Source of the DNA: Daphnia pulex
Lineage: Eukaryota > Arthropoda > Branchiopoda > Diplostraca > Daphniidae
DNA: 64,000 bases
Reading direction: 5' to 3'
Assembly: GCF_021134715.1 (NCBI RefSeq)
Contig: NC_060027.1
Coordinates: 3,906,001 to 3,970,000 of the forward strand
Every line of letters starts with the position of its first letter. Position 1 is the stretch's first letter. Positions 1 to 64,000 of the stretch are shown here, in pieces. Below the pieces are notes generated by a model that was given only the letters and a program-made list of their open reading frames with translations, was not told the DNA's origin and searched no databases. The position numbers were made by a program, and so were the translations under genes.

Positions 1-1412
1 GAGACAAAGGTTGACAACTCATCAGTCAACGAGGGGCGTATACACGTATACGGCCATCTTCCCTCTCGCGGGACCGCAATCTTGAGCTTCCATCACGCTT
101 CCCGGTTACGATTCCCATCCGCGTCCAATTCGCCAAGATCCCGCTGACGTCACAGTTTGCACACTGCCAGCAGAGAAGACTCCCGGACATAAATCGACTC
201 GCAGCACAAGATTCCCAGCTATTATTCACTCAGACTAGAGCGAATAATCATTTTGAATTGAGGATTTTCAATAGTCTACGAAATTTCCAAGAGAAACTCC
301 GGAACTGCTGGCGGGCGGAATTGTAAAAAAAAAAAATAAAAAAAATATTAATAATTCGAATGAACGGCGCGGAAAATGATTATCATTACTAGTCACTGGG
401 GAACGCCTTTAAAGATCAAGGTTTGTTGCACTATGGGGAACTCAAAATAGCCTTCGCCTGTACAAGCGTTCTATAGATAATGTAGACTTCACAATCAGCT
501 GAATTCTCTATGATATGTCCTACTCTTGAATTCAAAGCGGCGATTCAGACGAGATTGGAGCAGGAAATGAAACCGCCGTGCACTGTGCGCATTATTACAA
601 AAGCCTCCCCCCGTCTTAAACTACTCCTATAAATAGTACGCCATATAGTTATTCGATGTGTTCTGTATGGTCGAGTCCTCCACTCGGCACTCAACGTAAT
701 TTATGGGGATGATGGAGAGATCTAGCTATATTTAGCTGCACAGAGACAGACAGGAAGACGTACATTCACGCTGTGTGTTTATTCGCTAAAGCGCTTTCAG
801 ACCATATTGATTTTGTTTTACGGTTGCCGTTGGCCGAATCTTAGTTGTACATTAGTTGAATTTTTTAAGAAGTAAGGTGGCGTATATTCTCTATTGTATA
901 TACTAGACTAATGTCCAATTCCTGAAGAAGGGCCGAGTTTAATATCACGTGTTGGGAACGCGTGATCACGCGGGCTCTTGGATGCTGAGGATCCATCTCG
1001 TACGAGGAAAAAGTTGGGAGCGAATTTGGTGACGCAGTTCGGTGAGTCAATAAAAAGAGAATAATGACATTCGTTTGCTCGACATTGTTTGCCAGCGTCT
1101 TCAAAGGGAAAAAGCCCAAGTGGTTCAGTGTATGCAGATCGTGCAGATTATGAGAGACGGAGAATAGACAATTAGACACGTAACTCGACGATGAGCGCGG
1201 AGACACGAAGCATTTAAAAACGCTGTGTGCCTTGGCGCGGGAGTTTTCAAGAGGAAAAATCAATTGGCAGGTTAAGTTTGTTAAAACGAGGAAGTGTCAC
1301 TGTGGCGGTATGATCCTTATGGGCATAACATTTCCAAGTTGCACTGTGCTTGAAGAGTTTATAGTTAAACTATTTTTGAATTTGATTGTTTACCGCCAGA
1401 GACAAATTGTAA
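1..1412. other. Non-coding stretch, no gene recognised
   Basis: AT-rich DNA with short open frames on both strands. None shows a known motif, a run of phase-compatible exons or repeat structure. A gene continuing from outside the left edge cannot be excluded. Confidence 0.5.
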
Positions 1413-2790
1413 AGTAAAACACAAAACAAGCCTGATCTGTAGTCGTTCTACAAGTAGTGAGTTATTATTTAAAAAACCCTGACTGAGTCAACAAAAACGG
1501 AAATAAAAAACAGTTTCAATCAACCGCCTAGCCCAGGAATAATCGTACTCCAAACTATATCTAACGATTTACAATCAACGCCCAATAAATTATCAAAAAG
1601 GAAGAATAAAGATACGGATGTCCTACCTTTACGCCTGGGAAATCCGGCCAGGCATCCACAAGTGCTCCATCCGCAGTCCAGAATAGTTGAATCCACCAGG
1701 TGAGATGGGAAAAAGGACCTCAGACTCGTGAATACACCCACACTCACATGGACGTACACGAGGACAGAGATATTTAAAGAATAAGGAAAGAAGGGATCCT
1801 TAACTCGGCTCGATATCGTTTGTTTTCTCTGATGAAACGGGATGCTGTTTATCTAAATTTAAAAAATGGGTTACGAAAATGTTGACAGAAACAACAAGTA
1901 AGGAAAAATTGAAAATGGGACAGTGAGTAAACCCTAATTGTTAACAAACAGGAGAATTTAAGGTTTACATGTAATACACTATGCAAATCATGCATCATAA
2001 AATATCTAGCAGGTTGCAGGATTAAAAGTAACAAAAATCCTTACCCAAGCGATGATGCTGAGATTGTTGCTGATGGCAAGTGGCAATACCAGCAAAAAGC
2101 AAAACTTGCATATCTTGTTGTTATGATGGCTGGTTCAGGACTCCAATCTGCACAAAGGAAAAGGTTAGATAGTGCAAACAAACTGCTATGGCAGAACATG
2201 CATCAACAGCTGGGGCCAGGCTAGGGCTTACATGATAAATGCTAGTCAGAAACTAACATTTCACAAATTTGCAAGTGTTTGAACTCTTCCATTAAGCTCC
2301 AAAATTATTCTGTTTGCATTCTAAACCTTTATTTACCTACTAAACAGCATGGGATGTGTATTAAGCTATTCCTGACCAGAGATAACACGACGAGCACATT
2401 TTTGTGATTTTATTTCGAAATATAGCAGACGACACTTCTAATTAGCCAAGAAATTAAGATATCGATAGAAATTAAAAATCGATCCCCCTAAATCAAAATT
2501 TCAAACCACTCAAACACCATAAAAACGGTTTCTCACCCGCGCCTACATCCGCTGACCAAATCGAAATTATTTTAGTATGTAACAATTCGTCTCATCAAGT
2601 TACACTGCGCCCCTCCCACCACAGTCAAGATAAAAGTAAACATTTGCACTAAACTCGCAGATAATTACTTTTTTAAAACCGAAAACGCCACAATAAGACC
2701 CTCCAGGACCCTCTTGAAAGCCAAGAGGGAATAACAAAGACTTAAATCCAGTGAATCCGGAATAGTTCACAGGAAACGATCTAGAAAACA
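1413..2790. repeat. Segmental duplication block, copy 1
   Basis: This block matches 15213-16420 in the same orientation by eye. It begins near the shared words aacaagcctgatctg and cagtcgttc and runs through shared words such as aatatctagcaggt, acatgataaatgctagtcag and atagcagacgacact. Identity looks roughly 70-80 percent with many small indels, so the duplication is not recent. No intact coding exon was found. Its partner lies upstream of RGS gene 2 and this copy lies upstream of RGS gene 1, so the two blocks may mark a larger duplicated segment. Confidence 0.75.
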
Positions 2791-3990
2791 AAAATCTCGT
2801 ATTATTACGTCGGGATCTTGCAACCCAGAATTTTTGACGTTTGATCAAGACGAAATTAATCGCCATCCGTCCAACTTCGACTCTCTAGCACAGTGACAGA
2901 TGACATTCTTTCCCATTTTCCCTCCTGACGGCTGACTCGTAAGGTATTTCGCCATCCGTCAAACCCAAGAGTATTATTAAATCTTGATCTGACAGAACGA
3001 TTGGACCTGCTTATCACAAATGTTGTTGACTCGGTCGTGGTATATTGACGAAGAGTTGAAAAGGTAAAGGTCACGCGTGTCCTGGACAGTACGACAGACG
3101 ATAGAGGTTTTATGGGAATCAATTAAACATATGGCAGCAGTCAGTGCTGAAGTCTTAGCGGAGCTTTCCACTGATTTTGGTCCTCGTTGACAATTGGCAA
3201 ATTCAGTTGAAAAGAAGTTACTACTTCTAAGATTCTACAAAAAACTCTGGAGCAAACAAAATTAAATTGTAACAAAAGAGTGTAGACGTTGGGCCAACAA
3301 AACTCGTGCATTCAAACAAGGACGGCTGGGAAACACGAACGTTCACGTGGATGTCAAAAATCGAGCGTCAGCTTCTCTCAATTATCGCCGTTTGTCAATT
3401 TCAGCGTGTCTGTCGTAGTGTATTTTGTTTAACAAGTGTCTGGCGCCACCATTTGAAAAATGAGAGTGTCTTTTCCGGAGAATTGGAAACGAAAGGGGTT
3501 CAGCCGGTTCACGGGTATAGTCATAAAAAGTTCAAATGTGTACACTACACACATCCACAATCAAAGTGGGATTTTTGAATCGGGTGCGCTTGCAAAGAAC
3601 AAAAATGAACAAAGTTTCATTATTCATGTCTAGACTCTGCGCTCTTTCCAGCCGAGCGGTTCTCCCGTCAACTCACCAGCAGCAGAGCGTTAAATAATAT
3701 GTAAAAAGAAAAAGGCTCTATCGTACTCGAGTCGGGTGCGCCATCAATAGTTCGTTGTAACACTAATCCCCTTCAAAAAAAATTGTTAATCAAGCGCACA
3801 AATGAGAATTTTATCTGGGTCAAATCAAGACGTGATCCACGTGTAACCAGGTCCTTTGTTCCGACTTTACATTTGTGAAACGTAAACTGAAATCTATAAA
3901 ATTCTCTGTCGCCATAATTTCTGCCATCCAGCAGCTTTCGCTGATCTAATAATACGTTTCTTCCAGTCGCCTAACTTCTTTCCAACTTAC
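2791..3990. other. Non-coding stretch
   Basis: Nothing supportable was seen apart from short chance open frames on both strands. Confidence 0.4.
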
Positions 3991-4125
3991 CCATCCAGAG
4001 CTAGTAGACATTCAGCGACAAAACGCTTGGGATCAATTTTGACCAGCTCGATGAAAGAAAGAATAGATACGCCCACCCACAAAATGATTGCTCTTGCGCT
4101 ATTGAAAATAGCGTACCAAAAATAG
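3991..4125 (-). CDS. Possible isolated exon of an unrecognised membrane protein
   Basis: On the minus strand about 45 codons stay open and read like a real protein. A hydrophobic stretch (WYAIF, AIILWVGVSILSFI) is followed by a charged segment (KIDPKRFVAECLLALDG). The exon is bounded by a good donor, GTAAGT, at 3985-3990 and a possible acceptor AG at 4126-4127. Extending it needs unusually short introns (about 40-46 bp) to an upstream open piece near 4170-4245 and a downstream piece near 3900-3945. No family was recognised. It could be a small gene, a pseudogene exon or chance. Confidence 0.22.
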
Positions 4126-7100
4126 CTACCTATACAACACTATATTGGTATAGACTGAAAAAGTCACTGGGGGGGTTCCAAAATTATTCCGCTAAGGTAC
4201 GAATCCACAGTGATACCCCAAGAATGAATCGCTCCCGTCTCTTCTGAAAAAAAAGTCAAAAGAATAATTAATACTTCCGTCCGTTCTTTTATTCTAGTTC
4301 GACGAACTGCGATTTTTCCTGTTATCTTTCACGGAGACAGACAACAGCTGATCGTGTGGCATTCCCTTGTTTAGTTTTACGCTGAGCGTCAACGAGAACC
4401 ATCAACAATTGCTGGATCGAAACGAGACGTCTGAGAAAACAATTCCTTTTTCAAGGTGGGCGTCGATGCCATTCCCATTCGGTTGGTTTTTAGCTATCCA
4501 CACCTTCAAATATGGAAATGAAAAGGTTAAAAGCTTAAGGGTCGGGCAACATTTACTGATATGAAAAATGGGAAAAATAAAAAAAAAAAGCGCGAGAAAT
4601 AAATGGCTGATAACTTTTATGGTGATCTTTCCATCTTGACGGTACTAGGAAAAAAGCCGAAAGAATACTCAATGATATTTCTCGCGTGTTGATAGCTTTT
4701 CTATTGCACAGGGGGATTCATTCCGTTATCTTTTGGCCTTCCGCATCCTGGGATCCAGTGAAAGTCATTCCGGCTCCGGAATTCAATTCAATGTTTATTT
4801 CCTTGCCCCATCTGTTTTCGCCAGAGATCAATATAAAGCCTTATTTGCCTTTTTATTCCAACTGGCAATAATCGACAATAAGGCAGCGGCTGAGTTGCAC
4901 TTGGATAAATGACTTTCCCTTTTCAAATAGTGTCATAAATAATCGAATTGAATCATACGAGCCAGTATTTATTCCATTGCCGACACGCCATCAGCCCTAA
5001 TGGAGCCCCCCAAGATATAATTGACATTTTTTCTTTCTCAAATGGAGACGGATTGATCGTCTTTAAACGCAAACGAATACAGATGAGTACCTAAATGATG
5101 CAGGTGCATCATAGGAAGTAGGAACCGCGTTGCTGCGTGTGTGCACAAGGCTTCGTTTTGTGAATTTCGTTGGGTTATAGGAGGAGAAATTGGGAGTCGT
5201 TGGGGACATTTTTCGTCGAAACTGAAAAGTTGGGCATCTCTCTCTAATAGCAAAGTTTCGTAGAATTCCCGGCGAGCCTGGTCTCGAATTCGACTTTCTT
5301 TCTTCCGTTTGCGTCGTCAATTTCACGAGACAATATTTTATTGACCGAAGCGTACATGTGTTATCCAGCGTTTTTCTTATTTGATTTCTTGATGACGAAC
5401 TATGCTCAACAGAACTGGAAACGCAATAATCAGACTTGCCGTGAAAAGACGTCAAATGACTTAAAGCATTTTGAATTATTCATCAGACTTTTCTTAAGGA
5501 CTTAAGGGAAGCTGTTCGCGCGTCACACGAAGAAAATTCTTTGAGACCTAATAACCTGATCGCCGTCACGCCGTACAGCACCGTGCAAAATTAATTCAAT
5601 TATTTTAACATCGTTTTTTTTGTTTTATCATATTCCTTATCCTGAAATATTAACATCTTTGGTTTTTCTTGTCGTTTAATTTATTTTAAAAAATTAATAA
5701 TAAAGCTTTGATATATATTTAGAGTTGAAAATTGTCATATCTACCAGCGACGTAAAACACCCAGGATGCAATAAATTATGCAATACACTACAACCAAATT
5801 AAGTCAACCCATGGCGTAAAAAGGAGGGAAATTCCTTAAGTTGCTGTGAAATTTCAAATGAACTTGTCACGCTAGCAGTATTGGTACACGTAATATTCCG
5901 GTTAATCATCGAGGAGATCTGGCTGTTTCGCCCTGACTATTTAATTTTCGGATTGACTGTCACAATTCACAAGAAGTTTGGTTATCATCCGAGAACGACA
6001 CGCCTACGCAGAATTCCATATATTTGCAAACTTTAAAAAAATAACGAATTTTAGGGTTGGTTGACGATTTAGAATTCTACACATTTTCACGCTGCCTGCG
6101 ATGACTGAATGTGTCTTTGCGTTTTCCGCCCGTTTCAGGTTTTTGGTGATCACGCGAAGCTGTAGTAACATCAGTAGTGGCGTGTACACGAGAACCGAGA
6201 ACACGTTTCCGAAGATTATTGGCACTGTGGGTCCATGGCAACTGAACAAGTGCAGGTAAATTACAGCATATAACCTGGGAATCGTCGCGAGGGCAACGTC
6301 TTTTATTATTAGAATATGGCGCAGTGTGGGAGAGGGTCGCTCTTCTGTCGTTTTTACATGTGTCACTTGCGCTATCCGAACGAATACCGAAAAGCCGCGT
6401 TATGCGATTATTAGATTTTTGGAGAAAACCAATAATGCAGAAATGTTTAATAGTTTTATCAATTCATCTTTGGTGTGACATTCAACGCAGAACGTGGGGG
6501 CGGAGAAAGAATTCCCATGTGCGATAATATTTAAATGGGCGGCTGAGCGTCAAGGTGAACTAGGAAACTTACGTTTTTAAATTATACAGATCGAGGAGAA
6601 ACGTGATTTTTACATATTATCCTATAGGTTGCTGCTCTTGAAAAAACAAAATTCGATTATTGGTTCGCATTTCATTTGACACGCCGGTGGGCGTTGACCT
6701 TCTTCATCCTACTAAAAAATGATGAAATTGATATGGAAGATTGAATCGTTTTTTTTTATTTTCTTCCGGGTTCTTCATCTGCAAATTGAATTGGCACTTT
6801 CGCGTTTGACGACAACGGGACCGCAGCAGTGCACATCTGCATTTTTTAGACTTTGTTTTATGTACCTATCGATCTTCTCGAGCGTGTCGTATACATACAT
6901 AACAATCCCCACTGCCATCGTTAATCATCGGGTTATGTTATCGAATTTTTTTTGCGAAAAGGCGGAAGTGAGCGAGTCCTTGGGTCGGCAACAACATTGC
7001 GATGAGAGACATTCGGGTGCCAAAAATAATAAAGATGGACGAATTAATGGAAGTGCATATTCGCAAATTTCTTTTTTCATTTCCAGTTGGGACGAGGATT

Positions 7101-10100
7101 CTTATAGACTTCTTATTTCTTTCGAAAGACTATCGTTACATTAAAAAAGTTATGTGACATTCACAAGGGACGACATTTTTCCGATGAAAGACAACTGTTG
7201 ATGGAACGAGCGAGAGACGCTGATAATGAAAAATGAGCACCGATGCTGCGCTATTAAAGCGACGAACGGAACCGGAGAAAAGGCTAAAGGCACATTTCCG
7301 TTATTGTGGGTTTTCATTTCAAGGTTCCAAATGCCAACGAACCGCACCCAGGAGAGGAAAACAAAACAAGATTTTAAAAAATGCGCAATGAGAAATATAC
7401 TTTCCTCTGCATCTCTCCCGGTGCATATCCGCCATTCGCGACATTGAAACGACATTGCGGTAATAATTACATTGCGAAAGAGAAAGCGGCGGTAATTATT
7501 ACGAAAGAGAAAAGAAAAACGATTACTAATATCAAATTTCCCGCCCTCTTCAACCAAAACAGTATAGTAGGGGACCGGCGAAAGCAGCCGTAGGCGCAAT
7601 TCCATTCGAAATGAGAAATCGGCAAAGTATCAACTTGAGACGACGTCTATAGCAAAACATTGGGGACTACAACTATAACACGTGATTCGGCAGTCACACG
7701 TTCTATTTCCGGTGGTTCACGTGCGATTCTTCATATAGAGACAAACGAATTTCGCGGTTTAATACAGACATATATTCTTAGATGAACGGGTCCAAGTGAC
7801 GTGCGCATACAGCCTACGATTCGGTAACTATGCCTCTCTTCAAACGCCAGATTGTAATAGAATGGCTGATACATAGTGACTAGAGAGTATTTGCCAACAA
7901 GGCCAGATAAGATCCGGGAGCCGGAAATGTATTAGCAAACGGTCCCTTGGACTCGAGACTCGCAAGTCAGATTCCTTCGTTTCCCGATTACGTCAACGAA
8001 CCGAATTCTATCGTCTATAATCTAAAATAGTCGTCTGCTGTTATGTGCAGCGTACAAAAAATAAATAAAAAAACAACAACATCTCAGGCTGGGATATCAA
8101 ATAATACCCTAGTATGACGTCAATCGTATAGATGAGTCTGAATTTTTATGACTTATTTGGGAGAAACGATTAAATGGGAGGGAAAATCCCAAATATATAT
8201 TGAAAAAAAAAAAAAAAAACTGTCAGTGACTTGACCATAACAGTTCCACAGTAGCTATAGAAAATTGGGCGAATTGTCCGGGCGGTAGTTAAATCGCTCT
8301 GGTGATAACTTGAACCATATACCGAAAATGACGATGATGAATTGTCTTTGGCTTGTTGTTTCAAGCGCGTCATGAAAAACGTTTTACGGCAGACAATAAT
8401 ACGAGCGATCGTATATTACGCTGATCGTATAATATATAATATTCACTCTTAGAAAAAAAAGTCTAACCGGGTGGTTTTCTTGTAATCTTGCCAATGACGC
8501 ACTACATAGCACAGCAGCTCGATATAATCCCGTTGTACTTTATTTTTATTTTTTGTAAACATTTTATTTGTTGTGGCTGTGGGGAAATATTTTACCGATA
8601 CTTTGAAGTGTCTTTTGCAAGTCACACCTTGTCGATTGGCGAAAATCGAAAACGGTGTCGATTAGTAAAAGATTTTCAACTGTATAGGACTTGTTACAAA
8701 AGTTTTTTAGTGCGTGAAGGCGAATCATCTGTTATTGACGCCTGACGCATTTGCCGCGGGGTCAACGTGTGCTAATAATCAAAAGAACTTGTCACGCGGA
8801 CTGAACATTCATAGTCAAAAGAAAAAAAAAAAATCCGTCAGGTGCTATGCGGCGACAGCAGTACAAAACTCCAAAGCGTCTTCTCATTGTTTGAAACAGG
8901 TATTTTTGAAAAATTATAAATACAAAAAGAAAACAATCAACGCCCTTTTGCGGTCATCAGGATCCGGTTCGTAATGAAGACAAACAGCTGAGAAGGGAAA
9001 GCCCCTTGAACGCAGGTGCTCCTGCTGAGCTCTCTAAGGTTGAAAGAAGTGTCCGTGATTATTTCAATTATTTCCAGCCTTTTTTTTTACCTTGGCCGAA
9101 TGGAATTTACCGTTCGGAGGGCGAAGGATAACTCAAATGACAGAGTTTAGGGGCCACTCATTAATAGACCGTGAATGGGTCTATAGAGTATGAAGGTCTC
9201 CGTGCACCAATCTAGACGTCTACTGCATGCTACCATTTTGAAATTGTCCGTATGGTATCAATAATGATTCGTGAGAGCCACTCGGCCGTTGCCATTGGGT
9301 ACGAAACCGAACGTAGCGCAAAGTTCACCAAAGTCGTTTGATCGTCCTGCTACTCTGTCACTCTGCTACTCTGCTACCCCTCTGCTACTCCGCCGTATAT
9401 ATATAGAGAGAACATAATTGATGTTCATAAAGGAGCAATCAGGCTGGGCGATTGGTATACGTATTTATACGGCCTGTTGCCCATCATCCGCCCTCCCGTC
9501 GTTCGAGCGGATCTGGGTTCGAATATACCCGCCGGCCAATAGAGTCTTTCAGAGAGTAGAGAGAGAGTTTCTTCATCCTGTTCGTGACATCAAGGACAGG
9601 GAAATGCGGACGAAATTAGAACACACATTTTCTGTTTTTTTTTTGTCTTCCAACAAACAGTGAGAAAGTAAACGTTCTCGCACTCTTGTATTCTATGGCC
9701 GAATGTAATGTTAAATTCGCCCTAGTTGTCCATTCGTCTGGTTCGTTGTCCTTGTGGCTGTTCAGTAAATTCACCAAATTCTTTTTGTTTTCAGTGGAAA
9801 AAAAAGTATAAGGAAAGTCGCCGTCATACGTCTTTTTTAAGGGGGGAATTAATTCTAGTGTAATCCTTGTCTAATTAATTTGGTTTGATTTTGTCAATCA
9901 AGCCCGTGAAACTGCAAAAATGTCGATTCTAGAATAAAAGGGGCAACCAGTTTAATCTAGATTCAAATCTTAAACGTTGAAGTACCCCCCACAGAAAGAG
10001 TGCTGCAAGTTATAACATATGCGATATCAAGTGTAATTGGTACACAGCCTCTTGACTCCTACTCGTGTTCTCAAAGTCTGATTCCAGTCTCAGTGTCTAA

Positions 10101-11280
10101 GACTTCAATCCAGCTGCCATTGTCCGCGCTCGTTTAGAAACGGGATGAAGAAATAAATAAAACGAACAAACGAACTTTAACGAGCGGCAACACATTTCCG
10201 GTGGGAGGATAACTCCCAACAGCATGTGTATGAATTAAATCATTTCCGTTGGTCAAAATTGAAAGCTCTCCACGGGAGGAGATTTGATTCAACTTGTACA
10301 AAAGTATGTCTCTTTTTATTCCGCCGGTTGGCGGAGGAGAATAGGAGATGATGATTGTGCAGACCCCAAAAAAAGGAACAAAGCGTCAAATGCCAAACAC
10401 GAGCTCCTGTTTCACGTGTTGTCACCAGAAAGGTAGTATTGCTATGGGTTTTCAATTATGTCTCAATGTTTCCCTTGGCCAGTTAAGGCTACTTTAGCCT
10501 ACAAACGCCCTCGCCCTTGTTTGAGATGGCGGAAGCAGGTCATCGTTGCCTAGCGACTTGTTTCCGACCTTCTGCTCTATACCGTTCTCGATCACGATAA
10601 TTTTATTTGATGATAAACTCATTTAATACCTGTATACTTAATGATAACCTGCAAGTTACACTATTGACGTCAAATAACTCGTTGTCTGTCTTGGTATTGA
10701 TAATGATAAAAAAATCTCAAATTGCCTGACTGTTCGTTGATTATTGAATACAAACTCGCTATAATATGTTTGTCGCTAAATCAATTTCGCTCGAGTAGTC
10801 AGAAGAAAAATTTAGGAAGATTTCAGCGTACATCCCCACTTGTAGCGTCTCTTGACTCTATTTTTAACCCTATCTAGGGAATTGTTTCTTGATTCGCTTT
10901 GATATAATCATTGTTGACTTTACGCTGTTATGTCAAAACATTTTTAAAAACTATTCCTAACCACCTAAACTATGCATCCAATGGGCGGCCTATAATCCAT
11001 AGCTCACGCATCGTCAAGTGAACTTTTCCTTTCTCGTGGTATTTCAAATGATGTCACAACGATAAAGGTCCTGCCTGCCTCAATGCGCTGGATCTGACAG
11101 TGAATCAAATTGGTTCTTTGGCCAATCAAAAGCCATGGGAACATGAAAGGAGAACTACAACACTCCACAGCACAGCGTTTCCTGCTGATGCTGGACCGAA
11201 GTACTCGTTGACGTTTGCGGTTCAACAGCTTATTAAATAGATTCAATTGAACTCGTCTTGTCTCAGTCGAACCTATATCT
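4126..11280. other. Long gene-poor interval
   Basis: About 7 kb without a recognisable gene. Open frames such as 6004-6366 (-), 6719-7144 (+) and 7150-7605 (-) have no family motif and lie opposite or overlapping one another. The interval holds A/T runs and a small CTGCTACTC-type repeat. It may contain distal regulatory DNA for the RGS genes, but nothing in the sequence proves this. Confidence 0.45.
9340..9395. repeat. Short imperfect tandem repeat (CTGCTACTC type)
   Basis: The words ctgctactctg, cactctgctactctgctac and ctctgctactc recur with a period of about 10 bp, followed by a short TA run. Simple-sequence origin is likely. Confidence 0.6.
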
Positions 11281-11393
11281 ATGAATGAGTCCCGATGGCA
11301 TATTTATCATCTGCGTGCGTGGCAAAGCATCGGCGTTGAACACACACACACTGTATAGAATACGCACTAATATGTATATAACCAGCAGAAAAT

Positions 11394-11402
11394 GGGATTT
11401 CC
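11394..11402 (+). promoter_or_regulatory. kappaB-like site upstream of RGS gene 1
   Basis: GGGATTTCC fits the Rel/NF-kappaB consensus GGGRNNYYCC-type half sites. It lies about 130 bp upstream of the TATA box of RGS gene 1. The same nine bases followed by a GCGCGCGCA motif occur upstream of the paralogous RGS gene 2 (18552-18560), which argues for conservation rather than chance. Binding is inferred. Confidence 0.4.
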
Positions 11403-11525
11403 GAAAGTTGTGCGCGCGCAAGAGTACCGAAAAACCTGAACTTGTCCCGATGGCGTGTTTTATATTCCCCCCCAATGTTACAGTATTCCTTTTTCCCCGC
11501 CCATCTCCTCCCACTCTAGAGGCCC

Positions 11526-11535
11526 TATATAAAAG
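11526..11535 (+). promoter_or_regulatory. TATA box of RGS gene 1
   Basis: TATATAAAAG followed about 30 bp later by cttagacagtc gives a standard TATA-plus-initiator spacing, with transcription starting near 11558. A noncoding first exon probably ends at a donor (GTTAGT) near 11719. Confidence 0.7.
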
Positions 11536-11797
11536 GGCTCGGATGCCTTCAGCGCTTAGACAGTCTTCTACCTGTTTGAGTCGCGGCAGCACAACAACAC
11601 TCGCTGTTCTCCTTTTTTAATATCCTCGTATTAACTTGTCATTGTGCTAAACGCTATTCAATCAGTTCCTGATATAGCCAACCGAATTTGTTCTGTCCCG
11701 TTAGCCGATCCCAAACGGTTAGTTTTCATTTAATTGCGATGATATTTTCCCGCCGACATTATTTCAAGTTTATTATTGTCGTTGCAGATTTTAAAAA

Positions 11798-12554
11798 ATG
11801 CGTCTCCACCTTGGATTTCTACGCCGGAGAAGTACAGAGGCCTCATTGTCAACTCGACCGCAACCGGAAGAAGCTCAAAAATGGACGGAATCTTTCGCTG
11901 TCCTTATGGCATCTAAATGTAAGTTATAAACCTGATGAAATTGACGCAACACTGTCGATTCAAAAACACGCAATCAAAAATAGAAATCTAATCGTAAATT
12001 ATTTTGTCCTCGGACCTTTCCAGATGGATCGTCACTCTACCGGGCGTTTTTACTGCGCGAATTCAGCAACGAGAATTTGGAATTTTGGCTGGCCGTCGAA
12101 GAGTACAAGAACTCGAAACCGCAAAAAATGGCAGCCAAAGCCCAGCAGATCTACAATGATTTTGTAGCCGTACAAGCATCCAAGGAGGTACGTTGTTTGC
12201 ATACAATCAAAACTCGATTTGGTTATATATAACTACGCATGCTGTTGTAATAACCGCTCTACAAAAAAACCAGTTTTCAACTTGGAAAGTCATTTAGCCC
12301 CAATAACTTACGTTCGCTCTCGTCATCTATTACCTATTCAACAGATCAATCTGGACACAGAAACCAGACTCATCACGCTGAACAACGTCCAGTCCAACAC
12401 TCCGGATCAGCACGCATTCGACCGCGCCCAAAGGCGGATCCAGCACATGATGGAACGCGATTCCTACCCGCGTTTTCTCCAGTCAAGACTTTTTCTCGAA
12501 CTCGTCCAGACGGACGGCTGTCCAACCTCAACCGGTTACGTTTCGGACAACTAA
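11798..12554 (+). CDS. Regulator of G-protein signalling, small RGS protein (gene 1)
   Basis: Small R4-type RGS protein predicted to accelerate GTP hydrolysis on Galpha-i/q subunits at the inner plasma membrane. Coding exons are 11798-11918, 12024-12187 and 12345-12554, total 164 residues, with matching phases at each junction. The RGS box starts with EEAQKWTESFAVLMAS and continues LYRAFLLREFSNENLEFWLA, VEEYKN and, in the last exon, AFDRAQRRIQHMMERDSYPRFLQS, all hallmark RGS helices. The start is the first ATG after an in-frame stop just downstream of the acceptor near 11787, so the 5' exon is noncoding. The protein is nearly all RGS domain. Its paralogue at 18850-19779 is about 87 percent identical in the middle exon. 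The C-terminus (QTDGCPTSTGYVSDN) differs from the paralogue. Confidence 0.88.
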
Positions 12555-15212
12555 ACATCACCAAGAGCACAAAACAATTGTCCTTATTATACAATCGCAA
12601 CATTTTATAAGGCTACACTTTACCGGCTATACAGGCTGGAACAAAATCACTCGAGACGACACTTTCACGTCGTCGTCCTTTTATTACTATTTTTTTTTTT
12701 AAATTGATCTTATAGCTTCTCGCGCAGGCCTACTGTGATATTTATTCCATTCATGTTCTAAAATCGGCATTACCTTTTTTATTAAAAAAAAAACAGCGGC
12801 AATTTCAAATTGAAAACGTTCGACGTGCATATACTAAGATCCAGTTTAGTTTCTCCCTCGCCCGACATCAACACTATCTTGCCAACATATTTGTCTTTAT
12901 ATTTATGAAGAGAAGAGATGACAAAATTCATCTCTTTTCTCATTATTTATCGAACCATCCACCGAGTTTGTACTATTCTGTCGTCTATTTTTCCTTTACC
13001 CATTCCACTTTCTTTCACGTTATCTAGTCCGATAAAATCACGTATTTATTTTTCTATACTGTAGCCTATATAACTCTACATGCGCATCTTTGATATTACG
13101 GAGAAAAAAAAAACAACTATTTGGTCGGCGGGTTCCGGCCCACGAGATCTCCATGTATACTTTTTGTGTTTTCTTTCCTTAAGGTATTTCATTTGAAAAT
13201 ATATCAAAAGAAATTGAATACAAAAATGTATCAATGATTACTATGGGAAACCCTTATTAAAAATTTACTGGCGGCAAAAAAAAATTGTTATGCACAATTC
13301 ATGAAAATGGAACTTCGCGCACTTCGCGGTTATTCCATTTCACTTTGAAAGTTTTTCATAACGGGAGTCTAAATTTGGTGCGGTGTCGGTTTTGATGACG
13401 CAAATGTGTGACGTAAATATTTTCTTTTTACATTGTCATTGCACCTGTCATCGATTCCCTTCAAAGTCTGCGGCAGACATGGCAAAAAAAAAATGAAAAA
13501 TCCTGGCTGATTAAATAAAAGTGGTTTGGGGGTTCAGAAAACTATCACGAGAAGCCATTTTACCGTATGACAGGACAGGATGTATACGGCGGTAGCGCTT
13601 CTGTGTAGGTGTATACCTAGTCAGATGCAACAAGGTGTAAAATCTATAACCAAATTAGAAATTTACGTATTGCTCTTTCCGTTGGGATGAGGAAATGAAA
13701 TTTTCGCTGTCTGTTCTATTGCCTCATCTCCACATTGGCGTAGCTTACACGTCATCAACATCCGGAATTTCGTCCTCGGTCCTCTACACAAATGCAAATA
13801 AAAATCCGCAAACTATAAAAGTTGTTTCGATCGGCCATATCTTCGCTTATCGTTTTACCTTAGCTGTAAACGCTCATCCATTAAATGTGGACACCTTTTC
13901 TTTCGCAAATGGATAATGCAACTGCACCCATGTAATATTTAAAAAGCCCAAACACACGCAGCAATGAACTCTGGAGTAGCAAGCGTTATAGTTACGTAAT
14001 GTTGATACTCTATGTTAGTAATGTGCTTTGTTCATTCGCCAAGAATAGAAACGCGGAGAACGGTTGAGAGTTACGTGATGCCATTAGAAAAAACAAAGAA
14101 ATAGAAAGGAAGGAAACGGCACTTAGTGAAGAAAAAATTTGTGTATCTTAAGGGAAAAAAGAGAACGCTGATTAGCGAGTAGTGTCAAATAGTTGTACAC
14201 ACGGAGCGAGTCCTCTTGGAGTTTGACGTCATTCGTCGGCAAGGTTTGTTAGCCCTTTCTATTGGAAAGCCATCGAGTCGAATTTATTTCATTCCCTGCC
14301 ATATAAAATCAGCCGTTTCTAGGTCACCCATGTCCGTACACACATTAAGTGTTGGACCATCACAACAGGGAATGAAAATCGAGTGTACAAATGATGAGGA
14401 TCCTATTTCTCTTTATTTCATGACTAGACGACGTTGCTATAGTTATACAACGTATACTTTTGTGCGGGTTCACGAAGGTTGATCTGGACTGTATAACCGG
14501 CCACAGAGAACGTTCGTATTTTGATCGGGATAAACAGATTGCTATGTGAGCTCTGTAAAACCCCTCAAACTTTAGACGAAGGTCCTATCTCTAGAAAGAT
14601 TTTGGCCGTCAGGAAAGTGTAGAGAGAGAGAGAAAATCGAATAGTTGTTGCTGGATTGGTTCGCAGCGAACAATAACGCCCCTTCTGATTCGCATTTCAA
14701 ATAGTTATGGTTATACTTTGGAAGAAAAAGTTTGTTTGGGGCTGCTGCTGCGCGTCATTCGGTTTGTGTAACGACCCCAACGGCACACAACTCGTCTTAG
14801 ACTGTAAAAATAGCCGACGCGCCAGAAAAGTGAGAAAATGTGGAGTCATTCAAAGTACAATCGGAGCGTGACGCCGGCATCGATGCCGTTGCTTCGATTT
14901 CCTACACTTTTGCTCAAGCATTCGAACGTGAGTCTCGTGAGATTCCCCCCCCCCCCATCCAATAGAACAATTCGCCGCTGATACAGGGCAATGAACTTCG
15001 CTGGCCTATTTGTTAATAGCGACACAGTTTGACTTCCGCGAGACTGACAGGCACGAAATAAGTAAAACATTTTGTTCTTTTTAACAACGAGGAGGTGCCA
15101 GTGTCGTGGCAGGTCCCTCTTGGTAAAAAAAAAATTGCCTTTCACTTTGCTTCAAGTGTTTAAAGTTCAGGTATTTCCGAATGCGATGGTTTATCCACAG
15201 AAAAAGTTGTGA
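12555..15212. other. 3'UTR of RGS gene 1 and intergenic DNA
   Basis: The first few hundred bases are T-rich and fit a 3'UTR. The rest shows only short unsupported open frames and a C12 run at 14945-14956. No gene was recognised. Confidence 0.5.
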
Positions 15213-16420
15213 GGTAAAACAAAAACAAGCCTGATCTGCAGTCGTTCGACAAATGAGATTTTTAGTGAACCCTTAGTGAGAAAAAACGAAAACGGAGAGA
15301 GAAAACAGTTGCAGTCAACCGTCTAGCTCAGGAATAAACGTACTCTGTGACTACGCTACGATTTGTGATCAACGCTACCCAAAATTGTCAAAAAGAAAGA
15401 ATAGAGATCAGTTTTGTCCTACCTTTATGCCTGGGAAATACAGCCAGACATCTACAGTTGCTCCATCCATCCGCTGAAAAGTTAAATTGCACCAGACGGG
15501 ATGGGGTAAAGGGTGTCCTCATGAATACACCCACATTCACATGGGCGTACACGAGGACATTTAAAGAAGGGGGAAAGGAGAGATCCGTAACTCGATTGAC
15601 ATCGGTAGTTTTTCCAGTGTAATGGGATGCTTCTTATCTAAATAAAAATGGAAAATGGGTTACAAAAAAATATTGAAAGAAACAACACGTCAGAAAGGTT
15701 GAAAATGTGAGCCTTGGGTAAACCTTAATTGTTAATAAACAGGATAATTTAAGGTCACCATGCAATTCAATGCATTTGTGCAGTCATGCATCATTATACA
15801 ATATCTAGCAGGTCACAGGTTAATTAAAGTAACGGAAATCATTACCCAACAAGTGATACCGAATCAGAACATACCAGCAAAAGAAAATCTTGCATCTTGT
15901 TGTTATGATGGATGGCTCTGGCCTCAAATCTGCACAAAAGAAAAAAGTTAAATAGTACAAACAATAAACTGCCATGCATCGACAGGGCAATTACATGATA
16001 AATGCTAGTCAGGATTCCACAGGAAACCAACATTTCACAAATTTGGAACGGATTTTGGTTTAACTCTTCATTAGCTTCCACAATTATTCTATTTGTATTC
16101 TTAGTTTTATTTACCCGCTAAACAGCATGGAGTATGACGGTTATCAAAAGCAAATAAATCTTGAACTTTGTCTCTGACTTTTTCGAAATTTTCAACTAAA
16201 CGAAACCAGATAGCAGACGACACTTGTCCAATTTTCTACTAATCAGCATGCTTACGATAATCATAATTCATAATCGATAAAAATTAGAAATAATAAAAAA
16301 TCAAACTCACCCCTCAATATCCAAACCGCTCAATAACGATGAGGGAATAAGTTTTAATTATAATTCCCCGGTAAGACCCCCCCCCCCCGGAAAGCCAGGG
16401 GGGTAATAAGTTCAGCTTGT
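15213..16420. repeat. Segmental duplication block, copy 2
   Basis: Direct-orientation partner of 1413-2790. Order of shared words is preserved along the whole block and many small indels separate the copies. A C12 tract at about 16377-16388 replaces the more complex sequence near 2700 in copy 1. No coding potential common to both copies was seen. Confidence 0.75.
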
Positions 16421-18551
16421 CGTCTCTTTATTTCTTGGGAAGTTTATTTAGTAAATAGAAACTAATGGACAACATTTGACGATTACACAACGAAGGCAAA
16501 CAGAAAATCGGTCTATTATACCATAAGTACCATATGCAACTAACTATCATACACAGCTAGCGCTTGCTCTGGTCGATATTTTCTTTTTTTCTATAGCTTT
16601 CTTTACAGCCGAAAACTTATTTACTGTGTATACGTCAACAACACGAACTTGGAAGACGGACACTTTTCATCCACTTGCGAATTGCCTTTAGGTTTAATGC
16701 GCTGACGCGAAAGAAGCAAACGGCCGTGACCGTGGTTTGATTTGATGAGAATTCGGAACGTGACGCAAGAAATGTCAAGTAAGTCCAAGCTTTCCCTTGT
16801 GCGTCTTTTGACTCATGTAACATCCAATTCCGCACGTTGGTGCAGATTAAATGACTCTCATAATGTAGTGACGTTGCTGGGGCATGTATTCAGCGACCTT
16901 TCCTAAATCGACCCCAGTGACACTTGATGACGAAGCGATGTAGAGTGCGCATTAAGACTCAATATTGACACACTTAATGAGGCATTGGATCAAAGTGAAT
17001 GAAGAATAATGCCCGTACGAAAAAAAACCTTTAAACCATCCTTCAATTGTACTTCGTAAATGGCGATTCGTGAAGTGGCGAAGCTTAATATAATTAAAAT
17101 TGGATGAAACGGACTTTTAAAAAATTTGAATGTACCCAAAACCTTAGACCGTATTATACACTTAAAAATGCCTCTATATATAAAATAAGTTTGCTAATAA
17201 CGTTGACAAATATGCAATATTTTTTAAGAATAATAAGAAAAGACGTCATCTTCTTTCGTGAATTACCACGGGCATTACACACGGCACGCCTACAACTTCC
17301 TGTTTTCAGGCCGGTGTGCTGGCCCTATTTTGATCTTTGACGGATGTTCGCTGACGACGGTCGCCTGGCGACTTTGGCCTGGATACTGTTTTATATTGCG
17401 ACGATCTCACGATGTTCTACTGGTTCACTTTGTACACATTATTTTGTTTTTGTTGAACTCTGCGATTTCGGGTGATTTCTGATATTAATCACCAACCATA
17501 ATATTTTCCAACCGTCGTTAGGTTGCGTCAAGAGTCAGTCAAGTACTTCCTCCATCATCCAGCTATAGAATTCCCACTAGCGTTTCTACAGGTTACATAG
17601 CGGTGAGTAGGTATACACTTGAGATTTTACCATCATATCTATACAGTGCTGCCTTATATAACTTTATTTCTACCGACTTGAAGTTCTTCTTCAAAACGGT
17701 TTATCCAAAGGGTTTATTGGTTTTTGCTTTATATCTCTCTCGAGATCGGCAAGGAAACGACCGTGACCGTGAAAGTTGCTATTCTCGTGGATCTCTTCAC
17801 GGCCATACAAGATATCGTATATCTTGACTTGTTGTTTATTGACTCCTGCTGCGGAGAACTCCGTCTGTTTTTTTTTTTTTTTACCGCTTCTTACATCCCA
17901 AAATTCAACAATATTTCATCTTATATCATCTGTGTCTATATAGTGTAACAGTCGACTCCCTCGTCAGACCAAAAGAACTTACACTGTTGCTGGTTAGTTA
18001 AGTTAAACAGTTTCTATTAGTATATAGCATCTACTACTCCCCCGAAAAAGCAATCGTGAATAATAGCTAGCGCTGCTGGCTCTAGTAAAAGAGATGATAC
18101 TGGTATTGCCTCTACTTGATTGAGCAGGGCAGACGAATACAAGGACGATATAGAGAGTGATATCCCATATAACCTTGTAGCTTTTTTGGGCGCGCCAACA
18201 AATTATACCATACGCTGTTCACTGGGCCACACATTCACACATCGTCCCATTTGATGAATGGATAGGGCTGCAGTCTGCCCGGTCGTCTACAGAGACTGGG
18301 TCAACTGGCTATTGCATTCAATGAAATTCGTTGTTCGAGAGAAACATATAACAAGAATGGGAAATTTGAATTCCATTTTGGCCTTCTCGCTGCCAAACCC
18401 GTATTCCGGCTGACGCGGTCGCTCTGACATACTTTTTGTTTTCAAACGTTCGGTTTCACTTTGCGGTTGGCGTGTGTTTGCTGCCACAACAAGCGCAACC
18501 AACATCACTCCAAGACGTATATACGCAAACGAAGTTTCCCCAAACAAAAGT
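16421..18551. other. Intergenic DNA upstream of RGS gene 2
   Basis: No supportable gene. A T17 run occurs near 17869-17885. The right end holds the proximal promoter of RGS gene 2. Confidence 0.45.
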
Positions 18552-18560
18552 GGGATTTCC
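18552..18560 (+). promoter_or_regulatory. kappaB-like site upstream of RGS gene 2
   Basis: GGGATTTCC, about 100 bp upstream of the TATA box and followed by GCGCGCGCA. The same arrangement is found upstream of RGS gene 1. Confidence 0.4.
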
Positions 18561-18661
18561 AATTCGATAAGATGCGCGCGCAGCCACAAAAGAAAACTCC
18601 CTGTTTATTGTTCCAACGTCTGCAACATTCCCACATGTCTAGTTTCTTCCTCGTCTGCAGG

Positions 18662-18670
18662 TATATATAA
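18662..18670 (+). promoter_or_regulatory. TATA box of RGS gene 2
   Basis: TATATATAA followed about 30 bp later by an arthropod-like initiator, TTCAGACTTTC, near 18692. Both RGS genes have TATA promoters, unlike the other genes in the window. Confidence 0.7.
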
Positions 18671-18849
18671 ATGGGTAGGATTAGTCTCACTCTTCAGACT
18701 TTCAACATCCCCCAGTGCCACATCTCGTCGTCTTATATCACGCTCTAAAACATTTCGCAATCTATCAAAGGTTCAACAGTCTTCAAGTGAACTCATTTGT
18801 GATCCCGAATCGTTATATTTTTAGTTTATCATTCTGTTCGAGTCGAAAA

Positions 18850-19779
18850 ATGACAAACTCACCAGAACACGACAGCAGCAGCAATAAAGTCAAGTTGGTT
18901 CTAGCCCATTCCCTCAATTCGATTGTAATTGTAATTCCAACCACCAAAAGGAATCTCGTTCACAACGTTAAAGACCGAATAGTTACACATCTCACCAACA
19001 AGCGGTAAGTTTTCCCGTTTAACATTTAATTAATTTTATTAATAGATGAGAGCTTCGAAAAAATGAGAATGGTGTTAATTATTTTACATTCTGTTTATAA
19101 TAGGTCCTCTAGTTGCAGCAGTTCTGATATGAGACTTCGAAATCTCAAATCCAATATCCGGAGAAGCTTATCGCCGTCATCAGCCCGACCCCAGCCGGAA
19201 GAGGCACAGAAATGGGCCGAGTCATTCACCAAACTCATGGCATCCAAATGTAATCCTTCACTTTTGACCTGCGATTTAAAAATTCATGATCCCACATAAT
19301 GAGCGATGTCATTAATCATATCTATAATTTTATCCGCTTCTCTATAAAGATGGATCCTCTCTCTACCGGGCGTTTTTACTGCGCGAATTCAGCAACGAGA
19401 ATCTGGATTTTTGGCTGGCCGTCGAAGAGTACAAAAACTCCAAACCGCAAAAGATGGCAGCTATAGCCCAGCAAATCTACAATGATTTCGTTGCCGTCAA
19501 AGCCACGAAACAAGTGCGTTGTTTAATAATCGTATTATTAACTTAATTTGATTGATTTTAATTGATTTCTTATTTGTTGACTGTTGTGTTGAATAGGTTA
19601 ACCTAGATGCTGAAACGAGAATCCTGACGCTGGCCAACATCCAGTCGGACATTGCCGACCAATTCGCTTTTGATCGCGCTCAAAGGCGAACTCAGCACAT
19701 GATGGAACGCGATTCTTACCTGCGTTTCCTCCAGTCGGAATTGTTTCTTGAACTCGCCCACCCCGAGCGATATTATTAG
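18850..19779 (+). CDS. Regulator of G-protein signalling, small RGS protein (gene 2)
   Basis: Paralogue of the gene at 11798, with the same predicted GTPase-activating role. Coding exons are 18850-19004, 19104-19249, 19350-19513 and 19597-19779, total 215 residues with consistent phases. An extra N-terminal segment of about 62 residues (Ser-rich, then a hydrophobic stretch IVIVIP and basic residues) precedes the part that aligns with gene 1 at MRLRNLKSNIRRS. It could aid membrane association. The RGS box (EEAQKWAESF, LYRAFLLREFSNENLDFWLA, AFDRAQRRTQHMMERDSYLRF) is complete and ends shortly after FLELAHPERYY. An internal start at the shared MRL position would give a protein the size of gene 1. 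Confidence 0.9.
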
Positions 19780-20048
19780 CGTTTCGAGTCCGTGCATCCA
19801 GAAATATAGATCTCATTCTCTTGTCACTACATTATTTCTCTCTGTCATTTCAACTTATATCCAATTATAAACCTTTGCAATTATTATGCATCTTTTGCTT
19901 CTCTCTTCTGTTGTCGCCTGCATTTCACATTCCAATATGACCCACCGCAATATTATCAATTTGTTTGTTCAATTTCGTAAATATTTATTTCCTTTTTCTC
20001 TGGTTTTGTATGTCAACTGTGATGTTGTTATCTACAACATTTTCGAAA

Positions 20049-20054
20049 AATAAA
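20049..20054 (+). terminator. Poly(A) signal of RGS gene 2
   Basis: AATAAA about 270 bp after the stop codon, in an AT-rich 3'UTR. Confidence 0.6.
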
Positions 20055-22553
20055 AAACTGCATGCTGATCTCATGAAGACTAAAGAGAACGACTCTATTG
20101 TTCCGCTATATTCCAGTTGATACACATAAATCAAATGTAGCTATAGTATTACGTTAAAATGTAGTAATGTACTAAATGAATGCTGTACACAGAAGCAATT
20201 TTCCTTGTGCCGAATAAAAAATAAAAGAGTAATAAGGAAAACAAACACATCCGTTTGGAACAGTTTGTTTGCGTACATATAGATGCCCTTTTATGCAGTG
20301 GAGGAGAACAACAGACTGAGATGAGGGAACCGGAACCCTGTGAGATATCGATCTTCAATTCCCAGTATAAGGGGGTTCTCTTAGACTGTTTAGTGTTTAC
20401 ACGCTGTGTTGACTGTTGCACGCGATGTGTTGAAGAGTCGTTGCTTCAATTAATCACGTATTGTGGCAAAACTGGGTCGAGGTTGAATCGTTGATTGGTT
20501 GTTTGCTTATTTTACCCGAATAAATTCCAAACAGTCGCCCCCTAAAATAGATGTATATACCAGGGCTATAGCATAAAAACAAAATTAGGAGAACAAGAGT
20601 TGTCGCCACCCAGAACGGCTTCGGAATTTTAAAAGAAATTGGCCTATGTCTAGACTCTAGAAGACTGCAGGCTTTCTCATCATCAGTCGCGCTTTGCAAA
20701 TCATTTGTAATTCCCCGCGCCAAGACGACGTGATTTCGACCAGAGTCGATGAAGCGAACACTGAAATTCGGCTTCGCTTTTTAATCTAATACATCTCATT
20801 TCACTTTTGTTTTTGATTACATTAAAGATGTAAGAAAATTTCATACCAGCAAAAAGTCAGGAAACGTGAATTGACTGTGAAAGAGCGCACACGGTAACTG
20901 AATTATGCGGAATTATGTGCGTGGGATGGCCAATAAGGCAAATGAAATTGCTTCACTGATGTTTCCTCCTGCCAAAACGCTGTTATAGGTAAGTAACAGA
21001 CGTTCCAAGAGAATATAAAACTCAACGGCAAAAGAAGGCAACTGTTTTTTTTTTCATTTCCGGCTTCCGGTTTTTTGTTATTTTACATCCTAATTTAAAA
21101 GCGAAGAATTATCTTATCCACTTTTTTTTATTTCTATTTCTATTGCTTCAATCGGCTACAATTTTAAATTCATCCCGCATAAAAGCAACTTCGTGTCACC
21201 TTCGTCAAGTAGCGCTATATTCACGACGATGCCAAATTTGATTAACGCTCCTTCTGTTTACGACGTGCGGATGCGCATATTATCCAACGTTTCTCGCTTG
21301 AGTCGCTTCCCTCCGGCATCAATAGTTAATAGTTATACGATGTGAATTAATTTCATGATCCATCAAAGATTTTCCTTTTTGTACCATATGCGTTCGGATC
21401 GTATAACGACTTGGGTACTAAATGGCGATGTTATACGGCGCTATAAGGTTTATGTCAAGAGAAAGACGGAAACCCGGAAGCAGAAGAATAATTAGACTGA
21501 ATTGATGACGATCATTTTAAAAAAGCCAATAACAAATATCAATTCATTATGTTCGTGGGTGTATGTGTGCAGCGACGATCCCACCCGAATAAATTTGTGA
21601 GGTGATACGGAAATGTATTAACATATTATTTAGACGAGCGGATGCGAACAACTTGCGGCTGCTTCATATCATTGACCGCACAGCATTGAATTTTAGAGGA
21701 AATAGATAAACGATTTGCGTGGAACAGGAGTGCGAACCCACCTCATGATTCTCTCAACAGGAAGAAATGGCTTCTTTTGAGGTTTTTGTAAAATTCTGTA
21801 AGCGACCGCATGAACCGGAGTATCAAAAACAAAATCTTATGAAACGCGACAAGAGGAGTTAGCAAGGTCACCAAACATTTCGACACTATTGAAACGGATT
21901 TCCAATATCCTATCTGTGTTTTTCTTGTATCCTATCCGATAAAATGTGTAGGTATATTAGCCAATCTGATTGTAGATTTATCGCTGAACGGTGGCATTAT
22001 TAATGCCACAAAGATTGCGTCAAAGGAAATGAACATCGATTTGAAGGTCACTTGCTCGCATGATTTAATTGCAACAGACAAATTTGTGTACAGCAATTCA
22101 TACAATTCCAAAGGTCTGTTCAAGGGTCTGTTTCAACCAAGCACCTTGTTTTGAACTAAAGAAATATTATTATTATTTTTTTTTTCATGGTGGATTAAGA
22201 TCTTTGTAATAAAGCTAATGGTTTTATTGTTTGGTTTTCCGACGTTGTTGCGCAGGGTAAAAAAATCAAACTGTTTAACTTTAACACACGCACTTTAGCG
22301 TGTCCGCCGTTAAAAGCTGGTGACGAATGTCGAATGACGTCACAAAAAGCAACGCCACCTAGTAGCAGACATTCAATATTTCAGAAAAAGTTTAATTTTA
22401 TTCCGATAGATGACGCGTTGGAAGCGCGTGAGACCAAAATCACATGACAGATCCCTTCCCCCTACCCCTTCTGTCACTTTGGTGCCAGTGGTCGTTTCAT
22501 CTGTGTTAAGTATACTGAACCTGTGTCTTAGGAGTGAAATTAAATAAAATAGA
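20055..22553. other. Intergenic DNA
   Basis: Short open frames only, several on opposite strands over the same bases. Nothing was recognised. The last ~60 bp are probably the 5'UTR of the V-ATPase gene, with no TATA box. Confidence 0.5.
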
Positions 22554-23600
22554 ATGGCGGCACGATATAGAGAAACTTATATTTATTCCTTTGGAGGAAT
22601 ATTGGTGGCGGCAGTAGTTGTATTTGGTAAATCTTGAGAATCGTTCGATTCCTATTCTTTAACCTTTAATTATTGACTAATAGTACCTTATCTCATTTCT
22701 TATTCTAAACAGCTGTATACTACATTCTCACCGGGCAAGGAGAGCGTATTGATATCGGATGGTATTATTAAGAAAAAAAATCATTTTCAAGCCGTTATTC
22801 ATCACTTTATACAACTCTAGGTTTTTGGAAACTATTACTCCGTACATGTGGGCAACTACTGGCATTGCATTTGCCGTATCCCTGTCAGTCATTGGTGCCG
22901 CTCTGTAAGCATTTTGTGTTATTTATCTAAGAAATTGAATGGGTAGGATGGCCTGATAAACAATTACATTTTTCAGTGGCATCTACACTACTGGCTCAAG
23001 CATTATCGGTGGAGGTGTGAAAGCTCCCAGGATCAAAACCAAGAATTTGATCAGTGTTATTTTCTGTGAAGCTGTTGCTATTTACGGACTCATCATTGCC
23101 ATTGTTCTTGCCGGCATGTTGGATGTAAGATACCTTAAGATAACTTATTTGACCACTAAACAAAAATGAACTAACATAAATTTGTTCTTAGAAATACGAT
23201 CCATTAAAGGCTTCTCCTGAGAAAATTGCACAAAACTACTTTTCTGGATTCGCCATGTTTGGAGCTGGACTAACCGTTGGTTTGGTTAACTTGTTTTGCG
23301 GTATCTCAGTCGGAATTGTCGGTAAGATTCTAATAATAATCAGCATCCCCCTTCGTCTCTTTATTACAAACTCACTGGTATTGCAGGATCCGGAGCAGCC
23401 TTGGCTGACGCAGCTAATCCCTCCCTTTTCGTGAAGATTTTGATTGTAGAAATTTTCGGCAGTGCAGTTGGTCTCTTTGGACTCATTGTAGGCATCCTGA
23501 TGGTAATTTTTCTCATTATAGTACACACAGTGGACTAGATTAATTGTTTATTCGTTTGTTTGGTTTACAGTCTTCAAGAATCAAAATGGGAGACATATAA
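22554..23600 (+). CDS. ATP6V0B: V-type H+-ATPase 21 kDa proteolipid subunit c''
   Basis: Membrane proteolipid of the V0 rotor that carries protons across lysosomal and other acidic membranes. Exons are 22554-22626, 22713-22761, 22821-22904, 22977-23124, 23192-23321, 23387-23502 and 23571-23600, 209 residues in all, close to the usual length of this subunit. The sequence shows the expected hydrophobic helices: an N-terminal one ([17 protein letters not shown]), then [20 protein letters not shown]. The helix [19 protein letters not shown] carries the proton-binding Glu, and a last helix is [17 protein letters not shown]. The short basic tail SSRIKMGDI ends it. Transcription converges on the Frizzled-related gene on the other strand. 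Drosophila homologue name: VhaPPA1. Confidence 0.96.
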
Positions 23601-23803
23601 AGAAGATTATATCCACAACATTCATTCCTTTTATTGTAATTTTTTTTACTATGAATGTTTCTTTAGTCAGATGTTTATACCATTTGGTCGTGTCTGTTGT
23701 CATCCAAATTTCTTCTCCTTTTATCCCGCAAAATTAGCGCTCTATTGTCTCGTTAATCCCTTGTATAGAACAACAAATCAACTTACATGTAACTGTAATT
23801 TAA

Positions 23804-23809
23804 AATAAA
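23804..23809 (+). terminator. Poly(A) signal of the V-ATPase c'' gene
   Basis: AATAAA about 200 bp after the stop and only about 50 bp before the stop codon of the convergent gene. Confidence 0.65.
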
Positions 23810-23862
23810 GACGAGGCAGAGCATAATTTGGGTATGTGACCAGATGGTATAGATTAATGGTT

Positions 23863-25400
23863 TTAGTTGCCCTTTGTTGTGTTGGATGTCTGCTTCTTAG
23901 CCTTTTCCCATTTCTGTCGCAAAAAAGTGTGCATCCGAACAAATAAAGTTAAAAAAAAACACACGTTAAAACGAAAATTTGTGTGACTGTTTAATCTGTC
24001 ATACCCCAATGAGTAAAGCGTATTTTTTACGCCATTCCAGTCCGACACTGAGAGTAGTGTACAAAAGCCGTTGGCGAGTGACGTCTTCGTGACCCAAAAG
24101 AAAATATTCTCTACCTAATATTGGATACAAAAAAAAAATTTAAGCATTTTAAAATATTAGTTTTTAATCGAAAAATGATTACATTTTACCTGGATCAAGT
24201 CGTGGGCACGTGCCGCATGAAGTATTTGTCCAAAGAACTTCCCTGGAGAGGGGGTCGATTCGGACTTTTCCGTGTTTAAAAACCTCAATCACTTCTATGT
24301 TGGTTAGAGTTAGAGAACCAAACGTTTCCGACCACTCCACTTTCCCTCGAACAGCTGTCCAGTATGATAACCGCGAAATATTAGAACTATAACTGGTTGA
24401 AAACTCATATCCATCACAGAACAATTTCCGTACCAAAATCGAAGCGCCTTTTGAGATAGAGTCGTTGTTTTAGCTTCGGATGACGGAAGCAAGGGCAATT
24501 TTCAGGATGTTTTATAGGTGTATCTAAAATTTGATCATTTGAATATTTTGACCTGTTTCTTAAAAGAAAAAATGCTTACGTTGTTTTAGAATGGCTTCGG
24601 GAGTAAGACAAACACTTTCGGCTTTTGTTACATCAGGAAAAGAAAAACAATCTAAAGCACGTGGCCAAACGAATCCCATTCTGAAACAGAAAAATTGTAT
24701 TAGTCTCTTTAACATGTAAACTTATTTGGTGGAAGGTATAACAATACTTTTTAACGAGTGGCTCGCAGTGTGATTTGACTTGCTCACACACCTGCCGACA
24801 CGGTGGAATAGTAGCCAAAAATGAAGGGAGTTCAGATGTACAAATTGGTGTGTATATAACACACAGAAAAAAGACCTAGACGCATTATAAAAAAATATAT
24901 CATTAGAAAATTCACAAAACGGATTAGTGATGCCAAATGGCAAAGGTTACCAAATATGGAGAGCAGTTGGTGTCAGGCAAGTAACGAAATTGTTCTAATG
25001 CTGAATATCATACGTTTGTTTGTTATTACGTATTTCCAAAATGAATTTATAAAATAGTTTAAAACCTATCAGAGCATCTTCCTGGTGTGTCATTCCAAGT
25101 AAATTAGGCATCCTGGTCGCATTGTACTATAATAATACGTCGGAATCAGTTCAGAAGAGCTTTGAAGAAATTAATCTCACAAAGGAAAAGGTTAAGCAGA
25201 ACTATTCATCTGACCGGCATTTGTTGGCACATCGGGATGGCAATAGATTGGCAATTTCCATCCATGGCGGAACTGTTCACTGCTGTGGGCGCTAACTCAT
25301 GTATACAAACACTTCACGTCACTTCATTACTACCTGTAAATAAACGATTTTGCCTACCTGTGACCGATGGTTGCGTTACGCAGGAGACGACCGTCACCAT
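23863..25400 (-). CDS. Secreted Frizzled-related protein (Frizzled CRD plus NTR domain)
   Basis: Predicted extracellular Wnt-binding modulator. Exons (minus strand, 5' to 3') are 25358-25400, 25215-25291, 25066-25126, 24951-24994, 24748-24875, 24580-24680, 24434-24523, 24190-24354, 24005-24114 and 23863-23913. All phases agree, giving about 289 residues. The Frizzled CRD has all ten cysteines: NCQSIAIPMCQQMP, RMPNLLGMTHQEDALIEQF, DTNCSPYL, FFLCVIYTPIC, PPCRQVCEQVKSHCEPL, GFVWPRALDC, ESVC. A netrin-like (NTR) domain follows from NCPCFRHPKLKQRLYLKRRFDF through NIEVIEVFKHGKVRID, TSCGTCPRLD, REYFLLGHEDVTRQRLL and WRKKY. That order resembles vertebrate sFRP3/FRZB and sFRP4. The 5' end is uncertain: the first exon (MVTVVSCVTQPSVT) is not a convincing signal peptide, so an upstream exon may exist. 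Confidence 0.85.
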
Positions 25401-25734
25401 CCTACACCACTTTCACAATTGAATTAGACACGCTTAAGTTTGCAATAGACGACGTGTCTACCACGAGAAATGCCTTGTAGGCTTGCGCGCTGTTTCATAC
25501 CTATGGCTTCACGCAAATAGTATATTAAAACCTAATCGATTGAATACAGTGGAGCTTCAACCCCGTAAGACCGAAATAGACACCAAGAAACTTAAAACAA
25601 ATGAAACGTTAAAATGAGAACACCCAAGAGTCTGAATTGAAGACTTGAAAAATTAACGGTGGTGGAGATTACTTTAGAGGAATGCTTGATAGAATAACGT
25701 GACTAGAAATGAAAACACTGTGGAATGTGAAAAC

Positions 25735-28092
25735 TTAAAACGCATCGAAAATGTTGCGCAAAGAGCGAATCGATAGATCTTCAGGCAAATGAAATTCAAC
25801 ACTTTGCAACGGTTCCAGAATCTTCCAAATTTCGTCGAATTCTGATTAGAAAAGAGTAAAGTTAAAAATTACGTGCATCGATGATTGTGGTAAAAGGCTC
25901 CCTACCTGGTTGGACAACGTGAGCCCAAGGCTCGTAGAATTCGTCTAGCAAGGCGGGACTTCGTAAGATAATACGTAGCCACGGGACAATTTTCTTGGCG
26001 CTAAAAAAGCCAAATAATTTCATTAGTTAAATATGTGTATGATCTCTATTAGAATGAGAGGGAAATACTTACTTGAGAGCACTGGAAAGAAAAGCTTTGA
26101 AATGGGCTTCTGGCCCTCTTTTGTATGGTCGATGCATTGCAATAATGTTGCCGATGGCCATCAAAAGTCCCTGCTTGCTAGTTCCACCTTGAATTTCTAA
26201 CGAGAAAGACTGTGCCAGACTTCTCTGCGGATTACTCATCACTGATTGGCCATCTTTGGTACGATAAAAGGCGACAAAGAGTTGCCAAGGATGAGGGACA
26301 GCTGAAACACCAGAGGAGGAGCTAGGCCGAGGCGCAGCGCAACTCAAGAAAGGAACCAAACTGCTACTGGTATTCGGTTGAAGGAAACCGTGAATCAAAA
26401 GATCACGGAGCGCTGGACAAAGCCCTTTTCGGACTGCTTTGACTATGTTCACTTGATTGTCCGGTTCCCAAGAAAGTGTTTTATCTTTTCTGGTTTTCGT
26501 TGAAGACGTTCGCATCACCTGTCCTACAGCCTCGTTAAGTCGGCTTAGCCCTTCCCTAATAGTAAAATTTACAACCTATGTTTAAAATATTTTTTAAAAA
26601 TATGAGAAAAATAAGACATACTGGAGTTGTCGACTCTTCTCTTTAGTTGGCATTTCACGCGGGAAACGATTGCCTATACCACATCCAAATTGAGAGATGA
26701 CGTAAATCTGCATCAAGTTGGCCATCCGACGAAGGGTTTGAACAACTTTTTCCTGTTTTATTCAACGGTTGAATTAAGAGTGAATCTAAAATGATTAGGG
26801 TTATATTGTTGTTTTTTCCTTACCCGTTTCTCATTGAGTTGTAGTGGTTCAGGTGACGACGAACGTTTACCATGGTTGATATGTGAAAATTTACTCGCTG
26901 TTCCTGGCGTAGGATTTCCAGAACATTCACACGGACATTTTTTTTCAGCTGGACCTTGTAGGAACTCGATGAATCGTTCGAGATCAGTGACTTGCGTTTT
27001 CAGTTGCGTTACTAACTGCTCTTTCATTTTCAACGGATTTACAAGCTAAAAATAATAAATTAATAATAATAATAAGACTACTGTGGTTGTCACTAGGATC
27101 TCATTTTCACATACCTGGCCAATAGCTTCATCCACCTGCTGCCTTAGTTCTTCAACTGTATACTTGTCTAGATCATCAACATTGAATTGGAGCTTATTTT
27201 TCATTTGATCTGAGAAGCACAGTGAAATAAATCATCATTAATATTTGGATAAGCAAATATTATAACCCACACGACCCAGACTCTGATTATGGGCACATTC
27301 ATGTAAAAGTTTCAATAATAAAGAGCATTCACCAATAATAATTTTTTGGCGTTCAACAATCAATGTTTGTGGAAGTCCAGCTTCTCCAGTCTCATAAGCA
27401 TAGCGCTCCAAATCCTCCAGCTGCTGTTTCAACTGCTCTATTAACTCATGCTGTTTAACTTTATGAGATTCCATTTTAGTTATGTGGTCCTGATAGATAG
27501 ACAGCCATTAGATAAACTTTAAAATAATTCTTTAAAAAATAGCTCTGAAAATCTGCACCTCTTCAGAATCTTTTCCCTCTTCCACACAGCTAAATGATTT
27601 TTGAAAATCTGGGATTCCACGGAAGGCAAACTCTTCTAGGTCCCGTAGGAGAGTTTCTTTGGTCTCAGGCTCTGCATCTACTATTTGCTTGAGTCTAAAT
27701 TGAACCTAGATGTTAAAAGACAGATTTTAAAAAGAGAACAACAATTATTTATATTTGGATTAGTAATTCACACAAGCTTGGAATTCAGAGTTAAGTTTAT
27801 ACTTGGGCAAAGTGTGATGTTAGTGCCATGAGTGACGAATTTAGTTGTTCCTGTTCTTCTTCTAACAAACGAAGCTTTTCACTATCATAGCTAGCAAAGC
27901 TAGTTGAAAGTAAACCAAATTCAAACCATTAATTTTCTACAACAATTAAGAATTTTAAATTACTGACCTTTGCCAATAATCCTGATCTTCAAGATCAAAA
28001 TTATTCGCATCTTCATCCGGTTCAGCGGCTCCGAGTGGATCCCATCTTTCACCTCGCGCTATCACATCATCCGAACACTCACTCTGTTCCAT
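25735..28092 (-). CDS. RUNDC1: RUN domain-containing protein 1
   Basis: Ten exons on the minus strand: 27968-28092, 27803-27899, 27559-27705, 27273-27489, 27115-27209, 26824-27045, 26622-26752, 26073-26555, 25906-26000 and 25735-25841. The product is 572 residues, similar to vertebrate RUNDC1 (about 600). The N-terminus is acidic (SECSDDVIARGERWDPL, EPDEDANNFDLEDQDYWQ). Coiled coils follow (SEKLRLLEEEQEQLNSSL, HKVKQHELIEQLKQQLEDLE, LKMKEQLVTQLKTQVTDLE). The C-terminal half is the RUN domain (VKAVRKGLCPALRDLLIHG, PWQLFVAFYRTKDG, KKIVPWLRIILRSPALLDEFYEPW). RUN domains usually bind small GTPases or motors; RUNDC1 itself has been linked to p53 control and autophagy. It starts 1.1 kb from the divergent spinster gene 1 and lies downstream-adjacent to the Frizzled-related gene. 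Confidence 0.9.
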
Positions 28093-29214
28093 TTTTGCCT
28101 AAATATATATTATAATTTTGCTGAGTTGTTTATTTGACTAGACGGAGAGTAACATGGAGGCAGATGGTGGGCAGCGTAGGTGGTGTAATCTAAAAAACAA
28201 CTAAAGAAACATCGTCTGCTTGGTACACATAAGCTGTCAGAATCATCTGTTATGACGCGATTACGATTATGACGTCATGAGGAAAGTTAATTTGAAATAC
28301 GGAGAACGGATTCAACAGCTAATTCGCTTATTCACATCACAGATAATAACAAATTTATCAACCCGGTACAATAGTAACCATCAAAATATGCATTTATTTT
28401 TCTTAATTTAAGCAATATACATCCATGGTAGGCTAGATGGCGTGCACTGCAGAAACCTGAAAACCCATACAAGTTTATTTAATTCTTGTTGTTGCTGGGG
28501 GTCGAACGAACTCGAAAGAAAGAGCTGTGAAAGTTTATCGGTGTTACTCAGGTATTTTGTGTTCCAGCGGTCTGTTCCGGTTAACACTTTGAATGACACC
28601 CTAACATCTCAAGATAAGAACATCGAGGTAATGTTTTAAACATTTGCTATTTGTCGTCATTCTTGCAGTCTAATCTTAGGGGAAAAGTGTCGAATGAAAT
28701 GTAACACTTGTTTACGATCTCAGTTTCACTTACAAGTTTGTTGCCCCTGGGGGTTCAGTTGTAGCCGCTAATCTACTAGTGTTTTTCGGTTCTCTTTCGA
28801 TTAAAACTATGCATCATATGCGCAGCCGACTTGTCATGTACAAGGAAATAAATGATTCCCCAGAGTCAGCTGATTTTTAGTCCTAAATATTGTGAAAGCT
28901 ATGACAAATTGAAAATTATCAAATTTTATGATTGAAAGAATGTTTTTAAAAAACACGCCCCTTTTTAGAGTCGACGGGAATATGTTTAGTGTTAACCACC
29001 ACCATCGAGAGTATCTCCTAAAAAACAACTTGCCAAGAAAATTCTTTGATTTCTCCCATATGGTCAGTAGCGACAAGAACATATGAGTCAGTCGTTGATT
29101 CGTCTTTGAAAGAGTAGGATCTGTCGTTTGAAGTTGGATCGATTCAAATCAATTGGCTTCATCGAGTGGTGTTATTATACACTGTTTGTTATTTTAAATT
29201 GAGAGAATTAAAGT
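28093..29214. other. Divergent intergenic region between RUNDC1 and spinster gene 1
   Basis: Holds the 5' ends of two divergent genes. No TATA box stands out near either start. No open frame looks real. Confidence 0.5.
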
Positions 29215-31758
29215 ATGGCCGAATCTGTTCAATTTCCTCCCAACAGCACTTCCACAATGGACGACGATCCGGAGAAACGTTCAATTACCGCCCCGGAAAC
29301 GGATCGTGAAGAACATGAAGACTATCAAGTATCGAATGGGGGTCGAACCCATGCTGGTGACGGTGGTCAAGTCACCCGGGAGAAAATGCTCACCACCCTT
29401 ATCATCTGTTTCTGTAATTTGATCAATTTTATGGACCGCTATTCGTTACCAGGTATGTAGTATAATATAATTCAATTGTGGTTGTCGGGACTCGAATAAT
29501 TGTTAATTTGTTGTTTTGACAGGGATTTTACCTATGGTTATTGATGAATTGAAGTTGAGCAATTTTCAAGGAGGTATATTGCAATCGGCTTTCGTTGTTA
29601 GTTATGTGGTTGTCGCTCCGCTCGTCGGCTACTTGGGCGACAGACACTCCCGCAGGTTAGTTACGCCCATGATCATTTCTATTTGTCTTATTTATTCATT
29701 CACTTTTCTGTTTGTAGAGCCATTATGGGCTGCGGTTTATTAGTGTGGAGTATTGTGACGATGGCTGGGTCTTTTATGACCACTTTTGAAACACTTCTTA
29801 TTTTCCGCTGTCTAGGAGGTAACGTAGTCTATTAATTACATGACGAATCATAATGTCAAATGTTCCCATCAAGGAATTGGAGAGGCTAGTTATTCTGCCA
29901 TTGGGCCAGCCGTCATCGGCGATCTTTTCGTCGGCAACACCCGTTCAAAAATGCTGGCCTTATTTTACTTCACTACTTTAATCGGCGGGTAAATCTAATT
30001 TTCCCAAAATTTTCAGTACTAGTAACCCCCAATTGAAATGTAATTCTATGTCTTAATCAGTGGTCTAGGGTTCATTACTGGATCTGGCATGGCCGCCGCA
30101 ACGGGTTCCTGGAATTGGGGATTACGTGTGACACCTATTTTATCGATGGTCTCCGTCCTTTTGATCGCCTTTGCAATGAGAGATCCACCTCGAGGACTAA
30201 GCGAAGGCTCTCGCCTTGTCAGCACTTCGTGGCAGAAAGACATTGTTTACCTAGTTAAAAAGTATGAACATAAAATTTCGTTTTTCTTTGATTCATAATC
30301 AAAGTTTCCTGAATTGTGACATCTAGTCCGAGTTTGATGCTTTCGACAATCGCGTCGATTGCTGTCACTTTTACAGTAGGGGCTATCGCTGCCTGGGGAC
30401 CTCAGTATGTCTTCCTTGGACGTCAAATTATTAACGATACCTCACTGTCTTTTGACGAGTAAGTTATTAAATTCCGAGTATGCAGTTTGGTTGTTTGAAA
30501 ACGTTTCTAAGAATTTTGATTTTTGCAGCATTTCGTTAGTATTCGGCATTGTCACCATTGCTTCCGGCCTTCTGGGAGTTGTCTGTGGATCTGTGATGGG
30601 CCAAAAACTGCGCGTTCAGTTCCACTCTGCCGGTACTATCGATTCGTTTCATTTACAGCGTATTCATCTTATTGCCTCAACTTTTTTTGATAGACGCAAT
30701 CATCTGCGGAGTGGGAATGATTTGCAGCGCACCTTTTTTCTACGGACTATTGGTCCTCTCTTTGGGACCTATTTATGTCATTTACATCCTTGCCTTCCTG
30801 GCTCTCTGGTTCATTAACCTCAATTGGGCACTCGTTGGTGACATCTTACTCGTAATTACCAACTGATTTTCATTTATCGAAAACTTTACTTCAATGATTG
30901 ATGTGCCTCATTTATTTACAGTACGTGATAATCCCGACTAGAAGAGCCACAGCAGCTGCATTCCAGATTCTAGTCTGCCATATATTTGGTGACGCCAGCA
31001 GTCCCTTCATCGTTGGGCTGGTACAATACTATTCATATTCAGATCTTAAATTGTCAATTGTTTTTAATCTCGGGAAAAAATTATTATTAGATTTCCGATG
31101 CCGTGAAGCCTACCATCGATTCGGATTCGGAGACTTTCCGCAACTTCAAGTCGCTCGAATATGGACTGTTCGCCATACTCTTTATTGAAGTCCTCGGCGG
31201 ATTCTTCTTTCTCGCCTGTTCGTGGTTCCTGGTGTCCGATCGAGCCAAGGCCACCAAAGCTGTTGGCCAAAGCATACCAGATCAATCTATCCTGTGTTAG
31301 TCAAATTAACGTTCCACATCAGTATTCTATCCCTATCGCAAATACGTATTTTAAAAATTTTCTATTTAATTCATTTGAATAATTCTTAAAAGTGCATTTA
31401 ATCCCAATCTTACTATCCAATAGCCTTGCATGGACTAACTACTTTCCATGGGATCTTTTTGCCGGCCTATTGCATGATAGTATACTATATTGATTTACGT
31501 ATCCTCCGGTGACTCGAATATGATGCCATTTCTATCTCACAGCTTTTATTCTTTAATAATTGTCTTATTTAACGGATAACATATACACTGGTTTAATTTT
31601 GACTGAATCACAAATCAAATGCAGATGACAAGAACAAACCCAGCCAAGTTCACGTATTCGTTCCTGCCAGTGATCCCGCTGCGTCCGCTTCCGGACTCAC
31701 CATGATGATCAAGAGATCTTCCCAGCCAATGGATGAAGTCAACCTGGAAAACGCCTAA
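29215..31758 (+). CDS. Spinster-like MFS transporter, array gene 1
   Basis: Major facilitator superfamily protein of the spinster/SPNS family, which moves lysophospholipids or sphingosine-1-phosphate across lysosomal or plasma membranes. Eleven exons: 29215-29452, 29523-29655, 29718-29818, 29874-29988, 30061-30261, 30327-30458, 30529-30632, 30694-30851, 30922-31020, 31091-31295 and 31625-31758, 539 residues, all in phase. A ~60-residue acidic N-tail precedes TM1 with [13 protein letters not shown] motif A is [10 protein letters not shown] after TM2. Further landmarks are [18 protein letters not shown], the loop [57 protein letters not shown] and [12 protein letters not shown]. The last exon adds a cytoplasmic tail ending EVNLENA. 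If the last intron is retained, translation stops at TAG 31298-31300 after SILC. Confidence 0.93.
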
Positions 31759-32457
31759 ATAACAAAAGATGGGGGGACATTTCCGTCCAGTTCTTTGTTA
31801 TTCTGTTTATCTCTAGAAGATCTGAAAACCTTTTTTAAATATTTTTTTTTTATTATTATTCAATTTTAGAGGAAAGACTTTGGTAGCTGATTTTGATGGC
31901 CAAAATGCTCAACTTTTAGAATATACATTTTTTTTTTTCATTTTTTTGTGCAAAGTTTAATCTTGATGGTCGGTAATTCGGTATGTCGTGCGATATTATT
32001 ATTTTGTCTAATTTTAGATGTTTCGATCATCAGATGACCTCGCCATTTAAACCAACCATTAAATAATAAGCATTCGACGTTGATATTATCTCATTCGCAT
32101 TGAGATAGGAAAATCCATCTTCTTAATGTCTGACGGAGCATCATATCTCTCAGGGTTAGTAGACGAAACTATCCCCTTTTTATTTAATCTCTGACGACAA
32201 CAAACAAACAGAACATGGTGCGTTCAATGCGCATTGGTTGTTGTACATTGATTGACGGCTGGGTTTAATTTGTTAACTATCGATATCTATGCCTATCAGC
32301 CGAAGGGCGTACCGCAAACAAGTCTCCGAGGACATTCGGTTTTTGTGCTGGGACATTCAGCTCCACCGGGCTACTGCCATAGTTTCGGGCCGTCGCTCTC
32401 CACACTGTTCTGCTTTTTGGTTAGCGATCGGCTCTGGCAAAGAAACGAGTTTTCAAG
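31759..32457. other. 3'UTR of spinster gene 1 and intergenic DNA
   Basis: T-rich 3' sequence, then about 300 bp before the next gene. No other feature was seen. Confidence 0.5.
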
Positions 32458-34582
32458 ATGAAGACGGAAGAAGCGGATCAGACTCCACCTCACGACAGTG
32501 GCGATCATTTGAAAATTTCTGTGGCCGAAAAAACTAATCCTCCGATCCTTTCAACTTTCACTGCCGAGTCCGATTCAGGTGCAATCAAGCAAGATGCGGC
32601 GGCCGAAGAACCAGCCAGTCAGATGACTCGAGGGAAAATGATCAACACTCTCATCATCTGTCTTCTCCAACTTTTGAATTTTATGGATCGATATGCCTTA
32701 CCCGGTAAAATCCCAAAAAAACAAGCAAATGTCTGATTTTATAGTGTCAAATTAAACTTTGGTTTTTGATTAAGGAATATTACCCGTCATTATCGACGAA
32801 TTGGATCTGAGCAACTTACAAGGCGGTTTGCTTCAATCGGCCTTTATCGTCAGCTACGTCGTGGTGGCTCCGCTTGTCGGCTACTTGGGCGATCGTTTTT
32901 CTAGAAAGTAAGTCGACATTTTAAAAGCCCGAAAATAATTAGCGTTCACTCTACTTTAAATCTCCCGTTTCTCCTCATAAGAATTATCCTGATTGTGGGA
33001 CTCACTGTTTGGAGTTTGGTGTCGCTGGCCGGTTCTTACATGACCACTTATTCATCTTTATTGGCTCTGCGCTGCCTGGGAGGTACATAACAATCTGTCA
33101 ATGTGCAAATTTCAACTGGCTTCAATAATTTCATTTTCCGGTTTACTAAAATTAAGGGATTGGCGAAGCGACTTATTCGGCCATTGGGCCGGCAATGATC
33201 GCTGACATGTTTGTCGGTGACACGCGCTCTAACATGCTAGCCATGTTTTACTTTATGATGCTCGTTGGCGGGTAAAAATAACTGTTTGAAATTTCACTTG
33301 GAACATTTTCGCACTAACACAAAATTCGATTGTTTTTAGAGGATTAGGTTACATCACCGGATCGGGAGTAGCAGCCGCCACTGGATCGTGGAACTGGGGG
33401 CTCCGGGTCACTCCGATTCTCTCGTTGATTTCCGTCTTTCTCATCATCGTCTTCTTGAAAGAACCGGCCCGAGGTGAGAGCGAAGGCTCTCGTCTAGTCA
33501 GCACCTCATGGAAGAAAGACATCATTTATCTTTTACACAAGTATGACATCATTTACATCCAATTTAAGATTGCGAAAAATGTAATGAAGATGATTCATAT
33601 TCTTATAGCCGGAGTTTTATGTTTTCGACGACCGCCTCTGTCGCCTTGGTGTTCGTCATTGGGGCCGTCGGCGTTTGGGGCCCGCAGTTCGTCGTTCTCA
33701 GTCGCAAAGTCGTTTTGGACGAGACCCACACTTTTGAAGAGTAAAAATTCAATCACCCTTATCGTCCGTCTCAGAATTTCAAATACTTTTTTACTTTGAT
33801 CAGAATTTCTTTAGTGTACGGAGTTATTAGCATCGTTTCCGGTATAACAGCTGTTATAGTCGGAGCAATCATGGGCATGAAACTTCGTTCTAAATACCCT
33901 TCAGCTGGTCAGTTCTCTTTTATTAGACACTTGATTGACGTTTTAATTTGTTATAATTTTTAAATTTTGTTTTATTAGACGCTCTCATCTGCGGCATCGG
34001 TATGTTACTATCGGCTCCGTTTTTCTACGGATTCCTAGTTGCCGGAACCGGACCTCTCTACTGGATCTACATCCTCTCATTTATCGCCCTTTGGTTCATC
34101 AATTTGAATTGGGCGCTCGTTGGAGATATTCTTCTGGTAATGAATGACTTCTATCATTTCTTTGCTTAAAATCAAAATCATTTGATGTCACTTTTAGTAC
34201 GTGGTTGTGCCCACAAGACGGGCGACAGCGGAAACGTTCCAAATCATGTCCGTTCACGTTTTCGGTGATGCCAGCAGTCCGTTCATCATTGGATTGGTGT
34301 GTTTTTCATTTCACCAAAGCAAAATTAAATTGAAATGAAATAAACTCATTCCTACTTTGCTATAAATTGTAGATTTCCGACGCATTCGAGCCGCTCATCA
34401 ATTCGGATTCGGAAGACTACCGCAAATACACGTCACTCCAGTACGCCTTGCTCATCAATCCGTTCATCCAGATATTGAGCGCCGCCCTCTTTATGGCCGG
34501 ATCCTTTTACCTTCTCAGCGACCGAGACAAAGCCAAACGTGCAGTTGCGGATGGAATTGCACGCGAAAATGCCTCAAATTAA
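32458..34582 (+). CDS. Spinster-like MFS transporter, array gene 2
   Basis: Closest relative of gene 1, same family role. Ten exons: 32458-32704, 32775-32907, 32982-33082, 33157-33271, 33340-33540, 33609-33740, 33804-33907, 33979-34136, 34198-34296 and 34373-34582, 499 residues. Intron positions and phases match gene 1 exactly up to the final exon, where gene 2 ends directly (IARENASN) and lacks the extra tail exon. Motifs: [95 protein letters not shown] and [12 protein letters not shown]. The protein is MFS-sized with about 12 predicted helices. Confidence 0.93.
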
Positions 34583-35046
34583 AATTCCACCCAAACGACT
34601 TGTTTGTTGTTTGCCAGTTTTTTTAAGCTCATCACTGTGACTGACGTAAAGAGTATTATATATACATTTTACCCTTAATGTGTTAGTGTCACTTTGCGAT
34701 ACGTTTATCAGTGATCCAACCACGCCTCTCTAATCCCATCAACCGATCTAAAAAAAAGGAGGACGTTATGGTCCGTTTGTTTGTCTGTCTGAGCCAGTGA
34801 TCTATGTCCTTACATGTTATTGTCCAAATCGAATAAAAAGAAAACGAGGTTTTTACTTTTGGTTTCCCCTCTCAGCCGGTGGATTTTTCTTGGTTTGCGC
34901 AACTGATATAGTGAACTTGCTAAGCTTTTATTTTTGGGGTTATTATGATTATCAGTCAACGTTGCACCTTTATAATCGTATCCTTTTGTTTTGAATCGGT
35001 CCCTTAGTCTTTTGACAGATATTTTCAGTGTCCGTAGTGCTTGAGG
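34583..35046. other. Intergenic spacer between spinster genes 2 and 3
   Basis: Probably the 3'UTR of gene 2 followed by a short promoter region for gene 3. No further signal was recognised. Confidence 0.5.
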
Positions 35047-37928
35047 ATGGATGCCGGAATAGACCACCAGCTAGCGGAAACATCTTCCGGCGGATCCGAG
35101 AAAGTTGAAAATGTCCAGGGATTTGAAAATGGTCGAATACAAGTCGAAAGTAAGAAACAATCGCGTTTGAAAGTGGCTACCGTGTGCATCCTCTGCTTTT
35201 TCAATCTCACCTACTATATGGATCGGTTTGGTATCGCTGGTAAGTGCGTATTAGATTTTTAATTACAATTTTGATTGGGATTTCATCGGGTGTGTCTTGA
35301 ATGTAATTTAGGCATTTTGCCGTCAATCCAGTGCGACCTGGGGGCAAGTGACAAACAGGGTGGTTTACTTCAAACCGCTTTCATTGTACCTTACGTCATT
35401 TTTTCGCCTGTGGTCGGTTACCTAGGCGACCGAAACTCTCGAAAGTTTGTATTTTTGAATTGTTGTGCTCTTGGAAATGATTCAAACGGCCTAATTTATC
35501 CGTGTGATTTCCTCTGCACAGGTTGATTTTAGTGGCAGGGATATTTTTCTGGTCCTGCGCCACACTGACTGCCAGTTTCATGCCCAATTTGTGGTCATTC
35601 ATTCTCCTTAGATCACTCACGGGAGTCGGCGAAGCTTGTTTCAGTTGTACGTTGAATTATACGTTACACTAATATTTAATTTGACTATTTGTTTAATGTT
35701 TAAATTGTCTTCAACATTAATTTGTGATAGCTTTGGCGCCGGCAATCATTAGTGATCTCTACGCCAGTAACGTTCGCTCCAAATTTCTAGCTATTTATTA
35801 CTTCGCTATTCCGGTCGGAAGGTAATCATTTCGGCTGAATATATCAAATAAAATTTATCTGTTTTCAATTTTTCGTTGCACGCGTGGATTCAAATTCTGT
35901 ATCCTGAATGGAACCACATATTTTTATCTGCTATCTCAAAAGTGTGTTGACTAAGATTTAGATTAGAAAGGGATCTGAAACAAATTCTTTATCTGTCTGG
36001 TCGTCGGTTAAAATAACCCCAAGATCACACGAGTCTGGGCGTTTTATTTTGTCCTTTTTCTGTTTGTTTTGTAAACAAACAATGCACAGTCCAAACAAGC
36101 CTGGCTGAACCTCAACTGTCAATAATCTGTCCAGTTATTTATTTACTCGACCACAGAAATCCCCAGTTAACTCCTTTTCGTTCCGTTATTGATTTAATTG
36201 TTTTCTTTTTGTTTTGTTTTATAATTTATGCAGCGGATTGGGTTACATTGTTTTTGCTGAGGTCGGAAACGCGACCAACGACTGGAGGTAAAATTATAAT
36301 GAATATGAGTTTTCTTACGAATTATAATGTTTTTTCTCGTAGATGGGGACTTCGGGTGACGCCCATTTTCGGATTCATCTGCGTCGTTTTAATCCTGCTG
36401 TTTCTACAAGATCCGCCGCGCGGAGAAAGTGAGGGTAGCCGGATGAAAACCACGTCTTGGATGGACGATATCAAATATTTCGCCACACAGTAATAATACC
36501 TTTGATTTTAAATTATCCGGATATTTCAATCGTTATTAATCGTTTGGCTATGGTTTATTCAGTGGAAGTTACATCTGGATCAGCGTTGCTTCGGTATACA
36601 ATTTTTCATTTCAATTGAATTTTTGAATTCAATCATTTTTTTAAATTGTATTACGTAAAGACAGCTGTAGCTTTTATTGCTGGAGCGTTCGGCGCATGGG
36701 GTCCCAAATACATCACGCTGGGACTGATCACGCAACAGGAAGGGCAAACAGAAGATATTGGTGACCTCCTCGGCAGGTAATATTCCACCAGCCAAAATAT
36801 GCCTAACGAGCCATTCAATTAACGCAATTTGTTGGTTTAAAAAAGAGTCTCGCTGATTTTCGGATTTATCACGGTAGTAACCGGTTTGATGGGCGTGGTC
36901 GTGGGTTCATTGATGGGAACAAAGTTGCGCGGCAAATACCCGGTAAACACATATTTTTATTACATTCATTTTGACCTAGATTTGACCATGAATTTTATTG
37001 TGTTTTTCAGACGATCGATCCTGAAATTTGTGGGTTTGGAGTATTGGCCAGCGTACCGCTCATTTTTGCAATGACGGTACTGGCCAGCGGTCCCGAAGGG
37101 CCCACTTACATCACCTTCTTCTTCGGCCAGTGGTTTCTGAACTTAAATTGGGCCCTTGCCACCGACATGTTGATGGTATTTGAAATTAATGAATAAATTT
37201 CATTAAGAGTAATTATTTAATCTTAACAATAATTACGCCATTTTCTATAGTACACTATCGTTCCTACGAGAAGATCATCCGCTAAAGCTATCCAGATCCT
37301 CTTAAATCACGTTCTGGGCGATGCCGGAAGCCCTTACATCATCGGATTGGTTTGTCATTACGCCTTATTAAAATCCTCTCTCAAACGACCAATTAAAAAT
37401 GCAATAAAATACTTTGATCAATTGTGTAGCTGTCAGATGCGTTTAAACCTCTCGTGGAATCAGGCCACAGCAGCACAAAGACTCATAATGCCACCACCAT
37501 TTCGTCATCTTTGTGGGATAGCCCAGTCGCAAGAGAACAAGATTGCGATTTGTCGCCCATCGACGTCACTACCGCAGAACGAGATTTTACGGCATTGCAG
37601 TACGCTCTGTTTATCGCCTTATTCATCCAGGTAGTACATATAAAAGATCACATTCAGCTGATGTCTAGAAAATATAAGATGCGGTATAATAGCAAGAGAC
37701 TCTGTCGTTATATAGGTACTGGGTGCTTTTGCTTTTATTGCCACTTCCTGGACGATCATTGATGACAAAGCGGAAGTGGACCGAGTGGCTGCCCTATCCC
37801 AACGAAAAGACAGGAACTCTGATCAGCTTGATTCGATCGTCGATTTGTCTAGCGAAAAATTTCCAGTATCGATTTCTACCATCACAACTAGTGAACAGAC
37901 AGGACCGATATCTACTAATGTCTCTTAA
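35047..37928 (+). CDS. Spinster-like MFS transporter, array gene 3
   Basis: Member of the second subgroup (with gene 4). Thirteen exons: 35047-35239, 35312-35444, 35522-35646, 35731-35821, 36234-36287, 36343-36489, 36563-36593, 36661-36776, 36846-36942, 37011-37175, 37251-37349, 37430-37630 and 37716-37928, 554 residues in phase. Motifs: TYYMDRFGIAGILP, GYLGDRNSRK, RSLTGVGEACFSSLAPAIISD, QDPPRGESEGSRMKTTSW, AWGPKYITLG, WFLNLNWALATDMLM, VPTRRSSAKAIQI and [11 protein letters not shown]. It differs from genes 1 and 2 by extra introns (36288-36342 before WGLRVTP, and 36594-36660), a 412 bp intron, and a long Ser/Thr-rich loop of about 45 residues before the last helix pair (near SGHSSTKTHNATTISSS). 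The C-tail is Ser/Thr-rich. Confidence 0.9.
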
Positions 37929-38746
37929 ATGTTATATCATTGATCGATGCCCGAGAAATATTCAAATAATATATATTTTAGACCAGTTATTGATCGTGTT
38001 AATTAAATTTCATTAAACGTATTGAACCACTGTTTGGTCTATTAACAGCGAGCCTTCGTCAATCAAAATTGGGGAATTAAATGTGTCCACTTTCTTAACA
38101 CAGTTTACATAAAGATAAGATAAGTTTCCGTGTTCATTGTTAAACTCCACAGGACCCAGTGTACAGTGGACACTATAGTGTCCATTATTTTATAAGTTCG
38201 TTTTTGTGAGTTGGTTCTCAACAATAATTGTCTAAAACATACTGTGAATTTCTAATGGAATTCAACGAATTTGGCATCACAGAAAAATCCATCAAGCGTC
38301 GATCAAAATGTTAACATGACAATCCAGGCTTAAGTCTAGATGTGGTGCGGTAATTCTATATGGAGGAAATTGACATCGCTGTCGGACGACGTAAATGATA
38401 CTTTATTATTTTTTTCCTTGTGACATTTGTTCAAAGATTGCTCACAAAAAGGATTGTGATGGTCATTTTATGGATACATATCAGAAATTCTTTAGGTACA
38501 TTTAGTTTTCTTTACGTATCGTGTATTATATTTGAAGATAAAATATGTAATCTAAATTTTTAGGCCCCACCCTCCGTAGGTATACACTGTCACTGCAGAT
38601 ACAAATGCAAGTGTATACACGTTTCGGGGTTAGTTGATTCCCGTCAGCTGGAAGTAGACAAGCTGAAACGCCATTGTATAGTTTTCTCTCCATTTTTCTT
38701 CCGCCGAATTGAATCAGTAGAGTAAAAACAAAAGTAAATTTCTACG
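37929..38746. other. Intergenic spacer between spinster genes 3 and 4
   Basis: AT-rich with no gene. It contains a small imperfect repeat of cagtgtacagtggacactatagtgtcc near 38158-38184. Confidence 0.45.
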
Positions 38747-41522
38747 ATGGATTCGCCAGACATTGACAGCAACGAAACCGTCCAACATCAGTCGACTATC
38801 GAACAGGTTGTCACCGAAGATGTCCAGCCGCAACTACAACCGTCTGGAAACCCAAACGATTCGATAAAAGCGCCAGAAATTGTTCCCGATAAAACATCAA
38901 ACGAGCCAGCGCTATCCTCGAGAACTTCTTCTGACGCAGGTGACCAAACTCAACCCTTGCCGACCCATGAAGAAACCGTCGACCATGAACCAAAGGTTGA
39001 TCTAGAGAAAGACAAACTGTCTGTTTCCACCGAAGACTTGACTGTATCGCTTCCTACCAAAGACAAGCCGGAAGACCAGATCAGCTGTGAGCCATCATCA
39101 TCGTCGTCGATCACTTCGTCGTCGATCACAACTGTGGAAGAAGTCAAGCAAATGTCTAGACGCCAACTCGCCACCGTCCTAATCCTGTGTTTTGTCAATC
39201 TTTTGAAGTACATGGATCGGTTCACTATCGCAGGTACGGCGGTGTGTAAATGACACCCCACATTTATCTCGTCTTATTATAGTCACATCGGTTATTTACT
39301 GACGCATAATCCCATCGTCTCGATTTGCAATCGATTTTTTAACTATTTTATATAAAAACCAACCATGGTGGATATCAGGGATCCTGCCGGAGATCCAGTG
39401 CTTTTTTGGAATCAGCGATGCGCAAGGTGGATTACTGTCGACGGCTTTCGTGGTGTCCTACATGCTCTTCTCACCTCTTGTCGGATACCTGGGCGATAGA
39501 TTCTCTCGCAGGTATTACCAAATTTGTTTGATGCAACAATTTTCTAACATATCTTATATTTATTCTTTCATTTCTTAACAGGATCATCATGGGATGTGGA
39601 ATCATTTTCTGGGGTCTTTCCAATTTAGGTAGGTTCGTTATTTAGATTTATTTTTATTCCTTTTTATTTATTTTTTATTCCTTATTTTTATTTATTTTTA
39701 TTTAGCCGGTTCGTTCACGGAAACTTACAGCCTCTTTCTGACGTCGAGGATTCTAGTTGGCATCGGCGAGTCCATGTTTTCCACCGTTTCGCCGACTATC
39801 ATTTCCGACGTGTGCGTCGGTGACACTCGGTCGAAATTCCTCATCCTTTATTATTTCGCCATTCCGGTTGGAAGGTAAAGTCTATTATTATTTATTTTTT
39901 ATTTGACAGTTGCGTAATGGCTGTCATATAAACGTGTATTAATAAATAAGCGATGAATTCTAAAGCGGTCTAGGATTTATTGTTGGTGCGGCGATGGCCA
40001 GCGCTTTCGGTTCCTGGCAGTGGGGCCTCCGTGTCACACCTTTCTTAGGCCTTATCGCCGTCCTGTTGATCTTCTTTATCGTCCAAGAGCCACCGAGAGG
40101 TGAAGCCGAAGGATCTACTTTATCCCCGACGACTTACTGGGACGATCTTAAATATCTGGCCAAAAAGTAAGATTATAAATTTTTTAACAAAAGAACAAAC
40201 AAATTAATCAGAAGATAATTATTAATTAGTAAAAGTTACGTATTGTCAACCGCGGGCTGCACGCTCACCACCTATGTCTCGGGAGCGCTGGCCTGGTGGG
40301 GTCCGAAATTCATTACATTGGGACAAGCCTCCGGACAAGGATTAGACGTGTCTTATACCAGGTAATTTATACCTTTCAATTAAGAAAAATCATCTGTCCT
40401 GTTTTTATCATTTCAAATCTATTTGGTAAAGGGTGTCTTTAGTCGTCGGCTTCGAAGCAGCTTTAGCCGGCGTGGTGGGCGTTGCTTCCGGATCTTTGGT
40501 CGGACAGAAATTCAGGAAACGTTTTCCAACTGCCGACGCCCAAGTTTGCGCTTGGAGTATGGTCATTTGCGCCCCGCTACTCTATTGGGGATGCTATATA
40601 GCGACCGGCCCTCCGGTACCCTTATACATCGTCCTCTTCTTTGGTCAATGGTTCCTCAACGTTAGCTGGTTCGATATTATTTTTGAATTATTTCCTAATG
40701 TCTCTTTTATTCAGATTTTTTAAAATTTGAATTTAGGGCTCCCGTTGGTGACATCCTCTTGGTATAGTTTGAATCATCGTTATAGTTTTATCAGCGAATG
40801 ATTAATTCAATTATTTTCTTTTTCCTATTTTACTGAGTAGTATGTCGTCATTCCTACGAGACGTTCGACGGCCGAAGCTTTTTCTATCCTCATTTCCCAT
40901 GCATTAGGTGATGCCGGATCTCCGTATATAGTTGGGCTGGTAAAATACAAATTATTTAGAATGAAAAAAAGAAAGAGTTGTAAAAATGTTTCTAAATATT
41001 CTTCCTTCCAGGTATCAGACAGCTTTAAAAAGTCGTTGACTGCTGCGGCTGAATCGAAAACTTATTTATCGAATGATTACTACGACGGGACGATGGTCTT
41101 GGATCAATCCTCTTCAAGTAATAATTGTTCCGGTTCATCGTTCATCGATCCGGAAACGGTCGACATTGATTTTCGGGCTCTACAATACTCGTTGTTCATC
41201 ACGACAATCATCGCAGCCCTGAGCGCCTATTTTTTCTTCCTGAACGCTTGGTATTAGATTTTCACGCAACTATTTATCAAAATATTGATCTTGTTTCAGA
41301 ATTGGTTGTTTTCCTATTTCAGGTACATCGTCGAAGACAAAGCCGCTGTCGCAAAAGCTGTGAAGGGTAAAACAAGAATGTTTAATTTACGAATTTTTAA
41401 ATTTGATCTACTAAACTTTTATTTTGATTACTATACTCCCAGAAAACGAAGAATTGATGCGAATAGAAAAAATTGAAAAGCAAGATTCGGCTAACACTAA
41501 ATCGGAATTGTCGGGAGTGTGA
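38747..41522 (+). CDS. Spinster-like MFS transporter, array gene 4, long N-terminus
   Basis: Same family. Twelve exons: 38747-39233, 39379-39511, 39582-39628, 39706-39874, 39966-40166, 40230-40361, 40432-40668, 40737-40761, 40841-40939, 41012-41250, 41323-41366 and 41443-41522, 630 residues. The first 140 residues are an acidic, Ser/Thr/Pro-rich, probably disordered cytoplasmic tail with a Ser run ([13 protein letters not shown]). TM1 follows with [13 protein letters not shown], then [90 protein letters not shown] and [12 protein letters not shown] Ser/Asn-rich extra loop before the last helices ([16 protein letters not shown]) parallels gene 3. One intron present in genes 1-3 is lost inside exon 7 and one is gained at 40669-40736. 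Intron retention at 41251 would add a TAG at once. Confidence 0.9.
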
Positions 41523-41657
41523 AACATTGGTTCAAGATATTCAAAAGATTTACGTAAGAAATAAAAATAAGAAAAGATTCGCATTTTGAACTAAGCGATC
41601 CTGTACGTGTTTAAATGAGTGTATGTCTGTATTTTCCTTAAAGCGTTGAGTCAATGT

Positions 41658-41663
41658 AATAAA
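41658..41663 (+). terminator. Poly(A) signal of spinster gene 4
   Basis: AATAAA about 135 bp after the stop codon. Confidence 0.6.
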
Positions 41664-41929
41664 GGTTTTAATGTTAAATAAGGGTTATTCAAAACATTGA
41701 AATCACATTTTGGTATTAACCAATTCGCTGAATAAAAACAGATTAAATAAACCACACATTGTGTTCAAAAAGTGATATTATTTGGAATACATAAAAGTGA
41801 GCGTGAAAGTGCTCAGTGCTTCAGATGTTCTCCACGCCTTTCATTTAATATTCGTGACGAAATAATTCATAAGCATATTTGTTGTAACTTTTAAACAGAA
41901 TATAAATTGTCGATAAATTATTAGAAAGA

Positions 41930-42455
41930 TTTTTGTATTTGAAAAAAAGTTTTGCAGGTGAACATATTTGAACCAATGACATGTTTGTAATTCAAATAAT
42001 ACTCTGTACTGGGCGTCTTTTATTAGGCATATTAAATTATTGAAAATGTGAGCGAAACGTTATCGGATTTGGTCTGTTGAGGAACGATCTGCATGCAACG
42101 GATCGGGTTTCTTAATTTTTTTAATATCTTATATTGGGGATGTTACCAAGTAGCAGTTCGATCCCGCTTTTAACTGCCAACCTCCCTAAAGCCGTCACCG
42201 TGAGTTCCGAACCAGTAACTGCCACCCTGGCGACCAGATCCGACAACGCCGACGCCTTATCCACTCACCCATTGGCGTCTATAAGTTACTAATTTTTTAA
42301 GCTAGTGCTTTTTACCAATTTTTAACTCAATTATACAACTTTCCCCTAAACCTTAATTTGAAAAATTCAAAATTATATAACGCATTTTAATAATGCGCTA
42401 ATTAAGTTAAACTTAAAATCCATAATGAGCGTTATTATTTAATTGGAAGGGCTTG
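41930..42455. repeat. Tandem duplicated unit, copy 1, with tRNA-like part
   Basis: Shares ordered words with 42600-43160: aatgacatg, aaacgttatcggat, ggtctgttgagga, tctgcatgcaacgg, ccgtgagttccgaaccagta, ctgccaccctggcgaccagatccgacaac. On the minus strand a pol III B-box-like motif (GGTTCGGAACTC) lies at 42202-42213. The A-box region differs from copy 2. Probably a tRNA-derived SINE or its duplicate. Confidence 0.7.
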
Positions 42456-42599
42456 TGTCGTGTTTCGTTTGTAGCTTGGTGTAGCTACAGCAACTTTTCT
42501 TCTCTCGCACAAAAATGAGTTTCTACGTTACGAAACGATCACATCAACATTTTTTCATATCCACAAAAAATAAATCGCATTTAAATAGCAAAATAGAAA

Positions 42600-43160
42600 T
42601 CTTCGTTGGAAAAAATATTTTGCATGTGCAAAGTTTTGAACCACTGACATGATTGTAAGGTGAAGACGTATCTCGCATCTTTTATTCAAAACAAAAGAAA
42701 TTATTGAAAATATTAACAAAACGTTATCGGATGGGTCTGTTGAGGAATAGTCTGCATGCAACGGTTCAGGCTTTGATGAGGACCTATATAAACCCCTAAC
42801 CTATACCTTAACCTAACATCCTATCCTAAACTAACAGCAGCAGCCGACCTCTCCCAAAGCCGTGACCGTGAGTTCCGAACCAGTATCTGCCACCCTGGCG
42901 ACCAGATCCGACAACGTAGGCGCCGACGCCTTAACCATTAGGCTATCGGCGCCCAATGTTATCTTATTTTTGAAGCTAGTCTTTTTACCAATTTTACTTC
43001 TCATTACAATTTTAAATTTTATATCAATAATTTCCCTATTTGTCTATATTTGAAAAACCAGAATTATTTATGGATAAAAAAATGACGTAAAATAATTTAA
43101 ACTCGAAATCGAATAATCGATAATGATCGGGATTGATTAATCGGAAGGGCTTTGGTCTTT
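42600..43160. repeat. Tandem duplicated unit, copy 2, with tRNA-like part
   Basis: Partner of 41930-42455. On the minus strand, 42954 down to 42858 begins GGGCGCCGATAGCCTAATGG, with an A-box-like TAGCCTAATGG (42935-42945) and a B-box-like GGTTCGGAACTC (42870-42881), the layout of a tRNA head. The spacing and lack of a clean acceptor stem argue against a functional tRNA and for a tRNA-derived SINE. Confidence 0.65.
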
Positions 43161-43512
43161 TATTCAAAAGTTCCTTGTCAAAGTGAAAGTGTGTATGTCA
43201 GATCATTCAAAATATTTGTGTGAGCCATGTGATTTGAGTTGTTATCTTGTAAAGTTGAAAACATTAGGCAAAATGAACAATAAAAGTCAAGGTCAAAGCC
43301 GCCATATTGAAAGAAGGGGGAAGCCGTGGAAAACGTTTAGAAGGGCATCAGCGGTCGGTGCCACACTACACATTCTTTTCGTCTCGGACTCTCGGTGGCA
43401 GTAACTTTCAAGTCCAGTGTGTGTGAGCCAACGTGCACTCACAGTTCAGGGAGTTTGAGGTCCATATCGGCGTCAAAATTTTGAGAAATAAACGATAACC
43501 CATTCTAGAAAT

Positions 43513-45418
<1,906 letters not shown>

Positions 45419-45637
45419 CTGCCACCACGAGTAACCTAATTTTGCAAACAACAGAAGTTACTTCCTGAGTCCTGGACCTAGAAGAAAAGAAATAACTTCA
45501 TAATAACATTATCGTTCCTTACTTCCTTTCCAACCGCCAATAATTCTGTTAAATGTGTAAACCATTGAAGTAATATCTCGTATTTTAACTGAACGTACAG
45601 TACACATATTTGAATTTTGAAACCTGATAGACATTTC

Positions 45638-45643
45638 AATAAA
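45638..45643 (+). terminator. Poly(A) signal of the SRPK gene
   Basis: AATAAA about 220 bp after the stop codon. Confidence 0.6.
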
Positions 45644-46235
45644 ACTGGGATTTTAATATTATTTAAGGAGAATAGGAGGAAAATTATTTCAGAAAAGAGT
45701 CAAATTTAACAAACTTACACTTAAATTTCTTAACTCATTTACAAATTAAAACTCATTTTTTTAAATTTTATTGATTTAACACTGATCATGCAAAAAGCAG
45801 TCGAAATCCAAGCGTTCTTTTGATTTGAATTTTGCTAACGAAAATTTAAAAAAATTAATTGTAACGCATTTCTTTATCCCATTATATTTGCAATTTTTAA
45901 AATCAGAAATAATCCTTATAAAAATTACATTTAACTGCATTTACATTTAATTTTACTGTAAAGTTTAATAATTTTAATTATAAAGAAAAGGCAACCTAGC
46001 AGCAGCCATTGCCAATTTGCCATACTGAGAGAGGAAGAGAATTTGAGAAGAACGAGAAAGTCGAGAATCGAAGTCGATCGAAGTGTTGAACAACGAAATC
46101 AGTATCTCAGAAACGTATAGACCGTTATTATATCTGGAAACTTGATTGACTTCACTACATACATTTTATTTGCAACTTGTTACAGGGTCAGCTTCCATTT
46201 CTTTTGTTTCAAGTGACAAAGATTTTAGATCTAAC
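45644..46235. other. Intergenic, includes probable 5'UTR of the next gene
   Basis: Very AT-rich to about 45990, then a more complex region that probably contains the promoter and 5'UTR of the small acidic gene. No TATA box is clear. Confidence 0.4.
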
Positions 46236-46934
46236 ATGGATAAAGTAATGCAGAGTGAAGCAGTAAGTATATACATAAAAGTAAATTACCTCATGTGTAA
46301 CCGTCATGTGTGTGTGTGTTAAATTGTCATCTTGTTCAGGTGTAGTGAGTAAATTTTTTGCATTATTACTGGGAAAGAGATTCGCTTGGGCACTAGAAAA
46401 GTTGTGTAACCCTTTGGATCAATGGCTATGTGAAGACTTAGATATTTAAGCCCAAACCATATAGCGATAGCCATTTAATTTTATAATCAATGTAACGTGT
46501 ATTAGTTTGTAGACAGGTAAAACCACTTTCTCATTGAAATTGTAATTAACATAAACTTCTGATTTCCAAAGGCAAAGGATTGGGTGATGATTCCTGGAAA
46601 GAACGACGGCGACGAACCGCTTTATATTTGCAAGGCTACGGGTAAAGTCTTCGACAAGAACGGAGAATCGGCATCCATTCAGTTTTCTTCAGGTGATTCA
46701 GACTTGGATGAATCAGAAGTTGGCCCAGTTGGAACTTTTGGAAAATTCTTGAAACAATTCCACATTCCGAACTATAAACTGAAGCCTCAGAGCTGGACTG
46801 AATTGGCTACTTTGTACGCATCAAAGCAATTACCTGAATCATGGGAATCTGACTCGGAAGATGAAACCGAATCCGAAGGATGTACTGAAATACCAAAGAC
46901 AAAGCAATGTAATAATAGCAAACCTACGACATAG
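46236..46934 (+). CDS. Small acidic protein of unknown function
   Basis: Two coding exons, 46236-46262 and 46572-46934, phase 0, 129 residues. Not recognised. Visible features are a compact N-terminal part with KDWVMIPGKNDGDEPLYICK and ATGKVFDKNGES, then a Ser/Asp-rich stretch (SSGDSDLDESE). A conserved-looking segment follows (GTFGKFLKQFHIPNYKLKP, SWTELATLYASKQLP), then an acidic tail (ESDSEDETESEG) that could be a CK2 target. There is no signal peptide or membrane helix, so it is probably nuclear or cytosolic. The donor GTAAGT and a downstream poly(A) signal support a real gene. Confidence 0.7.
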
Positions 46935-47152
46935 TAATATTTTATAACTCATTTGGCTTTTACATTATATTTCAGCTGTTGACATGGTTTCGTCCTCCCC
47001 GTCTAATGGTCCTTCTCTCTAGGAACAGTTGACTATTGAAGAACATATCTCGTTTTCTGCATGTTAAATATCACTTTGTTGTTCTCTTTTCGGATACAGA
47101 ATGTGGACTAATGTACGTATCTTCCCGAAGTTCATGGCCTCTTGTGCCGTTT

Positions 47153-47158
47153 AATAAA
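47153..47158 (+). terminator. Poly(A) signal of the small acidic gene
   Basis: AATAAA about 220 bp after the stop codon. Confidence 0.55.
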
Positions 47159-48640
47159 TTCAGATAAAAACCTACACCTGGAATTTTCGAATGACATCCA
47201 AACATAAGGTTCTTTGGCGACTAATAATAGGTCTGCAGCTTTATCTGTCATTGTCATACTTCTGTGCCCAAGTAAGGTAGCGAACGTCACATCTCTCTTA
47301 ATAACCCCATCGGTGTTTTGTTTTTATGGTGGATTGTCATAGATGGCAAAAGTCTAAAGCAGAGTATTCTTGAAACCTGAAGGTTAAATAATGATCAGAA
47401 ATCTAACTTTAAACAATAATAATGATAATTTGATCTGATAATTTGAGCTGCGAGTCTGCGACTGTGCAACCAACTTCAAAACTCATTACCAGATGTCGCT
47501 AGTGTCGCCCTTGTTGTTACATCGTGAAACGAGGCAAAATGGGCGAAACAATTGGATGCTAATTAATATTTATATTCCTGTGATTTCATACACCAAATTG
47601 AACTTCATATCATATGTAGGTTTATCTTGACCAAATTTTCTAATTTTTATACTGTACCAACTTATTTCTTCAAACTTTAGATGCATACTGTCAGTCATTC
47701 CAAAAAGTTGACTTAGCGCTCAGTCACTTTCCATCCAATAGACCCAACATATTGTCAAAAGCCTAAAACTCATGTGTGAAGCCCACATATTGTGGAATAC
47801 AAATGTGCGGAGATAAGGTATTTCCACATTACTGCTACCACACCAACCACACCACGTCAAATGCCTTACTCAATTCAGCACCATTCACCCATATGATAAA
47901 GGTAAGCATCAATATAACCTATCACCACGCTACTGCAATACTTCACATGACACTTTCTTTAGCATCAGGAAATTTACCTCAACCTGAGGAGTAAGGCTGT
48001 TGGTTGCTGTGATTTCCATTTTTGTGGTTTTTTATCATGAAAACTTCAGTGTGCTTGTTAGTATAGGTAAAGGTTAAAATGCTTTATTAACTGTTATATT
48101 TTCAATTCATTAATGCAAAACATTTTTTTTACATAGCACATAATAGATCCTCAAGCTAATGCTGACCTTTGTCCCTGAAGGAAGAGGTACATCCAGCAAC
48201 GTTCTGCTCCATCCTTATCTTCCCGACGTACGCTCATCTAACTTCACTGCTTTTGCTGCTACAACTTGTCTTACTTCACCGACGAGTTGGAACACTTCAG
48301 TGGTCGCTACCCTTTGCTGTTACACACCTGCAGTTACTCACCACGGGTCCACGGGATTATGCCCAGGTACCCAACAATTGACTTATATTCTTAGGTTATC
48401 TACCAATAGTCTAGTTGCGTTAAAGTCTGTGTATGTGTAATAATTCCAAAATCAGGTCCTTCTTGCGCGCAAATAAAGTTTTACTTGGACGTTTCTTTTT
48501 TCTAACGCTAGATGGCTTTTTGAAAATTTGTAGCTGTCAAAACAGTGAGTTTCAGTAACTTTGCACATCTTTTTAAACATTTATTGGCAGTTATTTTGTT
48601 GAAATATTTAGTGATAACTAACGCTAACTATTCCCCCAAC
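47159..48640. other. Intergenic DNA
   Basis: No supportable gene. Short frames at 47776-47994 and 48159-48440 lack motifs. Confidence 0.45.
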
Positions 48641-49020
48641 AAAGCTCACTTGTTAGATTTTCGATATTTGATTTTTTTTCTACTTCCGGTTTACTCATTT
48701 CTGTCAGTAGTTTAGTAAATATTGATCTGACGCACAAAAAAACCACATATTCGTGATCCTCGTAAAATTTTTGGTAAAGTTCATGTTCTGTTTATTACGT
48801 ACGCGTACTTCCGGTTTTGAGAATTTTCCTGAACTATAGTTCAGGAAAATTCTCGATTTTGGCCAAATTTTGGATTTCGTTTAAATCACACCTAATCGAC
48901 CCCAAATTTCATGGAGATCACGAATATGTGGTTTAATTTGACGACAGCCCAATGGTTGAGGCGCTGTGGTTACTTCCGGTATACTTCCGGAATTTTTTTT
49001 AAGACTAGCAAGTGAGCTCT
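48641..49020. mobile_element. Foldback (long inverted repeat) element, about 380 bp
   Basis: The left outer end AAAGCTCACTTGTTAG is mirrored by CTAGCAAGTGAGCTCT at the right end. The inner arm AACCACATATTCGTGAT near 48740 is mirrored by ATCACGAATATGTGGTT near 48930. The centre is a perfect 36 bp palindrome, 48819-48854. The whole element can fold into one long hairpin. It has no coding capacity, which fits a foldback-type MITE. No clean target duplication was identified. Confidence 0.8.
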
Positions 49021-49291
49021 GTTCTGTTTATAGTTCTCAACATTGCAAGCTTGATTTAAACTTTAAAAAATTACATATTTAAATCTTTGATCTAAAAAAC
49101 CTGATTATTGTTTCTTTCTGTATTATGTAACTTTTATTGGTATGTCAGTAAATAAGAATTGTTTTCTCTTTATTCAGGTAATTCAGAGGAAATTTCGAGA
49201 AGATGGACACCATAACGTCGCCGGTATATCCAAAGTGTCAGCGCAGATCATCATTTGTTGTTGGTAATATGTGTTCGTTTGTGTTAGTTAA

Positions 49292-49597
49292 CCCGTTGTC
49301 TGCCACGCCTTCGTTCTCCCCTAGCTCCTTAGCACGGTGCGTGCGCTGTTCGGTCTCGTGGTTTTCATGCCGCGGGGTCGGAAAGTCGTACCAGCCCAAA
49401 ACTTGCCGCAAGGCGCCTGTTAAGGCAATGCACTATAGGGACTTCCCCCTTGTCGATGCGGTGATGGATTCTCCTGTCGCCGTGTCAGCCCGGACTTGTC
49501 AGCAATGGCAAGTCCCATTTGGTCACGGATCCTTCAGACGTGGCGCGTAGAGTAGTAGAGAGCAACCTACGGGTTGTATGGCGTGGCAGCCAACGGG
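49292..49597. mobile_element. piggyBac-like MITE flanked by TTAA
   Basis: A 306 bp element begins CCCGTTGTCTGCCACGCC and ends with the inverted copy GGCGTGGCAGCCAACGGG (17 of 18 match). TTAA flanks both ends (49288-49291 and 49598-49601). TTAA target duplication with CCC...GGG termini is the hallmark of the piggyBac superfamily. No transposase is encoded, so it would be non-autonomous. Confidence 0.82.
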
Positions 49598-49601
49598 TTA
49601 A

Positions 49602-50165
49602 CTTAAGTGTATGTATGTGATTGTAAAATGTGGTGGAATTGTGGGTGGAGGTGGGACAATAAAGCAATTCCTTTAAATGTTTTGGTTTGCTGTGTTACAT
49701 AACTTGTAATTAAAAAAAATGTTTAGTTCACGACTTGTTTATTTTTTACAACTTTAAAGTTTTACATAAGTTATAGGCAAGTGACTGATCAACTCCAAAC
49801 CCTTCAAATAAACTTCTATGAAAACAAACACTATCTGCAACTCTTGTTACGCCAACTTCAGTTAAAAACAGAACTATTAACATCAAAAAATTTTAGTAAA
49901 CACCACAATACGTTTCTTTCGTAACTTGCCCTGTAAATGGAGTTCGCCCAAACACTAAAACATGCCGGAATGCAGAGCGACTAGAGCAATAATCTACAAC
50001 ATGCTGTTAAGTCTCTTAGACGCGTACATAACACATGCGAAATAGGAAAGATCCAACAAAAATCAGAAACGTCGCAATGTTTAGGTGCTTTTAGGTGGCA
50101 AGACAAGTCGTACACAATGATTACCCAGGTAAAAAAAATATTTTCTCATTAAAGATCAACACTTC
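49602..50165. other. Intergenic DNA
   Basis: AT-rich, nothing recognised. Confidence 0.4.
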
Positions 50166-51006
50166 TCAGTGACTAGTAACTATTAAGATGTGACCGACAA
50201 ATCTGAACATAGTTATTATAATTGAAAATTCGACTGTAGTATTTAGGAGCGTCCCTGTAGTAAGTTGGAGAATCGTAGGGTGTGGTGTAATGTTCAGGTG
50301 CCTTAGTGGTGTAGTACTTAGGGGTCTCGGTGTAGTAGCTAGGTGTAGCGTAGGTTGTGGTGTAGTAAACTGGAGCCTCGGTGTAGTATTCCGGTTCAAC
50401 GTAGTACGAAGGAGCAGCCGCTGTGTAGTTAGTCGGGACTGCGTAATACTTGGCCGTCTCAGTTGTAGTTGTGTAGCTTGGGGCAGAGTAATACTTCGGG
50501 GCTTCGGTGTAGTGGCTTGGGGAAGCACAAGTTGTGGTGTAATACTCTGGAGCCATGGTGGTGTACTAAGTTGGAGCCGCGGTGTAGTACTCCGGTGACT
50601 TGGTGGTGTAGTACTCCGGTGACTTGGTGGTGTAGTACTCAGGATCTTTGGTGATTTAGCTCGGGGCAGCATTAGCTGCGGTGTAATACTCTGCAGCCTT
50701 GGTGGTGTAGTAACCGGTTGGTGCGAATGTTGTCGTTGTATAGTAAAGGCGGCGTTTTGTGAAGGCGGCGGCGTGGTGCTTTGGTATCCGCCATACCCAG
50801 GAGACATCAGTACACTAGTGATCGACCCAGCCTTCAACGACACGACAAACGGCAACAAAACGAGAACTATAATCAACTAGGCGGTAAGATTTGAACATTA
50901 ATATTCAATATGGTACATTAACAGATAAAAAACAAATAATTGATACAAACTCCATGAAACAGAATATTTACCCAATTGCGTACTGATAATCCGACGAAGA
51001 ATGCAC
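50166..51006 (-). pseudogene. Tyr/Thr/Pro-rich secreted repeat protein, decayed copy A
   Basis: On the minus strand a frame from about 50750 to 50173 encodes repeats of the type EYYTEAPKYYTT and KAPEYYTT, as in secreted structural proteins of crustaceans. It is broken. The signal-peptide-like segment (LIIVLVLLPFVVSLKAGS, near 50820-50876) is in a different frame from the repeats. Two in-frame stops interrupt the repeats before the long open part starting at MAPEYYTTTCAS. The first exon (near 50972-51006) has lost its ATG where copies B and C have one. Its 5'UTR is interrupted by a broken AIF segment. An extra intron cannot be fully excluded, but the combination of lesions favours a pseudogene. 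Confidence 0.65.
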
Positions 51007-51011
51007 TTGGT

Positions 51012-52115
51012 GACAGTGCACGCAGTTGTTCATCCATGTTTCGTTGCCAGTTTTGTTCTCTCCAGCCAACCGACCTTATACAACAGTATGGTGATGATAA
51101 TCCATACGACGACGAACCAATTTGATATCACAAAAGAACGCAACATCTCCAGCCTAATAAAAAATAAAGTACAAAACCAATAATTAGAATCGAATTCAAC
51201 AAGAACTTCATATACTATATAACAACCACATCAGAGCAGTCAATGTTGGTTTAGTTTTAATCACAAGTATTCCAATTAATATGAAATAAATTGTTCAAGG
51301 ATTCCTACTAACCAGACGTTTGGTCGGGCTTCAAGCTCAGCATTGACTCGATAACCACCAAAATTGGAATATATTTCCAAACCAGAAGCGACAGCCAAAT
51401 CCGTGTTTGCGTCCCAACCGATAACAGCGACGAAATGGTCAGTTTCAATCTGCTTAAATGAATTCTAGGTTATAATTAACATCGGTAAAACATGTACTGA
51501 AATAACTGTTTACCTTTTGACCATCGTTTAAGGTCCATGCGACCTTGTAGTCTTTCAAAATTGCACCTTCAACATTAGGCTTTGGGCAACACATTAACAC
51601 CTTGCGCTTTCACCTTCTCGGTTGTCCATTGGCTCAAATATTAAGGGAGAACTCGGCCTATGTTACCGCCATCGATGTTGCGGAACAGCGTTACGTGCTC
51701 GTGGGCATCTTTAAGGGTACCGCTCAGGGATTGGAAAAGATTTTCGTCTATCACCTAACAAGAAAATGAAGGCCATTTTAGAGGGATTCGTAACCACAGA
51801 ACTGAATTGCTAGCAGTTTAAATAGACTCTCAGATACTATCGAGCAGAAGATTATCAAAGTTATTCAACGTTCCATAAAGGTATAATCATTGAGACTTTT
51901 AAAGACAAATTTCGTTTGGAATAATATGTTTACTTGTGGCAATAACGCACTCGTCGTAGGTGATGGTACGGCCATCGTCAAGTTCGGCTTTCCGACCAAC
52001 AATGTCAAGTTTAACGACGCGGTGTACACGTACGAATGTGTTATCTTTGCTTTTCAATTCGACGCGATTACAGTAGTATTCGTCTTGTTCGAAAAACAGA
52101 CAAGGAAGGAAAACA
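51012..52115 (-). pseudogene. Broken apoptosis-inducing factor (AIFM1-like) segment
   Basis: Four minus-strand pieces match the order of AIF, a FAD/NADH oxidoreductase of mitochondria. From upstream: KVVKLDI-like VVKLDIVGRKAELDDGRTITYDECVIAT (about 51950-52110). Next come NLFQSLSGTLKDAHEHV and YLSQWTTEKVKAQGVNVLP (about 51600-51760). Then AILKDYKVAWTLNDGQ and TDHFVAVIGWDANTDLA, GLEIYSNFGGYRVNAELEAR (about 51313-51560). Last is AGDVAFFCDIKLVRRRM with GRLAGENKTGN (about 51050-51165). Stops occur after GRVLP and after HHHTVV, and a frameshift follows NVLP. The N-terminal FAD domain and C-terminus are absent. It retains intron-like gaps, so it is a genomic fragment, not a processed copy. Confidence 0.8.
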
Positions 52116-52225
52116 AGTCATTAGTACATGTTCCACAAAATTACAATAATAAAGAGCTCACCTTCACTGTTTGTCGTTCCACTGTTTGAAGCGAAGTTTA
52201 TTCGAAACTTCAGGGCTGCCGTGTT

Positions 52226-52803
52226 GGGTGTCGGAGAAGCTCACTCGACTGATTTCTATCGTACTTGGACGCTCCTGTGTAGTATTCGACAGCTTTGGTG
52301 GTGTATGTAATAAGCTGAAGCCTCGGTGTCGTAGGTTGGGTCAGCATACGTAGTTGCGTAGTCTCAGGTGCCTTGGTGGTGTAGTACTTAGGAGCCTCGG
52401 TGTAGTTCTCTAGCACTTTGGTAGTGTAAATCGGGGAGCAGCACAAGTTTTGGTGTAATAATCTTCATCCTTGGTGATTTAACTGTAAACCATATTGCGC
52501 AACCCCGGTGTAGTAACTGGTCGTTGCGTATGTTGTTGTGTAGTTTGGCGGCGGCGTTGCGGTTTGGTATCCACAGGGGCATCGGTACACCAGCCGTCCA
52601 CCCAGCCATCGACGAAACAACCAACAGCTGCACGACGCCAAAGTTGAATGGACAATGTTCAACAATAACGGACATATTATCAAACAGAAAAAAAATATTT
52701 GATACAAAGTTCCACATTAAAATACAAATATTTACCCATGATTGCGACCTGGTAATACGACGAAGAATGCAGTTGTTGTCGTGTCGGAGGTGCTCACTCG
52801 ATT
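52226..52803 (-). pseudogene. Tyr/Thr/Pro-rich secreted repeat protein, decayed copy B, and 5'UTR of copy A
   Basis: From 52803 downwards: a 5'UTR (GTCGGAGG block), ATG at 52737-52739 followed by a donor, then a second exon with hydrophobic frames. The frame GYQTATPPPNYTTTYATTSYYTG joins only partly to a signal-like segment and stops after about 80 codons. Repeats of the type NYTEAPKYYTTKAPE reappear in another frame near 52330-52440. Several frame breaks make an intact product unlikely. At about 52228-52252 the 5'UTR block of copy A lies directly upstream of the AIF segment. Confidence 0.6.
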
Positions 52804-52849
52804 AACTTCTGTTGCCCTTTCTCTTTCCTTTCGTAAGATTTTCTCTCGT

Positions 52850-53125
52850 GGTCGACATCAACGATACAACACCCAACAGCAACACAACACCGTGATTAAC
52901 TATGCAATAAACAATTGGAAATTATTTTTCGAATGTAACTAGTCGTATCAACAACTAAACACAAGAAAGAATAGATTTGCGACTCAAAATATAAATGAAT
53001 ATTTACCCATGATTGCGAACTGATATAATTACGACGTAGAATGCAGATGTTACCGTGTCGGAGATACTCGCTCGACTGCTCCCTGTCAACTTTTCTCTCG
53101 CCTTTTATACGACTTTTTATCACCC
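52850..53125 (-). pseudogene. Tyr-rich gene, copy C remnant: promoter, first exon, truncated second exon
   Basis: A TATA box TATAAAAGG (minus strand, 53101-53109) is followed by the shared 5'UTR block and an ATG (53009-53011) with donor GTAAAT. The second exon begins and then runs straight into the upstream region of copy B, so the repeat body is missing. Confidence 0.6.
53101..53109 (-). promoter_or_regulatory. TATA box of Tyr-rich copy C
   Basis: TATAAAAGG on the minus strand, about 30 bp upstream of the shared 5'UTR words of the Tyr-rich copies. Confidence 0.6.
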
Positions 53126-53135
53126 CTCCTCTTAA

Positions 53136-53541
53136 GCCTTGCGGCTATTTTACCTTCTTGATAATGATGCAAAACGTCCCGTTCTCACCCAACCTCTTAG
53201 CACTGCATGACACCTTTTACGTAATGATCTCCATGACCTTCGATTGAAATGCAAACTGGCCTTTCCTTCTGCAGGTGACGTTGAAAGGGGATGGGTCTAC
53301 AATAGCCAATATCAAAATGAATACCAAATAGCTTACCCTTACGGCTATTGCACCTGCTTGATTATGTTGAAACACGTGTCATTCTCACCCAACCTCTACA
53401 CCACCCCATGCCAGTTTTAGGTAATTTTCTCCGCGACCTTCGAGTCTGAAGGCCATAGAAACTGGCCTTTTTCTTTCTGCAGGTTGACATTGCTGGGGAT
53501 AGGTCTACAAAAACCAATATCAAAATGAATATCAAAAGCTT
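53136..53541. repeat. Two tandem ~200 bp units
   Basis: Words ACGGCTATT, CATTCTCACCCAACCTCT, CGACCTTCGA, AACTGGCCTTT, TTCTGCAGGT, GGTCTACAA and CCAATATCAAAATGAATA recur in order with a spacing of about 200 bp. Likely upstream DNA of the Tyr-rich gene duplicated with the array. Confidence 0.8.
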
Positions 53542-54366
53542 AAACTTTACTTACTTTATACCAATTTTAAATTTGAGTCATTGGACTCGTTTCTTCGGTG
53601 GATGTCCATCTTCTTCCATAATCTTCCATTTCGAACCGTTTGAAGGACAGTTGGCTTTTATGAAAATATTCCTCTGCAACCTTATCTAAGTTTCTAACAC
53701 ATGATCAATCCATATTCATGATGTGCACACAGTTGAGCCTTGTTAGAAATGTGTTGTGTTGGACACCAATGAAGAAGAGATTTCACCTGGCTGTTGAACC
53801 TAATATTTTACAAACTGAAATTACTATTAGGGAACAGCTAGATTAATAATGTTGAACACATTGACAGGAGTAAAGTTGAATTAAGCAGTCCCTCAAAACT
53901 ATTTTGATAAAGAAATTTTACAAAGAATAAATCTACAGTAAACAAGATTTTCGATGTTCGATGTCAGCGCTAAGTCTATGTCGTAGAGATGCTGACGAGA
54001 TGCTGGCCTTCTGATGTTCACAGTCGGTAGGCCGTATTCTCTCGGTCATTAACTTACTAGCAAATTGAAGAAGAAGAAAAAAATGAATAACAGAATTGCA
54101 TTCACTTGCATGCCAAGTGTAGTCACCTTGATAATACCAAGGAGGCTTCCTAAGCAATCCAGAAAATGAAATGAGTCAAGTGCGATGGAGACTAGATTAC
54201 TCCAGCACCCAGCAGCTTCTCTATGACAGAACATACATATTATTTAGTAAGTTATTTTAGACTTTCCTTAAATTTTTCAACATAAAAATTCATAAGACTA
54301 ACAGATGGGGTTATGGGTTACGGGGGTTATGAAAAAATAAAATTATTAGACTTCTAACCAACATTG
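53542..54366. other. Intergenic DNA
   Basis: No gene recognised. Confidence 0.4.
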
Positions 54367-54520
54367 TTGACATCAGTTAACAGTTAATATTGAATCTAAA
54401 TACACATACACATTACCTGGTAATAATACACATTAGAAATGCATGTCCACATGCTCACACGAACCGAGAGATCTTGGTTAACTGTTAGATTATGTTAGAT
54501 TAACTGTTAACTGATGTCAA
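54367..54520. repeat. Short inverted-repeat element
   Basis: Arms 54367-54388 and 54499-54520 are perfect inverted copies over 22 bp (TTGACATCAGTTAACAGTTA...). The loop is about 110 bp. Size and TIRs fit a small MITE; no target duplication was found. Confidence 0.6.
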
Positions 54521-56225
54521 AGTTAGTGAAAACTTGAATTAAATGCTGCTGCTGCCTCACAGCCAGAGGCAGGAAAATTACTCTAATTTTCAGACAAATT
54601 GGAAAATGGTTTAAAAAGTTAAATAAGTAATCACTTGCAAATTGGGAGAGATGAGATGTAGCATTTCAGACCCCAAGTATCTAGCAATAGCAAGGCCGCA
54701 CAACCACATCAAGATTAACTGAAGCACATGCACATGGGTTGAAGCAATAAATGTCCTTCCCTAATTCATAAAATATAAAAATGTGAAATGAAGCACAGTA
54801 AAAGAAAATACATTTACAAAAAATTCTACCTGTGCCAAAGAAAGACAGCTATGCATTCTGATCCAATCCAATCCAATGTTGCAACAAGGGCATTCCTGAA
54901 TTCAATTCACCAACTGAAATTTGCATGTTGGTACACTAGGCAAATCATATGGAAGCTAGGTTTAAATCTTATACATGATTAGTTTCTATGAAATAAAATG
55001 CTAAGGTGTAACAATAATAATATTCTAAATGATTTATGCATTTACAGTGCTAACCAAGTGTTTCATTGGAAATTCTGAATGGAAATACCAATCATAAATA
55101 ACCAACATCTGCCATCCAACATCTGGGAAGGAGTGGGGGAGAAACACAGTAGCCCAACAACAGTAACCATGATGAAAGTCCAAATGTTGCTGTCCGAAAC
55201 TGCTACACCCTTACTAGTGTTCACTTCATATGGGGTTCTCTGATGTCTGCACAAGATATTAGCTTGGTAAAATTCTAATACTTCTTTTTATTTAGCACTA
55301 ACCCTCATTCCTTTTTGCAAAAGCCTATGCACAGCTGCTTAATCAAAGGATCAAAGGCACTTGAAAACTTGTGGGTTTTACACAATGCAATGCACCACGA
55401 GTCCACGATGCTCAGTTTTTTGGCAATGTTTGGTAATGACGAAAGCAGACTAAATTTTCTCGAATCCTTTACGGAACTAATCAGGGAACAATAGCCTTGT
55501 GCTGCTAACCCACAATAATAATAACCCAAGTGAAATTTAGGGGATCCTCTTAACGGAATAACACATTTGCAATTTTCATCTGAATACAATTTACAATTGA
55601 TGCAAAGTCCTTCCCATGTGCACTAATATAGTTCTTATAGATGTGATTGCTGCATGGTTTCAAGCGAGACCACCATTAGGAAAACGTAAGTGGTACTCCC
55701 AAATATCACGAGCAGTTTTTTTTAGGTATTCCGATGTAAAAGTTTTTAGATTAAACACCACCAGGCATTCTTAGTTTTCACTGAGATATTTACCAGTAAT
55801 TTGTAAGGAAGACTTGGAATCTTGGATGTTTGGTTTTCCTGTAGGTTCGGGACTTCGGGTGTCCAAACACCAAATTGAAACGGCAGACGACGATTAATTG
55901 TTGCACCAACGTTGCCAAAATTTGTTAATGTCCTTGCCCCAGTCCTTACTCAATTTTTTTTTCTTGTAATTTCGTAATTTCTTGAGCTGAAATTGAAAAA
56001 GTTAAAACTTGTAAAGTTAAAACTCGAAAGGAGTTCTTATTTAGTTCTTATTAAGAAAGAAAGTGAGAAAAAATGCTAATTAAAAACAGAAATCTAATTA
56101 CAATTTATTTTGGGATTAAATGCTAAAATGACCATACAAGAGTCGTTGGGAGTTGATAGTCAGATGAACATGCCACATCAAGGTATAAAATAAAGTAGAC
56201 CTAAAAATACGTCTCTTAATAATGT
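54521..56225. other. Intergenic DNA
   Basis: Short minus-strand frames at 55063-55254 and 55305-55589 (Cys/Lys-rich) are not recognised and have no visible exon partners. No supportable gene. Confidence 0.4.
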
Positions 56226-56577
56226 AAATCCAGTGCGGGTCGGGTAGGTGAGTCGGACAACGCGTCACTCAGTAAACGAAGCACTTTGAGACCGTGAGTT
56301 CGATTCCCCTGGTGAGTATAATCGTTTCCATACCCGAGGGATGTCTGCAGTGGTCGGTCTGGTGAATAAGGTTGTCTGAAGTCACATGCGACCAGATACC
56401 TTATCAATGTAGGCGAAGAGACTGGGCATCCGATCTCTTAACAAAGATTGGTGTCTACGGCTAGAACAGTTATCTCTTCCTAGGCCGCTTGTTCAAGCAA
56501 GTTACACTAGATAGGTGGAGCTAAAAATAAGCCGAACGACCACAGCTCACATCTCATCCGCTTTTTTTTTTTTTTTT
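56226..56577 (+). repeat. tRNA-derived SINE
   Basis: The head shows an A-box-like TAGGTGAGTCGG (near 56246) and a B-box-like GTGAGTTCGATTCCCC (near 56296), correctly spaced for pol III. The body is about 250 bp and ends in a T17 run at about 56560-56577. The run of T rather than A is unusual, or it marks the pol III terminator end. Confidence 0.65.
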
Positions 56578-57927
56578 ACTTTCAATGGATGTTTGACGTT
56601 TGACATTCCAACAGCACTCTGCCTCTACCAATTGCAATTTTTTGCACGTTGAACGATTATCAAATTAAATATCGGATCATCGGGCAGAATTGCGAGATCA
56701 TTCTCATTTGTGACATGATTTCGGCAACACTGGCAACAGACGAAAAATGTCAAAACAATGTAGTGGAACGGCAGCTGTCGATTGTAACGACAAGAAAAAA
56801 TAGGAAAAATAGATTCACTAACTAGTCTTGACGTCCCACTTTGATCTCACCAGTTTTCGATGTGCAAATGAAGAATGAATATTCTGATTTCGACTAGCTT
56901 GTCCCAAAATCAAGGTCAGTTTCTTTTGTTTAGCATTATATTAAATGGAGCAAGCAGTTCACTCATCCTTCAAATTAAACTTCAATTGCTAACTCGTAGT
57001 CTGAGAGAACTGAAGCCCTTGGACACTCCCAGGAAATGATTTCCATTTGGTAAATGTCCGATTCGTCGTCGTGTTGCTTTAAGATAAGTCATCGTCGGTG
57101 AGTGGGGCTCATGCCGCGACAAAGCTGAGCCAAAACTTCGTCAACAGTATTTCACTTCAAATTTCAATTTTCAGCAAGTCGCTGCATTTTCATAAACCAA
57201 AAACATTTGCTATCTATATTATTATACGTCCAGTTCAACCATTAATCATAATCATACAATAAATTATTAACTGTATTCTGTGCATTTTCGAATGACAAAT
57301 TTTCTCAACTACTACTCTACTAGCTATTTATTGATTTCCCATTAACATTACGGATACCCAGCAAGAAAACTTGCAATAAATTTTGCGTGATTTGCAGGCA
57401 AAATCAAAATTTCTTTGACGGCATTAATTATTAAGGTTTAATTAGACAAGAATTCGAATTGAAATTTGAAATGCCTTCACGTGAAAACCCATTTTTTCTT
57501 TTGATTTTCTAATTAACCAGTAACCATCTAGCGCTACACTTGAGACCTAAAACTACCCATACCAGCAAAACGAATATCCAGTTACCCACTCAGAAACCCT
57601 TCGGGTAAAATAACAAACAAGAAAAATAAAACAAAAAACCCTAAAGAACTTAACACTCACACAAATATCGGCATTGAATTTTAGAAATCTTTCGCTCAGT
57701 TTCCAGCCTTGGATTAAGTCACGAAAATTTGCGAAGGATAAATCTGAAGGGAGAATAGAAACATTTTTTTAATGTGGAGTTTTCGGAACTTCTGGCTCGG
57801 CTCTATGGTAAACGGGTTTATTGGAAAGACATAAGACTTAAACAGGATCACCCTGAGGAACACCCAGCCCAGCATGCTTCAATAAAAATTAGAATAGGTA
57901 TGTGGGAAAGTCGATAGAAAATATTAC
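56578..57927. other. Intergenic DNA
   Basis: AT-rich, no supportable gene. The right end borders the broken ELP2 fragment. Confidence 0.4.
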
Positions 57928-58234
57928 TTTCTGGAATTGGCTGATGAATACGACAGATCCGGGCAAATTTCTGTAGAAAATTGTGATGTGCTTGGAAAAC
58001 TCGAATGACTTTCTCTTCTGCTCCGGAAGCAAAACCTGAAACGTCCAAAAAGATGCAATGAAGAACAAATCATAGTATTAGAGTCCGACTTATTTCGTGC
58101 CTCGTAACCTTAGTGTTCAAAAGGACTAAGGATGTATTTGTTTTTAATGCTTTACTGATAGAAATGAAAGGATACCTCTTGGTTAGACTCTGACGTCCAA
58201 GGTGCATGAAGTCTAGTAATCTGATCGATATAAC
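57928..58234 (-). pseudogene. Broken Elongator complex protein 2 (ELP2) fragment
   Basis: Three minus-strand pieces follow ELP2 order within its WD40 repeats. DQITRLHAPWTSESNQE is at 58176-58234. VTRHEISRT sits in the stretch between exons, where ELP2 has a WHEIARP-type motif, and it is followed by a stop. GFASGAEEKVIRVFQAHHNF is at 57928-58035, matching the SGADEKVxRVF signature. The rest of the ~800-residue protein is missing nearby. ELP2 is the WD scaffold of Elongator, needed for tRNA wobble-uridine modification. This copy cannot make it. Confidence 0.7.
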
Positions 58235-59640
58235 CTAAATTTCACACATAAATAGTATTACAAAATATAAGATAAGATTTTAAATCGAAAAATAATCTGG
58301 AGTAGGCCTACTCATACGACTAGTACTTACAGTAAGAGAAAAGTCACTACTAGGATTCCATTTTAAAAATAGAAATGTTTTCTACAGAATCAAAGTGCCG
58401 GCTACACAAGACAAATGGATTCCATTGACCCTGCAAGGATGTAAAAAGTGCCAGCACAAAGACGATAAAACACCAAACCATCAATAATCACCTCCACCTC
58501 GTGCCGCACGTCATGCCACACTTTCCAGTAACGTAATTAATACGGACTGAAAGTGATAAATATTTACGGTTTTTCTTGGTGAAGAAAGCATTGTCATTCA
58601 TCGTAAATGGTTATGTTGGGGCGTTCGGCGGTCTTTCCAGTGTCGAAAACGAATATGGCTACTATTGGTGATGTAATTTCGTCAAGCTCCTAAATTGAAA
58701 CTACATGAAATAAAAATAAATACGTAAAATAATTTAAAAAAAAAATTAAAATAAATAAATGCTGGTAAACAAAAAAATGTTAACGATAATCTAGTGATAA
58801 TTGTGTCAAATAAAATTAGTTTCGACTTTCTCTTAGTTCACATTTCGCTCACTTGCCTGACAGCAGCTCCGAAAATCATCCTGGCAGAATCGGACGTTGA
58901 TTTCCACAAGAGTTTTCGAAGGTTGACCAGATCTCGCCTCGTTCTCGGCATTCTCTTTCCCTAGATTCGTTCACACCGATTTATAAATGATAAAACATGA
59001 TGCAATTTTAGGCAAGAGGGCTAACGCCTAGCTTGTAGCCAATACGATTTAGAGCTACTTAAATTTGGCTCGCTTCTCCTCAGTCCGTTACATAATCTTC
59101 CACGATTTTAATTAATATTTAAGCCAAAACATTGATTGGATATGTTCTTTCAGAATGCGGAAGCCCCCGAGACGCAATTCAAACCATAAAAACAAATTTT
59201 TTATTTAAAAAATAAAAGTTTTCCATGGAAAGGGGTTCGACCCAGTTACAAAGGTATCCCTATTATGTTCATGTGTCTAAGAAAGTTTAAACAAAAGAAA
59301 AGAAACCAAAAACAAAGGACTTATTTTAAACACTTTAAAGGATGTTTCGAATTATTTCATTTAGCGTCGACAGACGCATGAAGTACAGACTGTCTGTCTG
59401 TACCTGTCTGTACCTGTCTGTACCTCATGACAGAAGACTGGACGGAACAATTTTACAGCCATCTAGTGTCAAAATTCACAACTATTTTTTTGTGCTGGAA
59501 TTACACCGGAAGCAAATGGACATTAAATTCGCAGAAATCGGAAATAGACAACAGAAATTAAGTAATTTTGTGAATTTCTTGTTTGAAATATAAGTGAAAA
59601 ATTTTTCTGCATTGAAATATGCAAATAATTTCGAAATTGG
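58235..59640. other. Intergenic DNA
   Basis: No supportable gene. It includes a small TGTCTGTACC tandem repeat (about 59391-59425). Confidence 0.4.
59391..59425. repeat. Short tandem repeat, 10 bp unit
   Basis: TGTCTGTACC repeated three to four times. Confidence 0.75.
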
Positions 59641-59645
59641 AAATC

Positions 59646-59659
59646 TATAAATATAAATA
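59646..59659 (+). promoter_or_regulatory. Probable TATA box of the coiled-coil repeat gene
   Basis: TATAAATATAAATA, about 145 bp upstream of the ATG at 59790, in an otherwise plain leader. No intron is needed. Confidence 0.5.
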
Positions 59660-59789
59660 TACGCAAAAACGCCGTAAACTGCATACATGCTAATCAAAGA
59701 TGACAGGGCAGAATCTATAAAGACCCCCGAAAACACCGCATAAGGTACTGTTGAACAAATCAACTAAAACCCAAAACTTCAGCAACAAA

Positions 59790-62700
59790 ATGTTTACTTC
59801 ACTCGCTGTGTTCACTGTTGGAATATTCTTACTTTACGGATGGGCGTTGATTATCGATTTATTACAAAGTGTGTTTTTATCAGACAAAACTACCAAACAT
59901 GTCACACCAAAAGAAACCAAAATCGAAAACGCTAAATCAAAAAAAGAGGAAAATAGTCAACTTTTGGAACAGGCAAACTACGAAATGACTGAACTGAAAG
60001 CGAACTTTGATCTACAAAAATCAATCCTCGATAAAGAAAAATCCGATTTAGTGGATGCGAATAAACTCGCAAAAACAGACGAGGAAAAAATTAGACTTTT
60101 AGTTTTAGAGCAGACTAAAACAAAACTGACGGAACTAAAAGCGAACTTTGATCTACAAAAATCAATCCTCGATGAAGAAAAATCCGCTTTAGTGGATGCG
60201 ATTAACATCGCTAAATCGGAAAAAGAAAAAACTAGCATACTTTTGGATAAAATGCAAACCGAGTTGACGAGCTTAAAAGCGCACTTCAATGATCAAAAAT
60301 CCACTATCGAACTCGAAAAATCTGCATTGACGGATGCAGTCAAAGCTGCTCAAACGGAAACGGAAGACAAGAATCGACTTTTGGAACAGGCAAACACCGA
60401 ATTGATGAACCAGAAAGCGCAATATGATAAGCTAAAATCCAACTTCGATGAAGAAAAATCAGCTTTAGTGGATGAGATTAACCTCGCTAAAACGGAAAAA
60501 GAAAAACAAAGCAAACTTTTGGATGAAACGCAAACTCAGTTGATGAGCTTAAAAGCGCACTTCAATAATCAAAAATCCACTATCGAACTCGAAAAATCTG
60601 CATTGACGGATGCAGTCAAAGCTGCTCAAACGGAAACGGAAGACAAGAATCGACTTTTGGAACAGGCAAACACCGAATTGATGAACCAGAAAGCGCAATA
60701 TGATCAGCTAAAATCCAACTTCGATGAAGAAAAAGAAAAACAAAGCAAACTTTTGGATGAAACGCAAACCGAGTTGACGAGCTTAAAAGCGCACTTCAAT
60801 GATCAAAAATCCACTATCGAACTCGAAAAATCTGCATTGACGGATGCAGTCAAAGCTGCTCAAACGGAAACGGAAGACAAGAATCGACTTTTGGAACAGG
60901 CAAACACCGAATTGATGAACCAGAAAGCGCAATATGATAAGCTAAAATCCAACTTCGATGAAGAAAAATCAGCTTTAGTGGATGAGATTAACCTCGCTAA
61001 AACGGAAAAAGAAAAACAAAGCAAACTTTTGGATGAAACGCAAACTCAGTTGATGAGCTTAAAAGCGCACTTCAATAATCAAAAATCCACTATCGAACTC
61101 GAAAAATCTGCATTGACGGATGCAGTCAAAGCTGCTCAAACGGAAACGGAAGACAAGAATCGACTTTTGGAACAGGCAAACACCGAATTGATGAACCAGA
61201 AAGCGCAATATGATCAGCTAAAATCCAACTTCGATGAAGAAAAAGAAAAACAAAGCAAACTTTTGGATGAAACGCAAACCGAGTTGACGAGCTTAAAAGC
61301 GCACTTCAATAATCAAAAATCCACTATCGAACTCGAAAAATCTGCATTGACGGATGCAGTTAAAGCTGCTCAAACGGAAACGGAAGACAAGAATCGACTT
61401 TTGGAACAGGCAAACACCGAATTGATGAACCAGAAAGCGCAATATGATCAGCTAAAATCCAACTTCGATGAAGAAAAAGAAAAACAAAGCAAACTTTTGG
61501 ATGAAACGCAAACCGAGTTGACGAGCTTAAAAGCGCACTTCAATGATCAAAAATCCACTATCGAACTCGAAAAATCTGCATTGACGGATGCAGTCAAAGC
61601 TGCTCAAACGGAAACGGAAGACAAGAATCGACTTTTGGAACAGGCAAACACCGAATTGATGAACCAGAAAGCGCAATATGATAAGCTAAAATCCAACTTC
61701 GATGAAGAAAAATCAGCTTTAGTGGATGAGATTAACCTCGCTAAAACGGAAAAAGAAAAACAAAGCAAACTTTTGGATGAAACGCAAACTCAGTTGATGA
61801 GCTTAAAAGCGCACTTCAATAATCAAAAATCCACTATCGAACTCGAAAAATCTGCATTGACGGATGCAGTCAAAGCTGCTCAAACGGAAACGGAAGACAA
61901 GAATCGACTTTTGGAACAGGCAAACACCGAATTGATGAACCAGAAAGCGCAATATGATCAGCTAAAATCCAACTTCGATGAAGAAAAAGAAAAACAAAGC
62001 AAACTTTTGGATGAAACGCAAACCGAGTTCACGAGATTTAAAGCGCACTTCAATGATCAAAAATCCACTATCGAACTCGAAAAATCTGCATTGACGGATG
62101 CAGTTAAAGCTGCTCAAACGGAAACGGAAGACAATAATCGACTTTTGGAACAGGCAAACACCGAATTGATGAACCAGAAAGCGCAATATGATCAGCTAAA
62201 ATCCAACTTCGATGAAGAAAAATCAGCTTTAGTGGATGAGATTAACCTCGCTAAAACGGAAAAAGAAAAACAAAGCAAACTTTTGGATGAAACGCAAACT
62301 CAGTTGATGAGCTTAAAAGCGCACTTCAATAATCAAAAATCCACTATCGAACTCGAAAAATCTGCATTGACGGATGCAGTCAAAGCTGCTCAAACGGAAA
62401 CGGAAGACAAGAATCGACTTCTGGAACAGGCAAACACCGAATTGATGAACCAGAAAGCGCAATATGATCAGCTAAAATCCAACTTCGATGAAGAAAAAGA
62501 AAAACAAAGCAAACTTTTGGATGAAACGCAAACCGAGTTGACGAGCTTAAAAGCGCACTTCAATAATCAAAAATCCACTATCGAACTCGAAAAATCTGCA
62601 TTGACGGATGCAGTTAAAGCTGCTCAAACGGAAAGGGAAGACAAGAATCGACTTTTGGAACAGGCAAACACCGAATTGATGAACCAGAAAGCGCAATATG

Positions 62701-64000
62701 ATCAGCTAAAATCCAACTTCGATGAAGAAAAATCAGCTTTAGTGGATGAGATTAACCTCGCTAAAACGGAAAAAGAAAAACAAAGCAAACTTTTGGATGA
62801 AACGCAAACTCAGTTGATGAGCTTAAAAGCGCACTTCAATAATCAAAAATCCACTATCGAACTCGAAAAATCTGCATTGACGGATGCAGTCAAAGCTGCT
62901 CAAACGGAAACGGAAGACAAGAATCGACTTTTGGAACAGGCAAACACCGAATTGATGAACCAGAAAGCGCAATATGATCAGCTAAAATCCAACTTCGATG
63001 AAGAAAAAGAAAAACAAAGCAAACTTTTGGATGAAACGCAAACCGAGTTGACGAGCTTAAAAGCGCACTTCAATAATCAAAAATCCACTATCGAACTCGA
63101 AAAATCTGCATTGACGGATGCAGTTAAAGCTGCTCAAACGGAAAGGGAAGACAAGAATCGACTTTTGGAACAGGCAAACACCGAATTGATGAACCAGAAA
63201 GCGCAATATGATCAGCTAAAATCCAACTTCGATGAAGAAAAATCAGCTTTAGTGGATGAGATTAACCTCGCTAAAACGGAAAAAGAAAAACAAAGCAAAC
63301 TTTTGGATGAAACGCAAACTCAGTTGATGAGCTTAAAAGCGCACTTCAATAATCAAAAATCCACTATCGAACTCGAAAAATCTGCATTGACGGATGCAGT
63401 CAAAGCTGCTCAAACGGAAACGGAAGACAAGAATCGACTTTTGGAACAGGCAAACACCGAATTGATGAACCAGAAAGCGCAATATGATCAGCTAAAATCC
63501 AACTTCGATGAAGAAAAAGAAAAACAAAGCAAACTTTTGGATGAAACGCAAACCGAGTTCACGAGATTTAAAGCGCACTTCAATAATCAAAAATCCACTA
63601 TCGAACTCGAAAAGACTGCATTGGCGGATGCAGTTAAAGCTGCTCAAACGGAAACGGAAGACAAGAATCGACTTTTGGAACAGGCAAACACCGAATTGAT
63701 GAACCAGAAAGCGCAATATGATCAGCTAAAATCCAACTTCGATGAAGAAAAAGAAAAACAAAGCAAACTTTTGGATGAAACGCAAACCGAGTTCACGAGA
63801 TTTAAAGCGCACTTCAATAATCAAAAATCCACTATCGAACTCGAAAAGACTGCATTGGCGGATGCAGTTAAAGCTGCTCAAACGGAAAGGGAAGACAAGA
63901 ATCGACTTTTGGAACAGGCAAACACCGAATTGATGAACCAGAAAGCGCAATATGATCAGCTAAAATCCAACTTCGATGAAGAAAAATCAGCTTTAGTGGA
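59790..64000 (+). CDS. Membrane-anchored giant coiled-coil repeat protein (cut by window end)
   Basis: A single uninterrupted frame of at least 1,403 codons with no stop before the window edge. Residues about 5-28 (LAVFTVGIFLLYGWALIIDLL) form a membrane helix or signal anchor. The rest is almost pure coiled coil rich in Lys, Glu, Leu, Ala and Gln. Two related ~46-residue modules alternate. Module A is LLDETQTQLMSLKAHFNNQ... and module B is LLEQANTELMNQKAQYDQL.... Together they give a 92-residue long unit (276 bp). A short unit of 78 residues (234 bp) lacks 14 residues (SALVDEINLAKTEK), exactly two heptads. Unit starts, by the word GCAAACTTTT, occur at 60511, 60745, 61021, 61255, 61489, 61765, 61999, 62275, 62509, 62785, 63019, 63295, 63529 and 63763. 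The 5' units are divergent, the later ones nearly identical. Family not recognised. A structural or tethering role is inferred only. Confidence 0.85.
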   Translation, partial: MFTSLAVFTVGIFLLYGWALIIDLLQSVFLSDKTTKHVTPKETKIENAKSKKEENSQLLEQANYEMTELKANFDLQKSILDKEKSDLVDANKLAKTDEEKIRLLVLEQTKTKLTELKANFDLQKSILDEEKSALVDAINIAKSEKEKTSILLDKMQTELTSLKAHFNDQKSTIELEKSALTDAVKAAQTETEDKNRLLEQANTELMNQKAQYDKLKSNFDEEKSALVDEINLAKTEKEKQSKLLDETQTQLMSLKAHFNNQKSTIELEKSALTDAVKAAQTETEDKNRLLEQANTELMNQKAQYDQLKSNFDEEKEKQSKLLDETQTELTSLKAHFNDQKSTIELEKSALTDAVKAAQTETEDKNRLLEQANTELMNQKAQYDKLKSNFDEEKSALVDEINLAKTEKEKQSKLLDETQTQLMSLKAHFNNQKSTIELEKSALTDAVKAAQTETEDKNRLLEQANTELMNQKAQYDQLKSNFDEEKEKQSKLLDETQTELTSLKAHFNNQKSTIELEKSALTDAVKAAQTETEDKNRLLEQANTELMNQKAQYDQLKSNFDEEKEKQSKLLDETQTELTSLKAHFNDQKSTIELEKSALTDAVKAAQTETEDKNRLLEQANTELMNQKAQYDKLKSNFDEEKSALVDEINLAKTEKEKQSKLLDETQTQLMSLKAHFNNQKSTIELEKSALTDAVKAAQTETEDKNRLLEQANTELMNQKAQYDQLKSNFDEEKEKQSKLLDETQTEFTRFKAHFNDQKSTIELEKSALTDAVKAAQTETEDNNRLLEQANTELMNQKAQYDQLKSNFDEEKSALVDEINLAKTEKEKQSKLLDETQTQLMSLKAHFNNQKSTIELEKSALTDAVKAAQTETEDKNRLLEQANTELMNQKAQYDQLKSNFDEEKEKQSKLLDETQTELTSLKAHFNNQKSTIELEKSALTDAVKAAQTEREDKNRLLEQANTELMNQKAQYDQLKSNFDEEKSALVDEINLAKTEKEKQSKLLDETQTQLMSLKAHFNNQKSTIELEKSALTDAVKAAQTETEDKNRLLEQANTELMNQKAQYDQLKSNFDEEKEKQSKLLDETQTELTSLKAHFNNQKSTIELEKSALTDAVKAAQTEREDKNRLLEQANTELMNQKAQYDQLKSNFDEEKSALVDEINLAKTEKEKQSKLLDETQTQLMSLKAHFNNQKSTIELEKSALTDAVKAAQTETEDKNRLLEQANTELMNQKAQYDQLKSNFDEEKEKQSKLLDETQTEFTRFKAHFNNQKSTIELEKTALADAVKAAQTETEDKNRLLEQANTELMNQKAQYDQLKSNFDEEKEKQSKLLDETQTEFTRFKAHFNNQKSTIELEKTALADAVKAAQTEREDKNRLLEQANTELMNQKAQYDQLKSNFDEEKSALV
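60511..64000 (+). repeat. Near-identical tandem coding repeats, 234 and 276 bp
   Basis: Spacings between successive unit markers are 234, 276, 234, 234, 276, 234, 276, 234, 276, 234, 276, 234 and 234 bp. Variants such as GAGTTCACGAGATTTAAA (at about 62027, 63556 and 63790) are shared by non-adjacent units, as expected from unequal exchange or gene conversion. The array runs out of the window. Confidence 0.95.

Follow-up and report, generated by a model that had tools for sequence, protein, structure and literature searches.

The end of the stretch analysed here, a 64,000-nucleotide window of the Daphnia pulex genome (contig NC_060027.1, positions 3,906,001 to 3,970,000), is occupied by a very long reading frame made up largely of repeats, which raises the question whether it is a real gene and what kind of protein it would encode. 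The frame starts with an ATG at position 59790 and runs without a stop through 1,403 codons to the end of the window and beyond, whereas the other five frames contain 104, 104, 51, 74 and 57 stops over the same span, in agreement with the unbroken frame of 4.2 kb described in an earlier note on this DNA. Openness over 14 repeat copies should not be counted 14 times, since every copy of an open unit is open as well, but the independent part, namely one long unit and the 162 amino acids preceding the array, likewise has no in-frame stop, whereas each other frame has between 3 and 17. The start codon has an A at position -3 and an in-frame stop upstream at 59718. A TATAAA element lies upstream of it; two more occur at 59646 and 59652, and the plus strand of the window has 33, so the candidate TATA box is weak evidence. 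A tblastn search for a second gene copy in window bases 1-59700, using the pre-array part and one pair of long and short units, gave a best E value of only 2.3. The frame is best read as a real, lineage-specific protein gene of this crustacean, which is presumably expressed.

59790..63998, plus strand: open reading frame of 1,403 codons; 3' end incomplete, as the window closes within the array
59716..59721, plus strand: TATAAA, candidate TATA box, 74 bases upstream of the ATG

The repeats form a homogenised array of long (L, 92 residues) and short (S, 78 residues) units, preceded by two divergent modules, P1 and P2.

59997..60137, plus strand: divergent module P1, 47 residues
60138..60275, plus strand: divergent module P2, 46 residues
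60276..63998, plus strand: homogenised array with 14 complete units, six L (276 bp each) and eight S (234 bp each), and a fifteenth truncated by the end of the window
60276..60551, plus strand: first L unit, module A (46 aa) and module B (46 aa)
60552..60785, plus strand: first S unit, module A (46 aa) and a shortened module B (32 aa)
60459..60500, plus strand: 42-bp stretch absent from S units, with GAAAAA directly before it and another at its end

The 15 anchors KAHFN[ND]QKSTIELEK in the array are spaced by 92, 78, 92, 78, 78, 92, 78, 92, 78, 92, 78, 92, 78 and 78 residues. Thus, units of both lengths are present as claimed earlier and the 92-residue unit indeed consists of two 46-residue modules, but the alternation is not strict and is interrupted by two S-S pairs. 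The copies are almost identical, with 0-4 differences per 276 bases among the six L units (15 pairs) and 0-8 differences per 234 bases among the eight S units (28 pairs), whereas comparison of P1 and P2 with the first A and B modules of the array gives 23, 45, 52 and 56 differences per 138 bases (one codon of P1 being omitted in the alignment), which agrees with the described contrast between divergent first units and nearly identical later ones. Variant units recur exactly (L1 and S1 three times each, L3 and S3 twice each), and this recurrence supports repeated unequal exchange, as the same note had proposed. The array comprises 1,241 residues and contains no cysteine, glycine or proline.

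The units were supposed to keep a coiled-coil register, since their length difference of 14 residues equals two heptads. This holds for the step itself, but the units are not whole heptads: modulo 7, 46 leaves 4, and both 92 and 78 leave 1. Hydrophobicity in the array has its dominant period at 3.54 instead of 3.50. No hydrophobic period above the shuffles was found in the divergent stretch aa 51-162 (112 residues; 4.3 versus a 95% level of 6.2), and the regular pattern is therefore a property of the array. A core-position fit, with residue weights and a stutter penalty of our own choice at a single setting, scored 16.4 on one L+S unit compared with 5.2 (SD 2.0) for shuffles, none of 2000 reaching this value, and favours heptads with stutters over the best strict heptad (3.6). 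The fit placed 33 stutters and no stammers, and from residue 127 onward successive stutters lie 46 or 32 residues apart in all 29 cases. The array is therefore predicted to consist of heptads interrupted once in every module by a four-residue stutter. Lysine and glutamine occupy 97 of the 381 fitted core positions, so the coiled coil would not be strongly hydrophobic. AlphaFold2, run on 332 aa as a single sequence with no alignment, modelled one helix at 52-331 with block means of 82-95 at residues 71 to 310 (overall mean pLDDT 79.9; pTM 0.31); both the helix and the stutter positions have the status of predictions. Assuming one continuous helix at 0.1485 nm per residue, the rod would measure 184 nm over the visible array and 199 nm from aa 60, and the former estimate of at least 150 nm is of the right order.

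In front of the rod lie a hydrophobic segment, which fits the N-terminal hydrophobic helix suggested earlier, and a lysine-rich linker.

59799..59855, plus strand: N-terminal hydrophobic segment, candidate signal anchor (aa 4-22; predicted helix 6-25)
59865..59942, plus strand: lysine-rich linker, read as disordered (aa 26-51; no helix in the model)

The Kyte-Doolittle mean of aa 4-22 is 2.2, and windows starting beyond aa 40 reach at most 0.25. The helix 6-25 is weakly predicted, with low AlphaFold2 confidence (block means 50-58), and pLDDT is below 50 at residues 28-51. As there is no charged side chain N-terminal of the segment and several lysines follow it, the positive-inside rule favours an orientation with the N-terminus outside and the C-terminus inside for this candidate anchor.

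The statement that the family is not recognised was borne out, as no accepted match was obtained in Pfam, NCBIfam or PDB. The first 52 aa had no Pfam match; at E values up to 1, the first 162 aa gave three matches and one L+S unit ten, all 13 under the curated cut-offs. NCBIfam returned nothing for either stretch, PDB sequences had no match at E 0.001, and PDB folds gave two matches only (E 6.5 and 7.6). Candidates rejected for scores below the curated cut-off are the crescentin rod (PF19220, 16.4 bits versus 100), the intermediate filament protein on one L+S unit (PF00038, 16.6 versus 40 bits) and selenoprotein S on the first 162 aa (PF06936, 13.6 versus 29.8 bits). The whole-protein sums of HALZ (PF02183, 31.5 versus 28.1 bits) and the TRAM domain (PF21579, 30.5 versus 27 bits) do exceed the cut-offs, but no stretch passes alone, the best piece covers 23 residues and one L+S unit reaches only 13.6 and 10.3 bits; both were rejected, their whole-protein scores being read as totals built up from many repeats. 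Group 3 LEA proteins have an 11-residue periodicity. The array has a power of 0.04 at 11/3 compared with 96 at 3.54, and no LEA family is listed among the Pfam matches, so this assignment was discarded as well. A bacterial, phage or symbiont origin was likewise dismissed: the 23 pattern matches of the first 332 aa in prokaryote contigs were not confirmed by tblastn, phage records had no match at E 0.001 and viral contigs none to one exact 27-base pattern, an absence that concerns prokaryotes, phages and viruses and is silent on other Daphnia species. The available excerpts of open-licence literature (PMC3152781, PMC6405927, PMC4786415, PMC6931119, PMC12491259 and PMC5120217) contain no account of this protein, and in the excerpt of PMC6405927 coiled-coil is named once, in the reference list.

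The array might also have arisen by slippage and exchange in a young or dying gene with little or no function, its frame being open since the founder unit was open, and we consider this unlikely. In its favour, an open unit can only yield open copies, random substitution leaves a module free of stops with a probability of 0.12-0.33 per pair, no homologue was found in the prokaryote, phage and viral collections, and the recent copies are without detectable constraint, as 11 of the 15 variable columns in the young array are residue-changing, which is not clearly unlike unconstrained sequence. The older modules speak against it. In five of six module pairs pN/pS falls below a stop-free random null (fractions 0.002 to 0.049), although these pairs, having modules in common, are not independent, whereas the sixth, P2 versus B, has a pN/pS of 1.01 and a null fraction of 0.579 and hence no constraint. 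The comparison shows that the older, divergent copies have apparently been constrained as protein in these five cases. In addition, the 162 aa preceding the array are open too, and the sole length difference among the 14 units is in frame and keeps the register. A survey, in its excerpted part, also reports a 276-bp repeat class in D. pulex coding sequence at more than 100 bp per Mbp (PMC3152781); the L unit, itself coding and equal in length, may belong to this class. That the near-identity and number of the copies are partly an assembly artefact is very improbable. Identical units such as the three L1 and three S1 copies are hard for short-read assembly, but the 15 A modules fall into eight distinct forms and the eight S units into five types, which is unlike simple copying of one unit, and such an artefact would touch the copy number and not the existence of the gene.

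Somewhat more probable than a dying gene, but still doubtful, is a reading in which the hydrophobic N-terminus serves as a type II anchor or as a signal peptide that is cleaved off, so that the rod would lie either in the ER lumen, as a CLIMP-63-like spacer, or outside the cell, for example as a fibre. Residues 4-22 could plausibly form the core of a signal sequence, and G-W-A at aa 17-19 would match the -3,-1 cleavage motif; cleavage there would make the rod secreted, and nothing in an array free of Cys, Gly and Pro forbids export. Against this, the absence of charge before the segment and the lysines after it argue for the opposite orientation, and cleavage at 19 would leave the hydrophobic LIIDLLQSVFL as new N-terminus. 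CLIMP-63 (CKAP4) has, according to the excerpt of PMC6931119, a single membrane segment and an extended luminal coiled coil whose length sets the sheet width, and the putative single segment and extended coiled coil found here resemble this plan. In the same excerpt, a 109-residue cytosolic tail precedes the membrane segment of CLIMP-63, whereas here a tail of about 100 residues is absent and the hydrophobic segment, starting at aa 4-6, follows 3 to 5 residues.

By analogy, the protein is best read as a lineage-specific membrane tether that would be p180-like in plan and not a p180 family member. As described in the excerpt of PMC12491259, the ER ribosome receptor p180 (RRBP1) combines an N-terminal hydrophobic anchor, a long tandem-repeat domain and a coiled coil, its repeats being basic decapeptides (54 copies of NQGKKAEGAP in dog) ahead of the coiled coil. 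The Daphnia protein unites a putative anchor (aa 4-22), tandem repeats and a coiled coil in the same way, but here the repeats themselves form the predicted coiled coil, with modules of 46 or 32 residues. Decapeptide repeats of the p180 type are absent, the array being without G or P. Kinectin (KTN1) has a long coiled coil, and we know of no construction of it from homogenised tandem cassettes. In the excerpt of PMC6931119 it is an integral membrane protein of ER sheets, a kinesin binding partner and, together with p180, a proposed cytosolic membrane scaffold; the likeness to this scaffold plan is by description, not by sequence.

We give an about even chance to the reading as a membrane-anchored cytosolic spacer or tether encoded by a lineage-specific gene and forming a probable parallel coiled-coil homodimer. 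One N-terminal hydrophobic helix would hold the product in a membrane of the secretory pathway, and a very long helical rod, most likely dimeric, would extend into the cytosol and hold membranes, ribosomes or cytoskeleton a fixed distance away, the kind of role that has been proposed for p180 and kinectin. The 46-residue cassette would comprise five heptads and one hendecad and the 32-residue cassette three heptads and one hendecad. Each would pass on the register it received, so that unequal exchange could alter the length of the rod and leave it unbroken. Long coiled coils are usually seen as slow-changing proteins with heptad breaks fixed in place; here the predicted break belongs to the recombining cassette, so the rod could grow or shrink in steps of one module (46 or 32 residues, about 6.8 or 4.8 nm) or of entire units and still keep its register. 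If length alleles exist and the protein is expressed, a natural series for rod length versus membrane spacing would be available in Daphnia clones. It is conceivable, but in our view improbable, that the gene encodes a molecular ruler, i.e. an anchored rod of interchangeable, register-neutral cassettes whose length alleles arise by unequal exchange and give differing membrane spacing without structural penalty. Under this assumption, the length of the rod would be inherited and would evolve rapidly. The length step between L and S units is bounded by short direct repeats (GAAAAA).

Reading from the ATG at 59790, we found 1,403 codons without a single stop up to the window end, whereas the other five frames of the same stretch contain 104, 104, 51, 74 and 57 stops, which confirms the unbroken frame of about 4.2 kb described in an earlier note. 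The closest upstream in-frame stop is located at 59718, and the ATG is the first methionine codon beyond it; the bases around it read CAACAAAATG, position -3 being an A. The following features are needed here:

59716, + strand: TATAAA
59790-63998, + strand: open reading frame, cut by the window end inside its repeat array
59997-60137, + strand: P1, divergent module of 47 residues preceding the array
60138-60275, + strand: P2, divergent module of 46 residues preceding the array
60276-60551, + strand: first L unit

The TATAAA is weak evidence because two further copies lie nearby and 33 are present on the + strand of the window. A 10-bp tandem repeat, CTGTCTGTAC, occurs in 3.2 copies at 59394-59425, about 365 bases upstream of the ATG.

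Fifteen anchors delimit 14 complete units, namely six L units of 92 residues (modules A and B, 46 residues each) and eight S units of 78 residues, in which module B is shortened to 32. Their order is L S L S S L S L S L S L S S, followed by one unit cut by the window end, so the alternation proposed before is broken twice by S-S pairs. Pairwise differences amount to 0 to 4 of 276 bases among the L units and 0 to 8 of 234 bases among the S units. With exact sequences numbered, the order reads L1 S1 L1 S1 S2 L1 S3 L2 S4 L3 S1 L3 S3 S5, and identical variants reappear at separated positions, a pattern that recurrent unequal exchange or conversion would produce. The 42 bases of L that are absent from S are immediately preceded by GAAAAA and end with the same motif, which is what a deletion between two such short repeats would produce, and S is probably the derived form because P1 and P2 outside the array are of the long form. 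Three of the eight S copies end with EFTRF and not ELTSL (62025-62039, 63555-63569 and 63789-63803); this variant consists of three linked third-position changes, each altering a residue, and the three move together in the manner of conversion or exchange. P2 differs from array module B (60414-60551) at 23 positions and from A at 52, and may have seeded the array or exchanged with it.

What we judge the most striking feature of the sequence is that the exchanged cassette is neutral to the coiled-coil register. It had been assumed that the indels keep the heptad register, which is correct for the 14-residue step but not for the units themselves, as 92 and 78 both leave 1 modulo 7 and 46 leaves 4. 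Hydrophobicity along the array repeats most strongly at a period of 3.54, where the power is 96 and the 95% level of shuffles 6.7. Repetition inflates this power, but the period also stands out in one L unit (7.2, shuffle level 5.6) and in one S unit (8.0, shuffle level 6.0). A period of 3.50 likewise scores in single units (L 5.1, S 6.4), and only over the whole array do 3.50 and 11/3 drop to near nothing (0.21 and 0.04). The divergent residues 51-162 show no hydrophobic period above the shuffle level (4.3 against 6.2). A period of 3.54 equals 46/13, that is, five heptads and one hendecad across 13 turns. Core positions were fitted by dynamic programming with self-chosen residue weights and penalty at one setting, which yielded 33 stutters but not one stammer. 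Gaps between stutters are irregular at first (11, 4 and 18, the three that fall in the divergent part), and the other 29 are all 46 or 32; cassette exchange is therefore register-neutral. For one L+S unit the fit reached 16.4 against 5.2 (SD 2.0) in shuffles, none of 2,000 attaining this value, and the best strict heptad, a rigid pattern outside the shuffle comparison, reached 3.6. Stutters are a known break that coiled coils tolerate and at which the left-handed winding is locally weaker (PMC4786415). Lysine and glutamine occupy 97 of the 381 fitted core positions, which speaks against a very stable coil.

It is very likely, if short of proof, that the frame is a real gene. The absence of stops alone is weak evidence, since random substitution leaves the modules stop-free with a probability of 0.12 to 0.33 per pair. 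The four modules P1, P2, A and B give six pairs, which share modules and hence are not independent; with one P1 codon omitted from the alignment, pN/pS was 0.45-0.49 in five of them, below a stop-free random null (null fractions 0.012, 0.049, 0.015, 0.023 and 0.002), and P2 versus B showed no sign of constraint (1.01, null fraction 0.579). Among the young array copies 11 of 15 variable columns change a residue and four are silent (hand count), and given roughly four nonsynonymous sites for each synonymous site, this gives no clear sign of constraint. Selection is reported to be relaxed in general on newly formed repeat copies (PMC5120217).

Residues 4-22 are hydrophobic (Kyte-Doolittle 2.2; windows starting past residue 40 reach at most 0.25) and followed by a lysine-rich stretch. 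An AlphaFold2 run without alignment on 332 residues (mean pLDDT 79.9, pTM 0.31) placed a low-confidence helix at 6-25 (block means 50 to 58) and left residues 26-51 without helix. From 52 to 331 it gave one helix, with block means of 82 to 95 over residues 71 to 310 and lower values at both ends. We propose that one N-terminal helix would anchor the protein in a membrane and that a dimeric rod would serve as a membrane tether; if helical throughout, the visible array would give this rod a length of no less than about 184 nm. The rod would lie in the cytosol, because no charged side chain precedes the hydrophobic stretch and several lysines follow it; a luminal or secreted rod seems less likely to us.

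The proposed tether resembles p180 in its plan, since p180 too is described as having an anchor at its N-terminus, a tandem-repeat part and a coiled coil (PMC12491259), but lacks the p180 repeat type, and it also lacks the long tail of CLIMP-63, whose coiled-coil length is reported to be able to set membrane distance (PMC6931119); no evidence of kinship to either was found. No Pfam or NCBIfam family was accepted; HALZ and TRAM reached their whole-protein cut-offs only when short pieces were added up, and were rejected. No solved structure was similar by sequence at E 0.001 or convincing by fold, and searches of prokaryotes and phages and one exact-pattern scan of viral contigs, collections not expected to hold a relative, returned none. 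The general plan is already known; for an anchor protein built of homogenised, register-neutral cassettes we found no description in the open-licence papers searched.

A D. pulex survey reports that a 24-bp repeat class is denser in coding than in other sequence and that a 276-bp class exceeds 100 bp per Mbp of coding sequence (PMC3152781). If the 25,665,454 positions in its Table 5 are the coding total, repeats of the 276-bp class would add up to more than 2.5 kb. The L unit is exactly 276 bp long, a suggestive coincidence of length. On the - strand, the stretches 50173-50712 and 52358-52402 carry 24-bp tandem repeats, those of the first lying at 50534-50712, beside a frame with octapeptides such as YYTTKAPE; we take this to be a repeat gene of mucin-like type, as is typical in Daphnia. 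A 200-bp segment occurs twice in tandem at 53137-53542 (78% matches) and is overlapped by no frame of at least 100 aa.

Besides this frame the window has 50 frames of 100 aa or longer; 20 of them were run against Pfam, and five matched at E 0.01. Above the Pfam cut-offs were a protein kinase in two parts, one RGS domain and one RUN domain; an MFS transporter match, in the frame at 33290 only, was below. Pieces of this kind, the size of exons, indicate a eukaryote resembling an animal. Because a 12-residue string is common to the frames at 37251 and 40841 and WGLRVTPI to those at 33290 and 36017, the related transporter-like fragments at 33290-41257 (+ strand), presumably spinster-like, suggest tandem paralogues. 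The kinase domain spans two adjoining frames at 43694-45418 (+ strand; Pkinase E 1.8e-10 and 4.9e-25) and is, we assume, SRPK-like.
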